From positions 1,724,682-1,788,681 of the forward strand of contig NZ_JACLZF010000001.1 of assembly GCF_014243345.1 (NCBI RefSeq): DNA of 64,000 bases, in the 5' to 3' direction. Each line of letters opens with the position of its first letter. The first letter of the stretch is position 1. The DNA is from Robiginitalea sp. SC105 (GTDB lineage Bacteria > Bacteroidota > Bacteroidia > Flavobacteriales > Flavobacteriaceae). The position numbers and the translations under genes are program-made. The notes beneath the pieces were generated by a model. It did not search any database. It saw only the letters and a list, made by a program, of their open reading frames with translations, and was not told the origin of the DNA. Positions 1-64,000 of the stretch are shown here, piece by piece.

Positions 1-704
1 TAAGTGCCGAAATCGATATCCAGCAGGGATCCCTGGGCGCCCTCCGCCAAAATGCGTTTCCCCGCATCCATGGCGCGGAAGAGGTATTCCTCGCTGTCGA
101 TGAAGGTCAGTTCCTTCAGGCGTTCCACGGCCGTGAAGAAATCCGCCTCCAGTTCCTGAAGGTTGTAATGGATGTCCACGTCGTAGAAGTGGATCATCGC
201 CTCGTGCTTGTCGGCCAGGGCCCGGTATTTATCCCGCCAGTCGGACATTTCCAGGTCCCCCACCCGGAGGCCGTTGCGGCCGGTCTTGTCCATGTAGGCC
301 GGTCCGATCCCCTTGAGGGTACTGCCGATCTTGGCTTTGCCCTTAGCAGCTTCCGAAGCGGCGTCGAGCAAGCGGTGGGTCGGCAGGATCAGGTGTGCCT
401 TCCGGGAAATCAACAGGCTTTTTTTGGGGTCGACCGGGAAGTCCTTCAATTTTTCCAGCTCCCCCCGGAAAATGACCGGGTCAATGACCACCCCGTTCCC
501 GACCACATTGATGGCTTTGGGGTGGAAGATCCCTGAGGGGATGGTGTGCAGCACGTGTTTGATGCCATCGAATTCCAGGGTATGGCCGGCGTTTGGCCCG
601 CCCTGGAAGCGCGCGATTATATCGTAATCGGCAGTTAGTACATCGACGATTTTTCCTTTTCCCTCGTCTCCCCACTGGAGGCCGAGCAGCAGATCTACAG
701 ACAT
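1..704 (-). CDS. purA: Adenylosuccinate synthetase, 3' part missing
   Basis: Joins IMP and aspartate, using GTP, to make adenylosuccinate in AMP synthesis. The ATG at 704 opens a protein beginning MSVDLLLGLQWGDEGKGK, followed by IVDVLTADYDI and GGPNAGHTL. These are the GTP-binding and catalytic N-terminal motifs (WGDEGKGK, NAGHT) of PurA. About 234 of the usual ~420 residues are present; the rest runs off the left edge, so the truncation comes from the window and not from mutation. The gene starts 7 bp after the Fur-family gene ends and probably shares its transcript. Confidence 0.97.
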   Translation of the reverse strand, partial: MSVDLLLGLQWGDEGKGKIVDVLTADYDIIARFQGGPNAGHTLEFDGIKHVLHTIPSGIFHPKAINVVGNGVVIDPVIFRGELEKLKDFPVDPKKSLLISRKAHLILPTHRLLDAASEAAKGKAKIGSTLKGIGPAYMDKTGRNGLRVGDLEMSDWRDKYRALADKHEAMIHFYDVDIHYNLQELEADFFTAVERLKELTFIDSEEYLFRAMDAGKRILAEGAQGSLLDIDFGT

Positions 705-711
705 GGGTCGG

Positions 712-1170
712 TTATGATTCTTTGGCGGTTTCCTCGCTACGGTTCCGGGTCCCGTAGAAGTAAAGCGAATGATTGTTGATTTTGATATCGAAAACCTCCT
801 CGATGGTCTTCTTGATGGATTGGATGCGCGGATCGCAGAACTCCACAACCTCCCCGGTGTCGGTGAGGATCACATGGTCGTGTTGTCGGTCGAAATAAGA
901 TTTTTCGTACTGGGCCTGGTTTTTGCCGAACTGGTGCTTGCGCACCAGCTTGCACTCCAGCAACAATTCGATGGTATTGTACAGGGTGGCCCGGCTGACG
1001 CGGTAATTCTTGTTTTTCATCTTGATATAGAGCGATTCGATATCAAAATGGTCGTCACTGTCATAGATTTCCTGCAGGATGGCGTACCGCTCGGGGGTTT
1101 TGCGGTGCCCGTTGTCTTCCAGAAAACTGGTAAACACGTTTTTGACGATTTCCTGATTCTTGTCGGCCAT
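712..1170 (-). CDS. Fur-family transcriptional regulator
   Basis: A 152-residue metal-responsive repressor of the Fur superfamily. Residues ~20-80 form the winged helix, with [14 protein letters not shown] (57-70) as recognition helix. The dimerisation half carries a QHDH metal-site motif near residues 96-99. The paired CxxC motifs of many Fur/Zur proteins are absent; only C73 and C112 are seen, so it may lack the structural zinc site, and I cannot tell Fur, PerR or Zur apart. It lies between spoT and purA, the usual flavobacterial order, with a good promoter of its own at 1195-1227. Confidence 0.93.
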
Positions 1171-1194
1171 GGGCAGTGGAGCTAAATCCGCCTA

Positions 1195-1227
1195 CAAAAA
1201 TACGCTTAAAATTAGGAATAGCCACAA
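1195..1227 (-). promoter_or_regulatory. Bacteroidetes-type promoter of the Fur-family gene
   Basis: On the minus strand TATTTTTG (1195-1202) fits the -7 consensus TAnnTTTG, and a TTG at 1225-1227 lies 22 bp upstream as the -33 element. The -7 box ends 24 bp before the ATG at 1170. Confidence 0.6.
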
Positions 1228-1256
1228 GTTGCGGCCGAATTTAGGCGGGTGTCGCC

Positions 1257-3464
1257 TCAGAGGCGGATCACCTTGTCGATGCCGTTGATCTCCTTGAGGT
1301 TTGCGACGAGTTTTTTGAGGATGGCCTTGTTTTTGACCACCACGGTGATCTTGCCTTCGAAGGTACCCCCGTCCGTGCTGAAATTGATATTGCGCATATT
1401 TACGTGCATCTCATCCGAAATCAGGTCGGTGATGTCGTTGATCAGCCCCATATTGTCGATGCCGCTCATCCGGATCTGGGCGGTAAACTCCTCCTGGGTG
1501 GAGTCCACCCACTTGGCGGAGATGATCCGGTAGGCGTAATTGGACTGGAGGGAGATGGCGTTGGGGCAGTTCTTTTTGTGGACTTTGATGCCTTCGTTGA
1601 CACTGACAAAGCCAAAGACCTCATCCCCGGGGATCGGGTTGCAGCACTTGGAGAGCGTATAACTGAGCTTTTCCTCTTCCTTCCCGAAGACGAGCATATC
1701 GTACTTGGCCGTGATCTCGTCCCGGTCGATATCCTTGGGGGTTTCCTTGCGCCGGATCTTGTTCTTGAAAAAACTGATGAACGCATTGTTGTAGGAAGCC
1801 GCGAAATCCCGGATCTGCTGGTTGTCAATGGCGCCGTTGCCCACCCGGTAGAAAAGGTCCAGGCTGGTCTGCAGCTTGAAGAACACGACCATCTTGTTGA
1901 CCACATCCTCGCTCAGGGTGATTTTCAGGGATTTCAGTTTGCGCCTCAGGGTTTCCTTGCCCTCCACGGCAAGTTCCTTTTTCTCCTCCCGCAGGGAAGA
2001 GCGGATCTTGGAACGCGCCCGCCCGGTGGTGGCATAATCCATCCAGTTCTGGTTGGGTTTGGCGCTTTCCGAGGTAATCACCTCCACCTGGTCGCCGCTC
2101 CTGAGTACGGTGTTGAGCGGGACCAGTTTGCCGTTGACCTTGGCGCCCCGGGTATGCATGCCCACCTCCGTGTGGATGTGGAAGGCAAAATCCAGGGGGG
2201 TCGCCCCTTTAGGCAGGGATTTCAGTTCCCCTGAAGGGGTAAAGACGAAGATCTCCTTGGAATAGAGGTTGAGCTTGAATTCCTCTACAAAGTCCACGGC
2301 ACTCCCGTTGGAACTCTCCAGGGCTTCCTGCAGGCGGTTGAGCCAGATTTCGATGCCTTGTTCCTTCTGGTCGCCGTGTTTGTACTTGAAATGGGCGGCA
2401 TAGCCCTTTTCGGCGATCTCATGCATGCGCTCCGAGCGGATCTGCACCTCTACCCAGCGCCCTTTTGGGCCCATCACGGTGATGTGCAGGGCTTCATACC
2501 CGGTGCTTTTGGGGGAGGAGATCCAGTCCCGTAGGCGTACCGGGTTGGGGGTGAAGTGGTCCGTTACGATAGAGTAGATCTTCCAGGCGAGGAACTTCTC
2601 GTTTTTCCGGTCCGATTTATAGATGATGCGGATGGCGAATTTGTCGTAGATCTGGTCGAAGCTCACATTCTGTGTCTGCATCTTGCGGCGGATGGAATGG
2701 ATGGATTTCATCCGCCCCCTGATCGTGTAGTTGAGCCCCTCCCGGTCCAGGGAGTCCCGGATGATGGCCGAGAAATCCTCGATATACTGGGTCTGTTCCT
2801 CCTTGGTATCCTCAATTTTGCTCAGGATATCATTGTAGACCTCCGGTTCGGTGTATTTCAGGCTGAGGTCCTCGAGTTCCGTCTTGATATTGTACAGCCC
2901 GATACGGTGCGCCAGGGGGGCGTAGATATAGAGGGTTTCCGAGGCGATTTTCACCTGCTTGTATTCCGGCATGGAGTCCATGGTAAGCAGGTTGTGGTAG
3001 CGGTCGGCGATCTTGATGATGATCACCCGGACGTCGTCGTGGAGGGTCAGCAGCATCTTGCGGAAATTCTCCGCCTGCTGGGAAATATTCGTGTCCTTCT
3101 TCAGGTGGGCAATTTTGGTCAGCCCGTCGACGATCCGCGCAACCGTCTCCCCGAACATCCGCTCGATATCGTTCAGCGTGTAGGGGGTATCCTCCACCAC
3201 GTCGTGTAACAGGGCCGATGCGATGCTCACGGCATCCAGCCCGATTTCCGAAGCGACGATCTTCGCTACCGCTATCGGGTGGAATACGTAGGCTTCGCCC
3301 GATTTGCGGCGCTGGTCCTTATGGGCATCCACGGCTACGTCAAAGGCCTGCCGGATCAGGCGCTTGTCCTCGTCGGACAGCGTCTGGTAGCTGATGCGCA
3401 GCAGTTCCTTGTACTGCTTGGCGATCTCCTTGTTCTCCTTTTGTATGAGTGTTTGCGGCGCCAT
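1257..3464 (-). CDS. spoT: Bifunctional (p)ppGpp synthetase/hydrolase, RelA/SpoT family
   Basis: Makes and degrades the alarmone (p)ppGpp in the stringent response. The 735 residues have the full long-RSH layout. An HD hydrolase domain spans ~40-200, with H62 and HDVVEDT at 87-93. The synthetase domain spans ~240-370, with YDKFAIRII and GYEALHITV followed by the VEVQIRSERMHEIAE segment. A TGS domain (~405-465) begins at FVFTPSGELKSLPKG, and a C-terminal ACT domain lies at ~660-735. The intact HD motif indicates that hydrolase activity is kept. The ATG is at 3464. It precedes the Fur-family gene by 86 bp, which has its own promoter. Confidence 0.96.
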   Translation of the reverse strand: MAPQTLIQKENKEIAKQYKELLRISYQTLSDEDKRLIRQAFDVAVDAHKDQRRKSGEAYVFHPIAVAKIVASEIGLDAVSIASALLHDVVEDTPYTLNDIERMFGETVARIVDGLTKIAHLKKDTNISQQAENFRKMLLTLHDDVRVIIIKIADRYHNLLTMDSMPEYKQVKIASETLYIYAPLAHRIGLYNIKTELEDLSLKYTEPEVYNDILSKIEDTKEEQTQYIEDFSAIIRDSLDREGLNYTIRGRMKSIHSIRRKMQTQNVSFDQIYDKFAIRIIYKSDRKNEKFLAWKIYSIVTDHFTPNPVRLRDWISSPKSTGYEALHITVMGPKGRWVEVQIRSERMHEIAEKGYAAHFKYKHGDQKEQGIEIWLNRLQEALESSNGSAVDFVEEFKLNLYSKEIFVFTPSGELKSLPKGATPLDFAFHIHTEVGMHTRGAKVNGKLVPLNTVLRSGDQVEVITSESAKPNQNWMDYATTGRARSKIRSSLREEKKELAVEGKETLRRKLKSLKITLSEDVVNKMVVFFKLQTSLDLFYRVGNGAIDNQQIRDFAASYNNAFISFFKNKIRRKETPKDIDRDEITAKYDMLVFGKEEEKLSYTLSKCCNPIPGDEVFGFVSVNEGIKVHKKNCPNAISLQSNYAYRIISAKWVDSTQEEFTAQIRMSGIDNMGLINDITDLISDEMHVNMRNINFSTDGGTFEGKITVVVKNKAILKKLVANLKEINGIDKVIRL

Positions 3465-3545
3465 GGATTAAAAGTAGCACAAATTCAAAAGCATACCAAC
3501 AAAAACCATGCCTGTTGACGGGAAGTATCGGCCATTTTATCGGGT

Positions 3546-4265
3546 TCAGCCCCCGTAAATCACCGCATCCGGAATTTCATACTGCGCGTCCCCGATCCCG
3601 ATGATGAACACGTCTCCCTCGTGGGAGGACTGGAATTCCCCGGTGGCGGGTAGCGGGTCGCAGCCAATTGCCCGGCCGTTCTCAAAGAGGATGGTTTGGC
3701 GCGTGCCGTCCTGGAGGGTCAGGATCACCCTGCCGGAGCCGTTTCCGCTGCGGATCACCCCGAAATTGCATTGTTCCGTTCCGTTCACCCCACAAGGCAC
3801 CTGGCCCGTGGCGTGGAAAGGGGTCCCCGGGACCAAGGCATCCGCCTCGGGTTGTTTGCCCCGGATGACCTCCAGCCGGAAATCTGCTGTTTCCCCTCTG
3901 CGGGCCGCACTGCGCATCAGGTAAACCCGGATGCGGTACTCCCCGCTTTTTGCAGACGTCCCCTCGTACTGGTTCCCCGATACCGACCCGATGAAGACGG
4001 CCTCATAGGCTTCCCCGGGCTCCATCAGGTTGAAGTAATTGGCGCTGTTTTGGGTCGCCAGGCTGATATTGAGGTATTGCCCGGCTTGGGCCGAGAACAG
4101 GTAGTCCGCGATCCGGTATCCGGAGAGCGTGTCCCGGACCACTGCCGTCCGGGTATCGCCGGGCCATTCGATCCGTTGGGTGCGGATATCCGGATCCGCC
4201 TGGCAAAGGAGGTTGTAGTGGCCTAAAAGGGCCAGGATGAGGAAGGTAAAAAGCGGTCGATTCAT
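3546..4265 (-). CDS. Secreted protein of unknown function
   Basis: I do not recognise this 239-residue protein. It opens with a short hydrophobic signal sequence (about residues 3-21, LLCQADP cleavage region) and has no later membrane segment, so it should be periplasmic or outer-membrane exposed. Residues ~55-130 (YLFSAQAGQYLNISL to YRIRVYLMRS) resemble a small beta-sandwich of the PPC type, often found attached to secreted peptidases. Two Cys in CGVNGTEQCN could form a disulfide. It lies 11 bp downstream of the esterase gene and is probably co-transcribed with it. Confidence 0.7.
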   Translation of the reverse strand: MNRPLFTFLILALLGHYNLLCQADPDIRTQRIEWPGDTRTAVVRDTLSGYRIADYLFSAQAGQYLNISLATQNSANYFNLMEPGEAYEAVFIGSVSGNQYEGTSAKSGEYRIRVYLMRSAARRGETADFRLEVIRGKQPEADALVPGTPFHATGQVPCGVNGTEQCNFGVIRSGNGSGRVILTLQDGTRQTILFENGRAIGCDPLPATGEFQSSHEGDVFIIGIGDAQYEIPDAVIYGG

Positions 4266-4276
4266 GTAAATAAAGA

Positions 4277-5308
4277 TTAATCGGACTCGAAGGAAAGGTA
4301 CCGGTCAAAAAATGGCAGCATGTCATTGGGGATCCGGCCATCCCGCGTATATATGCCGCTGGTGTGCGTGCCGATGTACTCCTCGGCGAAGTGAGTGATA
4401 TTCGCATTTTCCAGTCGCTGGCTGAACATGTTGCACTGCTGGGTAAAACGCTCCCCGGCATTCCTCCCCCAGTCCAGGGCAATGCCCCGGAGCTGCCGCA
4501 GGTTTTCCAGGTTGTCCTCGATCATATGGACGGGCATGTTTGCCTGCCACTTGGCCAGGACCTCCGGGCGGGTAACCAGGGAGTCCCCCTGGTATTCAAA
4601 GGGTACGTCACAATAAAAAGGCGGGTTGTCCGGGTTGGGGGACCAGGAGCGCCCAAAGGCGACAATTACCCTGGGGAAATAGGAATTACTGAGTTCCTCC
4701 GCTGTACGGATTGCCGCCAGGTCCCTGTAGGTGGTGCTGTTGGGGCCGTATTCCCTGACGATTGCAAGGGCACCCGGACTCAGGGCATAGACACTCCCGA
4801 AAATATCCGGGTGGTGCATGGCGATCTTCAGGGCCCCGTACCCTCCCATGCTGTGTCCCGTGATCCCCCGGCTGTTTTTGTCCGGCAGGGTCCGGTAATG
4901 GGTATCCATGTACCCGACCAGGTCCAGGGCGGTAAAATCCTCCCAGTTGCCAAAAAGGCCCGAGTTGCTGTAGAAGCTGCCGTCATAAGTTGTTTTCTGG
5001 TCGCTGATTACCAGGATAAATGGCCGGATTTTCTTTTTTTCGATGGCGTGATCCAGGATATCCACCATCTGGGGATACAGGGTATGATCCCCCATAAAGC
5101 CATGCAGGAAGTAGATTACCGGGTAACGCTCCCCGCTATTGTCATAGCCGGGAGGCAGGTACACGGAGAGTGCCCGGGTGGTTGCCTCCCCCATGGGGTT
5201 TTCGAGACGGGCAGAGTAAAGGGAATCGACAATGACTTTGCCTCCGGCGGTTTGTGCCTGCAGCAACTCCGCAAAAAGGATCAGCAGCAGGAGCATCGTT
5301 TTTTTCAT
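4277..5308 (-). CDS. Secreted alpha/beta-hydrolase esterase (esterase D / Fes-like)
   Basis: A 343-residue serine hydrolase with a signal peptide (residues 1-18, ending LLQAQ). The putative esterase fold is shown by LSVYLPPGY, VIYFLHGF (oxyanion region, ~64-71) and the nucleophile elbow GHSMGG at 151-156, making S153 the catalytic serine. The likely histidine lies in IGTHTSG near 318. The family includes S-formylglutathione hydrolases, feruloyl esterases and mycolyltransferase-like enzymes, so the substrate is unknown. Three 11-bp repeats lie 10 bp upstream of the ATG. It is divergent from the transporter gene at 5443. Confidence 0.85.
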   Translation of the reverse strand: MKKTMLLLLILFAELLQAQTAGGKVIVDSLYSARLENPMGEATTRALSVYLPPGYDNSGERYPVIYFLHGFMGDHTLYPQMVDILDHAIEKKKIRPFILVISDQKTTYDGSFYSNSGLFGNWEDFTALDLVGYMDTHYRTLPDKNSRGITGHSMGGYGALKIAMHHPDIFGSVYALSPGALAIVREYGPNSTTYRDLAAIRTAEELSNSYFPRVIVAFGRSWSPNPDNPPFYCDVPFEYQGDSLVTRPEVLAKWQANMPVHMIEDNLENLRQLRGIALDWGRNAGERFTQQCNMFSQRLENANITHFAEEYIGTHTSGIYTRDGRIPNDMLPFFDRYLSFESD

Positions 5309-5318
5309 AAGATCTGAT

Positions 5319-5351
5319 CAGTTGGAAATCAATTGGAAATCAGCTGGAAAT
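5319..5351. repeat. Three tandem 11-bp repeats upstream of the esterase gene
   Basis: CAGTTGGAAAT, CAATTGGAAAT and CAGCTGGAAAT follow one another without spacers at 5319, 5330 and 5341. Each has a CAnnTG core and a constant GGAAAT. The 11-bp period is close to one helical turn. The array lies in the 134-bp divergent gap between the esterase and the CitMHS-type transporter. A regulator-binding role is inference. Confidence 0.75.
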
Positions 5352-5442
5352 TAAGGAATTTAAGCAAAACCTGTCGACTTCCTGAGCGGCATTTTCACGG
5401 ATCCCCGGGAATCTTGTACTTTAGGGGTTCAGATCAGTCGCT

Positions 5443-6738
5443 ATGCTAGCCCTCCTGGGAGTCCTTACCATCGCCATCCTGCTTTTCCTGATTATGAGCA
5501 AAAGGGCCTCAGCGATCGTGGCGCTTATCGTTGTCCCGCTCCTGACCGGCCTGGCAGGCGGGTTCGGGACGGAACTCTTCGGTTTTATGACCGAGGGCAT
5601 CCAAACCATTGCCCCGACTGGGGTCATGTTTATTTTCGCCATCCTTTTTTTTGGTATCCTCACCGACGCGGGCACATTCCGGCCCATCATTGAACGGTTG
5701 TTAAGAGCCGCCGGGCGACATCCTGCAAGGATTGCCGTGGCAACGGCCCTGCTGGCCATGATGGTCCATCTGGACGGCTCCGGAGCCGTAACCTTCCTGG
5801 TTACCGTTCCCGCTTTACTGCCGCTGTACGACGAATTGAAAATGCCCCGGACGACCCTGGCCACCATTGTGGCACTGGCAGCCGGGACCATGAATATACT
5901 TCCCTGGGGGGGGCCGACGCTGCGGGCGGCTTCGGCCCTGGAGGTTCCGGTTACCGAACTTTTCAACCCGATGCTGCTGCCTGTGTTGGCGGGCCTGGGA
6001 TTTGTGCTCTTCCTGTCTTACAGAATGGGGCTCAGGGCCGCGTCCGGGACAGGGGCCGACCCGGGAAATACGGAGGGGATTTCCATGGAGCTTCCCGAAA
6101 CGGACCCCGACCTGGAACGTCCCCGGCTGTTTTGGGTCAACATCGCGATGATCCTGGCCGCGGTGGTCTTTTTGATTTCCGGCCTTGCCCCGCCCCATGT
6201 GGTGTTTATCATCGCCTTTGCCCTGGCCGTTACGCTGAATTACCCCAACCTGAAACAGCAGGCGGATCGGATCAATGCACATGCAAAGGCGGCCCTGCTG
6301 ATGGCGGGGATCCTTTTTGCCGCCGGATGCTTTACAGGGATCCTCAAAGGCTCCGGCATGATCGATGCAATGGCCGAGGGTTCGGTAGCCGTACTGCCGG
6401 ATTGGGTAGGGGGCCACCTGGCGATTATCACCGGGGTTTGCTCCATGCCTGCCAGCTTGTTATTTGACCCGGATTCCTTTTATTTCGGGATCCTGCCCCT
6501 TTTAGGCTCAACGGCGGAATATTTTGGGGGGGATGCATTGGAAGTAGGCCGTGCGGCCATATCCGGTCAAATGACCACGGGATTCCCTGTAAGTCCCCTC
6601 ACGGGGGCTACCTACCTCCTTGTCGGTCTCACAGGGGTGGACCTTGGGGACCATCAGCGGAAGACCATCCCCTATGCCTTCCTGACCACCCTGATCATCC
6701 TGTTTGTTTCACTGCTCGTTGGCGCAATATCTCTATAA
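5443..6738 (+). CDS. CitMHS-type (citrate-Mg2+:H+) membrane transporter
   Basis: A 431-residue integral membrane protein of about 11-12 hydrophobic segments from residue 1 to the C-terminus, matching CitMHS and ion-transporter superfamily length. The conserved half-site motifs are visible: HLDGSGAVTFLVTVPALLPLY (~107-127) with NILPWGGPT soon after, and the second-half equivalent FAAGCFTGILKGSGMIDAMA. Known members import metal-citrate complexes; related ones take other di- and tricarboxylates. It stops 1 bp before the AtuA-like gene, so the three genes 5443-8387 form one operon and the transporter probably imports a precursor for that enzyme. Confidence 0.9.
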   Translation: MLALLGVLTIAILLFLIMSKRASAIVALIVVPLLTGLAGGFGTELFGFMTEGIQTIAPTGVMFIFAILFFGILTDAGTFRPIIERLLRAAGRHPARIAVATALLAMMVHLDGSGAVTFLVTVPALLPLYDELKMPRTTLATIVALAAGTMNILPWGGPTLRAASALEVPVTELFNPMLLPVLAGLGFVLFLSYRMGLRAASGTGADPGNTEGISMELPETDPDLERPRLFWVNIAMILAAVVFLISGLAPPHVVFIIAFALAVTLNYPNLKQQADRINAHAKAALLMAGILFAAGCFTGILKGSGMIDAMAEGSVAVLPDWVGGHLAIITGVCSMPASLLFDPDSFYFGILPLLGSTAEYFGGDALEVGRAAISGQMTTGFPVSPLTGATYLLVGLTGVDLGDHQRKTIPYAFLTTLIILFVSLLVGAISL

Positions 6739-6739
6739 T

Positions 6740-8083
6740 ATGAGCGATAGTTTACGGATCGGAAGCGGGGCGGGATATGCGGGCGACCGCCTGGAACCTG
6801 CCCTGGAACTCATGGAGCGGGGCCGCCTGGACTTTATCGGTTTCGAATGCCTTGCAGAGCGGACCATCGCCCTGGCCCAGCGCGAACGGGACCGGGATCC
6901 TAAGGCGGGTTACAACCCCATGCTGGCTTATCGGATGGAACACCTGCTCCCCCTGGCCCGGAAACACGGCATTGGCGTGCTGACCAACATGGGAGCTGCC
7001 AATCCTGCGGGGGCAGCGGCTAAAACCGCCGGGATTGCAACAAAACAAGGCCTCCGGGGCATGAGGATTGCGGCTGTGACCGGTGACGACGTACTGGAAC
7101 AGGTACGCAACCGGCCCGGTCTGAAAATTCTGGAAACCGGAATGGCCCTCGAAAGCCTGGGTAGCCGGATCGTATCCGCCAATGCCTACCTGGGGGTTGC
7201 CCCCTTGCTTGAAGCCCTGCGGCATAAGGCGGATGTCATCATTACCGGTCGGGTGGCCGACCCCGCCCTCTTCCTTGCACCCATCATGCATGCCTTTGGT
7301 TGGGATATCTCCGATTATCAGCGGCTGGGCAGGGGTACACTGGTCGGGCACCTGCTCGAATGTGCGGCCCAGGTAAGTGGCGGGTATTTTGCCGACCCCG
7401 GCCGGAAGGACGTCCCCGAGTTGTGGCGCGTGGGATTCCCCTTTGCGGAGGTATACCCGGACGGGAACGGTTTTATCTCCAAGCTGGAGGGTACGGGCGG
7501 GCAGGTGAGTACGGCGACGGTTACCGAACAGTTGCTTTATGAAATCCACGATCCCGCTGCGTATCTGACCCCGGATTGTACAGCAGATTTTTCGGGCGTT
7601 CACCTCCATTCGGAAAAAACGGATGAAGTGGCCTTTTCAGGGGCCGGGGGCAGTCCCCCGACCGACACCTATAAGGTCAGCGTGGGGTATCGCAATGGCT
7701 ATCTCGGGGAAGGACAGATAAGCTACGGGGGTGCCAACTGCCTTGATCGCGCCCGACTGGCCGGCGAGGTGGTCCGCAGGTGGCTGGAGCCGGTAGCCGG
7801 ATCCATAGCAGACCTGAGGATTGACCTAATCGGCTATGATTCCCTGGGCCCTTCTGCCGGAAATCGCAGCCCCGCCCCCAGGGAAGTCCGCCTGCGGGTG
7901 GCAGGGAGGTCGGAAGACCCGGAAGTTGCGCGCCGGATCGCCAACGAGGTGGAAGCCTTGTATACGAATGGCCCGGCTGGGGGAGGCGGTGCCTCCAAGC
8001 GGGTCGAAGAACTGATTTCGGTGGCATCCGTGCTTCTCCCCAAAAGCGAGGTGGCACATACGGTCAAATACATGGAAACCTGA
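6740..8083 (+). CDS. AtuA-like protein, large domain (DUF1446)
   Basis: A 447-residue protein matching the N-terminal domain of AtuA, which is required for acyclic terpene (citronellol/geraniol) catabolism in Pseudomonas but whose reaction is not established. Telling segments are IGSGAGYAGDR at the start, LDFIGFECLAERTIA, GVLTNMGAANP, DVIITGRVADPALFLAP and SYGGANCLDRARLA. The ATG at 6740 is preferred to an in-frame one at 6704, which lies inside the transporter gene. The C-terminal ~100-residue domain of classical AtuA is a separate gene 4 bp downstream. Terpene substrates are not implied by the neighbouring carboxylate-type transporter. Confidence 0.88.
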   Translation: MSDSLRIGSGAGYAGDRLEPALELMERGRLDFIGFECLAERTIALAQRERDRDPKAGYNPMLAYRMEHLLPLARKHGIGVLTNMGAANPAGAAAKTAGIATKQGLRGMRIAAVTGDDVLEQVRNRPGLKILETGMALESLGSRIVSANAYLGVAPLLEALRHKADVIITGRVADPALFLAPIMHAFGWDISDYQRLGRGTLVGHLLECAAQVSGGYFADPGRKDVPELWRVGFPFAEVYPDGNGFISKLEGTGGQVSTATVTEQLLYEIHDPAAYLTPDCTADFSGVHLHSEKTDEVAFSGAGGSPPTDTYKVSVGYRNGYLGEGQISYGGANCLDRARLAGEVVRRWLEPVAGSIADLRIDLIGYDSLGPSAGNRSPAPREVRLRVAGRSEDPEVARRIANEVEALYTNGPAGGGGASKRVEELISVASVLLPKSEVAHTVKYMET

Positions 8084-8087
8084 TCAG

Positions 8088-8387
8088 ATGAAACTCTACG
8101 AGATAGCGCATTCACGTACCGGGGATAAGGGGAACATCTCGAATATTTCCCTCATCGCCTATGACCCAACTGATTTTGAATTGCTCCGGGAGCGGGTTAC
8201 CGCATCCCGGGTCCGGGAGTTTTTTTCCAGCCTGGGGGTCACGGAAGTCCGGCGCTATGAATTGCCCCAGCTCGGGGCCCTGAATTTTGTGCTCCACAAC
8301 GCCCTTGCAGGCGGTGTAACTTCGGCCACCACCCTGGATAAACACGGGAAGACCCTGGGTTCCTTTCTGCTGGAAATGGAGATTTGA
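8088..8387 (+). CDS. AtuA C-terminal-like domain protein
   Basis: A 99-residue free-standing version of the small C-terminal domain of AtuA proteins. The diagnostic start is LYEIAHSRTGDKGNISNISLIAY, and the end LGALNFVLHNALAGGVTSATTLDKHGK also matches. Four bases separate it from the large-domain gene, so the two products are presumably made together and form a complex. No membrane segment or signal peptide is visible. It faces the GyrI-like gene on the minus strand across a 51-bp gap without an evident terminator. Confidence 0.87.
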   Translation: MKLYEIAHSRTGDKGNISNISLIAYDPTDFELLRERVTASRVREFFSSLGVTEVRRYELPQLGALNFVLHNALAGGVTSATTLDKHGKTLGSFLLEMEI

Positions 8388-8438
8388 ATTTTGGCCGGTA
8401 ACCCGAGGCTGCCCTTGAATGTGGGTAGTTTGTCGGTT

Positions 8439-8960
8439 TCAGGAAGCCCCGTCCTTTACGCGGACGGGTATCCAGAGGTCCTCTTCGGAATCCGGGTGGT
8501 CCCCCAGATAAGTCGGGCCCATAACCGCAAGGTGCGGCCTGTGTTCCAGGTCGTAAAGGGAGGCCGGTAACCATTCGGTCAGTATCCGGTGATAAAATGC
8601 GCCGACAGTCCGGGGACTGCCCCGGTAGCGAAAGACTGCATACAGCCCCTCGGGAAGTTCCAGTTTTTCTAACGGTTCCGGGAGGCCCTCCCAGGTGGTT
8701 ACCGGGACGCCGGCCCACTTCCTGAATGTGCGGTGGGGGTCGAAGTCCCTGAGGTATTCCGCGTCCGGGTAAATGTCGACGGAGTAGAGTTCGTTTCCAA
8801 CCCGCCCGGGGATGTGGTTGCGAAGGGGCATGAATTCCTGCCAGAGTTCCCGGGTCTGATTATCCATCAGGGACATGGCGCGGCAACTACCGGCAAGGAG
8901 CATTCCGGGCATCGTTTCAATTCTCGGCAATAAGGGATTTCTGGCTGTTTCTGGAAGCAT
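8439..8960 (-). CDS. GyrI-like small-molecule-binding domain protein
   Basis: A 173-residue soluble protein of the GyrI/AraC effector-binding (SOUL-related) fold. It starts with PRIETMPGMLLAGSCRAMSL and continues with LWQEFMPLRNHI, GLYAVFRYRG and a C-terminal EEDLWIPVRV strand, all typical. The HTH of AraC/MerR relatives is absent, so it is a stand-alone ligand-binding or ligand-hydrolysing domain. It is last in a five-gene minus operon, 3 bp after the ADP-ribosylglycohydrolase-like gene. The ATG at 8960 keeps the first beta strand. Confidence 0.82.
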   Translation of the reverse strand: MLPETARNPLLPRIETMPGMLLAGSCRAMSLMDNQTRELWQEFMPLRNHIPGRVGNELYSVDIYPDAEYLRDFDPHRTFRKWAGVPVTTWEGLPEPLEKLELPEGLYAVFRYRGSPRTVGAFYHRILTEWLPASLYDLEHRPHLAVMGPTYLGDHPDSEEDLWIPVRVKDGAS

Positions 8961-8963
8961 TTT

Positions 8964-10334
8964 TTACTCTTTGAGTCGGGATACGGGAAAGGGATCCGAT
9001 ATCAGGGGTATCCGCCAGGCGGTATCCCCGTCGCTGAGCCTGCCACCCATCTCGCGGGGGACGACCCGGTCGATCACCTCCAGTCCCGTCTGGGCCATTT
9101 GCCCGAAGGTATCGATACCCCCGTTTGGAAAATTCTGCCGGGTCCGGTGGATATTGAACCGGTCGGAGAAGGTGCGGCCAAAGGCTTTTTCCACCCCCTG
9201 GCGTCCCAGGATAAACCCGAGCAACCCGCCCCATGTGGCCGTCGGGTTGTCGGAATCCCAGCCACACAAAACGCCAATTTTAATGGTTTCCTTTAAATCG
9301 CCCCTGCCGTAAAACAGGCTGACCAGGCTGGCCGCGTAATTGATCCCTGCTGCAAAACACCCGTTGCAATACAGGTTTTGGGAGGTAATGTCATACCCGT
9401 CCTGCCGTTCGACCTGATAGCGCTGGTAAATGGCATCCCGTGCCTGTTCCCAGGGAATCCCGGATTCGTATTGGGATTTGACAAAGTCGTACATGCGGGC
9501 GGAATAGCCGCTTTCAGGCAAATGGGTGCGGGCCATTTCCGCAATTTCGAACAACTGCCCCTCCAGAGGTTTCCCGGGGTCGACCAGGGGGGCCAGGGAA
9601 TGCATGATTACGTAGAATTCGGAAATCAGGGCCGCCTGCCCGCCAGCCGAGGTGCGGATGGGCAGATGGGCCATCTGCAGCGCCACATCCGGGCGGGCAG
9701 GGGAGAGGAGGCCAAAGATTTCCGTGGTCAGCTGGGCATCGATCATTTCCCAGTGTTCATTGAGCGCGGGGTCACTGGTTCGGGGCGGCAGGATTCCTTC
9801 CTGCATCAGGTCCAGGGCGCGCTGGTTGGAGACCCAGAGGTAGTTTTCCTCCTCTTTCCGGATATGCCTGAGCCAGCCTTCCCGGATTTGTTCCGGCGTC
9901 AATACGGCGGTTTGGTGAGTGGCCAGCAGGTGCTGGTACATATATTCGATATCGGTGTCGTCGTCGGCACCCCAGATGCTGTCCGGCCCGCGGAATACAA
10001 AATCGATGGTAGCGGAAAGCGGACTGGGCGAATCCGGCGTAAAGATGCTGGGTTGGTCCGGTTTCCCCCAGTCTTCCCGGGTGTAAAATTCCCCGGTCCG
10101 GATATCCCCGATGTTGCCGATCTTGTCCATTTCGGTGACCAGGCCCGTCCAGTTGGCAATGCATTCGGCAAGCCAGAACCCCTCTAGTTTTTCTGCATAA
10201 CCGGCCCGGTCAAGGACCAGGGTATCGGTTGGGGCAACGGCCCCGGCTGGCTGGGCGAAGGCAGTGGGTGCGGTCGCGGCCAGCAGGAGGACAAAAAATT
10301 GGATTCCGTATTTCGGTTTCGTTTTCAGGCGCAC
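8964..10334 (-). CDS. Exported ADP-ribosylglycohydrolase family protein
   Basis: A 456-residue member of the ADP-ribosylglycohydrolase (DraG/ARH) superfamily, whose enzymes remove ADP-ribose from proteins or nucleosides using two Mg2+ ions. Metal-ligand motifs are present: GADDDTDIEYMY (~115-127) and, near the C-terminus, CGWDSDNPTATWGGLLGFILG. Unusually, it begins with a signal peptide (FFVLLLAATAPTAFA, residues ~13-27), so it should act outside the cytoplasm, where NAD-dependent ADP-ribosylation is not expected. A different glycosidic substrate is therefore plausible. It sits 5 bp after the Cdd1-like gene. Confidence 0.85.
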   Translation of the reverse strand: MRLKTKPKYGIQFFVLLLAATAPTAFAQPAGAVAPTDTLVLDRAGYAEKLEGFWLAECIANWTGLVTEMDKIGNIGDIRTGEFYTREDWGKPDQPSIFTPDSPSPLSATIDFVFRGPDSIWGADDDTDIEYMYQHLLATHQTAVLTPEQIREGWLRHIRKEEENYLWVSNQRALDLMQEGILPPRTSDPALNEHWEMIDAQLTTEIFGLLSPARPDVALQMAHLPIRTSAGGQAALISEFYVIMHSLAPLVDPGKPLEGQLFEIAEMARTHLPESGYSARMYDFVKSQYESGIPWEQARDAIYQRYQVERQDGYDITSQNLYCNGCFAAGINYAASLVSLFYGRGDLKETIKIGVLCGWDSDNPTATWGGLLGFILGRQGVEKAFGRTFSDRFNIHRTRQNFPNGGIDTFGQMAQTGLEVIDRVVPREMGGRLSDGDTAWRIPLISDPFPVSRLKE

Positions 10335-10339
10335 AGGAC

Positions 10340-10819
10340 TCAGTTTTCGGATTGGAGGAGGTCAAAATACGACACCTCCGGGCGGTTTTCCGGATACCCG
10401 GCCGTTTCCCGGAAGGCCTTGCGTTCTGCGGTAAAATCCCACCACCTGCGGCTGCTGTCCCCGGTCTTCGCATAATGTACCGCGAGCCGGAACTGGTCTT
10501 CCACGCAAGGGTCCGTCCGGTATCCTTTCCGGAACTCATAGGTGTCCGTAAGGGTGGCACCGTCCAGTCCCCGGAGCTCCTGGATACGCCGGTACCCCAG
10601 GAAGTAGAGGTCATCGGCAAAGTGGATCCCCACGGAGGGAATCTGCTGGAATTCGGCCCGGGCCCTCAAAAGATCGGCCCGTTCGGGGGAGGCACCGAGG
10701 ATGACCTCCAGTTCGTCGGTGGCGTAGTCGGGGATTTCACGGATTTTGACGCCATGGGCCCGGAGGCCCTTCCGTTCGGAATCCGTCAGGTTGAGCACGG
10801 GATGGAATCTTGTTTTCAT
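10340..10819 (-). CDS. Cdd1-type helix-hairpin-helix protein
   Basis: A 159-residue cytosolic protein of the 'pathogenicity locus Cdd1' family. The helix-hairpin-helix core is FQQIPSVGIHFADDLYFLGYRRIQELRGL (~57-85), followed by the family's C-terminal DPCVEDQFRLAVHYAKTGD. Such HhH units usually bind DNA without sequence specificity; no catalytic role is established. Its place inside an operon with a molybdenum hydroxylase and a glycohydrolase is unexplained. Gaps are 16 bp to IorB and 5 bp to the next gene. Confidence 0.82.
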   Translation of the reverse strand: MKTRFHPVLNLTDSERKGLRAHGVKIREIPDYATDELEVILGASPERADLLRARAEFQQIPSVGIHFADDLYFLGYRRIQELRGLDGATLTDTYEFRKGYRTDPCVEDQFRLAVHYAKTGDSSRRWWDFTAERKAFRETAGYPENRPEVSYFDLLQSEN

Positions 10820-10835
10820 TTGCAGGGCATTCCAA

Positions 10836-13004
10836 TCAGGCGTTGAGGACTTCCAGGACGCGTTCCGGGGTAAAGGGCAGGTGCCTGAGGGATTTTCCGG
10901 TCAGTTTCAAAAAGGCATTGGCAATCGCCCCGGCTACAAGGGGGGTGCCCGTTTCCCCCACACCTTCCGGATGCTGGTCGGAACCGAGGATGACCGTTTC
11001 GATGCTTTCGGGTGCATCCTGCATCCGCAACAACCGGTAGTCGCTATAATTGGATTGCTGTACCCGGCCGTCCCGGATGGTGATCTGTTCGCTGAGCACG
11101 CTGCTCATGCCCATGATGATCCCCCCTTCGATCTGGGCTTTGATATTATCGGGCTGCACGGCTATGCCGGGGTCCACGGCACACCAGAAGTGGTGGACGG
11201 TGATTTTCCCGGTATCCCGGTCCAGGGAGATTTCACAGATCCCCGACCCCAGGGAGCCGTGTTCCACAAAGGCCACCCCCCGGGCGCGGCCCTCCGGGGC
11301 CGGTGTGTCCCAATCCGCCATTTCGGCTACCTTGTCCAGGGTGGCAAGGGCCCTCGGCGCGTCGGCCATCAATTCCCGGCGGAGGGCCACCGGGTCTTTT
11401 TTCAGGTCGGTTGCAACCAGGTCGAGCATGTGTTCGATTGCGAATTTATTCGGGCCATGCCCCACGGATCGCCAGTGCTTGAGCCGGATCCCGTGCCGGG
11501 CTTCCCGCCATTCGGCCAATTGGTTCGGGATCCGGTAATGGTCGTTGCGGATGCCGCTGGCCACCAGGTTCCCCCCGTCCCCGACCACGCAATGCGCAAA
11601 CCCCGTGAGCTTCCCACCGGAATCCACTCCTGCTGTGACGCGCTGCAGGCTCATCGGCCGGAAGGCACCGTATCGGACGTCATCCTCACGGGTCCAGATG
11701 AGTTTTACGGGCTTAGGGGCCACTTCCTGGGCCAGTAGGACGCATTCGGAAACAAAATCATTCATGCTGCGACGGCCAAAGCCCCCGCCGAGGTACTGGA
11801 GGTTTATGGTGACATTTTCGGGCGGGATGCCCAGGAGTTCCGGTACCCCCAGCTTGGAATCCGGGCCCTGCTGGCTCCCTACCCATACTTCCGCACTGCC
11901 CCCGTCGGCGGCAACCTGCACCACCGCGTTTAGGGGTTCCATCTGCGCGTGATAGATATAGTCGTTTTTAAAATCTGCGGTTATTCGCCGGGCTGCCGAG
12001 TTAAAGGCTTTGTCGACATCCCCGCTTTCCACGATGACCTCGCCCCGGGCATTCCCTGCGGCAATTTTTTCGTATTCCCGGTAAGCCGTCCCGGAATCAA
12101 AACCACTGGCTGCTGAAGTCCCCCAGGAGATACGCAGGTTTTTTTTCGCCTCCAGCGCGCCTTCCAGAGAGGTCGCGATCAGGCCTATGGCATAGTCCAG
12201 GCGGATGATTTTTAGCACGCCGTCCATCCCCAGGATTTCTGCCTCGTTCTGCAGCTCAGGGGCTGCCCCGTGCAAATCCCCTCGTTCCAACACCCCGTAA
12301 ACCATATCCGGCAGGCGGATATCTATGGCAAATTGTGCCCGTCCATTTACCTTTTCGGGAAGTTCAGTCCGCTGCAGGTCCTGGCCCACCAACCGGTATT
12401 CCGAGGATTTCTTAAGCGGGATATTCTCCGGGAGGGTTTCGGGTATTTGCAGGCCGGAGGCGATCTCCCCGTACCCGAGCCGGCGATCCGATTCGGGGTG
12501 AACCACATATCCCGGCTCGGTTGTCAGTTCGCCCATTGGTACCCCCCAGGTTTTCGAAGCGGAGTACAGAAGGATATAGCGGGCCTCGGCCCCGGCCCGG
12601 CGCATCACATCAAAATAGCTGTTGGTGGTGCGGCTGCCGACGGTGAACATCAGCTTGCTGCCCGGGGCCCAGCCCGGGGAGCCATACACCTCGGTTACCT
12701 GGGGCGAAAATTCCACATGCACCTTGCTCCAGTCCGCATCCATTTCCTCTGCGAAAATGGCCGGCAGGGCCGTCATGGAACCCTGTCCCATTTCTGCTGC
12801 CGGGTTGAAAATGACCATTTCCCCGTCTGATGAAAGTTTAACCCAGGCCGTCAGCGGTTCCTTTTTCAGGGCCGCTTCGAGCTTTTTCGGGTCTTCGCAG
12901 GAAATGAGTCCCGGAAGGATGCCGGATACCCCGATGTATAGTGTAAAGCCGCCTGTGGCCTTTAAAAAATTACGGCGACTTGCAGTATAAGTGTTTGTTT
13001 CCAT
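10836..13004 (-). CDS. Molybdenum hydroxylase large subunit, IorB type, Tat-exported
   Basis: A 722-residue molybdopterin-cytosine-dinucleotide subunit of the xanthine oxidase family, closest in style to isoquinoline 1-oxidoreductase beta and periplasmic aldehyde oxidases. The N-terminus has a twin-arginine signal (SRRNFLKATGG, residues 9-19) ending in a lipobox-like GLISC. Characteristic motifs are MGQGSMTALPAIFAEEM, YLGGGFGRRS and the catalytic-glutamate loop GVGETGTPLVAGAIA near the C-terminus. It hydroxylates an aldehyde or N-heterocycle of unknown identity. It is 3 bp downstream of the iron-sulfur subunit gene. No cytochrome c partner is encoded nearby. Confidence 0.93.
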   Translation of the reverse strand: METNTYTASRRNFLKATGGFTLYIGVSGILPGLISCEDPKKLEAALKKEPLTAWVKLSSDGEMVIFNPAAEMGQGSMTALPAIFAEEMDADWSKVHVEFSPQVTEVYGSPGWAPGSKLMFTVGSRTTNSYFDVMRRAGAEARYILLYSASKTWGVPMGELTTEPGYVVHPESDRRLGYGEIASGLQIPETLPENIPLKKSSEYRLVGQDLQRTELPEKVNGRAQFAIDIRLPDMVYGVLERGDLHGAAPELQNEAEILGMDGVLKIIRLDYAIGLIATSLEGALEAKKNLRISWGTSAASGFDSGTAYREYEKIAAGNARGEVIVESGDVDKAFNSAARRITADFKNDYIYHAQMEPLNAVVQVAADGGSAEVWVGSQQGPDSKLGVPELLGIPPENVTINLQYLGGGFGRRSMNDFVSECVLLAQEVAPKPVKLIWTREDDVRYGAFRPMSLQRVTAGVDSGGKLTGFAHCVVGDGGNLVASGIRNDHYRIPNQLAEWREARHGIRLKHWRSVGHGPNKFAIEHMLDLVATDLKKDPVALRRELMADAPRALATLDKVAEMADWDTPAPEGRARGVAFVEHGSLGSGICEISLDRDTGKITVHHFWCAVDPGIAVQPDNIKAQIEGGIIMGMSSVLSEQITIRDGRVQQSNYSDYRLLRMQDAPESIETVILGSDQHPEGVGETGTPLVAGAIANAFLKLTGKSLRHLPFTPERVLEVLNA

Positions 13005-13007
13005 GTG

Positions 13008-13484
13008 CTATTGTTGTAAAGGGGTACCGTTTTCCGAGGCTATCCGGATCGCCTTTTCAATCCGCAGGTAGGTGCCGCACCGGCAGAGAATGGGACTCAT
13101 ATGCGCACGGATTTCCTCCCTTGTGGGACTGGGGTTCTGATCGAGTAATGCAGCGGCCTGCATGATCTGGCCTGACTGGCAGTAACCGCACTGGGGTGCC
13201 TGTGCTTCTATCCAGGCTTTTTGGAGGGGATGCTCTCCCGAACCGGATAGTCCCTCGATGGTCGTGATTTGCTGCCCGTTGGCGTAATCCTCCGCACGGA
13301 GGATGCATGCGCGCATCGGGCGGTTGTCTATGTGGATGGTACAGGCGCCGCACTGGGCGATGCCGCACCCGTATTTGGTTCCGGTAAGCCCCAGGTGTTC
13401 CCGGAGCACCCACAGCAGGGAAGTTCCGCTTTTGACCTCGGCTTCGAATTGCTCCTGGTTGATGTTGAAGGAAAGTTTGGCCAT
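13008..13484 (-). CDS. [2Fe-2S] subunit of molybdenum hydroxylase, IorA type
   Basis: A 158-residue small subunit carrying two [2Fe-2S] clusters that pass electrons from the molybdenum site. The N-terminal plant-type cluster uses C40, C45, C48 and C60 (CGIAQCGAC...C). The C-terminal all-helical cluster uses C99, C102, C134 and C136 (CGYC...CRC). All eight ligands are present. It has no signal peptide, as expected for a subunit exported by piggyback on the Tat-targeted partner. It is first in a five-gene operon running to 8439. Confidence 0.95.
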   Translation of the reverse strand: MAKLSFNINQEQFEAEVKSGTSLLWVLREHLGLTGTKYGCGIAQCGACTIHIDNRPMRACILRAEDYANGQQITTIEGLSGSGEHPLQKAWIEAQAPQCGYCQSGQIMQAAALLDQNPSPTREEIRAHMSPILCRCGTYLRIEKAIRIASENGTPLQQ

Positions 13485-13540
13485 AGCTGATCAGATAAGG
13501 GAAATAAGATACAGAAAAAGATGCCCAAATGGGAATATCA

Positions 13541-13623
13541 CCCCCTGAATTTGCACCGGGCCATTCAGGGGGCGGGCTGTCCGAAAACCCGGTACGGGAT
13601 GTCCCCGGCTTCGCGGTACCGGG
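13541..13623. other. Two perfect stem-loops in the gap between the nitrilase-fusion and iorA genes
   Basis: CCCCCTGAAT (13541-13550) pairs perfectly with ATTCAGGGGG (13563-13572). A second stem, CCCGGTAC (13588-13595), pairs with GTACCGGG (13616-13623) and holds a small GGG/CCC inner hairpin. Neither is followed by a T tract on either strand, so these are not ordinary intrinsic terminators. They occupy a 187-bp gap that has no convincing gene. Confidence 0.6.
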
Positions 13624-13671
13624 AGCGCATGTTCTTTCCCTGCGGCGGGTTCCCGATGAACTGCCCGGGAA

Positions 13672-15231
13672 TCATTCTTCCTCTTTTGGCTTCTTTACCC
13701 GTTTTTTCTTCAATTCGAACAAATCCAGCCGGCGGTCCTTCAGGTTCCGGACACTGCCCAGTTGGTTCAGTTCGAGCAACAGGTCCATGTCCAGGTCGGC
13801 AATCAGTATCATTTCCGTATTCGGGGTTGCCTCCGCTTTGACCCCGTCCGAAGGGAAGGCAAAATCGCAGGGCGTCAATACGGCAGACTGCGCATATTGT
13901 ATGTCCATGTTATGGACCTTGGGAAGGTTTCCGACGCTGCCGGCAATAGCCACGTAACACTCATTTTCAATGGCCCGCGCCTGGGCGCAGTTACGGACAC
14001 GGGAATACCCGTTCTGGGTATCCGTGAGGAAGGGTACAAACAGGATGTCCAGGCCCTGATCTGCCAGTAACCGGCTGAGTTCGGGGAATTCGATGTCGTA
14101 GCAAATCAGGACGCCTACCTTGCCGCAATCCGTATCGAAGGACTGCAGGATATCGCCTCCCTGCATGCCCCACAACCGGGCCTCATCAGGGGTCATGTGC
14201 AACTTGTCATAGCGCTCGGTGGTTCCGTCCCGGCGGCACAGGTAGCCGGCATTATAGAGGAGGCCGTCCCTGATTTCGGGCATGCTGCCCGTGATGATGT
14301 TGATGTTGTAGGAGATAGCGAGTTCCGAAAAGCGGCGCATCACCTCCGGGGTATGCTGTGCCAGCATCCGGATGGCCTCCGCTTCCGGCAGGTGGTTGTA
14401 GGCTGCCATCAGGGGGGCATTGAAAAATTCGGGGAACAGGGCAAAATCCGAACGGTACTCGGAGACGGAGTCCAGGAAGTATTCGGCCTGTTGCATGACC
14501 CCGTCCAGGTCGCGGTAATGCCGCATCTGCCACTGGATCAGGCCCAGGCGGACCACTTTTTTCCGGGTAGTGGCCTTGCGGGTGGGCTTTTCGTAGTAGA
14601 TATTGTCCCATTCCATCAGTACGGCAAACCCGTTGGAGTCCGAGTCGTCCTTCAGGTAGCCTTTCAGGATTTTGGAAGGGTGGAAGTCGTTGGCGATCTG
14701 GAAATTCAGGACCGGGTCGTCCAGTTCCTTGCGGCGTACCCGGTCGATGTATTGTTTGGGGGTGAGTTCTTCGGCATAGCGATGGTAATTCGGCATCCGG
14801 CCCCCGAAGGCGATGCCCTTGAGGTTCAGTTTTTCGGTAAGTTCCTTCCGGTAGTCATACAAACGCCGCCCCAGGCGGAGGCCCCGGAATTCAGGCTTGA
14901 TAAATATATCAATCCCATAGAGTACATCCCCCTCGGGATGATGGGTGTTAAACGTGTCGTTCCCCGTGATGTCCTGGTAAGTGTGGGTGCCGTCCAGGAG
15001 CGCACTGTCGACAATGATCGAAAGGGCACAGCCCGCCAGGGAATTGTTTACCTTGATCACCACCTGGCCTTCCGGGAATTTTTTGATCAGCGACCGGATA
15101 TCCCCTTTTTCCCAGTAGTCTTCCGGCATGCTCGGATACGCCTGTATCATGGCTTCCTTCAGCTCCTCGTAGTCCTTCATGGTGAGATACCGCAGCTCGA
15201 TATTCTCAATATTCTGTTTCATTTCAATCAT
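13672..15231 (-). CDS. GNAT acetyltransferase-carbon-nitrogen hydrolase fusion
   Basis: A ~519-residue two-domain protein. The N-terminal ~220 residues form a GNAT domain (IELRYLTMKDYEEL to FRGLRLGRRLYDYRKEL, an acetyl-CoA P-loop). The C-terminal ~270 residues form a nitrilase-superfamily amidase with the Glu-Lys-Cys triad: LFPEFFNAPL, YDKLHMTPDEA and GVLICYDIEFPE. The substrate of this common bacterial fusion is not established. An in-frame ATG at 15276 gives 15 more residues, but a -7 promoter box at 15255-15262 lies within that extension, so I choose 15231. The gene is single, with no tight operon partner. Confidence 0.9.
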   Translation of the reverse strand: MIEMKQNIENIELRYLTMKDYEELKEAMIQAYPSMPEDYWEKGDIRSLIKKFPEGQVVIKVNNSLAGCALSIIVDSALLDGTHTYQDITGNDTFNTHHPEGDVLYGIDIFIKPEFRGLRLGRRLYDYRKELTEKLNLKGIAFGGRMPNYHRYAEELTPKQYIDRVRRKELDDPVLNFQIANDFHPSKILKGYLKDDSDSNGFAVLMEWDNIYYEKPTRKATTRKKVVRLGLIQWQMRHYRDLDGVMQQAEYFLDSVSEYRSDFALFPEFFNAPLMAAYNHLPEAEAIRMLAQHTPEVMRRFSELAISYNINIITGSMPEIRDGLLYNAGYLCRRDGTTERYDKLHMTPDEARLWGMQGGDILQSFDTDCGKVGVLICYDIEFPELSRLLADQGLDILFVPFLTDTQNGYSRVRNCAQARAIENECYVAIAGSVGNLPKVHNMDIQYAQSAVLTPCDFAFPSDGVKAEATPNTEMILIADLDMDLLLELNQLGSVRNLKDRRLDLFELKKKRVKKPKEEE

Positions 15232-15254
15232 TGTATTCGGGAATTGGAACGCTG

Positions 15255-15262
15255 CAAAGGTA
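15255..15262 (-). promoter_or_regulatory. -7 box of the GNAT-nitrilase gene
   Basis: TACCTTTG on the minus strand matches TAnnTTTG, 23 bp before the ATG at 15231. I see no clear TTG at the -33 spacing. It argues against translation from the ATG at 15276. Confidence 0.45.
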
Positions 15263-15320
15263 AGGCCTTCGCCCATTTCCGGGAGGGGTCCGGCGTCGAA
15301 TTCTTCGCGATCCCCGGGGA

Positions 15321-16577
15321 TTATCGCACTTTCCGCCCTTTTTCGGCATCCCGTAAATTCCGGATGCGGGCCGTCAGGGGCGGGTGGGAATACCGGACAA
15401 ATACATAGGCCGGGTGGGGGGTGAGGTTGCTCAGGTGGTTGCGGGATAACTTCTTGAGGGAGCTGACCAGCGGTTCTGCGGCAAAGGTCTCCCGGGCAAA
15501 AGCGTCTGCCTCGAATTCAAATTTCCGGGAGAAGTAATTCATCACCAGGCCGGTGATTTCCGATATGGGGCTGTACAACAGGGCAAAGCTCAGCAGGGCG
15601 GCATGAAAACTCGGGCGGTCCACCCCGATGGCCAGGGAGAGTTCCGGGTGGTTGATGAACAGGGAAAGCACATACAGGGTTACCCCGGTAAGCGCCGCGG
15701 AGGTAAGCAGGTTGAACAGGATGTGGTTTCTTTTGTAATGCCCTACCTCATGGGCCAGCACGGCAACCACTTCCTGCTCCTCCAGATCCTTGATCAGCGT
15801 ATCGTACAGGGTTACCCGCCGCTGGTTGCCGAAACCGGAAAAATAGGCATTGGCCTTCGTGGAACGACGGGAGCCGTCGATCACAAAGATTTTCTGGAGT
15901 TCAAAGCCCACCTGCCGGGCGTATTCGTAGATGCGGTCTTTCAGGGGCCCGTCCTCAAGGGGCTGTTGCCGGTTGAACAGGGGGACGATCAGGCGGCTGT
16001 AAAACAAATTCATGAATACGGTAAAGGCTGTAATGAGGATCCAGGCGTACACCCAGAAGCCCTGCCCGACCCACGCGTATAACCACATGACCAGGACCAG
16101 CATGCCGCCCCCGAAAACCATGGCGAGTGCCCAGCCTTTCAATTTATCCGTCCAAAAAAGGGCCGGGGTTTGCTTATTGAACCCGAACCGTTCCTCGATC
16201 ACAAAGGTCTGGTAATAGGCGAAGGGCAAGCCCAGGATTTCCCCGCCCAGGAACAGCAGCCCGAAGAAGGTCAGGGCCTGCCCCACCGGGTGGGGGCTTA
16301 CCGATGCGGCAAGGGAATCCAGCCATCCAAACCCCCCGGAAATCAGGAAAGCCAGGGTGATCAACAGGGAGGCTGTTGCGGCCAGCAGACCGAACCTGTA
16401 ATTCACGGTTTTATAGGCCTGGGATTTTTGGTAGGCCTCCTGGTCGTAGAGGTCCCGTACCTCCTCGGGCATTGGATCCCCGAACCTCCGGGCATTGAGG
16501 TAGTCCAGGATCCGGTCTGCCAGGTAGTCCAGCAGGAGGATCCCGATAATCAGGTAGTAAAGTGCCTCAGCGGTCAT
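15321..16577 (-). CDS. M48 family CAAX-protease-like metallopeptidase (Ste24 type)
   Basis: A 418-residue integral membrane zinc protease, matching the length and topology of Ste24 (CAAX prenyl protease 1). Several hydrophobic segments occur in the N-terminal half. VLAHEVGHYKRNH supplies the HExxH zinc site, and FEFEADAFA supplies the third zinc ligand. Bacteria lack prenylated CAAX proteins, so the role is more likely membrane-protein quality control or peptide processing. A 44-bp gap or less separates it from the GNAT-nitrilase gene upstream region. Confidence 0.92.
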   Translation of the reverse strand: MTAEALYYLIIGILLLDYLADRILDYLNARRFGDPMPEEVRDLYDQEAYQKSQAYKTVNYRFGLLAATASLLITLAFLISGGFGWLDSLAASVSPHPVGQALTFFGLLFLGGEILGLPFAYYQTFVIEERFGFNKQTPALFWTDKLKGWALAMVFGGGMLVLVMWLYAWVGQGFWVYAWILITAFTVFMNLFYSRLIVPLFNRQQPLEDGPLKDRIYEYARQVGFELQKIFVIDGSRRSTKANAYFSGFGNQRRVTLYDTLIKDLEEQEVVAVLAHEVGHYKRNHILFNLLTSAALTGVTLYVLSLFINHPELSLAIGVDRPSFHAALLSFALLYSPISEITGLVMNYFSRKFEFEADAFARETFAAEPLVSSLKKLSRNHLSNLTPHPAYVFVRYSHPPLTARIRNLRDAEKGRKVR

Positions 16578-16658
16578 AGGTTAGTTTTTGGCAGCGCATA
16601 AAATAGGTAAATTCTGACGGCAGGCACAAGAAATACGACCAGATACACCCCTGCCAGC

Positions 16659-17480
16659 CTATTTTTCGACAACGGGTGCGAATCCCCGTTGGCGGCAAGC
16701 CTCAAATATCAGTATGGCCGCTGCCACGGATACGTTCATCGAATCGATCTCGCCCCCCATGGGGATTTCCACGCATGCGGCCGCCTGCTCGGTCCAGCCC
16801 GGGGTCAGCCCGGTGGCCTCCGTGCCAACTGCGATGGCCGATGCCCCGGTAAAGTCTGCCCGGTCGTAGCGCACGGCCCCGCCCAGGCTCGCGGCAAAAA
16901 TCCCGATATGCCTTTTTTTGAGGAAGTCCAGCACCTCTTCCGTGGTCCCGGTGGCCACCGGCACGGTGAAGAGGCACCCCACACTGGACCGGATCACGTT
17001 GGGGTTGTACAGGTCGCCCTGCATGTCCGCGACGATAACCGCATCAAGAGAGGCTGCATCGGCGGTTCGCAGCAGCGCCCCGAGGTTACCGGGTTTTTCC
17101 GGGGACTCCGCCACCAGGATCAGCGGTTGTTCCCGCCTGAACTCAAGGTCTCCGAGACGATGGCTTTTTGCCTCCATAAGCGCGATCACTCCTTCGGTCT
17201 TGCCGCGATATGCCACGTGCCGGTACACTTCCGGGCTGAGGCTGACCAGCGGGCACCCCGTGGTGCCCCCTAGTTGGTGCAGCTCTTCTACCGGCAGGAT
17301 ATCCGGGCAAAAATAGAGGGTCCGGATCCGGTACCCCCCCTTTAATGCGAGGCCCAACTCCCGATACCCCTCCAGCACAAACAGGCCGGATTTCCTGCGG
17401 TCCCGGGATTTCTGGCTCCAGTGCTGCAATTGCCGGATTTCCGGGTTCTGGATACTGCTGATATGCTTTTCGGACGCCAT
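16659..17480 (-). CDS. SpoU/TrmH-type RNA 2'-O-methyltransferase
   Basis: A 273-residue SAM-dependent methyltransferase of the SPOUT class that modifies rRNA or tRNA ribose. An N-terminal substrate-binding domain (SIQNPEIRQLQHWSQKSRDRRKSG) precedes the knotted catalytic domain. The three SpoU motifs are present: NLGALLRTADA, VGTEATGLT and DSMNVSVAAAI. The exact RNA target cannot be read from sequence. I use the ATG at 17480; the longer frame from 17486 begins with TTG. A terminator of the upstream gene lies just before the start. Confidence 0.92.
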   Translation of the reverse strand: MASEKHISSIQNPEIRQLQHWSQKSRDRRKSGLFVLEGYRELGLALKGGYRIRTLYFCPDILPVEELHQLGGTTGCPLVSLSPEVYRHVAYRGKTEGVIALMEAKSHRLGDLEFRREQPLILVAESPEKPGNLGALLRTADAASLDAVIVADMQGDLYNPNVIRSSVGCLFTVPVATGTTEEVLDFLKKRHIGIFAASLGGAVRYDRADFTGASAIAVGTEATGLTPGWTEQAAACVEIPMGGEIDSMNVSVAAAILIFEACRQRGFAPVVEK

Positions 17481-17491
17481 GGGCAATAAAA

Positions 17492-17521
17492 AAACGGAAC
17501 AACATGAGAATTGTTCCGTTT
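17492..17521 (-). terminator. Intrinsic terminator after the amidohydrolase pair
   Basis: An 11-bp perfect stem, AAACGGAACAA (17492-17502) with TTGTTCCGTTT (17511-17521) and an 8-nt loop, is followed on the minus strand by a run of T. It ends transcription from the gene at 17543-18829. Confidence 0.8.
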
Positions 17522-17542
17522 CAAATATAGGGTTAATCCGGA

Positions 17543-18829
17543 TTACTGTTGTCCGTACTTCCCGGCATAGCGCTTCCAGAGTTCCGTCTGGTGGGTCTCC
17601 AGGGAAATTTCGCGACCGTCGATAAATGCGTGGGTCAGTTTGTTGGTCCTCATATCCAGCGCGTCCCCTTCCGAAACGAACAGCGTGGCGCTTTTTCCCT
17701 GGGCCAGTGTCCCGTAGCGATCGTCTATCCCCAGGATCCGGGCTGTGTTCCCGGTGATCAGCTGGAGGGCCTTTTCCTTATCCAGGCCATAGCCGGCCAC
17801 GTGTCCGGCATAAAAAGGGAGGTTCCGCGTCTGGAAATTGGCCATATCCTCGTTCTGCAACCCCACCAGGATGCCCGCATCGGCCAGTAATTTGGGGAGT
17901 TTGTAGGGGTGGTCATAGTCGTCGTCCGAGTATTCCGGGAGCATGTGCGGCTGGTTGACCAGTACCGGGATGTCGTTTTCCGTGAGGAAATCTGTCACCA
18001 GGTGGGCCTGGTAGCCACCCACCAGGACAATTTGCCGGATGCCTGCCTCTTTCAGGGCACTTACGGCGTCGATGATTTCCCGTTCCCCGTTGGCATAGGC
18101 GTAGAGGCGTTTGGAGCCGTCAAAGAGGCCCTGCATGGCTGCAAAGGCCGGGTTGAGGGGTGCATTGGCCCCTTTGCCGTAAGCCCGGGCATCCCGGATG
18201 AATTCCAGGATTTCCTGTTGGTCTTTTTCGTAGTCCTTATTCGGTCGCAGTCCACGGGGTTCCCCGGCCCACCAGCGACCCCTGCGGAAGGATTGGGGCC
18301 AGTGCAGGTGGATGCCGTCATCCGTTTTGACTGCGGCATCCTCCCAGTTCCAGGCATCGAACTGCACGATGGAGGACGTGCCGGAAATGGTGCCCCCCTG
18401 GGGCGTGACCTGGCCGAGCAGCACCCCGTTGGGGCGCATGCTCTCCACCACCTTGGATTCTGCATTGTAGGCGATCAGGCTGCGGACATGGGGGATCATC
18501 CCGCCAATTTCGTCCTCGTCGTCGGAAGGCCGGACTGCATCGATCTCTACGAGGCCCAGGGACTTGGCCGGGGCAATGATGCCCGGGTAGACGTGTTTGC
18601 CGGCCGCGTCGATCACTTTGCCGCTGGCGGCGACATCGGCTCCCACGGCGGTAATGGTCCCATTCTGGAAAACGATGGTACCGTCCTCAACGACAGTCCC
18701 GTCACCCAGGTGGAGCGTGGCCCCGGTTATACTGATGGTTTCGCTCTGGGCCGGGGCAGGGGTTTGTTGTGCCCCCAGGGTTCCCATGGCCAAAAGCATT
18801 AAGAGAAAAATGTTTTTATAGCGTTGCAT
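17543..18829 (-). CDS. Exported amidohydrolase-like protein lacking the HxH motif
   Basis: A 428-residue protein with a signal peptide (residues ~6-20, ending TLGAQ) and the imidazolonepropionase/dihydroorotase-type fold: TISITGATLHLGDG at the start and ARILGIDDRYGTLAQGKSATLFV at the end. In active relatives the strand after KHVYPG reads IDxHxH. Here it reads PGIIAPAKSLGLVE, so the two metal-binding histidines are missing and hydrolase activity is doubtful. The gene follows the 984-residue amidohydrolase by 24 bp, suggesting one transcript and perhaps a complex. Confidence 0.85.
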   Translation of the reverse strand: MQRYKNIFLLMLLAMGTLGAQQTPAPAQSETISITGATLHLGDGTVVEDGTIVFQNGTITAVGADVAASGKVIDAAGKHVYPGIIAPAKSLGLVEIDAVRPSDDEDEIGGMIPHVRSLIAYNAESKVVESMRPNGVLLGQVTPQGGTISGTSSIVQFDAWNWEDAAVKTDDGIHLHWPQSFRRGRWWAGEPRGLRPNKDYEKDQQEILEFIRDARAYGKGANAPLNPAFAAMQGLFDGSKRLYAYANGEREIIDAVSALKEAGIRQIVLVGGYQAHLVTDFLTENDIPVLVNQPHMLPEYSDDDYDHPYKLPKLLADAGILVGLQNEDMANFQTRNLPFYAGHVAGYGLDKEKALQLITGNTARILGIDDRYGTLAQGKSATLFVSEGDALDMRTNKLTHAFIDGREISLETHQTELWKRYAGKYGQQ

Positions 18830-18853
18830 ACGTTTTGTTTTAAGTGTTCGGGA

Positions 18854-21808
18854 TTACAGGCTGTCGCAGTGGAACCGTTCTTTCCGGCTCTGGCGCGGGG
18901 TTCGTTTGGACCCCCCGTCCTTTTCCTCGAGCATCATGTTGATGAGCGTGGTGCGATCGCGGTCGATGCGCTGACGGATCTGGGCATCCCTCTCCAGGTC
19001 AAAGTATGGGACCCCCTCGATATAGGTTTTTTCCGCCCTGGAATAAACGGCAAGGGGATTCCCTGACCAGAGTACCAGGTCCGCGTCCTTGCCTTCCGCA
19101 ATGCTTCCCACCCGCTCGTCCAGGTGCAGGAGTTTTGCAGGGTTGATGGTGACCATCTTCCACGCTTCCTCTTCGGACATGCCCCCGTACTTGACGGTTT
19201 TGGCAGCCTCCTGGTTCAGGCGGCGGGACATCTCTGCGTCGTCGCTGTTGATGGCGGTGGTCACCCCGGCCCGCGACATGATGGCGGCGTTGTAAGGGAT
19301 GGCATCATTTACCTCGAACTTGTAGGCCCACCAGTCGCTGAAGGTAGACCCCCCAACACCGTGTTCGGCCATTTTGTCGGCTACCTTGTAGCCTTCAAGG
19401 ATGTGGGTGAAGGTGTTGACCCGGAAGCCCATTTTCTCGGCCACTTTCATCAGCATGTTGATTTCGCTCTGCACATAGGAGTGGCAGGAAATAAACCGTT
19501 CCCCCCTGAGGATTTCTGCCAGGGTTTCCATTTCCTCGTCGTGGCGGTAGGGTTCCCCCGAATCCTTTTTGGCCTGGTATTCCCTGGCACGCTGGAAATA
19601 GTTCAGGAAGACCTGTTCCACGCCCATACGCGTCTGCGGGAACCGCTCATAGCTCTGCCAGTTGCTCTGCTTGACGTTCTCCCCCAGGGCAAATTTGATA
19701 AACTTCGGCATTTCCTGGTACAGCATTTCGGATGCCGGTCGGCCCCACTTCAGCTTCAGGATGGCGGACTGGCCCCCGATGGGGTTGGCGGATCCGTGCA
19801 GAAGCTGTATGGAGGTAACACCTCCGGCCAGGTCGCGGTAAATATCCACGTCTTCCGGATCCACTACGTCCGACATCCGCACTTCCGCCGAAGAATTGTG
19901 GCCGGCTTCATTGATGGCCACGGCGGCCAGGTGGCTGTGCTCGTCGATGATCCCGGCCGTCAGGTGTTTCCCGGTGGCATCGATGACGTGTGCCCCGCCC
20001 GCGCTCAGGTCCTGCCCGATTCGGGCAATCCTGCCTTTGCGGACCAGGACATCCGTGTTTTCCAGGATACCGGCGTCCTCACTGGTCCAAACCGTTGCGT
20101 TCCTGAACAGTACGTCTTCCTGGGTCGGCGGGCTTGCGTAGCCATAACCGACATTCGGGTAGGTCAATGGGAGCACTTCGGGGGTTTTTGCGGAAGCGCC
20201 TTCCGGATCCGAATCCGAATCCCCCGCCTCAAATGGCTTGGTCAGGCGGGCAGTGAACCTGCTCTCATTGCCGTTGGGCAAAACGCCCTTGCCCTGCAGG
20301 TTGTCCGAGCTTTCGCTTACACGGGCCGTCATCCGGTAACGCTCGCCGGTATCGTTGAAGCTGATGTCCACCCAGTCCCCGCTGTAATTCAGGTTGGATT
20401 TGAGTTCGGCAGTGTCCCGCATCACCTTGATGCTAGGGGAGGCGGCCTTCCCGGTCAGACTCAGGGTAAAGGATTTCCCGCCCGCGTTCAGGGCGTATTC
20501 GCCCCGGATGTCCTTGCGGTCCATATCCTCCAGGATATCGCGGTTTCCCCGCACCCAGTTTTCATACAGGGTGGTGGTTTCATCGAAAACGGGACCGGAG
20601 GTGATCAGGAAGTTGGCGAGACGCCCTGGCTGCAGGGATCCGATCTGCCCGCTTTTGCCGAGCAGCCTGGCCGGGGTGGTCGTCAGTGCCTCCAGTGCCT
20701 GTTGTTCCGTAAGCCCGTGGGCCATGGCCTTGCGGACCTTCTCGTGGAAGTCCGATTCCTTGGAAAGGCCGTGGAGGGTAAAGGCAAAGGTAATCCCGTT
20801 ATCAGCGAGTACCTTCGGGTTGGTGGGCGCCTGGTTCCAGTGCTTCATGTCCTCGAGGCTCACGATTTTAGCCTCGTAGGGGTTGGATACGTCAAAGGCA
20901 TCGGGGAAATTCAGGGGTACCACCAGGGAAGCCCCGGCAGCTTTTATCTGACCGATGTTCTCGTATTCCTGCCCGCCTGCCAGGATCACGTAATTCACGC
21001 CAAAGGCATCCCCGATGCCGTCTGCGCGCAGGACGTTGTTTTTGTCCCCGGCCGCGAAGAACTGTACCATCCCCTTGTTGGCGTTCAGTGCTTCCAGGGA
21101 GCGGTCGGTGTTGGAGGTATTCCCTTTGGCATACCAGTCGGCATCGTAATACATCTGCCGGAGCAGGGCCATGGCCCCCATCAGGGAGGTCGGGTAAGAC
21201 TGTCGGGAGGTCACGCTTTTCTCAAAGGAAAAATACTGCCCGGAGCCGTCGTCCAGTACCCGGCGCGCATCATCGTCGGAATCGCTGAGGGTCAGCAGGA
21301 TTCCGGTACCCCGTGCAATCCCGTCATGGACATGGCTGTTGACCACCCCGAAACCCGCTTTTCGCAGGGTTTGTGCCTTGGTCTTGTCGAACTGGTAGGC
21401 TTCGATGGCCTGTTGTTCGGGCCGGATGTGGTCGTTCCAGTAAAAACCATCCCGGCTGGCATCGTATTGGGACGTGCGACCGGAACCCTGGGCGCGTTTG
21501 GGTTCCTGGATTCCGAATCCGGAAAAGATGTCGATAAAGGAAGGGTAGATGTATTTTCCGCTGAGGTCGATCACCACGCTGTTTTCCGGTACCCGTACAG
21601 CGGCACCTGCCTGCACGACCAACCCCTTCCGGATGAGCAGTGTCCCGTTTTCGACCACCTGGCCGGGCGCTATTTGGATCCGGGCATTTGTGAGCGCGGT
21701 ATAGTTTTCGTTGGACGCTTTTACACCGTCGTTTTTGGGGAAATATTCCTGAGCAAAAGCGAACATCCCCAGCCCCATGAAGGCCAGGAGGGAGAGTCTC
21801 CATTTCAT
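18854..21808 (-). CDS. Exported tandem amidohydrolase, only the C-terminal half has metal ligands
   Basis: A 984-residue protein with a signal peptide (residues 1-20, MFAFAQ cleavage) and two amidohydrolase units. The first (~30-430) has the fold signature KYIYPSFIDIFSGFG but no HxH. The second (~560-960) has IIDEHSHLAA with H624 and H626, then SCHSYVQSE, THILEGYK and INSDDAEMSRR as further ligands, so it should bind metal. The enzyme probably cleaves a cyclic amide or peptide-like substrate in the periplasm. It is the first gene of a two-gene unit with 17543-18829. Confidence 0.88.
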   Translation of the reverse strand: MKWRLSLLAFMGLGMFAFAQEYFPKNDGVKASNENYTALTNARIQIAPGQVVENGTLLIRKGLVVQAGAAVRVPENSVVIDLSGKYIYPSFIDIFSGFGIQEPKRAQGSGRTSQYDASRDGFYWNDHIRPEQQAIEAYQFDKTKAQTLRKAGFGVVNSHVHDGIARGTGILLTLSDSDDDARRVLDDGSGQYFSFEKSVTSRQSYPTSLMGAMALLRQMYYDADWYAKGNTSNTDRSLEALNANKGMVQFFAAGDKNNVLRADGIGDAFGVNYVILAGGQEYENIGQIKAAGASLVVPLNFPDAFDVSNPYEAKIVSLEDMKHWNQAPTNPKVLADNGITFAFTLHGLSKESDFHEKVRKAMAHGLTEQQALEALTTTPARLLGKSGQIGSLQPGRLANFLITSGPVFDETTTLYENWVRGNRDILEDMDRKDIRGEYALNAGGKSFTLSLTGKAASPSIKVMRDTAELKSNLNYSGDWVDISFNDTGERYRMTARVSESSDNLQGKGVLPNGNESRFTARLTKPFEAGDSDSDPEGASAKTPEVLPLTYPNVGYGYASPPTQEDVLFRNATVWTSEDAGILENTDVLVRKGRIARIGQDLSAGGAHVIDATGKHLTAGIIDEHSHLAAVAINEAGHNSSAEVRMSDVVDPEDVDIYRDLAGGVTSIQLLHGSANPIGGQSAILKLKWGRPASEMLYQEMPKFIKFALGENVKQSNWQSYERFPQTRMGVEQVFLNYFQRAREYQAKKDSGEPYRHDEEMETLAEILRGERFISCHSYVQSEINMLMKVAEKMGFRVNTFTHILEGYKVADKMAEHGVGGSTFSDWWAYKFEVNDAIPYNAAIMSRAGVTTAINSDDAEMSRRLNQEAAKTVKYGGMSEEEAWKMVTINPAKLLHLDERVGSIAEGKDADLVLWSGNPLAVYSRAEKTYIEGVPYFDLERDAQIRQRIDRDRTTLINMMLEEKDGGSKRTPRQSRKERFHCDSL

Positions 21809-21894
21809 AAAATTCGGTAGTTTATTGGATTAGCGGTCTAAAAATAGAATAATCCGTATGCAAGCCCCGGGCAGGTGCCTACTTTAACAAATTT

Positions 21895-22986
21895 TTAGGG
21901 ACCGTCCGGATCCGGTGTTATCTGAAGCTCCTGGCGGTGGTAATCGACCAACAGGGATACCACGCGGTTGTAGCTTTTTATGCCGTCTTTTTGGCGGTTG
22001 ACTTCCAGATACCGGTTGAACAGGGCCTTGAAAACCGGCTCAAGAGGGTTTTCGTACGCTTCCCAGAAAGCCTGCATCTGGGCGTAGTTGGCACGGACCC
22101 CTGCATTGAGGGTACCTACGATTTGCTTTCGCTCCAGGCTGTCGCGCCGGTCGATCTCTGCCAGGCAGTATCCCAGGCCGTAAGCTGCAGCCGTATACCG
22201 GAAATAAGGATCCGGGTTGCGCTCGGTAACCAGGTAGCCGATGAAATTGGTTTCGTTTTCCGCCGAATACCCCAGTTGGTGGCCTACTTCATGCCCGCAG
22301 ACAACGGGATAGCGGAAAAGCGGCAGGCGCGCATTCACCTGGGCCTCGGCGGTAAACGGGTTCAGGTACCCGCCGTAACCCATATAGGTCAGCGCGGTGC
22401 TGATCAGGGAATTCTTCAGGCTTGGGTGGCGGTAGCGGAACCCGGGAAATTCCTCCCCCAGGCTTTGATAGGCGTCGATGGTCTTTTGGCGAATCTCTGC
22501 TTCGGAGTAGGGCAATTCCACCGGGGATATTGAATCGCCGCTGAGGGACTGCTGCAATGCATTGGCCCGCAGGGCGAGGAACCGGGCGGTTTGTGACAGC
22601 TCTTCCCCGGTGTAGGTCTCCTTCATGCCCAGGTGTTCCCCCAGGGGAACCCGGAAGTAATTCATGCCCCACAGGAGGTAAAAGGTAAAATGCAACACAG
22701 CAAAACCCGCTGCCAGGTCCCGCAGGAAGCCAGCAAAGTTTTTGCGGATGGCAGAGCGATTGCGGACCAGCCAGACGAAGAACGCGCCCAGGAGCCCCAG
22801 GTATAATAGGTCTCCCACGGAAAACGGCACCCAGCCATAGAGCCCGCGGAAAAACCCGGAAAGGTAGGGGTACAGGCCCCTGCTGTACCACTGTTCCACC
22901 CATTCGGGAGATGCGGCCATCCAGCGGATTAGCAGGAACTGCAGGGGCAGGGACAGGGCAATGATATTCTTGAGCCGTTTATGCAT
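21895..22986 (-). CDS. DUF3810 membrane protein with HExxH motif
   Basis: A 363-residue protein of the Bacteroidetes family DUF3810. Three or so hydrophobic segments lie in the N-terminal ~110 residues, followed by a soluble domain containing CGHEVGHQLGYSAENE, where HEVGH (232-236) and a downstream Glu resemble a zinc metalloprotease site. The function is not established, but a membrane-anchored protease is a fair guess. An ATG at 23028 would add 14 residues, but the -7 box at 22992-22999 lies inside that extension, so I use 22986. It is divergent from pepD. Confidence 0.85.
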   Translation of the reverse strand: MHKRLKNIIALSLPLQFLLIRWMAASPEWVEQWYSRGLYPYLSGFFRGLYGWVPFSVGDLLYLGLLGAFFVWLVRNRSAIRKNFAGFLRDLAAGFAVLHFTFYLLWGMNYFRVPLGEHLGMKETYTGEELSQTARFLALRANALQQSLSGDSISPVELPYSEAEIRQKTIDAYQSLGEEFPGFRYRHPSLKNSLISTALTYMGYGGYLNPFTAEAQVNARLPLFRYPVVCGHEVGHQLGYSAENETNFIGYLVTERNPDPYFRYTAAAYGLGYCLAEIDRRDSLERKQIVGTLNAGVRANYAQMQAFWEAYENPLEPVFKALFNRYLEVNRQKDGIKSYNRVVSLLVDYHRQELQITPDPDGP

Positions 22987-22991
22987 GCCCC

Positions 22992-22999
22992 CAAAAATA
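22992..22999 (-). promoter_or_regulatory. -7 box five bases before the DUF3810 start
   Basis: TATTTTTG on the minus strand matches TAnnTTTG exactly and ends 5 nt before the ATG at 22986, so the transcript would have little or no leader. A near-match to the -33 element (TTA) lies about 20 bp further upstream. Confidence 0.5.
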
Positions 23000-23060
23000 G
23001 CTATTTCACGCGGGTAGCTAACGGGCATTCGCTATTTTTACCCCACAGAAAGATAATACC

Positions 23061-24518
23061 ATGGAAGAATTACTGACCCGGGCCGAACCGGGACGCGTCT
23101 GGAAGCATTTCGAAGCTCTGAGTGCGGTACCCAGGCCCTCCAAGGGGGAGGGGCGCATCATTGCCTTTGCCATGGAGTTTGGCCACGGACTGGGCCTGGA
23201 AACGATGCGGGATGAGGTGGGCAACGTGCTTATCCGAAAGCCGGCCAGCCCGGGAAGGGAGCAGGCCCCGGGGGTAATCCTTCAGGCCCATCTGGATATG
23301 GTCCACCAGAAGAACGATGCCACAGAGTTCGATTTTGAAACCGAGGGGATCCGGCTTTACCGGGACGGGGACTGGGTTCGAGCCCGAGGGACTACACTGG
23401 GGGCGGATAACGGACTGGGGGTGGCTGCCATCATGGCCGTCCTTGAGGCCGATGACCTGGAGCACCCTCCCCTGGAAGCCCTTTTCACCATCGATGAGGA
23501 AACGGGGATGACCGGCGCCAAGGGGCTCAGGCCCGACTGGTTGCGGGGCCGTATCTTATTGAACCTGGATACGGAAGAAGACGACGAGCTCAGTGTGGGC
23601 TGTGCAGGGGGCGTGGACGTGTCGGGCACCTCCGGCTATGATCCGGAAAGCGTTCCCGGAGGCCAGCTCGGTATGGAAATCCTGGTCAGGGGATTGCAGG
23701 GCGGCCACAGCGGGATGGATATCCACAAGGGGCTTGGCAATGCCAACAAACTCCTCGGCCGGCTGCTGTATGCCTGCCGTCAGGAGGCAACCTTCGGCCT
23801 GGCCGGTTTCAGCGGGGGGAACCTGCGCAATGCCATCCCCAGGGAATCCCGGGCGCTGCTTGCCCTGGACCCTGCCTCGGAGGCCGCCATCAGGGCTGCC
23901 CTGGAACGGGAGCGGGAGGCCGTGCTGGCTGAATTCGGCCCGGTGGAACCCGGATTGGAAATATTATTCAGTAAGGCGCATACCCCAGAGGCTGTCATGC
24001 CCGGGGCAGATGCGGACCGCTTTCTGCGATGCCTGGAAGGCCTGCACAATGGGGTGGTTGCGATGAGCGCGGAATTCCCGGGCCAGACCGAGACATCCAA
24101 CAATGTTGCCCGGGTGGAAGCCGGTTCGGGGGAACTTCAGATCGGCTGCCTGGCCCGGTCCTCCCGCGAAGGGGCCAAGGCCGCAGTAGTTCGCAGGCTG
24201 GAGGCGGTGTTCTCCCTGGCGGGTTTCCGGATGGAGACCAGCGGGGACTACCCGGGCTGGGAACCCGAACCGGAATCCCGGATCCTGGAACTGCTCCTGG
24301 AGCGGTACAAGGCGCTGTTCGGCAGGGAGCCCCATGTACTTGCCGGCCATGGTGGCCTCGAATGCGGAATCATCAGGGACAAGTACCCGGACCTGGATAT
24401 GATCAGTTTCGGGCCGACGATCCGGGGTGCACATTCCCCGGACGAACGGGCAAACGTACCCTCCACGGTCAAATTCTGGAAACTGCTCAAGGACGTCCTC
24501 TCACGCATCGGCACATAG
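23061..24518 (+). CDS. pepD: Aminoacyl-histidine dipeptidase (M20 peptidase)
   Basis: A 485-residue cytosolic dizinc peptidase that splits X-His and other dipeptides. The metal-site motifs of PepD are complete: LQAHLDMVHQK, TLGADNGLGVAA, FTIDEETGMTGA (catalytic Glu pair), a substrate lid domain around GGHSGMDIHKG, and near the C-terminus ISFGPTIRGAHSPDER with the final zinc histidine. Length matches the E. coli enzyme. No signal peptide. It faces the PPIase gene across an 79-bp gap containing a shared terminator. Confidence 0.96.
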   Translation: MEELLTRAEPGRVWKHFEALSAVPRPSKGEGRIIAFAMEFGHGLGLETMRDEVGNVLIRKPASPGREQAPGVILQAHLDMVHQKNDATEFDFETEGIRLYRDGDWVRARGTTLGADNGLGVAAIMAVLEADDLEHPPLEALFTIDEETGMTGAKGLRPDWLRGRILLNLDTEEDDELSVGCAGGVDVSGTSGYDPESVPGGQLGMEILVRGLQGGHSGMDIHKGLGNANKLLGRLLYACRQEATFGLAGFSGGNLRNAIPRESRALLALDPASEAAIRAALEREREAVLAEFGPVEPGLEILFSKAHTPEAVMPGADADRFLRCLEGLHNGVVAMSAEFPGQTETSNNVARVEAGSGELQIGCLARSSREGAKAAVVRRLEAVFSLAGFRMETSGDYPGWEPEPESRILELLLERYKALFGREPHVLAGHGGLECGIIRDKYPDLDMISFGPTIRGAHSPDERANVPSTVKFWKLLKDVLSRIGT

Positions 24519-24545
24519 GAGCCCCAATTGGCAGGACAAATAAAA

Positions 24546-24569
24546 AAACCCGGTTTCGAAACCGGGTTT
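24546..24569. terminator. Bidirectional intrinsic terminator between pepD and the PPIase gene
   Basis: A perfect 24-bp palindrome, AAACCCGGTTTC followed by GAAACCGGGTTT, lies between two converging genes. A tract of seven A on its left gives a strong U run to minus-strand RNA, and TTTATTATTA follows on the plus side. Confidence 0.85.
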
Positions 24570-24597
24570 ATTATTAGCATTGTATCCGATGCGGGGT

Positions 24598-25719
24598 TTA
24601 TTCCCCTCCCTGAATCCCGAGTATTTCCAGGTCAAAAACCATGGATGCGCCAGGGGGGACCGGGCCGTTGCCCTGTTCGCCATACGCCAGGTGGGACGGG
24701 ATGAAGACGCGCCATTTGTCGCCTACCTCCATCAACAATAGCGCTTCCTTGAACCCGGCAATCAGTTGGGTATCCGGGCTGTACGGCATCGGATAGGGGG
24801 TAAGAGCCCCGCGGTGCATCTGCACCAGCTGGTCGAGCATCCCGAATTCCCTGGCAACCGATTCTTCCGAACTGTCAATCAGGGTGCCGTCCTCGAGCCA
24901 GCCGGAGTAATTGACCAGTACCATGTCCCCGATGGCCGGTTTGGGGCCTTCCCCCTCATTGACCACCTTGTAGGAAAGCCCGGAGGGCAGGCTTGTTGCT
25001 TCCGCCTTCTGGCTGGCGAATTCCGCCGCTGCATTTTCCAGCTTCTCGCGTTGCGCGGCTTCCGCTGCCTCCTCCTGTGCAAAATAGTTCTCCATGACGG
25101 CCACTGCGTCAAAGTCCCTGGCATCCTTGCCCTTGCGGACAATCTCCACCTTTTCCATCAACACGGAATCCACCGGCTTGTTGTTGCCCGGTTCCACAGT
25201 TACGGCGGCTATGGAATCCACTACTTCGATGCCCTTGACGACTTCCCCGAAAACCGTGTGTATTCCATCCAGCCAGGGGGTGGGCGCATGGGTGATGAAA
25301 AACTGGCTGCCGTTGGTCTTGGTGCCCCCGGAGTTGGCCATCGAGAGGATCCCCTTCCGGTCGTGGACCAGCGAATCCACAATTTCGTTGGAAAACCGGT
25401 AGCCGGGCGTACCGCGTCCGGTACCGGTCGGATCCCCTCCCTGAATCATGAAGTCTTTCATGACCCGGTGGAAGGAAACCCCGTCATAATAGGGTTTGCC
25501 CTTGAATTCCTCACTGACAAACGGGCTGGTCCCCTCGGCCAGGGTCACGAAATTCGCAACCGTCACCGGGGTTTTTTCATATTCGAGGCGCAGGATGATC
25601 TCGCCCTCTGAGGTCTGCATCTCGGCGTACAGGCCATCGCCCAGGTCGGCGTATTGATTGGATTTGCAACCGGTGGCCAGCAGGGCCAGAAGAAACAGAA
25701 TGGAAAAGGTGTATTTCAT
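24598..25719 (-). CDS. Lipoprotein peptidylprolyl isomerase, cyclophilin-FKBP fusion
   Basis: A 373-residue lipoprotein (lipobox LLATGC, Cys18) that combines both major prolyl isomerase folds. The cyclophilin domain (~30-190) shows VSFHRVMKDFMIQGGDPTG and the NGSQFFIT motif. After a charged helical linker (~205-240), an FKBP domain (~250-370) shows LVNYSGWLEDGTLID and RVFIPSHLAYGEQGNG. It should act in the periplasm on folding of secreted or outer-membrane proteins. It is third in the nrnA-gldI-PPIase operon, 3 bp after gldI, which suggests a link to gliding or type IX secretion. Confidence 0.93.
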   Translation of the reverse strand: MKYTFSILFLLALLATGCKSNQYADLGDGLYAEMQTSEGEIILRLEYEKTPVTVANFVTLAEGTSPFVSEEFKGKPYYDGVSFHRVMKDFMIQGGDPTGTGRGTPGYRFSNEIVDSLVHDRKGILSMANSGGTKTNGSQFFITHAPTPWLDGIHTVFGEVVKGIEVVDSIAAVTVEPGNNKPVDSVLMEKVEIVRKGKDARDFDAVAVMENYFAQEEAAEAAQREKLENAAAEFASQKAEATSLPSGLSYKVVNEGEGPKPAIGDMVLVNYSGWLEDGTLIDSSEESVAREFGMLDQLVQMHRGALTPYPMPYSPDTQLIAGFKEALLLMEVGDKWRVFIPSHLAYGEQGNGPVPPGASMVFDLEILGIQGGE

Positions 25720-25722
25720 ATC

Positions 25723-26280
25723 TTAGGGTTTGAGTGATAGGGTATCGGATTCTTTTTCGATTTGCAACAGGGTCAGCGTACTTTGTACCGGGACATTCGG
25801 GCCGATGCGTTCCTGGTCCCCGTGGTACCCGAAGGCCAGGGATGACGGGAAGAAAAATACCGCGCTTTCCCCTTCCTGCAGGAGCTTCACGCTGTTCCTG
25901 AGTCCGGGGAACAACTCCTGTTTGTCCACCTTGTAACGCACCAGTCCAATCTCGTCCCGGGTGTACAGCGTATCGTTTTCCCAGGTGCGGATATCGTAGG
26001 TAAGCGTAACCAGGTCGTCCGGTCGGGGGGTATAGCCTCCGGTATCGCCCTTTTGCAGGTAGTAGTACCGGGAACCGCTTTCACTGTTGATATAGGTATG
26101 CAGGCTGTCCCGCGCAACCAGCTCGTCCAGCCAGGCCTGTTCCTGATCCAGCAGCCGTTTATTTCGCTCTGCAGAGAGTTTTAAAAAGGACCCGGCCTTC
26201 CGGGTGACCGGCCAGCGCACCTCGGGTTCCCCGCAACTGACGGTCAGTACTGCCAGCAAAGCCAATAGTCGCGTTTTCAT
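25723..26280 (-). CDS. gldI: Gliding motility-associated peptidylprolyl isomerase lipoprotein
   Basis: A 185-residue lipoprotein (lipobox LTVSC, Cys16) with a C-terminal FKBP-type domain: DLVTLTYDIRTWENDTLYT, ELFPGLRNSVKLLQEGESA and FFFPSSLAFGYHGDQ. Length, lipobox and the position between nrnA and a second PPIase match GldI, which is needed for gliding and the type IX system in Flavobacterium johnsoniae, presumably as a periplasmic folding factor. Its start overlaps the end of nrnA by 4 bp (ATGA), so translation is probably coupled. Confidence 0.88.
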   Translation of the reverse strand: MKTRLLALLAVLTVSCGEPEVRWPVTRKAGSFLKLSAERNKRLLDQEQAWLDELVARDSLHTYINSESGSRYYYLQKGDTGGYTPRPDDLVTLTYDIRTWENDTLYTRDEIGLVRYKVDKQELFPGLRNSVKLLQEGESAVFFFPSSLAFGYHGDQERIGPNVPVQSTLTLLQIEKESDTLSLKP

Positions 26281-27296
26281 GGATTGGATAGTTTTTCCTG
26301 GTATTCGGGAAGCAGGGCCTCAAAGCGCCGCGTGGTCTCCTCCAGGGGGGCCTCGCTCCGGCCACCGGCCGCATTGATATGGCCACCGCCATTGAAATGC
26401 GTGCGGGCCATATCGTTGACGGAGAACGACCCCCGGGACCTCAGGGAGATCTTGATGATCCCTTCTTCCCGGCTTTCGATAAAAATGGCCGCCAGCACCA
26501 TGCCCGAGATGGACAAACCGTAATTCACGAACCCCTCCGTATCCCCCTTGCGGTAGTCGCAGCTGTCGAGTTCTTCCTGGGAAAGGGTGATGTAGGCAGT
26601 GTTGTAGGGCTCCAGGATCCGCATGTTTTTCAGGGCAATACCCAGCAGCCGCAGGCGTTCGGGCCTGTTGGTGTCGAATATCTGCCGGTGGATCTCCGTA
26701 TGGTCTGCCCCGCGTTCCATCAACAGGGCAGCCACCCGGAGGGTTTCCGGGCTGGTGGAGGCAAATTTAAAGGAACCGGTATCGGTGAGGATCCCGGCAT
26801 AGAGGCAGGCTGCCGTTTGAGGGGAAAGCACCTGGGCACCGTCCAGTGCAACGATGGTATTGTAGATCATCTCGCAGGTGGAACTCATGGAAACATCCGA
26901 ATACCGGATGTCTGCATAATCTTCCGGGCTCTGGTGGTGGTCGATCATCACCATGCGGGCCTCTGCACCTTTCAGTGCCTCCTCCATGGGACCGGTCCGG
27001 TCCAGCGCATTGAAATCGAGGGTGAAGATCAGGGTGGCTTCCCGGATGAGCGCTTCCACGCGTTCCTGCTCTTTGCAATAGTAGGCGACTTCCCCGGCCC
27101 CGGGCATCCATTTCAGGAAAGCCGGAAATTCGTTAGGGGAGGCAACGGTAACCGCCTGCTGGGTTCTGAGCAGGAAATGCTGCAGGCCCAGGCAGGCCCC
27201 CATGGCATCGCCATCGGGGTTTTTATGTGGAATAAGCAGGATGCGCTGGGGGGTAGATAACCAGTGTCGCAGCGTACGGGCATCTTCACAATTCAT
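26277..27296 (-). CDS. nrnA: DHH-DHHA1 phosphoesterase (oligoribonuclease/pAp phosphatase NrnA type)
   Basis: A 339-residue cytosolic phosphoesterase that degrades short oligonucleotides and dephosphorylates pAp, or hydrolyses cyclic dinucleotide products. The DHH metal motifs are visible: [43 protein letters not shown] (the DHH motif) and [12 protein letters not shown]. The C-terminal DHHA1 domain ends in [15 protein letters not shown], the GGGH nucleotide-binding loop. It heads the gldI operon and is divergent from ndk. Its -7 box lies only 5 nt before the ATG. Confidence 0.93.
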
Positions 27297-27301
27297 GCGT
27301 G

Positions 27302-27309
27302 CAAAGATA
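27302..27309 (-). promoter_or_regulatory. -7 box five bases before the nrnA start
   Basis: TATCTTTG on the minus strand matches TAnnTTTG exactly and ends 5 nt upstream of the ATG at 27296, so the nrnA-gldI-PPIase message may be leaderless. No TTG lies at the usual -33 spacing. Confidence 0.5.
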
Positions 27310-27352
27310 CAACTAATTCAAAAGAAGACCGATTGGCGCACTGTCATTTCTG

Positions 27353-27383
27353 TTGGTGGTTGGGGTAATAAAGTGTACTTTTG
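27353..27383 (+). promoter_or_regulatory. Promoter of ndk
   Basis: TTG at 27353-27355 and TACTTTTG at 27376-27383 are separated by 20 bp and match the Bacteroidetes -33 and -7 elements. The -7 box ends 16 nt before the ndk ATG, which supports the start at 27400 over upstream in-frame ATGs. Confidence 0.65.
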
Positions 27384-27399
27384 CCCAAAATTTTTTGAA

Positions 27400-27822
27400 A
27401 TGACTGGAAACAGAACCTTTACCATGATCAAACCGGATGCGGTTGAGAACGGGCATATCGGGCCGATCCTGGAAAAGATCACCGCAGCGGGGTTCCGCAT
27501 TGTGGCCATGAAATACACCCAGCTGAGCCGGCGCGATGCGAAGGAATTTTATGCCATCCATAAGGAGCGCCCGTTTTTCGGGGAGCTCGTCGATTTCATG
27601 ACCCGGGGTCCGATCGTTTCGGCCATCCTGGAAAAGGACAACGCCGTGGAGGATTTCCGTGCCCTCATCGGTGCCACCAACCCGGCAGAAGCCGCAGAGG
27701 GAACCATCCGGAAGTTGTTCGCCTCGGATATCGCCGAGAATGCGATCCACGGTTCGGACAGCGATGCCAACGCGGAAATCGAAGGGGCCTTCCACTTTTC
27801 AGGGCGGGAAATCTATTCCTAG
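27400..27822 (+). CDS. ndk: Nucleoside-diphosphate kinase
   Basis: Transfers the gamma-phosphate of ATP to nucleoside diphosphates by a phospho-histidine intermediate. The 140-residue product has the normal Ndk length, [10 protein letters not shown] at the start and the C-terminal segment [25 protein letters not shown], whose NAIHGSD holds the active-site histidine. The frame is open upstream to 27202, but the family start and the promoter at 27353-27383 fix the ATG at 27400. A terminator follows at 27916. Confidence 0.97.
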
Positions 27823-27915
27823 GCAAGCAGGCCCAGGTTCGGCCCCCTGTGGGTCCAAACACCCGTGAATCCCCCCGGTTGTGGGGGAGGCCTTCTAAAC
27901 CGCCAATGTATACCC

Positions 27916-27942
27916 AACCCGACCTTCCCGGTCGGGTTTTTT
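27916..27942 (+). terminator. Intrinsic terminator after ndk
   Basis: AACCCGACC (27916-27924) pairs with GGTCGGGTT (27930-27938) around a 5-nt loop and runs into a T tract ending at 27942. The minus-strand reading has no T tract, so it serves the plus strand. Confidence 0.85.
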
Positions 27943-27963
27943 ATTGGGATACCGGTTTTTCCA

Positions 27964-28009
27964 CTATTGCAGCACCAGTTCTTCCCCTATTGCAGTACCA
28001 GTTTTTCCA
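27964..28009. repeat. 23-bp tandem duplication at the end of the DUF721 gene
   Basis: Positions 27964-27986 and 27987-28009 are adjacent copies that agree at 20 of 23 bases. The gene-proximal copy encodes the last residues KLVLQ and the stop; the second copy lies in the 3' untranslated region and repeats the LVLQ-stop sequence in another frame. Confidence 0.8.
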
Positions 28010-28280
28010 CCAGCTCCCGACCCATCCGCTCGTTTAGCATGTCGATTATCCTGGAGGTGCCCAGGCTGAGTTCCTCCCGCAACACCGAGGAGCCCAGGGA
28101 GACGTAGAGGGTGCCCCCCCTCAGCTGCACGCGGCGCGTATATCCGGCTACCCCGGGACCGAGGACTTCCTTCCATGCCTCGGCAATATTTACCTGGTCG
28201 ATGCCCTTTTGCAGCCCGCGTTGTTTCAGGAAGTCCTTCAGGGCATCCCCCAGGGATTGCTTGTCGTCTTTACGGGCCAT
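27987..28280 (-). CDS. DUF721 domain protein
   Basis: A 97-residue small protein of the DciA-like DUF721 family: QSLGDALKDFLKQRGLQKGIDQ, then IAEAWKEVLGPGVAGYTRRVQL and LYVSLGSSVLREELS. DciA proteins help load the replicative helicase in many bacteria; that this short flavobacterial version does so is inference, supported by recF two genes upstream. I use the ATG at 28280 (MARKDDKQ), which overlaps the lipocalin-like gene by 11 bp; an ATG at 28430 would lie wholly inside that gene. Confidence 0.85.
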   Translation of the reverse strand: MARKDDKQSLGDALKDFLKQRGLQKGIDQVNIAEAWKEVLGPGVAGYTRRVQLRGGTLYVSLGSSVLREELSLGTSRIIDMLNERMGRELVEKLVLQ

Positions 28281-28722
28281 CGGTTCCGGGTATTTGCAGG
28301 GGTTCATAGCGGGCGTATTCAAAGAGGAGGCCGGCCGGGCTCCGGAGGGCGAGGGACCCGGGCCTGAGCTCCTCGATCTCCTCCTCCCAGCTGCCTTCAT
28401 CCCCCTCAAAAACGAGGAAGAACCTGCCATCCCTTTCCAGGACCTGCAGGGGAAGGGCGTCGTCGGAGGTCTGAAACGTGCCGTCCGCGTTGGGCTGTAG
28501 CTTTTTGCGATAGCCGGTCGTACCGTCGAGGTTGAAGTAATCGATGGTCGGGTTCACCACGTAGTCCTTGTTGTTGCCATCCGGGAAGACGACCTCACGG
28601 ATTTCCCAATAGCCCTGCAGGTACTGGAGGTCCGATGTGGAAACGCCGTTTCCGCAGGCCGTTGCCAGCAGCAGGATCAGCAGGATCGGCAGGCGCCGCG
28701 GGTCAAAGTTCGATAAACGCAT
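28270..28722 (-). CDS. Lipocalin-like lipoprotein
   Basis: A 150-residue lipoprotein with lipobox LLATAC (Cys23) and a small beta-barrel-like body. It begins [19 protein letters not shown] and continues with [16 protein letters not shown] and LEFEY-type strands, the pattern of the short lipocalin-like proteins common in Flavobacteriia. The ligand and role are unknown. It lies between recF and DUF721 and overlaps both (20 bp and 11 bp), so the three genes form one operon. Confidence 0.78.
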
Positions 28723-29782
28723 AGCTCTGGTGTATTTTTTTTACCACCGCCTCGGTGCGGTCGGCATGGGTGTCGCTGATGAATATCTGACCGAACAGGT
28801 CCTGGTTGACCAGGCTGATAATGTGGGCTACCCGGTGCTCGTCGAGTTTGTCGAAAATATCGTCCAGCAGGAGGATTGGGGTACCGGGACGGCGGGCCTT
28901 CATAAACTGGAACTGCGCAAATTTCAGGCTGATCAGGAAGGATTTCTGCTGGCCCTGGCTGCCGAATTTCTTGATCGGATGCCCGGCGATGTCCATGCGG
29001 AGGTCGTCCTTGTGGATCCCCTGGGTAGTGTACTGCAACAGCCGGTCTTTCTCCAGGCTGGAGGCGAACAGTTCCTCCAGGGGGGCCTCGCCCAACTGGC
29101 TTTCGTAAGTCAGGGACACTGCCTCGTCCCCCCCGGAGATGGCCCGGTATTGTTCCCCAAAAATGGGTTGGAATTCCGACATGAAGGCCTGCCGTTTTTG
29201 GTGGATCCGCGTGCCCAGACCGGCAAGCTGGAGGTTGTAAACGCCCAGTGTATCCGGGTCAAAGCGGTGGTTTGCCGCGAAGTATTTCAGCAGTGCATTG
29301 CGCTGGGAGACGATTTTGTGGTAATCCAGCACGTCCTGCAGGTAGGCGCGGTCCGACTGGGAGATCACCCCGTCCATGAATTTCCTCCGGGTTTCGCTCC
29401 CTTCCAGGATGAGGTCCCGGTCGGCCGGGGAGACGATCACCAGGGGGACGTTCCCGATGTGTTCCGACAAGCGGTCGTAGGCCTTGTCGTTGCGCTTGAG
29501 GACCTTGCGGGCCCCTTTTTTGAAACTGCAGACGATATGCTCTGTTTCCCCTTCCCGGTCAAAGACCCCGTCGATCACGAAGAAGTCTTCCCCGTGGCGG
29601 ATGTTCTGTGTGGTGACCGGGTTGAAGTAACTCTTGCCAAAAGCCAGGTGGTATATGGCATCCAGTACGTTGGTCTTCCCGATGCCATTGGGCCCCACCA
29701 GGCAATTTATCTTATTGTCGAAGGAGAAATCCCGGGACTCGAAATTCTTGTAATTCAGTAAGGATAAGCGGTTTAAATGCAT
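28703..29782 (-). CDS. recF: DNA replication and repair protein RecF
   Basis: A 359-residue SMC-like ATPase that helps load RecA at gaps. It starts [16 protein letters not shown], has the Walker [20 protein letters not shown] (~29-47) and, near the C-terminus, the signature [15 protein letters not shown] and Walker [14 protein letters not shown]. An ATG at 29830 adds 16 residues, but a -7 promoter box at 29828-29835 overlaps that codon, so 29782 is preferred. It heads the operon recF-lipoprotein-DUF721. Confidence 0.95.
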
Positions 29783-29827
29783 GTGATTCAGCTCGGCACC
29801 CGGGAGGAGCGTTCCGGGCAAATTATT

Positions 29828-29835
29828 CAAAAATA
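29828..29835 (-). promoter_or_regulatory. -7 box of the recF operon
   Basis: TATTTTTG on the minus strand matches TAnnTTTG and leaves a leader of about 45 nt before the ATG at 29782. No clear -33 TTG is visible. Confidence 0.45.
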
Positions 29836-29871
29836 ACGAATAAATTGCCTTTCGGTTTTGGATAAAACCCT

Positions 29872-29879
29872 TATTTTTG
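29872..29879 (+). promoter_or_regulatory. -7 box of the TPR-ribH operon
   Basis: TATTTTTG matches TAnnTTTG and ends 20 nt before the ATG at 29900. The nearest upstream TTG (29845-29847) is 24 bp away, slightly long for a -33 element. It excludes the in-frame ATG at 29858 as start. Confidence 0.5.
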
Positions 29880-29899
29880 CGCGACCAATATTACAAAAA

Positions 29900-30667
29900 A
29901 TGGCGACATACAAAAAGCGCGGGCACAAGCCTAAAAATAAGGCAGAGGCAACCGAGCAGCAGCAACACGAGAGCACCACGGCAGAGGTCTTCAGCACGCT
30001 CGACAGCAGTGCATCCCGGACCGAGCAGTGGGTGGCCCGCAACCAGAATTACATCCTGGGGGTCATCGGCGTGATCGCCGTTGGGGTACTCGGGTTCCTG
30101 GGGTACCAGCAGTTCATTCAGAAGCCCCGGGAGGAAGCGGCCAGCAACGAACTTTTTTACCCGCTCCAGTATTTTCGCCAGGCACAGCAGAGCGAAACCG
30201 CCACGGATTCCCTCTACACCCTTGCCCTGAACGGGGCAGAGGGCAAATACGGGCTTATCGACATCGTCGATGAATACTCCGGCACGGAAGCGGCCAACCT
30301 CGCGCGCTATGCCGCCGGGGTCTCCTACCTGCAACTCAACCAGTACGACCAGGCCATCAACTACCTGGAGGATTATTCCTCGGAAGACGCTATCCTGGGG
30401 GCAGTAAGCCTTGGTTCCATCGGGGACGCCTTCATGCAGCTCGGCCAGCCGGACGAAGCGCTCAGTTACTACGAAAAGGCCCTTGCTCACGATACCAACG
30501 ACTTTACCACCCCCCTCTACCTGCAGAAGGCCGGGGTTACCGCCCTGGAAATGCAGCGGTACGACAAGGCAGTGGATTACTTCAGCCGGATTCGGGACAG
30601 TTATCCACAGTCTGCCCAGGCCTCAGGGGTCGAAGCCCTTATCGGCATGGCCAAAAAGGGGAGCTGA
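29900..30667 (+). CDS. Membrane-anchored tetratricopeptide repeat protein (YfgM-like)
   Basis: A 255-residue protein. A basic N-terminus (ATYKKRGHKPKNKAEA) and Gln/Glu-rich stretch precede one transmembrane helix (YILGVIGVIAVGVLGFLGY). The remainder is periplasmic and made of TPR-like helical pairs, for example ARYAAGVSYLQLNQYDQAINYLEDY and LGSIGDAFMQLGQPDEALSYYEKAL. The layout resembles YfgM, a SecYEG-associated chaperone partner, but that role is not shown here. Its stop overlaps the ribH start by one base (TGATG), so the genes are coupled. Confidence 0.88.
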   Translation: MATYKKRGHKPKNKAEATEQQQHESTTAEVFSTLDSSASRTEQWVARNQNYILGVIGVIAVGVLGFLGYQQFIQKPREEAASNELFYPLQYFRQAQQSETATDSLYTLALNGAEGKYGLIDIVDEYSGTEAANLARYAAGVSYLQLNQYDQAINYLEDYSSEDAILGAVSLGSIGDAFMQLGQPDEALSYYEKALAHDTNDFTTPLYLQKAGVTALEMQRYDKAVDYFSRIRDSYPQSAQASGVEALIGMAKKGS

Positions 30668-31143
30668 TGGCTACCTCTGGAAAAGACCTGTCGGCCTATG
30701 ACAAGGAGGACCTCCCGGATACGGGGGGGATGCGGATCGGCCTGGTCGTATCCGAATGGAATCCTGAAATCACCGAAGCACTTTACCAGGGGGCCTACGA
30801 TGCCCTGATCGATTGCGGCCTGAGCGACGACCGTATCCTGCGGTGGCGTGTCCCTGGGAGCTTTGAGCTCGCTTTCGGCTGCAAACGGATGATCGAACGG
30901 GAGCGCCCCGATGCGGTCATTGCCATCGGGAGCGTGATCCGGGGGGAAACCGCCCACTTCGATTTTGTATGCCATGCAACTGCCGCCGGTATCAAGGACC
31001 TGAATATCCGCATGGAGGTCCCGGTCATCTTCTGCGTGCTGACCGACGATACCATGGAGCAGGCCCGCGACCGCAGTGGGGGCCGGCATGGGAACAAGGG
31101 CACCGAGGCGGCCATCGCGGCCCTCAAGATGGCAGCCCTTTAA
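30667..31143 (+). CDS. ribH: 6,7-dimethyl-8-ribityllumazine synthase
   Basis: Condenses 5-amino-6-ribitylaminouracil with 3,4-dihydroxybutanone 4-phosphate, the penultimate step of riboflavin synthesis. The 158 residues include IGLVVSEWNPEIT (substrate loop), WRVPGSFELAFGCK, VIAIGSVIRGETAHFDFVCHA (phosphate and catalytic His region) and PVIFCVLTDDTMEQARDRSG. All are standard RibH motifs and the length is normal. It is translationally coupled to the TPR gene. A separate -7 element at 31220 follows it. Confidence 0.97.
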   Translation: MATSGKDLSAYDKEDLPDTGGMRIGLVVSEWNPEITEALYQGAYDALIDCGLSDDRILRWRVPGSFELAFGCKRMIERERPDAVIAIGSVIRGETAHFDFVCHATAAGIKDLNIRMEVPVIFCVLTDDTMEQARDRSGGRHGNKGTEAAIAALKMAAL

Positions 31144-31219
31144 TCGGAAGCCAGAAGTCCGGCACGTCCCTGTTAACAATTTTTGGCACGCGTCCCGAGG
31201 CAGGGTTTCCGTTTTTCAG

Positions 31220-31227
31220 TACTTTTG
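31220..31227 (+). promoter_or_regulatory. -7 box upstream of the small membrane protein and mutL
   Basis: TACTTTTG matches TAnnTTTG and ends 11 nt before the ATG at 31239. It lies in a 95-bp gap after ribH, so mutL and the rhomboid genes may have their own promoter. No good -33 element is seen. Confidence 0.45.
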
Positions 31228-31238
31228 GGATTCGGGTT

Positions 31239-31532
31239 ATGGGACGATTTTCGAAACTTCGCAAGAATAAAAAATACAGTTACAGGCCCCGGTATTACGA
31301 CGATAACGGAGAGGGTAACCCTTTCAAGATCCAGCACAAGTTAGACAAATACCGAACCACGGCCCAGGGGCCGGGCGGCTTGAAATCCCGCTGGAACAGC
31401 GCCATAAATGATATGAAGCACCGGGGCGACCGAAACCTCCGGCTGCGTTTCTTGATAATTCTCGTGGTTTTGTTGCTGATCGTATTGTTTATCTTCGATT
31501 TTGACCTTTCTATATTTTTCCCCAGCGAATGA
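31239..31532 (+). CDS. Small basic single-pass membrane protein
   Basis: A 97-residue protein: a very basic, Tyr-rich N-terminus (GRFSKLRKNKKYSYRPRYYDDN), a soluble middle, then one strongly hydrophobic helix (FLIILVVLLLIVLFIF) near the C-terminus. The C-terminal helix suggests a tail-anchored protein. Similar small ORFs beside ribH in flavobacteria are sometimes labelled 'riboflavin synthase subunit beta', a name this sequence does not support. The ATG at 31239 follows a promoter box; the stop overlaps the mutL start (ATGA). Confidence 0.75.
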   Translation: MGRFSKLRKNKKYSYRPRYYDDNGEGNPFKIQHKLDKYRTTAQGPGGLKSRWNSAINDMKHRGDRNLRLRFLIILVVLLLIVLFIFDFDLSIFFPSE

Positions 31533-33379
31533 CGGACCGTATCAAATTATTGCCGGAACACGTAGCCAACCAGATTGCGGCTGGCGAGGTGGTCCAGCGC
31601 CCTGCATCTGTGGTCAAGGAATTGCTCGAAAATGCGGTGGATGCCGGTGCCCAAAGGGTCCAGTTGGTAATCCGGGATGGGGGCAAAACCCTGGTACAGG
31701 TGGTGGACGACGGTTGCGGAATGAGCCCGGCGGACGCCCTGCTGAGTTTCCGCAGGCATGCCACTTCAAAGATTTCTGAAGCGGCCGATTTATTCCGGCT
31801 CCACACCAAGGGGTTCCGGGGCGAAGCCCTTGCTTCCATTGCCGCCATCGCCCAGGTCGAAATGCAGACCCGGACAGGGGAAGCCGAACTGGCCACCCGG
31901 ATCCGGATTGCCGGGGATACGGTTCAGTCGAATGAATCTGCCGTTGCCCCGGAAGGTACTTCCATCAGTGTCAAGAACCTGTTTTTCAACATCCCGGCCC
32001 GCCGGAATTTCCTGAAGTCGGGGAAGGTGGAATTCCGCCACGTACTGGATGAGTTCCAGCGGGTAGCGCTGGCACACCCGGGGGTGGCATTTACCATGAC
32101 CCACAACGACAGCGAGGTGCATCAGCTTCCCGCATCCAACCTGCGCCAGCGTATCGGCCACCTTTTCGGCTCCCGGATGAATACCCGCCTGGTCCCCGTA
32201 CGGGAGGAAACCCAGCTGGCTGCCATAGACGGCTTTGTGTGCAAACCCGAATTTGCCAAAAAGAGCCGGGGCGAACAGTTTTTTTTCGTCAACGACCGCT
32301 ATATCCGCAGTGCCTACCTCCACCATGCTATCATGGCCGCTTTTGAGGGACTGCTCAAACCGGATACCTACCCCGGATACTTCCTGTACCTGCAGGTCCC
32401 TGCCGATGCCATCGATATCAATATCCACCCGACCAAGACGGAGGTCAAGTTCGAGGACGAACAGAGCCTGTACGCCATCCTGAGATCGGCCGTAAAACAT
32501 AGCCTGGGACAATTCAATATCAGTCCGGTACTGGATTTTGAAAGGGACCCGAACCTGGAAACCCCTTACGCGTACGAGCGGAAACAGGCTGCCCTCCCGG
32601 GGGTCAGCGTCGACAGAACCTTTAACCCCTTTGCAGGGGATAGCACTGCCCGGGGCGCTTCGCGGGCCGGAAAAAAGACCAGTGCGGCCGGATGGGAAGT
32701 CCTGTATGAAGGCCTGGATGAGGAAGTGGTGGAAGAAGCTACCCGACAGGACTGGACGATCGAATCGGAAGGGGGCAACCCCTCCCTGTTCCGGGGGGAC
32801 ACAGCCCCGGCACCCGATCAGGCCGGGATCTTCCAGGTGGGCCGCAAATACCTGCTCACGCGGATCAAATCCGGGTTGCTGCTGATCGACCAGCACCGTG
32901 CCCACCAGCGGGTGCTCTATGAAAAGCTGTTGCGGAACACCACCCAGCAGGAGCCTGCGACCCAGGCCCTGCTGTTTCCGCTGAAAATTGAATTCAGCCC
33001 GGCCGAATGGCACGTACTCAATGCGATCAAGGAGGCCCTGAGGGGTATGGGCTTTGGGTTTGGCCGCATGGGTGACCATTCTGCAGAAATTACGGGGCTT
33101 CCCGTATTGATGGCGGAATCCGATGCGGAATCCATCCTGGACGGGGTGATAGCGGATTGGCAACGGCATGAGGGCGGGGAGCATTTTTCCCAGAGCGACC
33201 GGATTGCCAAGGCCCTTTCGCGCTCCCTGGCGGTGAAGCCCGGGACGGCCCTCGAACAACAGGCGCAACTGGCCCTGGTCAACGACCTTTTCGGTTGCAA
33301 GGAGCCCGGGTTGAGCCCGGGGGGCAAACCGGTTTATGTTACCCTCCCCATGGAGGAACTCGAAAAAAAACTCAGTTAG
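31529..33379 (+). CDS. mutL: DNA mismatch repair protein MutL
   Basis: A 616-residue GHKL ATPase that links MutS mismatch recognition to strand removal. The N-terminal ATPase motifs are complete: IAAGEVVQRPASVVKELLENAVDAGA, DDGCGMSPAD, RHATSKI and GFRGEALASIAAIAQV. The C-terminal domain has DQHRAHQRVLYE (454-465) where nicking MutL proteins have DQHA(x)2E(x)4E; Ala is Arg and the first Glu is Gln, so the canonical endonuclease site is altered. It overlaps the preceding small gene by 4 bp and abuts the rhomboid gene. Confidence 0.96.
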   Translation: MTDRIKLLPEHVANQIAAGEVVQRPASVVKELLENAVDAGAQRVQLVIRDGGKTLVQVVDDGCGMSPADALLSFRRHATSKISEAADLFRLHTKGFRGEALASIAAIAQVEMQTRTGEAELATRIRIAGDTVQSNESAVAPEGTSISVKNLFFNIPARRNFLKSGKVEFRHVLDEFQRVALAHPGVAFTMTHNDSEVHQLPASNLRQRIGHLFGSRMNTRLVPVREETQLAAIDGFVCKPEFAKKSRGEQFFFVNDRYIRSAYLHHAIMAAFEGLLKPDTYPGYFLYLQVPADAIDINIHPTKTEVKFEDEQSLYAILRSAVKHSLGQFNISPVLDFERDPNLETPYAYERKQAALPGVSVDRTFNPFAGDSTARGASRAGKKTSAAGWEVLYEGLDEEVVEEATRQDWTIESEGGNPSLFRGDTAPAPDQAGIFQVGRKYLLTRIKSGLLLIDQHRAHQRVLYEKLLRNTTQQEPATQALLFPLKIEFSPAEWHVLNAIKEALRGMGFGFGRMGDHSAEITGLPVLMAESDAESILDGVIADWQRHEGGEHFSQSDRIAKALSRSLAVKPGTALEQQAQLALVNDLFGCKEPGLSPGGKPVYVTLPMEELEKKLS

Positions 33380-34132
33380 ATGGGAAGACTCACCGAAGGT
33401 ATCAAGCACCTGCTGATAATTAACATCATCCTCTACGTGGCCGCGATGCTTTACGGGGAACAGTTGTACGACTGGCTCGCACTGTGGTACCCGGAGAACC
33501 CGAATTTTTTCCTGTGGCAGGTGGTTTCCCATATGTTCATGCACAGCAACCAGACGATCATGCATATCCTGTTCAATATGTATGCGCTCTGGGCCTTCGG
33601 GACCCCCCTGGAACGCATGTGGGGCACAAAAAAGTTCCTGTTTTTCTATTTTTCTGCAGGGCTCGGGGCTGCGCTGATCCACTCCGGCGTCAATTACTAC
33701 CAGGTGCACCAGGGGGTGGATGCGCTGGTGAACGCGGGTGCGTCTGAAGCGGACATCATGAACCTGCTCGCCCAGGGCAAATACAACGAAAACTGGGAAA
33801 TGATGGCCCCCGGCGGGGCGGTCAACAAGATGCTGGAATCCTACTTCACGCCGGCCGTAGGGGCTTCCGGTGCCATTTACGGTATCCTGGTCGCATTCGG
33901 GATGTCCTTCCCCAACAGCGAACTCTTCCTGATCTTCCTGCCGATACCCATCAAGGCAAAATATTTTATCCCTGCCCTCATTGGCCTGGATCTGTTTTCC
34001 GGCCTTACGGGCTACTCCATCTTCGGGGCGGGGATCGCGCATTTTGCCCACGTGGGAGGGGCTATTTTCGGGTTCCTGATGATGTGGTACTGGAAAAAAA
34101 ATGAGTTTAACAAAAACCGGTGGGACCTGTAA
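33380..34132 (+). CDS. Rhomboid-family intramembrane serine protease (first of two)
   Basis: A 250-residue polytopic membrane protease. Rhomboid landmarks are present: VSHMFMHSNQTIMHILFNMYALW (TM2 His and Asn), the catalytic serine in GASGAIYGIL, and the histidine of the dyad in HFAHVGGAIFGF. An unusual insertion of ~45 residues, partly acidic (VDALVNAGASEADIMNLLAQGKY), separates TM3 from the Ser helix. The ATG directly follows the mutL stop codon with no gap. The substrate is unknown. Confidence 0.93.
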   Translation: MGRLTEGIKHLLIINIILYVAAMLYGEQLYDWLALWYPENPNFFLWQVVSHMFMHSNQTIMHILFNMYALWAFGTPLERMWGTKKFLFFYFSAGLGAALIHSGVNYYQVHQGVDALVNAGASEADIMNLLAQGKYNENWEMMAPGGAVNKMLESYFTPAVGASGAIYGILVAFGMSFPNSELFLIFLPIPIKAKYFIPALIGLDLFSGLTGYSIFGAGIAHFAHVGGAIFGFLMMWYWKKNEFNKNRWDL

Positions 34133-35008
34133 ATGACAAACAGCAACCTTAAATATCAATATGCACGGCTCAGTATCGCGGAGAAGATCATCGTGGTCAA
34201 CCTGGTGGTTTATATCGTTTTCGGGCTGGCAGGTTTCCTGCTGGACCTCCCGGGGAGGAGCCTCGAACGCTGGTTTGAGCTTCCAAAGGACTTCTTCGAA
34301 TTCCTGACCCAGCCGTGGTCGCTGGTGACCTATTCTTTTTTGCACGGGGGGCTGTTGCATATTTTTTTCAATATGCTGATGCTCTTTTATGTGGGGCGGA
34401 TCTTTCTGAACTTTTACGGACCCAGGCGGTTTGTAAACGTGTATTTTCTGGGCGTAATGCTCGGGGGTGCCTTCTTCCTGGCAGCCTACAATATTTTCCC
34501 CGTTTTTTACCAGAGCCAGTCGCCCCTCATCGGGGCTTCCGCCGGGGTAATGGCCGTCCTGATCTTTGTCTGCACCTACATCCCCCACCAGCAGGTACGC
34601 CTGCTTTTCTTTAACGTCAAGTTGTGGTATATCGGCGCCTTCTTTGTGCTGATGGACCTGGTGCTCATCCCCACCGGGGACAACCCCGGGGGCCGGATCG
34701 CCCACCTGGGCGGCGCGTTGCTGGGCTACCTGTATGCCCGTCGGTCCGCCCAGGGCAGTGACCTGGGGGCCGGGTTCTCCCGTATGCTGGACTGGTTTGC
34801 GGGCCTTTTTGAGAAACGGGAGCGCAAGGCACCCCTCAAGACCGTTTACCGCAAGCAGGACGCAAAAAAGGCCGGCAAGGTGGATTACGACAAGGAAGCC
34901 CGGCAGCGCAAAATCGACACCATTCTGGACAAGATCAGCAAATCCGGTTACGAGAGCCTGACCCAGGACGAAAAGGACTTCCTTTTCAAAGCCGGCAAAG
35001 AAGACTGA
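34133..35008 (+). CDS. Rhomboid-family intramembrane protease with cytosolic tail (second of two)
   Basis: A 291-residue rhomboid protein: YSFLHGGLLHIFFNMLMLFYVG, catalytic GASAGVMAVLIF and RIAHLGGALLGYLYARR. After the last membrane helix comes a basic cytosolic tail of ~85 residues ending in a short helical motif (QRKIDTILDKISKSGYESLTQDEKDFLFKAG) seen in many flavobacterial rhomboids. The ATG directly follows the stop of the first rhomboid gene, so the pair is co-translated and may act as a pair. The two are divergent paralogues, not a recent duplication. Confidence 0.92.
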   Translation: MTNSNLKYQYARLSIAEKIIVVNLVVYIVFGLAGFLLDLPGRSLERWFELPKDFFEFLTQPWSLVTYSFLHGGLLHIFFNMLMLFYVGRIFLNFYGPRRFVNVYFLGVMLGGAFFLAAYNIFPVFYQSQSPLIGASAGVMAVLIFVCTYIPHQQVRLLFFNVKLWYIGAFFVLMDLVLIPTGDNPGGRIAHLGGALLGYLYARRSAQGSDLGAGFSRMLDWFAGLFEKRERKAPLKTVYRKQDAKKAGKVDYDKEARQRKIDTILDKISKSGYESLTQDEKDFLFKAGKED

Positions 35009-35011
35009 TAC

Positions 35012-36028
35012 GTGAACAGGTCAAAACTAACAGCAGGCCTGCTGTACGCCCTGATTCTCTGCAATGCCCTGCTCTTGCTCATCGCGTGTATCAGTTATTA
35101 CCGACTGTTCTGGCCGCCACTGGACCTGTTGAGTATCGGGGTACCCCTGTTGTGGGCGCTCAATGCCATCGGGGTGGTTTACCTCCTGGCCACGCACCGC
35201 CGCCGGGCGCGGTTCCCCGGGCTGATTCTGCTGTTGTCCCTTTTCTCTTTCGGACCCTATTACCGGTTATCCGGACCCGCCGAACGCGTAGGGACGAAAG
35301 GCATCCGGATTGCCAGTTTCAATACCGGCAACACCCGGACCCCCGGTGGCAGGGAGCGGACCACTGCCTTGCAAACGGCCCTGGACCAAATGGATGCGGA
35401 TATCCTGTGTTTCCAGGAGCTAGACCGGCGCAGTTCCTATTCGCTCCCAAGGTATCCCTACCGGGCCATTTCCCCGGATAAACCGGATAAATCCACCCAG
35501 GCCATTTTTTCCACCTACCCCATAGTGGGATCCGGTAATATCGACTTTAACGAATCGGCAAACAATGCGATGTACGCGGACATCGTCGTTGAGGGAGACA
35601 CCATCCGCGTCTACAATGTGCACCTTCAGTCCTACCGGATCAGGTCACCGCGATTAAAACGCTTTATTTTCCGGGACAATGGGATGACTTTTCTTAAACG
35701 AATTCAGGCGGTTGCCAACCTGCACGTTGAACAAGCCCAGTTGGTCAAGGAGCACCAGGAAAGTTCCCCGTATCGGTCAGTGATTTGCGGGGACTTCAAC
35801 GCCACCCCTTTTTCCCGGACCCACCGGATCCTCTCAAAAGGGTTAAACGATAGTTTCGGGGAAGCCGGATCCGGTTATGCCGGCACCTATAGCCGCCGCG
35901 GCATCCCGTTCCGCATCGATTTTATCCTCGCGGATCTCCGCATGGAGGTGTTGCGCCACCAGACCCACGACATCCGCCTTTCGGATCACCTCCCCGTTTC
36001 AGCCACCCTGCGCCTCCATAGCCAGTAA
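35012..36028 (+). CDS. Membrane-anchored endonuclease/exonuclease/phosphatase family protein
   Basis: A 338-residue protein with three N-terminal hydrophobic helices (residues ~8-95) followed by an extracytoplasmic EEP domain. The domain motifs are IRIASFNTGN, ADILCFQELDRR (metal-binding Glu), VYNVHLQS, VICGDFNATPFS and, at the end, IRLSDHLPVSA (catalytic His). The family includes nucleases and phosphodiesterases; the substrate is unknown. The start is GTG at 35012, 3 bp after the rhomboid stop. Its 3' end overlaps the convergent DUF6122 gene by 30 bp. Confidence 0.88.
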   Translation: MNRSKLTAGLLYALILCNALLLLIACISYYRLFWPPLDLLSIGVPLLWALNAIGVVYLLATHRRRARFPGLILLLSLFSFGPYYRLSGPAERVGTKGIRIASFNTGNTRTPGGRERTTALQTALDQMDADILCFQELDRRSSYSLPRYPYRAISPDKPDKSTQAIFSTYPIVGSGNIDFNESANNAMYADIVVEGDTIRVYNVHLQSYRIRSPRLKRFIFRDNGMTFLKRIQAVANLHVEQAQLVKEHQESSPYRSVICGDFNATPFSRTHRILSKGLNDSFGEAGSGYAGTYSRRGIPFRIDFILADLRMEVLRHQTHDIRLSDHLPVSATLRLHSQ

Positions 36029-36325
36029 GAGGCAATCCGCACTGTCCGCGGCGATGTGGATCATCAGGCCCAGGCCCAGCAGCCGGGTTTTCCGGAAAAG
36101 CAACAGGGCGACATACACAGCTATCGCGAAGTATGAATGCAGCGGGTGGTACCCGATACTGCATCGCCCAGGGTCAAAAACCGGGTCGGCCAGCAGGTGG
36201 TCCAGATCAATGAGCAGCCCTGCCAGCAGGATGCCCAACACCAGCCAGCTTTTCCGTGGATACCATCCGAAAGCCACCAGGATGGGCAAGCCAAAGTGCA
36301 GACCGTAATGTACCGCTTCCCGCAT
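35999..36325 (-). CDS. DUF6122 membrane protein
   Basis: A 108-residue protein with three or four hydrophobic helices. The conserved loop GLLIDLDHLLADPVFDPGRCSIGYHPLHS is typical of the Bacteroidetes DUF6122 group and resembles the Asp/His-rich site of YdjM-like membrane hydrolases. Activity is unproven. It is last in the minus run parA to DUF6122, one base after the WbqC gene, and its end overlaps the EEP gene on the other strand by 30 bp. Confidence 0.78.
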   Translation of the reverse strand: MREAVHYGLHFGLPILVAFGWYPRKSWLVLGILLAGLLIDLDHLLADPVFDPGRCSIGYHPLHSYFAIAVYVALLLFRKTRLLGLGLMIHIAADSADCLLLAMEAQGG

Positions 36326-36326
36326 C

Positions 36327-36950
36327 CTATCCGTTGAGTTGGACCTGCATCAGGTAGTCCCGGGTTGCGGGGCCTTCGTTGAACAACAGGTCCAGGGCGC
36401 TCACATTCGGGATAAAACCGTGCCGCTGGGTAAATACCTGAGGATAGGGGGGGAGCTCCGCGGGGATTTCCGATTTGGCATCCACGAGGAACCTGAGGTC
36501 CGCCACCCCTGTCGGGGCCGCTTCGTATTTTTCCGTTTTCCGGACAGGGAACTCCAACCCCAGGAGTTTGCAGAGGATTTCCACCGTCGCCAGGTTTAGC
36601 TCCAGCAACCGGTCAAAGCGGGACTCAAACAGGGGCAACAGGTCGGCTTCGTAGAACTCAAAAAACGGTGCCGAACGATACGCGGTCTGCAGTCCCCGCC
36701 AGTGCTGCCGCTGCCAGTTATAGGTGTTGTCCAGGCAGACGTCCCGGTAACGCTGTCGTCCTGAAGTTCCGCCTGTGTGCCGGATAGGCAGGTTGAGCAT
36801 TTGCTTCCCCTGGTCCGTGCAGATGTAGCAGCGGTTTCGATAGGTCTGCTTTTGGTAGTTGTCCCACACCTCCCAAACCACTTCTGCCCGGGCCACCCGG
36901 GACAGGGTCAGGCAATTGGGGAAATATACCGGGTGCAGGAGCTCGGCCAT
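36327..36950 (-). CDS. WbqC-like family protein
   Basis: A 207-residue member of the WbqC-like family, whose named member is linked to O-antigen synthesis but whose reaction is unknown. Typical segments are HPVYFPNCLTLSRVARAEVVWEVWDNYQKQTYRNRC, MLNLPIRHTGG, YNWQRQHWRGLQTAYRSAPFFEFY and LLELNLATVEILCKLLG. I use the ATG at 36950 because the longer frame from 37004 overlaps lepB. It lies 7 bp after lepB in a conserved flavobacterial order. Confidence 0.88.
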   Translation of the reverse strand: MAELLHPVYFPNCLTLSRVARAEVVWEVWDNYQKQTYRNRCYICTDQGKQMLNLPIRHTGGTSGRQRYRDVCLDNTYNWQRQHWRGLQTAYRSAPFFEFYEADLLPLFESRFDRLLELNLATVEILCKLLGLEFPVRKTEKYEAAPTGVADLRFLVDAKSEIPAELPPYPQVFTQRHGFIPNVSALDLLFNEGPATRDYLMQVQLNG

Positions 36951-36957
36951 GGCAGGG

Positions 36958-38667
36958 TCAGGCCTTGTTCCGGTTCCGGCGCCGGCGGCGGACCAGGAAA
37001 TCAATCACAAAATAGGCGGCAAGTGCCATCAGGAAATACCGGAAATAGGAGCGGGGTTCCCCCGAACCGCTGACCGTCGTGAAAATCCGGCCCCATCGGG
37101 GCTTCCAGTTTGCGATCCCCTGATTGAAGTTGTCAAAGCTCATCCAGATAAAGACCGGTTTGCCCACGATATGGTTTTCGGGTACATAGCCCCAGGCCCG
37201 ACTGTCCTCCGAATGGTCCCGGTTGTCCCCCATCATCCAGTAGTAATTCTGCTTGAAGGTATAGGTGGTGGCGGGTTCCCCGTTGACCAGTACCCGGTTG
37301 CCGGAAACGCCTACCGTGTTGCCTTCGTAGTCCCGGATGATTTTCTTGTAGAACGGCAGGGTCTCTACCGTCAGGGCCACCTCGTCCCCGGCCGCCGGGA
37401 TATAAATAGGGCCGAACTGGTCGTTGTTCCAGGGATAGAGCGGGCTCTGCGGGAATATATTCCCGCCCGGCACCCCGGCCGGCTCCACCTGTCGCACCAG
37501 GGAGTCCACCCCCGAATAGGCGCGCAGCTTTTCGGCCATGGCGTCAGTCAGTGCCACCACCCTTTCCCGGGTGGGAATTTCCCGGATCTGTGTGATGCCG
37601 GCCGCCCGCACCACATCCAGGGGAAGCCCTTCGGCAGGGGTCAGCATGACAGTCTGCCCATTCTGGTTGTCGTAGTCGTAGATGTACGGCCCGACCATGT
37701 TCAGCTGGGGCCCGCTGAGCCCCTGGGACACATAGGTGCGCAGGAATTCATCCGCGCCAATCTCCTGGAGCCAACGCGTGGAAATGCCCTTTTGCCCGTA
37801 AACCGTGTAGTCGTACATGGGGCGGGCCCGGTCCGAGAGCTGCAGGCGCTTCCCGTCGATATACACATAACCGTCAACCACTTTCAGGGAATCGCCCGGG
37901 GCCCCCACGCAGCGTTTGACGTAATTTGACTTTTTGTCGATGGGCTTTTCCACCCCGCGTTCCGCCCGGAAGAACTGGCGTACTGTATCGGCGGGCCAGC
38001 TGAACACCACGAGGTCGTTTCGGGATACCTTCTGGAATCCCGGCAGCCGCATATAGGGCAGCTGGGGCTTGTTCAGGTAGGAGCGAACCCCGAGCACCGG
38101 GAGCGTATCGTGTACCATGGGAGCTGCCACGGTAGTCATGGGCACCCGGGCCCCGTAATGAAATTTGCTGACCAGCAGCAGGTCCCCGACCCGCAGGGTA
38201 CGTTCCAGGGAGCCGGTGGGGATCACGTAGGGCTGCATGAAGTAGGTATGCACCAGGGTGGCAGCCACAATGGCAAAGACAATGGAACTCACCCATTCCC
38301 CGGAGGCAGACTTCGGATGCAGGTCCCGCTCCGGCAGATAGGTAACCTCCTGCGTATAGTTGATATAGTAGATATAAAAGCCCAGGGTCAGCAGGACGAG
38401 CCAGGTATCGGTCAGGCGGTTCCGGCCAAAGCTCCGGATGGTTTCCACCCAGATTACCGGGAACATCAGCAAGTTGATAATCGGGATAAACAGCAGAAAG
38501 ACCCACCAGCGGGGCCTGCCGATAATCTGCATCAGCACGATCGCATTGTAGATGGGGATCGCAGCTTCCCAGGCCTGACGCCCAGCTTTCTGGTACAATT
38601 TCCAGGTCCCCAGGAAATGAATGACCTGGACAAGAAGAATAAACAGGATCCACTGGGTATAATCCAT
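36958..38667 (-). CDS. lepB: Signal peptidase I, long Bacteroidetes form
   Basis: Removes signal peptides from Sec-exported proteins. The 569 residues are far longer than in E. coli. Three or four hydrophobic helices occupy the first ~145 residues, then the catalytic serine lies in YVIPTGSLERTLRVGD (S153) and the general-base lysine in NYVKRCVGAPGDS (K251). The usual SM pair reads SL. A long insertion precedes the conserved YYWMMGDNRDHSEDSRAWGYVP, and a last hydrophobic helix with a basic tail (FLVRRRRRNRNKA) ends the protein. It sits between dapB and wbqC. Confidence 0.94.
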   Translation of the reverse strand: MDYTQWILFILLVQVIHFLGTWKLYQKAGRQAWEAAIPIYNAIVLMQIIGRPRWWVFLLFIPIINLLMFPVIWVETIRSFGRNRLTDTWLVLLTLGFYIYYINYTQEVTYLPERDLHPKSASGEWVSSIVFAIVAATLVHTYFMQPYVIPTGSLERTLRVGDLLLVSKFHYGARVPMTTVAAPMVHDTLPVLGVRSYLNKPQLPYMRLPGFQKVSRNDLVVFSWPADTVRQFFRAERGVEKPIDKKSNYVKRCVGAPGDSLKVVDGYVYIDGKRLQLSDRARPMYDYTVYGQKGISTRWLQEIGADEFLRTYVSQGLSGPQLNMVGPYIYDYDNQNGQTVMLTPAEGLPLDVVRAAGITQIREIPTRERVVALTDAMAEKLRAYSGVDSLVRQVEPAGVPGGNIFPQSPLYPWNNDQFGPIYIPAAGDEVALTVETLPFYKKIIRDYEGNTVGVSGNRVLVNGEPATTYTFKQNYYWMMGDNRDHSEDSRAWGYVPENHIVGKPVFIWMSFDNFNQGIANWKPRWGRIFTTVSGSGEPRSYFRYFLMALAAYFVIDFLVRRRRRNRNKA

Positions 38668-38719
38668 AGGAGTCTTTTGTTTTCAAATAACGCCCAATAG
38701 GGGCTTTCTACTATAGTGC

Positions 38720-39421
38720 TTAACGGAGGTTTAACACATCTTTCATGCTGTAAACCCCTTTTTTGCCAACCAGCCATTCGGCAGCAACCAACGCCCCCAG
38801 GGCGAAGCCTTCCCGATTGTGCGCCGTATGGGTAATGTCAATCCGGTCCACGGAGGAATTCCAGGATACCACATGCGTCCCGGGTACATCCCCCAACCTT
38901 CGGGACTGTACCGGCAGTTCCCTGTCCGTTTCCGGGTCCGGGCTCCAGCTGTCATAGTCCGTATGCGAAAGGACCCCCTCTGCCAGCGTGATGGCTGTGC
39001 CGCTGGGGGCATCCAGTTTCTGGGTGTGGTGGGTCTCCACGATGGAAGCCCGGTAGCCGGGGTTTTTTGCCATCAGCCCGGCCAGGTATTCGTTCAGGCT
39101 GAAAAAGAGATTCACCCCGAGGCTGAAATTGGAGGCATAGATAAAGGCGCCTCCGAGCTTTTCGCATTTCCGGGTAATCTCCCCGTACCGTTCAAGCCAG
39201 CCCGTAGTCCCCGATATTACCGGCACCCCGGCTTCCAGGCATCGGGCAATATTGTCAAAGGCTGCTTCGGGGCTGCTGAAATCGATGGCGACATCGAGTT
39301 CGCCAAAAGGGACCACATCACCAGGCCCGTCGATACGCGCCCGGATCTCGTGCCCCCTGCCCGGGGCGAGGCCTTCAATCATTTTTCCCATCTTTCCGTA
39401 TCCGAATAGTCCTATTTTCAT
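38720..39421 (-). CDS. dapB: 4-hydroxy-tetrahydrodipicolinate reductase
   Basis: Reduces hydroxy-tetrahydrodipicolinate with NAD(P)H in lysine and diaminopimelate synthesis. The 233-residue protein has the nucleotide-binding start KIGLFGYGKMGKMIE, DFSSPEAAFDN, VISGTTGW, FSLGVNLFF and the substrate motif VETHHTQKLDAPSGTA, with the catalytic His-His pair and Lys. Length fits the shorter Bacteroidetes enzymes. It is 4 bp downstream of the DUF5683 gene and shares the parA to wbqC transcript direction. Confidence 0.96.
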   Translation of the reverse strand: MKIGLFGYGKMGKMIEGLAPGRGHEIRARIDGPGDVVPFGELDVAIDFSSPEAAFDNIARCLEAGVPVISGTTGWLERYGEITRKCEKLGGAFIYASNFSLGVNLFFSLNEYLAGLMAKNPGYRASIVETHHTQKLDAPSGTAITLAEGVLSHTDYDSWSPDPETDRELPVQSRRLGDVPGTHVVSWNSSVDRIDITHTAHNREGFALGALVAAEWLVGKKGVYSMKDVLNLR

Positions 39422-39425
39422 ATCG

Positions 39426-40172
39426 TCAGAATCGCAGGTTCACGGCCAGCCCGTAATGGGGGTTTCCGTTGATGGGGTTGGTTTCCAGGTAGGGTGTTAC
39501 CTCCATGCTCAGGTCCTCATCCACGTTGTATTGTTTCAGGTGTGCATCCACATTGGCGTCTATGATGTTGAGGGCATAGAGGCCAATGGTGATCAGCAGG
39601 GCGAGGTCGCGATCCCGCTGGTAGCGCTCCTGGGCGTCCTGCAGGGCTTCGTCCGAAAAATCCGGGGTAGTCGGGGTCACGTTGTCGTCCTTGTTGAGGT
39701 CGTAAAACTCATCATCGGTGAAACCGGCCCGGCGACGTTTGAAGGCAGTCCGGAAGCGGTCGTACAAGTCGTCGTTGTAGATGTAGACATAGGTCCCTGT
39801 ACCAATGGCGGCCCAGACGATCGGGGCCTTCCAGTACCGGCGGTTGTAGATCTGCCCAAGGCCGGGAAGTACGGCCGAAAAGAAGGCCGCCTTGCTGGGG
39901 GCCAGCGGGTTTATCTCCTGTTTTTCCACCTTTTCGAAACGGATCCCGCTTCCTGCCATCTGCCGCTGCACGGCTTCTTCATCCCGGTTGCGAAGGGAAT
40001 CGGCAACTCGCTGGCGGGCCGCGGAATCGGCCTCCTGCTCCAAGGCGAGGGAATCGGCTACCTGTTGGCGGGCCAGCGAATCCTGAGGAACCTCCCGGGC
40101 ATTGGTTTCCTGGGCCTGCAGCCCAGGGCCAAGACCGGCCAGCAGAAGGAACAAACAGGCGGCCTTAGTCAC
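39426..40172 (-). CDS. DUF5683 envelope protein
   Basis: A 248-residue exported protein with a signal peptide (residues 1-20, GLGPGLQAQ). A low-complexity stretch with repeated ADSL/ADSA motifs (~30-65) precedes the DUF5683 domain: NPLAPSKAAFFSAVLPGLGQIYNRRYWKAPIVWAAIGTG, then two hydrophobic helices, and a C-terminal EVTPYLETNPINGNPHYGLAVNLRF that resembles an outer-membrane beta segment. No function is known. Its start overlaps the end of parB by 8 bp, part of a conserved parA-parB-DUF5683-dapB-lepB order. Confidence 0.85.
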   Translation of the reverse strand: MTKAACLFLLLAGLGPGLQAQETNAREVPQDSLARQQVADSLALEQEADSAARQRVADSLRNRDEEAVQRQMAGSGIRFEKVEKQEINPLAPSKAAFFSAVLPGLGQIYNRRYWKAPIVWAAIGTGTYVYIYNDDLYDRFRTAFKRRRAGFTDDEFYDLNKDDNVTPTTPDFSDEALQDAQERYQRDRDLALLITIGLYALNIIDANVDAHLKQYNVDEDLSMEVTPYLETNPINGNPHYGLAVNLRF

Positions 40173-41064
40173 CGGTTATCCGTTTTTTCAGCCTTCTGAA
40201 TTCTTCTTTGTTATGAAAGGGGATGGTGATCTTCCCTTTGCCCTTGTCGGAAGCCTGTACGGAAACGGCTGCATCCAGGTAATTCTTCAGGATGGCCAGG
40301 CCGTCAGATGCAAATTCGGGCAATTCGGTGTTTTTGGCGCTTTTTTTGGGCGGGGTTTTTTCCCCCAGGGACCGGACCAGCGCCTCGGTCTGGCGAACCG
40401 ACAGGTTGTCGGCAATGATTTTTTCATAGACCCGAAGCTGCTCCGAGCGGTTTTCCAGGTTCACCAGGCAGCGTCCGTGGCCCATGCTGATAAACCCGTC
40501 CCGCATCCCGGTTTGTACGATGGGGTCCAGCTTCAGCAACCGGAGGTAATTGGTAACCGTACTCCGTTTTTTGCCCACGCGGTCGCTCAGTTTCTCCTGT
40601 GTCAGGCCAATCTCCTCGATGAGGCGTTGGTAGGACAGGGCGATTTCCACGGGGTCCAGGTCCTGGCGCTGGATGTTTTCCACCAGGGCCATCTCCAGGG
40701 TTTCTTGGTCGTTGGCGATCCGGATATAAGCGGGGATGCGTTCCATGCCAATCCGGCGGGATGCCCGGTAGCGTCGTTCCCCGGAGACCAGCTGGTATTT
40801 GTCAAAGCCCAGTTTCCGCACCGTAATCGGTTGGATGACTCCCAGTTCCCGGATGGAGGAGGCGAGCTCGTCCAGGGCTTCATCGTTGAAATTGGACCGC
40901 GGCTGGAAGGGATTTACCTCAATGCTTTCGATATCGAGTTCGACGATGCTGCCCACCACCTTATCCGCATTTTTGTCGGATACGGACTGGATGTCATTCT
41001 CCGGGTCCTTCAATAAGGCCGAAAGCCCCCGGCCCAGAGCCTGTTTTTTGGTCGCTTTTGCCAT
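40165..41064 (-). CDS. parB: Chromosome partitioning protein ParB
   Basis: A 299-residue CTP-dependent DNA clamp that binds parS and spreads to organise the origin region. It begins KKQALGRGLSALL, then IELDIESIEVNPFQPRSNF and the CTPase motif LVSGERRYRASRRIG. The helix-turn-helix is LTQEKLSDRVGKKRSTVTNYLRLLKL, followed by ISMGHGRCLV. The C-terminal dimer domain ends the protein. It shares one base with the parA stop region (overlap at 41064). I found no parS sequence in the window. Confidence 0.95.
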   Translation of the reverse strand: MAKATKKQALGRGLSALLKDPENDIQSVSDKNADKVVGSIVELDIESIEVNPFQPRSNFNDEALDELASSIRELGVIQPITVRKLGFDKYQLVSGERRYRASRRIGMERIPAYIRIANDQETLEMALVENIQRQDLDPVEIALSYQRLIEEIGLTQEKLSDRVGKKRSTVTNYLRLLKLDPIVQTGMRDGFISMGHGRCLVNLENRSEQLRVYEKIIADNLSVRQTEALVRSLGEKTPPKKSAKNTELPEFASDGLAILKNYLDAAVSVQASDKGKGKITIPFHNKEEFRRLKKRITGD

Positions 41065-41837
41065 TATACGGTTTGCCTGTTTTTCTGCAGCAGTTCGTGG
41101 GCCATATTCAGGTAATTCGTCGCCCCCTTGCTGCTGGCGTCATACTTGATGATGCTCTCCCCGTAACTGGGTGCTTCCCCCAGGCGGACGTTCCGCTGGA
41201 TAATCGTTTCGAATACCATGTCTCCGAAATGTTTCTTGACTTCCTCCACTACCTGGTTGGAAAGCCGCAGCCGGGCATCGTACATGGTCAGCAGCATCCC
41301 CTCTATATCCAGGTCCGGGTTATGGATCCGCTGGACGCTTTTGATGGTATTGAGCAGTTTTCCAAGGCCTTCCAGGGCGAAATACTCGCATTGGATGGGG
41401 ATGATCACCGAATCGGCCGCGGTCAGCGCATTCAGGGTCAGCAGCCCCAGGGACGGGGCACAGTCGATCAGCACGTAGTCGTACCGGTGCCGAACGCTTT
41501 CGATGGCCTTCTTGAGCATGGATTCCCGCATGTCCTGGTCCACGAGTTCAATCTCGATGGCCACCAGGTCAATATGCGCCGGGATCAGGTCCACGTTCGG
41601 GGAACTGGTCGCAATGATGCAATCCTCTGCGGACCGCGTGTGCTCTAGCAGCTGGTAGCTGCCCAGGGAGATCTCGTCCGCGTCCACGCCAAGGCCTGAA
41701 GTGGCGTTGGCCTGTGGGTCCGCATCAATGAGCAATACCTTCTTTTCAAGCACCCCCAGGGAGGCTGCCAGATTCACCGTGGTGGTCGTTTTACCGACCC
41801 CTCCTTTCTGATTCGCAATAGCAATAGTCTTGCCCAT
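41064..41837 (-). CDS. parA: Chromosome partitioning ATPase ParA/Soj
   Basis: A 257-residue deviant Walker-type ATPase that moves the ParB-origin complex. The P-loop is KGGVGKTTTTVNLAASLG (residues ~11-28), followed by VLLIDADPQANATSGLG and DYVLIDCAPSLGLLT; IPIQCEYFALEGLG is the switch region. Length is normal for a chromosomal Soj without an N-terminal HTH. It is the first gene of the run to 35999. A possible weak -7 box (TATTTTTA) lies in the 150-bp gap upstream. Confidence 0.96.
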   Translation of the reverse strand: MGKTIAIANQKGGVGKTTTTVNLAASLGVLEKKVLLIDADPQANATSGLGVDADEISLGSYQLLEHTRSAEDCIIATSSPNVDLIPAHIDLVAIEIELVDQDMRESMLKKAIESVRHRYDYVLIDCAPSLGLLTLNALTAADSVIIPIQCEYFALEGLGKLLNTIKSVQRIHNPDLDIEGMLLTMYDARLRLSNQVVEEVKKHFGDMVFETIIQRNVRLGEAPSYGESIIKYDASSKGATNYLNMAHELLQKNRQTV

Positions 41838-41987
41838 TTGACACGTAAGTTAGGGGTTAAAAATACGATTATTTGGGTTCCGGGAAAACGTAAATTGTTA
41901 ACATGGGGTGAATAACTTTCCGTATTCGCGGCCTTTTCGCACTGCAGTTGGTCGGGAACCTCCCGGGGGGCAAAACGCGGGGAGAGA

Positions 41988-44147
41988 TCAGTTCCCTCCC
42001 ATGAGAAGTTCCAGGATCTGGATGGCGGCCTCGCTGATGCGTGTGCCGGGCCCGAATATGCCTGCCACACCGGCGCGGGTAAGGAAGTCGTAGTCCTGTT
42101 TGGGAATGACACCCCCTACAATAACCAGGATATCTTCCCTGCCCATCTCCCGGAGTGCACGGATTACTTCGGGCACCAGCGTCTTGTGCCCGGCAGCCAG
42201 GGAAGATACCCCCAAAATGTGCACATCATTCTCCACGGCCTGCCTGGCGGCTTCCTCCGGGGTTTGGAAGAGCGGCCCGATATCCACATCAAAGCCCAGG
42301 TCCGCGTAGGCCGTGGCGACCACCCGGGCCCCGCGATCGTGTCCGTCCTGCCCCATTTTGGCGACCATGATACGGGGACGGCGGCCTTCCCTGGCCGCAA
42401 ATTCATCGGTCATCTTACGGGCCTTCTCAAAGGCCGGGTCCTGCTGGATTTCTTTGGAATACACCCCGGATATGGTTTGAACGCTGGCACGGTGCCGCCC
42501 ATAGGCAGCTTCGAGTGCCCCGCTGATTTCTCCAAGGCTGGCCCGGTGACGGGCAGCCGTTACTGCCAAAGCTAGCAAATTATCGGCTTCCCCCCGGGAT
42601 TCCCCGGCCTGTTTCCTCCGGGCGGCTGCTGTCAGGGCCGAGAGGGCTTCCCGGACCGCTTCGGCATCCCGGCTGTTGCGGACGGCTTCCAGCCGTTCGA
42701 TCTGTTGCCTGCGGACCCGGGTGTTATCCACTTCCAGGATTTGAAGCGGATCGTCTTCCGGGCTTGGGTACCGGTTCAGCCCCACGATCACATCCCGGCC
42801 GGAATCGATCCGGGCCTGTTTGCGGGCCGCGGCCTCCTCGATCCGCATTTTGGGGATGCCCGCTTCGATGGCTTTGGTCATCCCGCCGTGGCTCTCGACC
42901 TCCTCGAGCAATTCCCATGCTTTTTCCACCAGACTGGCTGTCAGGCGCTCCACATAATAGCTGCCCCCCCAGGGATCCACAGTGCGCGTTACGCCGGACT
43001 CACGCTGCAGGATCAGCTGAGTGTTCCGGGCGATCCGGGCCGAGAAATCGGTGGGCAGGGCGATGGCCTCGTCCAGGGCATTGGTGTGCAGGCTCTGGGT
43101 GCCCCCGAAAACAGCCGCTGCCGCCTCCACCATGGTCCGGGCGACGTTGTTGAAGGGGTCCTGTTCGGTAAGGCTCCAGCCGCTGGTTTGGCAATGGGTA
43201 CGGAGGGCCATGGATTTCGGGTTCTGGGGGCCGAATGGTTTGACCAGCCGGGCCCAAAGCATGCGTCCGGCGCGGAGCTTGGCAATTTCCATGAAATGGT
43301 TCATGCCAATGCCCCAGAAAAAGGACAGACGCGGTGCAAAGGTGTCTACTTCCAGACCGGCATCCAGGCCTGTCCGGATATATTCCAGCCCGTCGGCGAG
43401 GGTGTAGGCCAGTTCCATGTGAGCCGGGGCACCGGCCTCGTGCATATGGTAACCGGAGATGCTGATGCTGTTGAAGCGGGGCATGTGCCGGCTGCTGTAT
43501 TCAAAGATATCGGCCACCAGCTGCATGGAAGGTGCCGGGGGGTATATGTAGGTGTTGCGGACCATGAATTCCTTGAGGATGTCGTTCTGTATGGTCCCGG
43601 AAAGGGCCGCCGGCTCAACCCCCTGCTCCCGGGCCGCCACGATGTAGAACGCCATGATGGGGATCACCGCCCCGTTCATGGTCATGGAGACTGACATCTC
43701 ATCCAGGGGGATGCCGTCGAAGAGGCGTTTCATATCCTCCACGGTATCGATGGCCACACCAGCTTTGCCCACATCCCCGGGTACGCGGGGGTGGTCGCTG
43801 TCATACCCCCGGTGGGTGGGCAGGTCAAAGGCTACGGAAAGGCCTTTCTGGCCGGCTTCCAGGTTCCGTTTGTAAAAGGCATTGCTCTCCTCCGCGGTCG
43901 AAAATCCGGCGTATTGCCGGATGGTCCAGGGACGCCGGACATACATGCTGCTGTAAGGACCCCTCAGGTAGGGCGGTATCCCGGCGGCGTAACCCGTATG
44001 GAGCAGGTCCCTGGAATCCCCCGGCCCGTAATAGTCTTTGAGCTCGATATCCTCCGCCGTCCGGAAGGTATCCGACGCCCCATTGCCCGAAGGGGCTCCG
44101 GGTTGGCTGTTCTCCCATTGAAGTTCCTGTATCCTATCGCGGTTCAT
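41988..44147 (-). CDS. mutB: Methylmalonyl-CoA mutase large subunit
   Basis: Interconverts succinyl-CoA and methylmalonyl-CoA with adenosylcobalamin. The 719 residues comprise the TIM barrel (~70-550), with [21 protein letters not shown] and [24 protein letters not shown] for CoA and acyl binding. The C-terminal B12 domain (~585-719) has [14 protein letters not shown], where the His is the cobalt ligand, and [10 protein letters not shown]. It overlaps the small-subunit gene by 14 bp. With the carboxylase genes at 46600-50079 it forms a propionate-to-succinate route. Confidence 0.97.
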
Positions 44148-45498
44148 CCTTCAGCCTTTTTTGTTCATAACGGGCAGTGAGCCGCCTCAGCAGCAGGGGC
44201 TCCAACAGGGTCTTGCCGGATTTCCGAGGGAATACCTCTTTCTGGAGCTCTCCCGCCATTTGGTCTGCGGGGTTGGGGAATACATTGCTGCCGACGAGCT
44301 GGAGGTCGCCCGCATCGAAAGCGTCCTGCTCCTTTTTCGCAGCCTCGCGGATTTTCTCCTGGATCTTGAGCGCCTTGAGCTGTACGAGGAAGCCGCCCCC
44401 TTTTTCCAGGTTTTTAAACAATTCCAGGGATTTGCGTCCCAGCTGGTCGGTCAGGCTTTCCAGGTAGAAGGAGCCGTCGGCAGGGTTGGATACCCTGGAG
44501 AAATGGGCTTCCTCCCGCAGGATCAGCAATTGGTTCCGGCCAATCCGGTCTGCAAAATCGTTGGGTTGTTGGTAGAGCGTGTCATAGGGCTGGTTGCAGA
44601 TCAGGTCAGCCCCGCCCACGGCCGCCGCCATGCATTCCAGGGTGGTCCGCAGCAGGTTGGTGTTGTAATCGTACAGCGTCTTGTTGCGCAGGCTGGGCAC
44701 GGCGATCACGCGACATGCCCCGGGCAGTTCGTATTTAGCTGCCAGGAGGATCCAGAGGCGCCGGAGGGCGCGGATCTTGGCAATCTCCATAAAATAGTCC
44801 CCGCCCACGGCCACGCGGAACACGGGGTTTTCCAGTGCGGGCAGGAGTTCGGGGTGTTCCTGTGCCTGCAGCACATATTCCTGAATGTGCGACATGGCGT
44901 AGGCGAGTTGCTGGACGGCATGGGCCCCGGCCTGCTGGTAGTGGTCGGCCCGTATGGAGAGGGACAGCTGCTGCGGCCACTGCCTGCACAATTCCTGCAG
45001 GCGCCCCAAATCGGCCGATTTGCCCCGGGACCAGTTGCCGGTTTCCGCAAGGGTCCCGATCGGGTCGGGCAGGAGCACCGAATCGCCGCCAAGGGACCCG
45101 GGCAGTACGCTTTCCGGATCCAGGTGGACATCCGGCCACTCGAGCCAAAACGGGCCTGCATCCGCTCCCAACCCGCCCAGCCATTCCGCGGGGCCTTCGA
45201 CCCGGACCAAAAAGAGTGAAATCCCGCCTTCAATGGCCTTACGGGCTCGTTCGGCTGCCTCCCCGTCACCGGAGACCAGCAGCATCCCCGCCTTCCAGCC
45301 GGCGGGGAGGGGCAACCGGGCCCTGTCTGCAGGCGGGAGGTCTTCTGCGGTATAGAACGGTTTGATCCGGATACCCTCAGGCGTGGTACGGGTCATCTGC
45401 TCATTGTAGTCCTCACCCCTCAGCCCGGCCTGAATTTGCAGTTTCCAAGCCGCTGCCGATACGGGCGGAAACCCTTCAAAAAGTTCGTTAGTTGTCAT
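44134..45498 (-). CDS. mutA: Methylmalonyl-CoA mutase small subunit
   Basis: A ~454-residue catalytically silent partner of MutB. It keeps the barrel-like mutase domain ([24 protein letters not shown], then [23 protein letters not shown] and [19 protein letters not shown]). It lacks the cobalamin-binding domain and ends after a charged helix, shorter than small subunits that keep a vestigial B12 domain. I use the ATG at 45498; one at 45507 adds three residues. Either start overlaps the FtsB-like gene end (11 or 20 bp). The 3' end overlaps mutB. Confidence 0.94.
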
Positions 45499-45820
45499 CT
45501 TCCGCATCTTTAAGGCTGTCTAGGTCGATCAGGAAGATTTCCTCATCCTTTTTTTTCAGCAGGTAGTGCTCCCGCGCAAACTTTTCGAGTTCCTTCGGGT
45601 CTGAGAGTTTTTCGATCACCTCCCGGTCGCTCGCAATCTGCTCCCTGAGGAACTCCTGCTGCTTTTCCAGTTTCCGGATTTCCCGTCTCAGTTCGAGGTG
45701 TATCAACAGGGAATTCTGATCAAAAAAGACCATCCAGACCACAAATACGGTCAGTACCAGAACATAGAGGTTGCTGGCAAACTTAAACCAGGACTTGTTT
45801 CGCAGCTGCTTCCAATTCAT
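45488..45820 (-). CDS. FtsB/DivIC-type septum formation initiator
   Basis: A 110-residue bitopic membrane protein of the septum formation initiator family, a component of the FtsQ-FtsL-FtsB divisome bridge. One N-terminal helix (FASNLYVLVLTVFVVWMVFF) is followed by a coiled coil (LIHLELRREIRKLEKQQEFLREQIASDREVIEKL) and the family motif PKELEKFAREHYLLKKKDEEIFLI. It starts 4 bp inside the end of udk and overlaps mutA, so it is embedded in a metabolic operon. Confidence 0.92.
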   Translation of the reverse strand: MNWKQLRNKSWFKFASNLYVLVLTVFVVWMVFFDQNSLLIHLELRREIRKLEKQQEFLREQIASDREVIEKLSDPKELEKFAREHYLLKKKDEEIFLIDLDSLKDAEDDN

Positions 45821-46431
45821 GGCGTGGCGATTTTCTCCGTGATGATGGCCCGCACGACGTCGATGGCCACGGTGTTGTATTTGTTGTTTGGGATGATGAG
45901 GTCCGCAAATTCCTTGGTTGGCTCTATAAACTGGTCATGCATGGGTTTAAGGGTCTCCTGGTAGCGCCGCAGCACCTCGTCCAGGTCCCGGCCGCGTTCC
46001 GTAATGTCCCGCCGCAACCTGCGGATCAGGCGTTCATCCGAGTCGGCGTGTACAAAGATCTTGATATCGAACAAATCCCGTATTTCCGGGTGGGTCAGGA
46101 TCAGGATACCCTCGACGATCATTACTTTCCGGGGTTCTGTCCGGATCGTTTCCGCAGTTCGGTTGTGCTGCTCAAAGGAATACACGGGTTGGTCTACGGC
46201 CCGTCCTGCCTTCAGTTCCTCCAGGTGGGCGCGCAACAGGTCGAAGTCGATGGCCCGCGGATGGTCGAAATTTATTTTGCACCGGTCTTCATGAGTCAAA
46301 TCGGAGAGATCCCGATAATAGGAATCCTGGGAAATCACGCCTACCTCGCTCTCGGATAACTGCCCGGTAATCTGATTTACCACGGTCGTCTTGCCGCACC
46401 CGGTACCCCCCGCAATTCCGATCGTCAACAT
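45817..46431 (-). CDS. udk: Uridine kinase
   Basis: Phosphorylates uridine and cytidine in pyrimidine salvage. The 204-residue protein begins LTIGIAGGTGCGKTTVVNQI (P-loop), followed by VISQDSYYRDLSDL, NFDHPRAIDFDLL (nucleoside-binding) and VMIVEGILILTHPEIRDLFDIKIFV. These are full uridine kinase motifs at normal length. I choose the ATG at 46431; a longer frame from 46479 has no family support and would overlap the -7 box at 46447. It heads the minus run udk-ftsB-like-mutA-mutB. Confidence 0.95.
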   Translation of the reverse strand: MLTIGIAGGTGCGKTTVVNQITGQLSESEVGVISQDSYYRDLSDLTHEDRCKINFDHPRAIDFDLLRAHLEELKAGRAVDQPVYSFEQHNRTAETIRTEPRKVMIVEGILILTHPEIRDLFDIKIFVHADSDERLIRRLRRDITERGRDLDEVLRRYQETLKPMHDQFIEPTKEFADLIIPNNKYNTVAIDVVRAIITEKIATP

Positions 46432-46446
46432 GACCTTGGTTTTGGA

Positions 46447-46454
46447 CAAAATTA
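46447..46454 (-). promoter_or_regulatory. -7 box of the udk-mutAB run
   Basis: TAATTTTG on the minus strand matches TAnnTTTG and ends 15 nt before the ATG at 46431. The -33 element is not clear. Confidence 0.45.
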
Positions 46455-46546
46455 GGAATTTAGAAGTAACCTGCCCCATGCCCGGGTCAGATAGTTTGCC
46501 CGGTCGACGGCTGTTCCGGTCTCCGCGAAAAAATTGATAGGAGTCG

Positions 46547-46574
46547 TTGTTTTGGTCCCGAAACCTTACTTTTA
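46547..46574 (+). promoter_or_regulatory. Possible promoter of the acyl-CoA carboxylase operon
   Basis: TTG at 46547-46549 and TACTTTTA at 46567-46574 are 17 bp apart. The -7 box differs from TAnnTTTG in its last base, and it ends 25 nt before the ATG at 46600. Confidence 0.4.
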
Positions 46575-46599
46575 GAGAGAATCAAAATCTGAACATGCG

Positions 46600-47088
46600 A
46601 TGAGTACCACCTACCGTGCCACAGTAGACGGGTCGCGGAAATTTGACCTGGACCCGGAACAAGTGCGGAAGCTGGACCTGGTACCCACAGGTCCGATGGA
46701 ATTCCACCTGCTGGATGGCGGCAAACCCGGGCTGGTAAGGATCCTTGAGGCCCGACCCCTCGAGAAATACTACCGGATTGGCGTGGACAGCCGGGTTTTT
46801 GAAGTCCGTCTGGCAGACGACCTGGACCTGCAGATCGACCAGATGGGCTTCGAACTCCAGACTGCCCAGCAGATATCGACCATCGAAGCACCCATGCCGG
46901 GCCTGATCCTTTCCATAGCAGTCTCCGAAGGGGACCAGGTCCGCCAGGGGGATACGCTGCTCGTGCTGGAAGCCATGAAGATGGAAAACGCTATCCTTGC
47001 GCCGGCGGACGGGGTGGTCGGCCGCATACCGGTGCGTAAAGGCGACGCAGTGGAGAAGAAAAGCGTGCTCATCGAATTCGAAAAATAG
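46600..47088 (+). CDS. Biotin carboxyl carrier subunit of acyl-CoA carboxylase
   Basis: A 162-residue protein with an N-terminal beta-rich region (~1-90) and a C-terminal biotinyl domain. EAPMPGLILSI marks the start of that domain and LVLEAMKMENAI its biotin-attachment turn, making K127 the biotinylated lysine. It carries CO2 between the biotin carboxylase (next gene, 5 bp downstream) and the carboxyltransferase. The extended N-terminus probably docks on the holoenzyme in place of the BT domain of two-subunit propionyl-CoA carboxylases. Confidence 0.93.
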   Translation: MSTTYRATVDGSRKFDLDPEQVRKLDLVPTGPMEFHLLDGGKPGLVRILEARPLEKYYRIGVDSRVFEVRLADDLDLQIDQMGFELQTAQQISTIEAPMPGLILSIAVSEGDQVRQGDTLLVLEAMKMENAILAPADGVVGRIPVRKGDAVEKKSVLIEFEK

Positions 47089-47093
47089 GACCC

Positions 47094-48548
47094 ATGCAAA
47101 AAATACTCGTTGCCAATCGGGGCGAAATTGCGCTGCGCGTCATGCGCACGGCACACCGGATGGGGATCTCCACGGTCGCCGTCTATTCGGAAGCGGACCG
47201 GGATGCACCACATGTGCGGGCTGCCGACCAGGCTTTTTGTATCGGACCGCCCCCTTCTGCGGAATCCTACCTCCTCGGGGATCGTATCATTGAAGTTGCC
47301 CTGGATACCGGGGCGGAAGCCATCCATCCGGGCTACGGGTTCCTGAGCGAGAATGCCGGTTTCGCCCGGGCAGTGGCCGAGGCTGGCCTCATTTTTATTG
47401 GCCCCGGACCCGACGCCATCCACACCATGGGAGACAAGCTTGCCGCCAAGAGAGCTGTTCAGGCATACGACATACCGCTTGTCCCGGGAACAGACGAGCC
47501 GGTAACGGACCTGCAGCAGATCCGCGAAATTGCGGCCGGGATCGGTTACCCGGTACTCATCAAGGCCGCCGCAGGGGGCGGGGGCAAGGGGATGCGCGTG
47601 GTAGATCGGGAGGGCGAACTCGAAGGGCAGATCCAGCGCGCCATGAGCGAAGCCAAATCGGCCTTCGGGGACGGGTCCGTATTTATCGAAAAGTATGTGA
47701 CAGCCCCCCGGCATATCGAAATCCAGGTAATGGCAGATACCCACGGGAATATCCTCCACCTTTTCGAACGGGAATGCAGCATTCAGCGCCGCCACCAGAA
47801 AGTGGTGGAAGAAGCGCCTTCCTCTGTATTGACGCCGGAACTCCGGGACCGGATGGGCCGGGCAGCCGTGGATGTGGCGCGCGCCTGCAATTACGTCGGG
47901 GCAGGCACCGTGGAATTCCTGCTGGATGCCGACCATCATTTTTATTTCCTCGAAATGAATACCCGCCTGCAGGTAGAGCACCCGGTAACCGAACTCATAA
48001 CGGGCCTTGACCTGGTGGAGCTGCAGATCCGGGTGGCGCGGGGGGAGGAACTTACCCTGAAGCAGGAAGCATTGAAGATAAACGGGCACGCTCTGGAACT
48101 CCGGGTCTATGCCGAGGACCCGCTGCAGGATTTCATGCCCAGCGTGGGCAGGCTTGAGCTATACCGTCCCCCCGCAGGGGAGGGGATCCGCGTGGATGAC
48201 GGGTTTGCAGAAGGCATGCAGGTCCCGATCTTTTACGACCCCATGCTCTCCAAGCTGATCGTCCATGGGGAAGACCGGCCGGCTGCCATCCGGAGGATGC
48301 GGGAGGCCATTGCAGGTTACCAGGTGGCCGGGGTTGCAACCACATTGCCATTCGGCGATTTTGTCTGCCGGCACCCGGCATTTACAAGCGGCAGCTTCAC
48401 CACGCATTTTGTACGGGACCATTACTCCCCCGAAGAACTGGAAAACGACTTGGAACGGGAGGCCTCCGTCGCAGCCAGGGTGGCCCTGCATGCGTATCTA
48501 AATCACCTGGATAAACTAAGTATCAACAAAGGAACCGATGAAGGATAA
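47094..48548 (+). CDS. Biotin carboxylase subunit of acyl-CoA carboxylase
   Basis: A 484-residue ATP-grasp enzyme that carboxylates biotin with bicarbonate. Motifs include [34 protein letters not shown], the glycine-rich ATP loop [46 protein letters not shown], and the catalytic [26 protein letters not shown]. All belong to the AccC family at near-normal length. It overlaps the carboxyltransferase gene by 11 bp. Neighbourhood and partner point to a propionyl-CoA carboxylase rather than fatty-acid synthesis. Confidence 0.95.
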
Positions 48549-50079
48549 TCTTGAGGAATTGCGCCGCCGGCAGGAAGCCGCCAGGCTTGGAGGCGGGCAG
48601 AAACGCATCGACAAACAGCACGAAAACAAAAAACTGACGGCCCGGGAACGGGTCCGTTACCTGCTGGATGCGGGTTCTTTCGAGGAACTCGGTAGCCTGG
48701 TGACCCACCGCACTACCGATTTTGGCATGGCAGACCAACAGTATTATGGAGACGGGGTCGTAACCGGTTACGGGACCATCGACGGTCGCCTGGTCTATGT
48801 ATTTGCCCAGGATTTCACGGTGTTCGGGGGATCCCTCTCCGAGACACATGCAGAGAAGATCTGCAAGACCATGGACCTGGCCGTAAAGGCGGGTGCCCCG
48901 CTCATAGGCCTGAACGACTCCGGCGGCGCCCGGATACAGGAAGGGGTGCGGTCCCTGGCGGGCTATGCGGACATCTTCTACCGGAATGTCCGGGCTTCGG
49001 GGGTGGTGCCCCAGCTTTCTGCCATTATGGGGCCTTGTGCCGGGGGAGCGGTCTATTCCCCGGCCCTGACCGATTTCATCGTCATGGTGGAACAAACCAG
49101 TTACATGTTCGTCACCGGGCCCAACGTGGTGCGCACCGTAACCAACGAATCTGTGGATTCCGAGGAGCTCGGCGGGGCCAGGGCCCATTCGACCAAATCG
49201 GGGGTCGCCCACCGGACGGCACCCAACGATGCAGCCTGCCTGCAGGACCTGCGCAAACTCCTGTCCTACCTGCCGCAGAACAACCGGGAACAGCCCCCGG
49301 CCGTCCCCTACGAAATGGGATCCGAGTGGCGGGAAGACCTGGGCAACCTCGTACCGGGAAACCCGAACCAGCCCTACGACATGAAGGAAGTGATCCGGGG
49401 TATCGTGGACCCGGATTCCTTTTTTGAGATCCACCCGGATTATGCGGACAACATCCTGACCGGTTTTGCCCGCCTTGCGGGGAGGCCTTTGGGGGTGATT
49501 GCCAACCAGCCGCTCTCACTGGCCGGGGTCCTGGACCGCGACAGTTCCCGGAAGGCGGCACGTTTTACCCGTTTCTGCGATTGTTTCAACATCCCCTTGC
49601 TGGTGCTGGTGGATGTGCCCGGGTTCCTCCCGGGAACCGACCAGGAATGGAACGGGATCATCGTGCACGGGGCCAAGTTGCTCTATGCCCTGAGCGAGGC
49701 CACCGTTCCCCGTATTACGCTGATTACCCGAAAGGCCTACGGAGGGGCCTATGACGTGATGAACTCCAAACACATCGGGGCCGACCTGAACTACGCGTGG
49801 CCCGGGGCCGAAATTGCGGTAATGGGCGCCAAAGGCGCAAGTGAGATTATTTTCCGGAAGGAAATCGCCCGGGCGGAGGATCCCGAAAAGAAACTGGCCG
49901 AAAAGGAGGCGGAATACGCCGAAAAATTTGCCAACCCCTACCGCGCTGCCGGCAGGGGCTTCATCGACGAGGTCATCGAACCCAGGGAAACCCGCAGGAA
50001 GCTCATCCGGGGCTTTGCATCCCTGCAGCACAAAGAGGTGGAGGCCCCCAGGCGCAAGCATGGCAACATTCCCCTTTAG
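48538..50079 (+). CDS. Acyl-CoA (probably propionyl-CoA) carboxylase carboxyltransferase subunit
   Basis: A 513-residue fused alpha/beta-type carboxyltransferase. Acyl-CoA and biotin oxyanion motifs are [28 protein letters not shown] and, in the C-terminal half, [23 protein letters not shown] and [17 protein letters not shown]. The Asp in GGAYDVM corresponds to the residue that favours propionyl-CoA in studied actinobacterial PccB, which supports that substrate. With the mutase genes on the other strand it gives propionyl-CoA to succinyl-CoA. Its stop overlaps the anmK stop on the opposite strand. Confidence 0.94.
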
Positions 50080-51155
50080 CCCCCGGGAAGGTAGATCACC
50101 CCGGAACAGGAATCCCGGCTCGCCCCAGTGACCGAAGCGAGCACATTCACGCCTTCCTGCAGCCTGAGGGCCCCCAGGAGGGCAAAGACCAGGGCCTCCT
50201 TGTTTTCCACCAACCCCCCTTCCGGGACCACCAGACGAATCCCCGGGGCAGTCGCCTCTTCCAGCACTTCCATCAGGTAGGCATTATAGGCCCCACCCCC
50301 CGTGACCAGCACCTTCCCGGGATTTCCCCCGGCTAGTTGATCAATCTGGCGTGCTATTGTCCCCGCAATGTGCCTGACGGCTGTCTGCAGCCGGTTTTCC
50401 GGGGAGTCCGGGGCATCTGCCAGCAGGGGCAGGATGGCATCCCGGAACCACTCGTACCCGGTGGATTTCGGGAACGGCTGATGGTAATAGGGCAGGTTGT
50501 CCAGCGCCCGGAGCAACCCGGGAAGGACGCGGCCTTTCCGCGCCAGGTTCCCCCCGGCGTCGTATGGATGTCCGGCTTCCCGGCTGAGGTGGTTCAGCAG
50601 CATATTGGCTATCCCGATATCAAATGCGGTCCGCTTTCCGTCCCTTTCAAAGGAAATATTGCTGATGCCCCCCAGGTTCAGGCAAAAGTCGAACTCCCCG
50701 AAGAGCAGCCGGTCCCCGATGGGAACCAGGGGTGCCCCCTGCCCGCCCAGGCGGACATCCAGGGAGCGGAAATCCCCGATACAGGTCACCCCGGAATGCA
50801 GGGCGACCTCCTGGGGGCACCCCAGCTGAAAGGTCACACCGCGGTCCGGCCGGTGGTGGATGGTGTGCCCATGGCTGGCCACCGCGTCCACCCTGGTATT
50901 TCGGGTCCGGAGAAACTGCCGTGCGGCCCTGCCCAGCCAGCGACCGTACTCCGTGTGGAACGCGAGCAGGTCTACCGCCCCAAGGCCGATGGCCTGGTGC
51001 AGCCTTTCCCGCATGGGGGCGTCGTAGTCGATGCAATCCGCCTCCAGGATACGGTATTTCCAGGTTTCGCCTGTGTCGGTCAATTCGGCCAGCACCAGGT
51101 CCAGGCCATCCAGGGAGGTCCCGGACATCATGCCCAGTATGCGATAGGTCTTCAT
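50076..51155 (-). CDS. anmK: Anhydro-N-acetylmuramic acid kinase
   Basis: Opens and phosphorylates 1,6-anhydro-MurNAc to MurNAc-6-phosphate in peptidoglycan recycling. The 359-residue ASKHA-fold kinase starts [22 protein letters not shown], has [12 protein letters not shown], the catalytic-region [13 protein letters not shown] and [18 protein letters not shown]. Length matches the family. It is third in the minus operon ampG-like, nagZ-like, anmK, with 16 bp between it and nagZ; its product feeds MurQ at 57070. Confidence 0.96.
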
Positions 51156-51171
51156 GGATTTCAGGGGGTTT

Positions 51172-52785
51172 TCATGGTTTTCGGAGTTTTAGGGTTTTCA
51201 GGGGAATGGGCAATCGGCCGGGGGCGGGTGCATCCCCCTTGAAATAGGCAGCGGCCCGTCCCTGGAACTCCGTCGTGGGCTGATAAGCCAACAGGATCCC
51301 GGCCAGCGGCTCCAGGTTGAAAAGGTCCAGCGCATACGGGTTTCCGAAATGGCAAAGCCAGACTTCCCGGTTTTTGCAGAGTTCCCGGATGGCTTCCAGG
51401 GCAGCAGGGGGCATGCCGAAACTATTGGCGGGCTTCACGCGGGGCGGGGTGAGAGCAAGAAGGACCTTTTTGGTGGCGGGTATCGGGTAACCCGCCTCCC
51501 GGGTATCCGTCCATCCCCAGTGCAAGGGCGGCCTTTTGACAACCCCCTTCAGGCCGTGCAGGAATACCTCCGCCATGTCCCCGGCGCAGACCAGGGTGGT
51601 ATCCCCATCGGAGGCAAAGCGCTCCGGCGGCGCCCCGGTTGCCCTTACGGCAGTCAGGCACCGGGCCGCCAGTTCCTCCCGGAGCCCGGCCGGGCTGAAA
51701 TCCGGTTGGATGGGCCGGGTGTTTTCGGAATATACCCGCTCCTTCAAACCCCAGATTCGCGCGAAGGCCATATCGATCTTGCCCCGGTCGCCTTCCTTGC
51801 AAATGCGCTTATGGGCCAGAGGGATATCTTCCGCAAAGCAAAGCATGTCGTTCCCGGCGGCAAAGGCCCGCCACGCCACTTCACCTAGCTCGGGGAACAT
51901 CTTGCTTACCGCATGCATGTTGAGCGCATCGCTGATCACCGGGCCTTCAAATCCCAGCTTTCCCCTGAGGGTGCCTTGGATGATGGCTGCGGAAAGGCTT
52001 GCCGGCATGCCGGAGGGGTCCAGGGCAGGTACCGAAAGGTGCCCGGTCATTACGGCATCGGCCCCTGCCGCGATCAGCGACCGGAAAGGGGCCAGCTCCA
52101 CCTGGTCCAGGGCTTCGGCGGTTTTGTCGATGACCGGCAGCGCCAGGTGGGAGTCGACCCCCGTATCCCCGTGCCCCGGGAAATGTTTGGCGCATCCCAG
52201 GATGCCACCGTTGCGAAGCCCGCGGAAAAGTTCGGTTGCCCGATGGGCCACGGCCTCGGGATCCGTCCCAAAGGCCCGGTAACCGATTACCGGGTTCGCG
52301 GCATTGTTGTTCACGTCGGCAACGGGCGCCAGGTTCCAGTGGATGCCGGCTTCCCGGCAATCGGCCGCCATCCGGAGGCCGGTCTGGTAAATCAGCGGGT
52401 CCCCCGGTTCCAGTGCCCCCAGGCACAGCGCATAGGGGTAGCCCTCCCCGTTCTCAATCCGCATGGCAAGCCCCCATTCGGCGTCCATGGCGATCAGCAG
52501 TGGGTGGGATGCTGCAGCCTGGTAGCGACGGATCAGGGATTTAAGGTTGCCCAGGCTGTCCGGGTTCTTCGGGATTTCCTTCTCACCTTCAAAATTTGTT
52601 GCGGCGCTGGCCGGGCTGTGGAAAAAGCAAAGGCCGCCGATATGGTAATCCCGGATCAGGCGTTCCAACCGGCCGATGGCTTCCTCCGTATCGTTGATAA
52701 AGGCAGCAGGCATGAACAGTTGTCCCACGCGCTCTTCGAGGGTGGTGCGGTCCTGCATTTGGCTGGATGTAGGGAACTCAGGCAT
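51172..52785 (-). CDS. nagZ: Cytosolic GH3 beta-N-acetylglucosaminidase, NagZ-like
   Basis: A 537-residue GH3 enzyme expected to release GlcNAc from GlcNAc-anhydroMurNAc muropeptides. The TIM barrel (~15-350) has KHFPGHGDTGVDSHLALP (200-217), with the Asp-His acid/base loop typical of NagZ, and the nucleophile D286 in VISDALNM. A C-terminal alpha/beta domain (~370-537) makes it longer than the ~340-residue enterobacterial NagZ. No signal peptide is present, which fits cytosolic recycling. It overlaps the permease gene by 8 bp. Confidence 0.92.
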   Translation of the reverse strand: MPEFPTSSQMQDRTTLEERVGQLFMPAAFINDTEEAIGRLERLIRDYHIGGLCFFHSPASAATNFEGEKEIPKNPDSLGNLKSLIRRYQAAASHPLLIAMDAEWGLAMRIENGEGYPYALCLGALEPGDPLIYQTGLRMAADCREAGIHWNLAPVADVNNNAANPVIGYRAFGTDPEAVAHRATELFRGLRNGGILGCAKHFPGHGDTGVDSHLALPVIDKTAEALDQVELAPFRSLIAAGADAVMTGHLSVPALDPSGMPASLSAAIIQGTLRGKLGFEGPVISDALNMHAVSKMFPELGEVAWRAFAAGNDMLCFAEDIPLAHKRICKEGDRGKIDMAFARIWGLKERVYSENTRPIQPDFSPAGLREELAARCLTAVRATGAPPERFASDGDTTLVCAGDMAEVFLHGLKGVVKRPPLHWGWTDTREAGYPIPATKKVLLALTPPRVKPANSFGMPPAALEAIRELCKNREVWLCHFGNPYALDLFNLEPLAGILLAYQPTTEFQGRAAAYFKGDAPAPGRLPIPLKTLKLRKP

Positions 52786-54043
52786 CGGATGCGGATTTTT
52801 TGCCGTATTCGGCAGGATACCGGATTTTGGAAAGCATCAGCAGGGCCGGCAGGGCGGCGATGACCACCCAGGTAAAAAAACCGCCATACCCCAGCCATTG
52901 CTGCATGTACCCGCTGATCATGCCCGGGAGCATCATGCCGAGCGCCATAAAGCCGGTGGCTATGGCATAATGGGCCGTTTTAAACGGGCCGTCCGCAATA
53001 TAGATGAGGTAGATCAGGAAGGCTGCAAAACCGAACCCGTACCCGAATTGTTCAGCTACCACGGTGCCCACCACTGCCCATGTATGGTCCGATTGGGTGA
53101 GTGCTAGCACGGCATAGAGGATATTGGGCAGGTTCAGGGAGAGGATCATGGGCAGCATCCACCGCCGGAGCCCGTCCCGGGAAATGAGGATCCCCCCCAG
53201 GATGCCCCCGGTAGACAGGCAGATGACCCCGACGGTCCCGTAGATGGTCCCGACTGCCTCCGTGGAATAGGATAGCCCGCCTGCGGACGCGTCGTCGAGC
53301 AGGAAGGGTGCGGCCATCTTGACCAGTTGGGACTCGCCGAGCCGGTAGGTCAGGATAAAGGCCAGAGCCCACCCGATATGCGGCCGGTCGAAGAAACTCC
53401 TGAATATTTTCCAGAAGCCCCCCGGGCCGTCCGGAGCCCGCGGGGTTTCATAGGCAGGTGTGGCGAAATAATTGGACAGGGTCATCAGCAGCATCAGACC
53501 GGCCGTGGCCGTGAGGGTGACGGACCAGGCCCTGGTGTTGTCGCCGTAATAGGTTTCCAGGAAACCGGCCAGGATGACGATCAGCCCCTGGCCGGTAATC
53601 ATGGCCAGGCGGTAGAAGGTACTGCGCATCCCCACGAAAAAACTTTGCTTTTTCTGGCTCAGGGCAATCATGTAATAACCGTCCGAGGCAATATCATTGG
53701 TGGCTGAGGCAAACGCGGCAATCCAGAAACAGGCCAGGGAGGTGATCAGGAACTGGTTGGTGGGCAGGCTGAGGCCGGCAGCCAGCAGGGCAACCGATAT
53801 CAGGAGTTGCATGGAGAGGAACCATTTGCGCTTGGTGCTGCGCAGGTCCACAAAAGGGCTCCAGAGGGGCTTGAGGACCCAGGGGAGGTAGAGCCAGCTC
53901 GTGTAGAGGCCAATGTCGGCATTGCTTACCCCCAGTTGTTTATAGAGTATTACCGATACGGTAACCACCAGCACATAGGGGAGTCCCTGGGTAAAGTACA
54001 GTGTGGGTACCCAGAGCCAGGCCCGTTTATCTTTTGGCGTCAT
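52778..54043 (-). CDS. MFS permease, AmpG-like muropeptide importer
   Basis: A 421-residue polytopic membrane protein of 12 or so helices in the AmpG branch of the major facilitator superfamily. AmpG-like features are WLWVPTLYFTQGLPYVLV at the start, GLYTSWLYLPWVLKPLWSPFVD and ATNDIASDGYYM. AmpG imports GlcNAc-anhydroMurNAc peptides. The direct operon with NagZ and AnmK genes supports that substrate here, though relatives carry other solutes. It follows the nagB terminator, so it likely has its own promoter in the 108-bp gap. Confidence 0.9.
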   Translation of the reverse strand: MTPKDKRAWLWVPTLYFTQGLPYVLVVTVSVILYKQLGVSNADIGLYTSWLYLPWVLKPLWSPFVDLRSTKRKWFLSMQLLISVALLAAGLSLPTNQFLITSLACFWIAAFASATNDIASDGYYMIALSQKKQSFFVGMRSTFYRLAMITGQGLIVILAGFLETYYGDNTRAWSVTLTATAGLMLLMTLSNYFATPAYETPRAPDGPGGFWKIFRSFFDRPHIGWALAFILTYRLGESQLVKMAAPFLLDDASAGGLSYSTEAVGTIYGTVGVICLSTGGILGGILISRDGLRRWMLPMILSLNLPNILYAVLALTQSDHTWAVVGTVVAEQFGYGFGFAAFLIYLIYIADGPFKTAHYAIATGFMALGMMLPGMISGYMQQWLGYGGFFTWVVIAALPALLMLSKIRYPAEYGKKSASDA

Positions 54044-54094
54044 TATGCGAATTTGGCTTAAATGTAATAAATGCCTGCGGACCGACGGGTAGTC

Positions 54095-54126
54095 AAAAAA
54101 ATAAGCCCCGGCTATGCTGCCGGGGC
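54095..54126 (-). terminator. Intrinsic terminator after nagB
   Basis: GCCCCGGC (54105-54112) pairs with GCCGGGGC (54119-54126) around a 6-nt loop. On the minus strand the stem is followed by TTATTTTTTT, so it ends nagB transcription ahead of the permease operon. Confidence 0.85.
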
Positions 54127-54151
54127 CTAAGATTCGAATTATGCAGGTCGC

Positions 54152-56095
54152 TTACAGGAAATGGTAGCGCACAAAGCCTTCCATAGCCTCGTACTCTGCC
54201 ATGCCAAGGGCATTGTATTTCCGGGCGGTCTCCTTGTTCCGCTGTTCGGCCCGCTGCCAGAATTCCCGTTCGTCATTTCCCGGGAACATGGCGCTGTCCT
54301 TCTGGGACTGGTGCTTGAAGATGGCGTTCTTTTTCCGCTCCATGTCCTTGGGGCCGATGGGGACCGCCATTTCCATGTCGGCGATGTCCCATTCCTGCCA
54401 TGCCCCGCGGTAAAGCCATACATAACAGTCTTTCAGCCATTCGGCCCCCTCCTCCTTGAGTCGTTCAAGGGCCTGGAAGATAATCTGCAGGCACACGCGG
54501 TGGGTCCCGTGGGGGTCGGAAAGGTCCCCGGCGGCGAATATCTGGTGGGGTTTTACCTTTTGCAGCAGGTCGTAGGTGATCTGTATGTCCTTTTCGGAGT
54601 GGGGTTTCTTCTTAACCGTTCCCGTCTCGTAAAAAGGCAGGTTCTGGAAGTGGGCATTGGACTCCTTTACCCCGCAGTAGCGGCAGGCTGCCAGGGCTTC
54701 CCCTTTGCGAATCAGTCCCTTGAATTCCTGAATTTCCGGGCTGTCCACAGCCCCGGGTTCCTTGTTGGCAAGGAATTCCCGTACCTCGCGGAATTGTTCC
54801 ATCAGCGCCTTGTTGTCCCGCTGCACGTCCGTGGCAAAATCGAGGAATCGGATCACTTCGTCGTCGAACACGGCAATGTTCCCGGAAGTCTGGTAGGCCA
54901 CATGTACCTCATGCCCCTGGTCGACCAGGCGCAGGAGGGTGCCGCCCATGGAGATCACGTCGTCGTCCGGGTGCGGGCTGAAAATCAGGGAAGTTTTCGG
55001 ATAGGGATCCTTGCGTTCCGGCCGGTTGCTGTCGTCCGCATTGGGCTTGCCTCCCGGCCATCCCGTGATGGTCCGCTGCAGGGCATTGAAAACCCGCAGG
55101 TTGATGTGTTCGGCCGACCCGATTTCCGCCACCAGGTTCCCCATGCCATATTCGTTGTAGTGTTCGTTGGTCAGTTTCAGGATGGCCGTGTCCAGTTTTT
55201 CGGAAAGCCAGAGCACAGCCTTCTTGATAAGGGCGTCATTCCAGTCGCACTCGGAAACCAGCCAGGGCGTATCTGTCCGGCTCAGGGAGGAAGCTGCTGC
55301 CATATCCAGGATGACCTCACAGTTCGGGTGGTGCTGCAGGAAAGTGGCGGGTACCGATTCCCGGACTTTTCCCTCCACAGCCTGCTTGATGATACCGGAC
55401 TTGCCTTCCCCCCAGGCCATCAGAATGATCCGCTTGGCGGCCAGAATGGTGCCGACCCCCATGGTGATTGCCTTGGTGGGGACGTTTTCCAGGCCAAAGA
55501 AGTCGCTGGCCGCGTCCAGGCGGGTAACCCGGTCCAGGCGGACCATCCGCGTAACGCTCTTCAGGGAGGAGCCCGGTTCGTTAAAGCCGATATGGCCCGT
55601 CCGGCCTATGCCGAGTACCTGTATATCCAGGCCTCCGGCCTCGCGGATTTTTTCTTCATAGGCCTTGCAGAAATCCCTCACGTCTTCCTTGTCGAGCCGC
55701 CCGTCGGGTATATGGATGTTTTCTTTTTTGATGTCGATATGGTCGAACAGGTGTTCGTTCATAAACCGGACATAGCTGTGGATGGAATCCGGCTGCATGG
55801 GGAAGTACTCATCCAGGTTGAAGGTGATGACATTCTTGAAGCTCAGGCCTTCTTTCCGGTGGAAATCCACCAGGTAGTCGTACACCTTGGTCGGAGTGGA
55901 GCCGGTGGCCAGTCCGATGACGGCTTTCTTGCCCTGTTTCTGCCGCTGGCGGACCAGCCCGGCGATTTCTAAGGCTACCTGGTAGGAGGCAGTCTCCGAA
56001 TTGTCGTAAATCCGGGTGGGGATCTTTTCGAATTTGCGGGATTCCTCATCCGTGGGGATGACGCCATAGGGAGAGGTAGTTGCGATTTCGGTCAT
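54152..56095 (-). CDS. nagB: Glucosamine-6-phosphate deaminase fused to a PIG-L deacetylase-like domain
   Basis: A 647-residue two-domain protein. The first ~270 residues are NagB-like: GLATGSTPTKVYDYL, FNLDEYF with the proton-abstracting D95, and GIGRTGHIGFNEPGSS with H168 and E173. The position of the ring-opening Asp (D141 in E. coli) is Thr166. The second domain (~365-647) is a PIG-L/LmbE metal-dependent deacetylase: SPHPDDDVISMGG (HPDDD 375-379) and LSDPHGTHRVC. It could couple N-deacetylation and deamination of GlcNAc-6-P. The ATG at 56095 is preferred to a TTG at 56122, which overlaps the promoter. Confidence 0.92.
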   Translation of the reverse strand: MTEIATTSPYGVIPTDEESRKFEKIPTRIYDNSETASYQVALEIAGLVRQRQKQGKKAVIGLATGSTPTKVYDYLVDFHRKEGLSFKNVITFNLDEYFPMQPDSIHSYVRFMNEHLFDHIDIKKENIHIPDGRLDKEDVRDFCKAYEEKIREAGGLDIQVLGIGRTGHIGFNEPGSSLKSVTRMVRLDRVTRLDAASDFFGLENVPTKAITMGVGTILAAKRIILMAWGEGKSGIIKQAVEGKVRESVPATFLQHHPNCEVILDMAAASSLSRTDTPWLVSECDWNDALIKKAVLWLSEKLDTAILKLTNEHYNEYGMGNLVAEIGSAEHINLRVFNALQRTITGWPGGKPNADDSNRPERKDPYPKTSLIFSPHPDDDVISMGGTLLRLVDQGHEVHVAYQTSGNIAVFDDEVIRFLDFATDVQRDNKALMEQFREVREFLANKEPGAVDSPEIQEFKGLIRKGEALAACRYCGVKESNAHFQNLPFYETGTVKKKPHSEKDIQITYDLLQKVKPHQIFAAGDLSDPHGTHRVCLQIIFQALERLKEEGAEWLKDCYVWLYRGAWQEWDIADMEMAVPIGPKDMERKKNAIFKHQSQKDSAMFPGNDEREFWQRAEQRNKETARKYNALGMAEYEAMEGFVRYHFL

Positions 56096-56119
56096 AGTAT
56101 AGCTGTTTGTTTGCTGGGA

Positions 56120-56127
56120 CAAAAATA
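56120..56127 (-). promoter_or_regulatory. -7 box of nagB
   Basis: TATTTTTG on the minus strand matches TAnnTTTG and ends 24 nt before the ATG at 56095. The phased TGCAG repeats begin 18 bp upstream, so a bound regulator would cover the -33 region. Confidence 0.5.
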
Positions 56128-56145
56128 ATAATAAAATTTGATATT

Positions 56146-56182
56146 TGCAGCTTTTTGCAGTTTAGTTTGCAGTAACATGCAA
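56146..56182. promoter_or_regulatory. Four phased TGCA(G/A) repeats, candidate operator for nagB/deoR
   Basis: TGCAG occurs at 56146, 56156 and 56168 and TGCAA at 56178, all in the same orientation, at start-to-start spacings of 10, 12 and 10 bp. Most copies are preceded by TTT (consensus TTTGCAG). A further TGCAA at 56219 is 41 bp on, about four turns. The sites fall between the two divergent -7 boxes. Confidence 0.6.
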
Positions 56183-56237
56183 TATTTAACCTTAAATTAA
56201 ACAGCAACCTCAGAAAACTGCAAGTTCAGGAATTTAC

Positions 56238-56245
56238 TATCTTTG
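56238..56245 (+). promoter_or_regulatory. -7 box of the deoR-murQ operon
   Basis: TATCTTTG matches TAnnTTTG and ends 17 nt before the TTG start at 56263. No TTG lies at the -33 spacing; a TGCAA repeat unit lies there instead. Confidence 0.5.
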
Positions 56246-56262
56246 CCGCAAATCCCTTTAAA

Positions 56263-57012
56263 TTGCTCAAGGAAGAACGACAGCGCATTATCCTCAGTGA
56301 AGTGGACCTGCACAACCGTGTCCAGTTAACGGACATGGCTGATTTGCTGGAGGTTTCCATAGATACCGTGCGTCGGGATGTCAAGGAACTCGATGCGGAG
56401 CAGAAGCTCCGCAAGGTCCACGGAGGGGCAGTATCCCTGGGTTTCATCAGCCCTGCCACCGGCAGTGGCCACACCTATGCGCTGGAAGAGAAACGGGTGA
56501 TTGCCCGGAAAGCGGCCGGATTGCTAAAAGAAGGCTCCGTAATCTTCATCGATGGGGGTACCACTTGCCTGGAGCTGGTCCGGGAGCTGCCTGAGAACCT
56601 GAGTCTGACCTGCTTTACCCTCAGCCTGCCCGTAGCCTTGCAGCTCCTTTCCAAACCCAGGGTGGAGGTGATCCTGATCGGGGGGAAGATTTCCCGTGAA
56701 GCCCAGATTGCCACGGGGGCCAGTGCGATTCACGCCTTATCCGACATCCGGGTCGATTACGGTTTTATCGGTACCGGGTACGTGGATGCCCTGCATGGCC
56801 TTACCGAATTTGACTGGGAAGTCGTTCAGGTCAAAAAATCCGTGATCGAGGCTTCCCGAAAGGCGATCTTACTCTGTATTTCCGAAAAACTCAATTCCCA
56901 GCACCGGTACCGCACCTGCGATATCAGCGCCATCAATACGCTGGTTACGGAACTTCCACCGGAGCACAACCGCCTCAACCCGTTCCGGGAACGGGAAATT
57001 CACCTGTTATAA
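56263..57012 (+). CDS. DeoR-family transcriptional regulator
   Basis: A 249-residue sugar-phosphate-responsive repressor. The N-terminal winged helix is EERQRIILSEVDLHNRVQLTDMADLLEVSIDTVRRDVKELDAE (~4-46), with KVHGGAV after it. The C-terminal effector domain shows IFIDGGTTCLELVREL, VILIGGKISREAQIATG and YGFIGTGYVD. The start appears to be TTG at 56263: no ATG lies upstream in frame before the -7 box, and the next in-frame ATG would cut into the helix-turn-helix. It is divergent from nagB and precedes murQ, so it probably controls amino-sugar recycling genes. Confidence 0.9.
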   Translation: MLKEERQRIILSEVDLHNRVQLTDMADLLEVSIDTVRRDVKELDAEQKLRKVHGGAVSLGFISPATGSGHTYALEEKRVIARKAAGLLKEGSVIFIDGGTTCLELVRELPENLSLTCFTLSLPVALQLLSKPRVEVILIGGKISREAQIATGASAIHALSDIRVDYGFIGTGYVDALHGLTEFDWEVVQVKKSVIEASRKAILLCISEKLNSQHRYRTCDISAINTLVTELPPEHNRLNPFREREIHLL

Positions 57013-57069
57013 TCAATCCATCCCCAGTCACTTTTCACAAACCATTCATTCGCAAATCTCCACCGGACC

Positions 57070-57888
57070 ATGTCAGATTTTCACAAGATTACCGAGCAGG
57101 CATCCAACCACGACCACCTCGAAAAGCTGGATGCCGCCGCCCTGTTGGAAAAAATCAACCAGGAGGACCGCAAAGTGGCCCCCGCCGTGGCCCGCTGCAT
57201 TCCCGAAATCGCAAGGCTGGTAGCTGCCATGGAGCCGCGTTTTTTGAGCGGGGGCCGGCTGTTCTACATCGGCGCCGGGACCAGCGGGCGCCTCGGGATT
57301 CTCGATGCCTCCGAAATTCCGCCCACCTACGGCATGCCGCACGACCGGGTGATCGGTCTCATCGCCGGGGGAGACCAGGCCATCCGCAAAGCGGTGGAGC
57401 ACGCGGAAGATGACACGGAACAGGCCTGGAAAGACCTGGCCGCCTACGATATCGGGAAACTGGACACCCTGGTGGGGATAGCGGCCTCGGGTACAACGCC
57501 CTATGTACTGGGAGGTATCCGGAAGGCCCGGGAGGAAGGAATCCTGACGGCCGGGATCACGAACAACCCCGGATCCCCCCTGGCGGCAGCCGCCGAGATT
57601 TCCATCGCGGTCGACGTGGGCCCGGAATTTGTCACCGGCAGTACCCGCATGAAAAGCGGCACCTCCCAGAAGCTGGTCCTCAACATGATTTCAACGTCCC
57701 TGATGATCCGTATTGGCAGGGTGAAGGGGAATAAGATGGTCCACATGCAGCTCAGCAACAACAAGCTGATCGACAGGGGGACGCGCTACCTGATGGAAAG
57801 TCTGGACCTGGATTACCAGGCGGCAGGGGCAGCCCTGAAGCGGTATGGCTCCGTGCAGGAGGCATTGCAAAACCTGAAGAAGGATTAG
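57070..57888 (+). CDS. murQ: N-acetylmuramic acid 6-phosphate etherase
   Basis: Cleaves the lactyl ether of MurNAc-6-P to GlcNAc-6-P and D-lactate. The 272-residue SIS-fold protein has the substrate motif GAGTSGRLGILDASEIPPTYG with E82, and the second catalytic glutamate E110 in KAVEHAEDD. Later motifs GSTRMKSGTSQKLVLNMIST and LSNNKLIDRG are family hallmarks. It lies 57 bp after the DeoR-type gene on the same strand. It links AnmK (its substrate source) with NagB (which handles its product). Confidence 0.96.
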   Translation: MSDFHKITEQASNHDHLEKLDAAALLEKINQEDRKVAPAVARCIPEIARLVAAMEPRFLSGGRLFYIGAGTSGRLGILDASEIPPTYGMPHDRVIGLIAGGDQAIRKAVEHAEDDTEQAWKDLAAYDIGKLDTLVGIAASGTTPYVLGGIRKAREEGILTAGITNNPGSPLAAAAEISIAVDVGPEFVTGSTRMKSGTSQKLVLNMISTSLMIRIGRVKGNKMVHMQLSNNKLIDRGTRYLMESLDLDYQAAGAALKRYGSVQEALQNLKKD

Positions 57889-58000
57889 GAAGCGGGCGGG
57901 GGTATCAGCGCGGGCCCGTCCCGGCAACCTCCTCTTCGGTTACGGGAGGGTCTCCTCAGGGCGGTTGCCCCAGGAATTCCGCACTTAGGGAATCCTCATT

Positions 58001-59119
58001 TCAGCCGTTGGGGAGCAGCCGGTAGATGCCCTTGCCCTCTACGGCAACGTATACATATCCGTCGGGTCCCTGGCGCACGTTGCGGACCCGGCCGATGCCG
58101 TCCATCAGTTTTTCCCGTTTTACCACCGCGGCACCCTCGAATTCCAGCCGTTCCAGGTACTGGAAAGACAGAGACCCGACCAGCAGGCTCCCCTGCCATT
58201 GGGGATAGCGCTCCGAGGTTACGAAGGCCATGCCGCTGGGTGCAATGGAGGGTACCCAGTAGTGGATGGGCTGCTCCATGCCCGGCATCTCCGTTTGGTC
58301 GGTGATGGGCGTGCCACTGTAATTGATGCCATAGGTAATCACGGGCCAGCCGTAATTGGCCCCTTTTCGGACGATATTGATTTCATCACCGCCCCTTGGG
58401 CCGTGTTCATGTATCCAGATTTCACCCGTCTGCGGATGCCGGGCCATGCCCTGGGGGTTCCGGTGCCCGTAGGAGTACACCGCATCCAGGCCATCTGAGC
58501 CCACAAAAGGGTTGTCCTGGGGGATGCTGCCATCCGGGTTGATCCGGTACACCTTGCCCCCGTCCCGCTCCGGATCCTGGGGGTTGACATCCCGCTGGCC
58601 GCGTTCCCCTATGCTGAAATACAGGTGGTCCGCCTCGTCGAATTCAATCCGTGAACCAAAGTGCTGGCCTGCGGTGGTATTCGGGGTCGCCTTGTAGAGG
58701 ACTTCAAGGTCTGTCAGGCTGTTACCTGTTAATTTGCACCGGGCCAGGGCCGTATGCCCGCCGGATCCAGGCCCGTCTTCTGAGGCATAGGTCAGGTAGA
58801 TCCAGCCATTGGAACCATAGTCCGGGTGGAGTTCGATATCCAGCAGCCCTCCCTGTCCGCGGTTGTATACCTCGGGGACCCCGGAAATTTCGTTCCTGGT
58901 GCCATCCTTAAACCGGAGGAGCCTGCCGGCTTTTTCGGTGATCAGCAGGGAGCCATCCGGGAGGAAGGCCATCCCCCAGGGGATATCCAGGTCGGGGACC
59001 AGCAATTCAGGGGTGAATACCTCGGATTTTGGCGTGCTTACCTCGTTTTCAGGGCCCTGTGCACAGGAGTTCATCGATAATGTGGCCAAAAAAGCAGATA
59101 AAACAATACTATTTCGCAT
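58001..59119 (-). CDS. PQQ-type soluble sugar dehydrogenase, lipoprotein
   Basis: A 372-residue six-bladed propeller of the GdhB/aldose sugar dehydrogenase family, which oxidises aldoses with PQQ. A lipobox-like end of the signal peptide (LSMNSC, Cys19) suggests outer-membrane or periplasmic anchoring. Motifs are LDIPWGMAFLPDGSLLITEKAGRL, GQGGLLDIELHPDYGSNGWIYLTY, SYGHRNPQGMARHPQTGEIWIHEHGPRGGDEIN and a GxNYGWP segment. No PQQ synthesis genes are in the window, so external PQQ or a PQQ-free role is possible. Confidence 0.9.
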   Translation of the reverse strand: MRNSIVLSAFLATLSMNSCAQGPENEVSTPKSEVFTPELLVPDLDIPWGMAFLPDGSLLITEKAGRLLRFKDGTRNEISGVPEVYNRGQGGLLDIELHPDYGSNGWIYLTYASEDGPGSGGHTALARCKLTGNSLTDLEVLYKATPNTTAGQHFGSRIEFDEADHLYFSIGERGQRDVNPQDPERDGGKVYRINPDGSIPQDNPFVGSDGLDAVYSYGHRNPQGMARHPQTGEIWIHEHGPRGGDEINIVRKGANYGWPVITYGINYSGTPITDQTEMPGMEQPIHYWVPSIAPSGMAFVTSERYPQWQGSLLVGSLSFQYLERLEFEGAAVVKREKLMDGIGRVRNVRQGPDGYVYVAVEGKGIYRLLPNG

Positions 59120-59246
59120 CTTGGTTCGTTAGAATCTAAAGTATAATAGGCATTACGCCTAAGTTAAAGGGTTTCTATAAGATAAATAATTACCCCGGCG
59201 GATATTCGTTTCCCAAATCGCGGATAAGCGCCACAAGACTTAACCT

Positions 59247-62200
59247 ATGCTCCCGAAAAAGAACAGGCATCACTGGTATGCCCTGTTGATGCTAGTGGCC
59301 ACTATCATCAGCTCTTCAGCGATTGCTGGCGGTACTCTGGGAAGCTTTTTGTCCCGTATCGACAGTTCGTTTACCCAAACTGCTTCATCCAAGGAGCAGG
59401 CGGCAGTTCGTCCACAGGATTCCGCGTCTTCCGGAATGGATGTGTTTGCAGCCGCTTCATCCCCGCTCTTTGCTACCATCATCCAGAATGCCGACGAGGA
59501 GGTCACCTGTGCGGACAACGGGTTCACCATAGCGCGGTTCAACCTGTGCGGGGATTTTGACGATCGCATCATCTCGCTGAGCGGTAGTTATGGCAGTTAT
59601 CAATGGCAACAACTGGTACCCGGTGGGAGCTGTACCTTTGATGTGAATGAGGACTGCCCGCCCATTATCGGGAGTGAGTGCAACACCAACTGGCAAACCA
59701 TCGCCAGCTCTTCCACCCTTACCCTGAACGCCGCTTCCATCCCCGCCTCCAGTGGGGCCGAATTCCGCGTGCGCGCCGGGGGAGGGGCCTACTATTACTT
59801 CAAGGTCAAGAAAAGCACCATTACCCAGACCCATGTCAAGCGGGACTATATCTGCGGGGTACCCGGGCGGATACAGATCACGAACCTCTCCAGCGCCTAT
59901 GAATACAGCATCGACAGCGGTACCGGCTTTGGCCCCTGGCAAACCTCGCCCATCTTCGGCAACCTGGACCCGGGGACCTATGTGGTCAAGGCACGCCTGC
60001 AGAATACGCCGAATACCTGCGAATACCCCTATGCACCCATAGTCGTTGAGGAGCAGGAGATCGATATCGACGTGGAATTCACCGATGCCCAGTGTTCCGG
60101 GGAAACCGGGAGCATTACGGTGACCGTCAACGATGTGCCTGGCCCATTCAAGTACACCCTGCTGGATGCCTCCGGGGTCCCCCAGGAGTTCACCACCTTC
60201 ATCCCGAACAACCCCTATACCTTTGCAGCTGTTGGCTTTGGCACCTACAGCGTCCAGGTGGAGACCCAGCAATGCGCCGGCGACCCGGGCAACGGGATCC
60301 CGCCGCCCCGGCAGAGCCTGGATATCAACGGGAACCCCATCGTGATCGGGAACGGCCTGATGGCCCTGAGTGCATCCACGGAGGTAAATGAAAGCCTCAG
60401 TTCAGACCCGGCCTGCGGCGCCAATGATGCGGATATCATCGTCCGGACCTCCGGCGGGGCCGGTCCCTATACCTTTTCCGTCAGCGACGGGGGGAATTCC
60501 GGCGGCTCCTACACGGGGCAAACGACCTATAATGTCACGGCTGCCGGGACGTATGAGTTTTATATTACCGATGCCAACGGTTGTACCATCACGGCGACCG
60601 CCAGCGTGGAAGAGCTGACGCCTCCCGTCGTAACGGCCGCGGGTACGGACGGGGACTGCAACAACGGAGCCCGGATCACCCTGAGTATCGTCGATGCCAA
60701 GGGCTATAACCTGCAATTCCGGGCAGACCCCGGAGACCCCTGGTCCACCAACCCCGTGCTGAGCGTGCCTACCGGGACCTACAACCAGATCCAGGTACAG
60801 TACCAGCAGGCCGCCTTCAGCTGTATCTATACGCTGCCCACCACCATTTCCGTGACCAATGTGGGGGCCATCACAGGCAATGCGGTCAAGATCCAGGACC
60901 GGCTTTGTAACGGAGCCGGCGTGGATGGCGGGATCATCGAATTCCAGGGGCCGTATTCCGGGGGTTCCGGCAGCGGCTACCAGTTCAGTATCGACGGGGT
61001 GAATTTCAGCACCCAGGAGACCTATGCGAATCTTGCGCCGGGAACCTACACGCCCATTATCCGGGATTCCGGGGGGTGCCGCCTGGAGCTTACGGCCATC
61101 ACCATTGCCGACGTGGACCCGCCCACCGACCTGGCCTTCGCCCAGAGTGCCATCAATTGTGCGACCGGGACTTCCGATGTGCAGCTGACGCCCACCAGCA
61201 ATGCCCCTGTCGTCCTCTATGAAGTGATCAGCCCCATCACCCTGAACAATGGGGGGAGCGACACCTTTTCGGGCCTGGCCGTCAACACGGCCTATACCTT
61301 TCGGATCACCGATGCCAACGGGTGTAGCTATACCGAAAGTTTTACACCGGCGGTCATCAGTTCCATCCGGGCCCGCGTCAAATCCGGGGGAGATACCCGG
61401 GTCTGTACCGGGGCCTCGGACGGGACCGGGACCTTCCTGGTAGACGGGTTCACGAACAACTATACCTATAATATCAACGGCGGGCCGGAAAGTGCCCCCC
61501 AGAACGATGCTGAGGTCAACCTGCCACCTTCTGGCGCGGGGACCTATACCATCACCGTTACCGACGCGGATAGCGGATGTTCGGATACGTCCAGCATTAC
61601 GATACAGGAGCCCGCCAGCCCGATCACCCTGACCGGCAGCGTGACCACCATGAGCTGTGCCAACGGCAACACCGGCCGGGTAGTGGCGACTGCCTCTGGC
61701 GGCTGGGGCACCTACCGCTACAGCCTGGAAATGCCGAACGGTTTCGTGAGCGGACCCAAAAGCGGACGGACCTTTGGGAACCTGACCCAGAGCGGGAATT
61801 ATATCCTCAGCGTGGAAGACGCTGAGGGGTGTACGGCCACCTTCAATTTCAGCCTGACAACCATAGATGCGCCGGCTATTGCCCTGGATGCAGGGGCATC
61901 CGATTATTGTTATGTGCCGGGTACCGGGGCCACCCTTGCGGTGACCTCCACGGCCGGGACCGCACCCCTGGGATCCCACCAGTACCGTATCAATGGGGGC
62001 GCCCTCCAGGCCAGCCCGGTATTCAGCGGCCTGAACCCGGGTAACTACACCATCGAGGTAGTGGACGGCAACAATTGTTCGGACGCGGTGACCGCTACCA
62101 TCAACTCCCAGCTTCGGGTCACCACGAGCATTGACGCGGAAATCCCCTGCGGCGGTGCAGACGGCGGCATCCGGGTCCAGGTTACCGGCGGGTACCTGGC

Positions 62201-64000
62201 CGGGGCCGGGCCCAAACAATACGAGGTGAGCATCGACGGGGGTACTTCCTTCGGGGGTGCCGTCCCGCTGACCAGCAACAGCTTTACCTACAACACCAAC
62301 GTGTCCGGGGATTACGTATTCCGGGTAACCGACAACCAGGGCTGCGTGGCAGTATCCACCCCGATTACCCTCAGCCCGCCGGTGAATATCGACCCGGCTA
62401 CGGCCGTGGTAACCCCAGCCAGCTGCGGGGAGACCAACAACGGGATCGTCACGATTACCCCGGATGCCACCAGCGGCATCCCCCCCTATGAAATCAGTTT
62501 TGACGGCGGGGCCTTTGGTTCCCAGTCCGTGTTTTCCAACCTGGTTGCAGGCCAGACCTATACCTTTGTCGTCCGGGATGCCCGGGGCTGTGAAACCATC
62601 CCTGATGACATTACCATCCCCCTCGACGGGACGCCCCCGCCGGATGCCACCGTGGCCCCGATAACCGCAACCTGCGCTGCCGGGACCGTGGAGGGCAGCA
62701 TCCAGGTCACGTCCGTAGCCGGCGGCACCGCCAACTATACGTACATCCTGCAGGACGCCTTTGGCGTGGAACTCGACCGCATCGGCCCGACGGCCAGTAC
62801 TTCCGAAACCTTTGCCAACGTCATCCCGGGAATTTACACCGTGGTGACCATCGATGCCCTGGGCTGCCGGGACGAAGACACAGTTACTGTAGACCAGACC
62901 ACCCTGGATGTGGTCCCGGACCCGGTGCCGGCCCCGACCTGCGATCCGGGCGGTTTTACCAACACCGTGGAGATCGTCGGTGGGGTAGGACCCTTCCTGA
63001 TCCGCCTGGCTACGGACCCGATCCCCCCGGTATCGCCCAACAGCCCGCCGCGGCGCCATACCTTCAGCGGCCTGCAGTTCGGGGTTTCCTACGAGGTAGA
63101 AGTCACCGACCTGGGAACAGGATGCATCTACCTTGATGTAATCGACCCGGTCGACGGCCCCAGCCCCCTGGACGTGACTGCCACGAGCACCCCGGGCTAT
63201 TGCGATGCAAACCGGAACGGGCAGATCCTCTTTGAGGTAATCGGTTTTGCGCCCGGCTCGGACCTGCTCATCGAATTGCTGAATACGGATGACGGCACGC
63301 GGATCACTATCGACAACCCGACCAATGTCAGTCCGACCTATTCCGGTTCGCACGAGACGCTGCCGGGCAACTACCAGGTCATCGTCACCGACCTGACGAA
63401 CGACTGTACGGATGCCACAGCCATCATGATCGACCAGAATACGCCCTCCATCGACATCCTGGCCCAGGAACCGGCCAACTGTAATGCCTTCGGGCAGTTT
63501 ACCGTACAGGGATCCGGCGGGGGAGGCGGCCCGTATACCTTTGCCTTTATGGATGCCGGCGTACCCCCGTCCCCTGGGGATTTCGATACGGCGACCACCT
63601 TTATTGGCCCGGCCGGGAACTACGACATCTATGTGCAGGACGCCACCGGGTGTACCTCTTTTGCGATCGCCCAGATCATCAACCTGGAACCGGACCTGCC
63701 CAGCCCCGCCTTCGTGGTGGAAAACCAGTGCGACAATACGGTGACTTCCTTCGATATCCTGGTGCAGATGCCTTCCAGTGTGGATACGCCCCGCTTTACC
63801 CTGAACGGGGACGAACAGTTCCCGGTCCTCAACGGCGGGTTCTGGGAGCATACCTTTACGGTTGCAACCCCCGGGGATTACACCGTGGACGTAGTGGATG
63901 CCAATGGTTGTACGAGCCAGGGGACGGCTACCGTCTATGAATTCCTGAGCGCCTCCGGCGGGTTCAGTACAGACCCCACCTGCAATGCGCCCGATGGGGA
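59247..64000 (+). CDS. Giant SprB-like repetitive surface protein, 3' end outside window
   Basis: An open frame of 1,584 codons from the ATG at 59247 with no stop before the right edge. A signal peptide (LLMLVATIISSSAIAG, ~14-29) is followed by a Cys-containing N-terminal region to ~190. Then come about 16 diverged modules of ~85 residues, each starting with a Cys a few residues before a glycine-rich strand (for example DPACGANDADIIV) and ending in (V/I)xDxxGC, as in ITDANGCTI and VRDARGCET. This is the SprB-repeat style of type IX-secreted gliding adhesins. A C-terminal sorting domain would lie outside the window. It is divergent from the PQQ-dehydrogenase gene. Confidence 0.88.
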   Translation, partial: MLPKKNRHHWYALLMLVATIISSSAIAGGTLGSFLSRIDSSFTQTASSKEQAAVRPQDSASSGMDVFAAASSPLFATIIQNADEEVTCADNGFTIARFNLCGDFDDRIISLSGSYGSYQWQQLVPGGSCTFDVNEDCPPIIGSECNTNWQTIASSSTLTLNAASIPASSGAEFRVRAGGGAYYYFKVKKSTITQTHVKRDYICGVPGRIQITNLSSAYEYSIDSGTGFGPWQTSPIFGNLDPGTYVVKARLQNTPNTCEYPYAPIVVEEQEIDIDVEFTDAQCSGETGSITVTVNDVPGPFKYTLLDASGVPQEFTTFIPNNPYTFAAVGFGTYSVQVETQQCAGDPGNGIPPPRQSLDINGNPIVIGNGLMALSASTEVNESLSSDPACGANDADIIVRTSGGAGPYTFSVSDGGNSGGSYTGQTTYNVTAAGTYEFYITDANGCTITATASVEELTPPVVTAAGTDGDCNNGARITLSIVDAKGYNLQFRADPGDPWSTNPVLSVPTGTYNQIQVQYQQAAFSCIYTLPTTISVTNVGAITGNAVKIQDRLCNGAGVDGGIIEFQGPYSGGSGSGYQFSIDGVNFSTQETYANLAPGTYTPIIRDSGGCRLELTAITIADVDPPTDLAFAQSAINCATGTSDVQLTPTSNAPVVLYEVISPITLNNGGSDTFSGLAVNTAYTFRITDANGCSYTESFTPAVISSIRARVKSGGDTRVCTGASDGTGTFLVDGFTNNYTYNINGGPESAPQNDAEVNLPPSGAGTYTITVTDADSGCSDTSSITIQEPASPITLTGSVTTMSCANGNTGRVVATASGGWGTYRYSLEMPNGFVSGPKSGRTFGNLTQSGNYILSVEDAEGCTATFNFSLTTIDAPAIALDAGASDYCYVPGTGATLAVTSTAGTAPLGSHQYRINGGALQASPVFSGLNPGNYTIEVVDGNNCSDAVTATINSQLRVTTSIDAEIPCGGADGGIRVQVTGGYLAGAGPKQYEVSIDGGTSFGGAVPLTSNSFTYNTNVSGDYVFRVTDNQGCVAVSTPITLSPPVNIDPATAVVTPASCGETNNGIVTITPDATSGIPPYEISFDGGAFGSQSVFSNLVAGQTYTFVVRDARGCETIPDDITIPLDGTPPPDATVAPITATCAAGTVEGSIQVTSVAGGTANYTYILQDAFGVELDRIGPTASTSETFANVIPGIYTVVTIDALGCRDEDTVTVDQTTLDVVPDPVPAPTCDPGGFTNTVEIVGGVGPFLIRLATDPIPPVSPNSPPRRHTFSGLQFGVSYEVEVTDLGTGCIYLDVIDPVDGPSPLDVTATSTPGYCDANRNGQILFEVIGFAPGSDLLIELLNTDDGTRITIDNPTNVSPTYSGSHETLPGNYQVIVTDLTNDCTDATAIMIDQNTPSIDILAQEPANCNAFGQFTVQGSGGGGGPYTFAFMDAGVPPSPGDFDTATTFIGPAGNYDIYVQDATGCTSFAIAQIINLEPDLPSPAFVVENQCDNTVTSFDILVQMPSSVDTPRFTLNGDEQFPVLNGGFWEHTFTVATPGDYTVDVVDANGCTSQGTATVYEFLSASGGFSTDPTCNAPDG

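Follow-up and report, generated by a model that had tools for sequence, protein, structure and literature searches.

What is the role of the regularly spaced TGCA repeats that lie between two divergently oriented genes of Robiginitalea sp. SC105, and which protein, if any, reads them? The repeats separate a nagB gene from a deoR gene in the window, i.e. the whole stretch of 64,000 nucleotides analysed here. An initial sequence-only reading had proposed that they form a cooperative operator for both nagB and deoR-murQ, as the local amino-sugar-phosphate switch of a type not recognized from described flavobacterial regulators. The features of the locus are collected in Table 1.

Table 1. Genes, promoter boxes and repeat units of the nagB/deoR locus (positions in the window)
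Feature	Position	Strand	Evidence and remarks
nagB fused to PIG-L deacetylase domain	54152-56095	-	NF002557 over cut-off; PF01182 + PF02585
AmpG-like MFS permease	52778-54043	-	TIGR00901 199 bits, under curated cut-off 350
GH3 hydrolase, NagZ-like	51172-52785	-	PF00933; PRK05337 158 bits, under cut-off 207
anmK, anhydro-MurNAc kinase	50076-51155	-	NF007144 over cut-off
deoR, HTH_DeoR + DeoRC sensor domain	56263-57012	+	likely binder; TTG start
murQ	57070-57888	+	NF003915 over cut-off
nagB -7 box	56120-56127	-	plus-strand CAAAAATA, minus-strand TATTTTTG; CAAAnnTA in 82/82 intergenic regions
O1 unit 1, TTTGCAG	56144-56150	+	T, G, C in 81, 80, 80 of 82 regions
O1 unit 2, TTTGCAG	56154-56160	+	T, G, C in 77, 76, 74 of 82 regions
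O1 unit 3, TTTGCAG	56166-56172	+	T, G, C in 80, 81, 81 of 82 regions
O1 unit 4, ATGCAA	56177-56182	+	T, G, C in 76, 77, 79 of 82 regions
O2, two units, opposite orientation	56203-56224	-	position profile, placement, spacing; proximal TGCA 56219-56222
deoR -7 box TATCTTTG	56238-56245	+	TAnnTTTG within last 75 bp in 79/82 regions

The genes encoded in the vicinity, for an AmpG-like permease, a NagZ-like GH3 hydrolase, AnmK, MurQ and NagB, point to peptidoglycan-sugar recycling rather than to general amino sugars, which narrows the amino-sugar switch first proposed. From the roles of these families, we take the locus to import muropeptide sugars and to convert them to fructose-6-P. Because the window's genome has no NagA match over the cut-off (best score 30.7 bits vs 225.65), the PIG-L domain fused to NagB may perform GlcNAc-6-P deacetylation. 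The gene order nagB(-)/deoR(+)/murQ(+) is common to all 80 relatives fetched (the best 80 of 168). In 60 of these 80 loci, relatives of both ampG and nagZ follow nagB, and neither is found beside nagB in 9 of the 71 uncut loci; anmK is present in 12/80, and elsewhere it possibly lies past the end of the fetched DNA. The TTG start of the window's deoR, at 56263, corresponds to M at that position in 80/80 fetched relatives.

In the window, four TGCA cores begin at 56146, 56156, 56168 and 56178 between the divergent -7 boxes, with the 10-, 12- and 10-bp spacing initially described. Three of the units read TTTGCAG, and the fourth is ATGCAA. A further core at 56219, 41 bp on, had been regarded as a fifth unit; it is present, but it is in the opposite orientation (CTGCAAG) and is part of a separate conserved site before deoR. 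We call this second site O2 and the four-unit array O1. Four TGCA motifs starting within 40 bp were found at O1 only across the 64-kb window, and chains of four (A/T)TGC units in steps of 10-12 bp arose in 2 of 20,000 dinucleotide shuffles of the 92-nt stretch beside the nagB box. We also searched the genome for similar arrays, as the sequence-only reading had suggested. Counted from the -7 box, 70 regions have all four units, and 48 of these, that of the window included, were used to build R1, an array model of 46 positions. In the 3.58-Mb genome, R1 identified a single strong site, O1, with 40.9 bits, no other position exceeding 13.6 bits. A simpler array pattern yielded five matches in the genome, two of them inside the array, and its reversed control yielded none.

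The comparison with relatives included 82 intergenic regions, namely those of the window, of the 80 loci (best 80 of 168) and of L090; L098, whose sequence is the same as that of L020, was left out. Absence of the repeats from relatives that keep the same gene pair had been named as an observation that would speak against the proposed operator, and we found them to be conserved, with the exact 10-12-10 array of TGC cores in 74/82 regions. Scanning of the 300 bp upstream of deoR gave a fit to 10-12-10 spacing in 73/81 cases, the runner-up among 252 spacing schemes fitting 2/81, and single-base shuffles yielded no 10-12-10 array. The position of the array is similarly constrained. Measured from where the nagB -7 box starts, its first unit lies at 25-27 bp in 74/77 regions and approximately one turn nearer, at 16-17 bp, in the remaining three. 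On the same scale, TGC cores over the 82 regions peak at 26, 36, 48 and 58 bp (62, 58, 61 and 58 counts, respectively), each peak having 13-16 more counts at the next base. With the register allowed to vary within 3 bp for the best fit to TGC, the core columns reach 1.45-1.9 bits, adjacent variable positions are at 0.17-0.57, and T-rich columns between them are intermediate. The columns between O1 and O2 are mostly at 0.1-0.8 bit.

Five of the eight regions devoid of the exact array (L023, L029, L041, L073 and L077) retain three of the four cores in place, and the others are off by one base in the middle step, which is 13 bp in L053 and 11 bp in L087 and L088. L083 carries the entire array, with unchanged spacing, on the opposite strand, and R1 gives 30.6 bits on one strand of the genome G002 and 29.9 bits on the other, indicating that same-strand polarity is not essential. 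O1 is also kept beside two forms of nagB, which are 79-88% or 55-58% identical to that of the window; the latter form is found in many Flagellimonas, Maribacter and related loci (L021, L028, L030, L032, L035, L040, L042, L048-L050 and others). The operator has stayed constant while the nagB gene was exchanged or diverged.

On the deoR side, the relatives share AAAACnGnAAAAAACGGCA before the deoR -7 box, which corresponds to two units 10 bp apart in reversed orientation relative to O1. The proximal unit of O2 is in place before this box in 58/79 regions, vs 0.16 expected from single-base shuffling, and it is located 17-21 bp before the box in 72/74. The distal unit is looser, with 36/79 regions matching a simple pattern for which no shuffle control was run, and it is degenerate in the window. 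We generated a profile for O2 from 61 of the 82 regions. In three loci of the clade that includes Muriicola jejuensis (L061, L070 and L078), a deoR -7-like motif, a relaxed match in L070, is present 13 bp behind the last O1 unit, and the O1-O2 distance is still 41 bp. With a promoter box just behind O1, O2 would therefore fall in the 5' UTR.

For a strict scoring of the distance between O1 and O2, each site served as its own anchor, O1 through its cores and O2 through its profile, and 77 of the 82 regions passed. In all 77, the two sites are spaced by whole helical turns, at 40 (1 region), 41 (34), 42 (15), 51 (16), 52 (9) or 74 bp (2), and the same distance classes were obtained in 70/70 regions when O2 was placed by the -7 box. 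In the regions that failed (L017, L020, L053, L087 and L088), the O2 profile gave 51, 52, 51, 55 and 29 bp, and a looser rule 41, 42, 51, 40 and 41 bp, respectively. Some assignments depend on the anchor of the array: L011 and L086 are at 32 and 31 bp if the array is anchored on the nagB box and in the 41-bp class if it is anchored on its own cores, and L024 is accordingly at 41 bp or in the 51-52-bp class. On a quick DeoR tree, the spacing classes need 9 changes; for the 52-bp class, a minimum of 3 is required even if only the starred branches are considered. The phase concentration is 0.886-0.945 for periods of 9.5-11.5 bp, with the period itself not sharply fixed. As a control, itself somewhat clustered, the spacing of the deoR -7 box and the start codon (15-60 bp) has a phase concentration of 0.51, compared with 0.945 for the O1-O2 distance at 10.5 bp. 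Duplication of a unit might likewise produce steps of 10 bp, but subsequent single-base drift would be expected to populate the intermediate distances, and we therefore read the whole-turn spacing as a sign of selection on helical phase.

We then considered the putative binder of these sites. The deoR product matches PF08220 with 46.7 bits (gathering score 21) and PF00455 with 147.2 bits (gathering score 31.8), which makes it a member of the DeoR family. It exceeds the curated cut-off of none of the named equivalogs of this family (GlpR, AgaR, SrlR, UlaR, YgbI and DeoR), with scores of 150.9 vs 300 for the best GlpR_Halo match, 101.7 vs 260 for AgaR and 87.4 vs 244 for UlaR. It is 76-86% identical to its Robiginitalea counterparts, 92% to that of one other genome of the genus, and at E <= 0.001 its only match in its own genome is itself. 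In its HTH domain, V31, S32, D34, T35 and R37 to D44 are identical in 81/81 orthologs, and positions 33 and 36 vary; in the DeoR family, this stretch corresponds to the recognition helix.

Array and regulator occur together. Among 296 genomes of the same order, 8 harbour the regulator at >=57% identity, orthology being assigned by identity only. R1 yielded five matches of at least 30 bits in the 296 genomes, all directly upstream of a deoR ortholog, and the next best match beside these five has 23.5 bits. For the 3/8 ortholog genomes without a 30-bit match, we found 19.5 bits at the same place in G280 and a degenerate array with 2 of the 4 units in G210; by direct count, G142 has an exact array that was missed by the R1 search. 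The array search of the 296 genomes used stricter filters. At E <= 0.01, 108/296 genomes have a match, and weak matches are therefore common in these AT-rich genomes and mean little. Across 10 genomes of the genus, the top R1 match always precedes deoR, with at least 30 bits in nine of them and 26.5 bits in G009. The search for further regulon members in these 10 genomes gave at best 20.5 bits elsewhere, R1 being a model that two-unit O2-like sites escape.

To include more distant regulators, we took the top 40 among the 62 matches listed (the window's own aside), corresponding to 7 orthologs and 33 distant homologs (30-52% identity). Upstream of the 33, (A/T)TGCA pairs 10 bp apart were found 17 times vs 0.02 expected, although these occurrences are not independent, because many of the homologs come from one genus. 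The full 10-12-10 array is present upstream of 0/33 of these homologs, and three cores in five cases. Loci of this kind, with distant DeoR-family regulators and upstream (A/T)TGCA repeats approximately 10 bp apart, include L149 and L153-L156. A whole clade of DeoR-family regulators of these bacteria thus probably uses this half-site. On the basis of these genomic comparisons, the repeats are a real, well conserved control site, very probably bound by the adjacent sugar-sensing DeoR-type regulator.

We consider it highly likely that O1 is the main operator of this DeoR-family protein and O2 a second one, and that cooperative binding to them represses both halves of the locus until a sugar phosphate appears. 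The cooperative operator first proposed for nagB and deoR-murQ is thus strongly supported by the conservation of the repeats, their placement at both promoters, the whole-turn spacing and the co-occurrence with deoR. The four half-sites of O1 would cover the approximate -33 region of the nagB promoter and the sequence upstream, and the two reversed half-sites of O2 the approximate -33 region of the regulator's own promoter. Without inducer, several regulator subunits would bind at both sites along a single face of the helix, touch one another and block both promoters. Upon uptake of cell-wall fragments, GlcN-6-P, GlcNAc-6-P or MurNAc-6-P would bind the sensor domain and release the block, and nagB-ampG-nagZ-anmK and deoR-murQ would therefore be expressed together. 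In this scheme, we infer binding by the DeoR protein, repression rather than activation, a multimer or a loop, co-transcription on the nagB side and the inducer.

The same operator and the same protein might instead activate both promoters when the sugar phosphate is bound, in keeping with the fact that O1 and O2 precede the -7 boxes in most regions and that both promoters lack a TTTG -33 element (0/79 for deoR and 0/82 for nagB). However, TTTG at -33 is also rare in other promoters of these loci (2/39, a baseline too small for a decision), and TTG is present there in 4/79 deoR, 4/82 nagB and 4/39 baseline promoters. Moreover, in the three loci of the Muriicola jejuensis clade, the motif taken for the deoR -7 box precedes the proximal O2 unit, and an activator bound downstream of this box would be of no help. 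DeoR-family regulators are mostly repressors, as generally known and as indicated by the excerpts of studies of Caldicellulosiruptor (PMC8579813) and E. coli (PMC12632272). We thus regard activation as unlikely.

It is very unlikely that another, global regulator binds the array and that deoR is a mere neighbour. The motif alone does not name its binder, but all five strong matches in the 296 genomes adjoin deoR orthologs, the genus-wide searches placed the top match before deoR each time, with at most 20.5 bits elsewhere, and distant DeoR homologs share the half-site at 10 bp. That the array is no protein site, but a set of TTTGC echoes of the -7 box or AT-rich low complexity alike by ancestry only, is hardly credible. 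TTTGC does resemble the end of TAnnTTTGC and the region is AT-rich; this reading is nevertheless contradicted by the contrast between the core columns and those between the sites, by the exact 10-12-10 spacing and by O1-O2 length shifts of only ~10 or 22 bp. An RNA element, such as a riboswitch or a leader structure, would suit a 5' intergenic region of metabolic genes, but O1 is upstream of both -7 boxes and therefore outside both predicted transcripts, and a search of Rfam at 55900-56500 revealed no family at its gathering score (one match with 19 bits vs 70, E 0.064), making this explanation extremely improbable.

The chances seem evenly balanced that the regulator forms on the six half-sites, four in O1 and two in O2, one phased complex bridging the two divergent promoters. 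Such a complex would accommodate whole helical turns being gained or lost, but no fractions of a turn, so that marine flavobacteria would have repeated the classic helical-phasing experiment, and the deoR promoter of one small clade would apparently have moved with O1-O2 kept at 41 bp. The whole-turn O1-O2 spacing represents a natural data set on cooperative DNA binding. More generally, marine Flavobacteriaceae are predicted to have a switch devoted to the recycling of peptidoglycan sugars, in which the operator is defined and the DNA-reading helix almost invariant. E. coli fills this role with an unrelated regulator, MurR of the RpiR family (murQP), a local regulator of MurNAc-6-P catabolism next to murQ; a DeoR-type protein takes that place here.

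Direct-repeat half-sites or several operators are known for IolR, AgaR and LacR of the DeoR family and for E. coli DeoR, which forms loops, all in other pathways. The sites predicted for RhaR, a DeoR-family regulator of a sugar pathway, are each a pair of imperfect direct repeats with a period of 10-11 bp, as reported in the excerpts of PMC3870299. Similar direct repeats near the targets are found here, with a middle step of 12 bp however, and in addition there are four of them (10-12-10) and a reversed pair, phase-locked, in another pathway; the likeness is one of layout. The suggestion that the repeats represent an unrecognized type thus does not hold, as DeoR-family sites with 10-11 bp direct repeats had been described (PMC3870299, in part). 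For each of the 12 factors of the LacI and DeoR families in Caldicellulosiruptor, sites are predicted within 5' UTRs or across promoter elements, and the authors take these 12 factors as repressors (excerpts of PMC8579813). AxgR of Caldicellulosiruptor is, like the regulator described here, a local DeoR-family protein whose conserved tandem-repeat site occupies the intergenic region separating its gene from the target operon; its pathway is different, and no second phased site is mentioned for it in those excerpts. DeoR and CggR of Bacillus subtilis act as tetramers on left and right half-operators, with a sugar-operon operator of 39-45 bp, but they belong to the SorC family and bind palindromes with direct repeats, unlike the HTH_DeoR + DeoRC protein of the window (excerpts of PMC11229326).

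The general kind of operator has thus been described, as DeoR-family direct-repeat operators (PMC3870299) and as the tandem-repeat site of a local DeoR-family regulator (PMC8579813), both as far as the excerpts go. None of the open-licence PMC papers surveyed deals with this operator or regulator, and as far as these papers go, its 4+2 layout, phased by whole turns, and its set of targets seem new; the excerpts of PMC12632272, PMC3750489 and PMC7670621 contain no operator of this type. The genes deoR, murQ, nagB and ampG were reported together in a symbiont polysaccharide-utilisation locus, with no operator analysis in the excerpts of that paper (PMC10199937). Of note, further along the window, positions 60402-63851 harbour a minus-strand ORF of 1149 residues that has an odd composition and might be the shadow of a repetitive opposite-strand gene.
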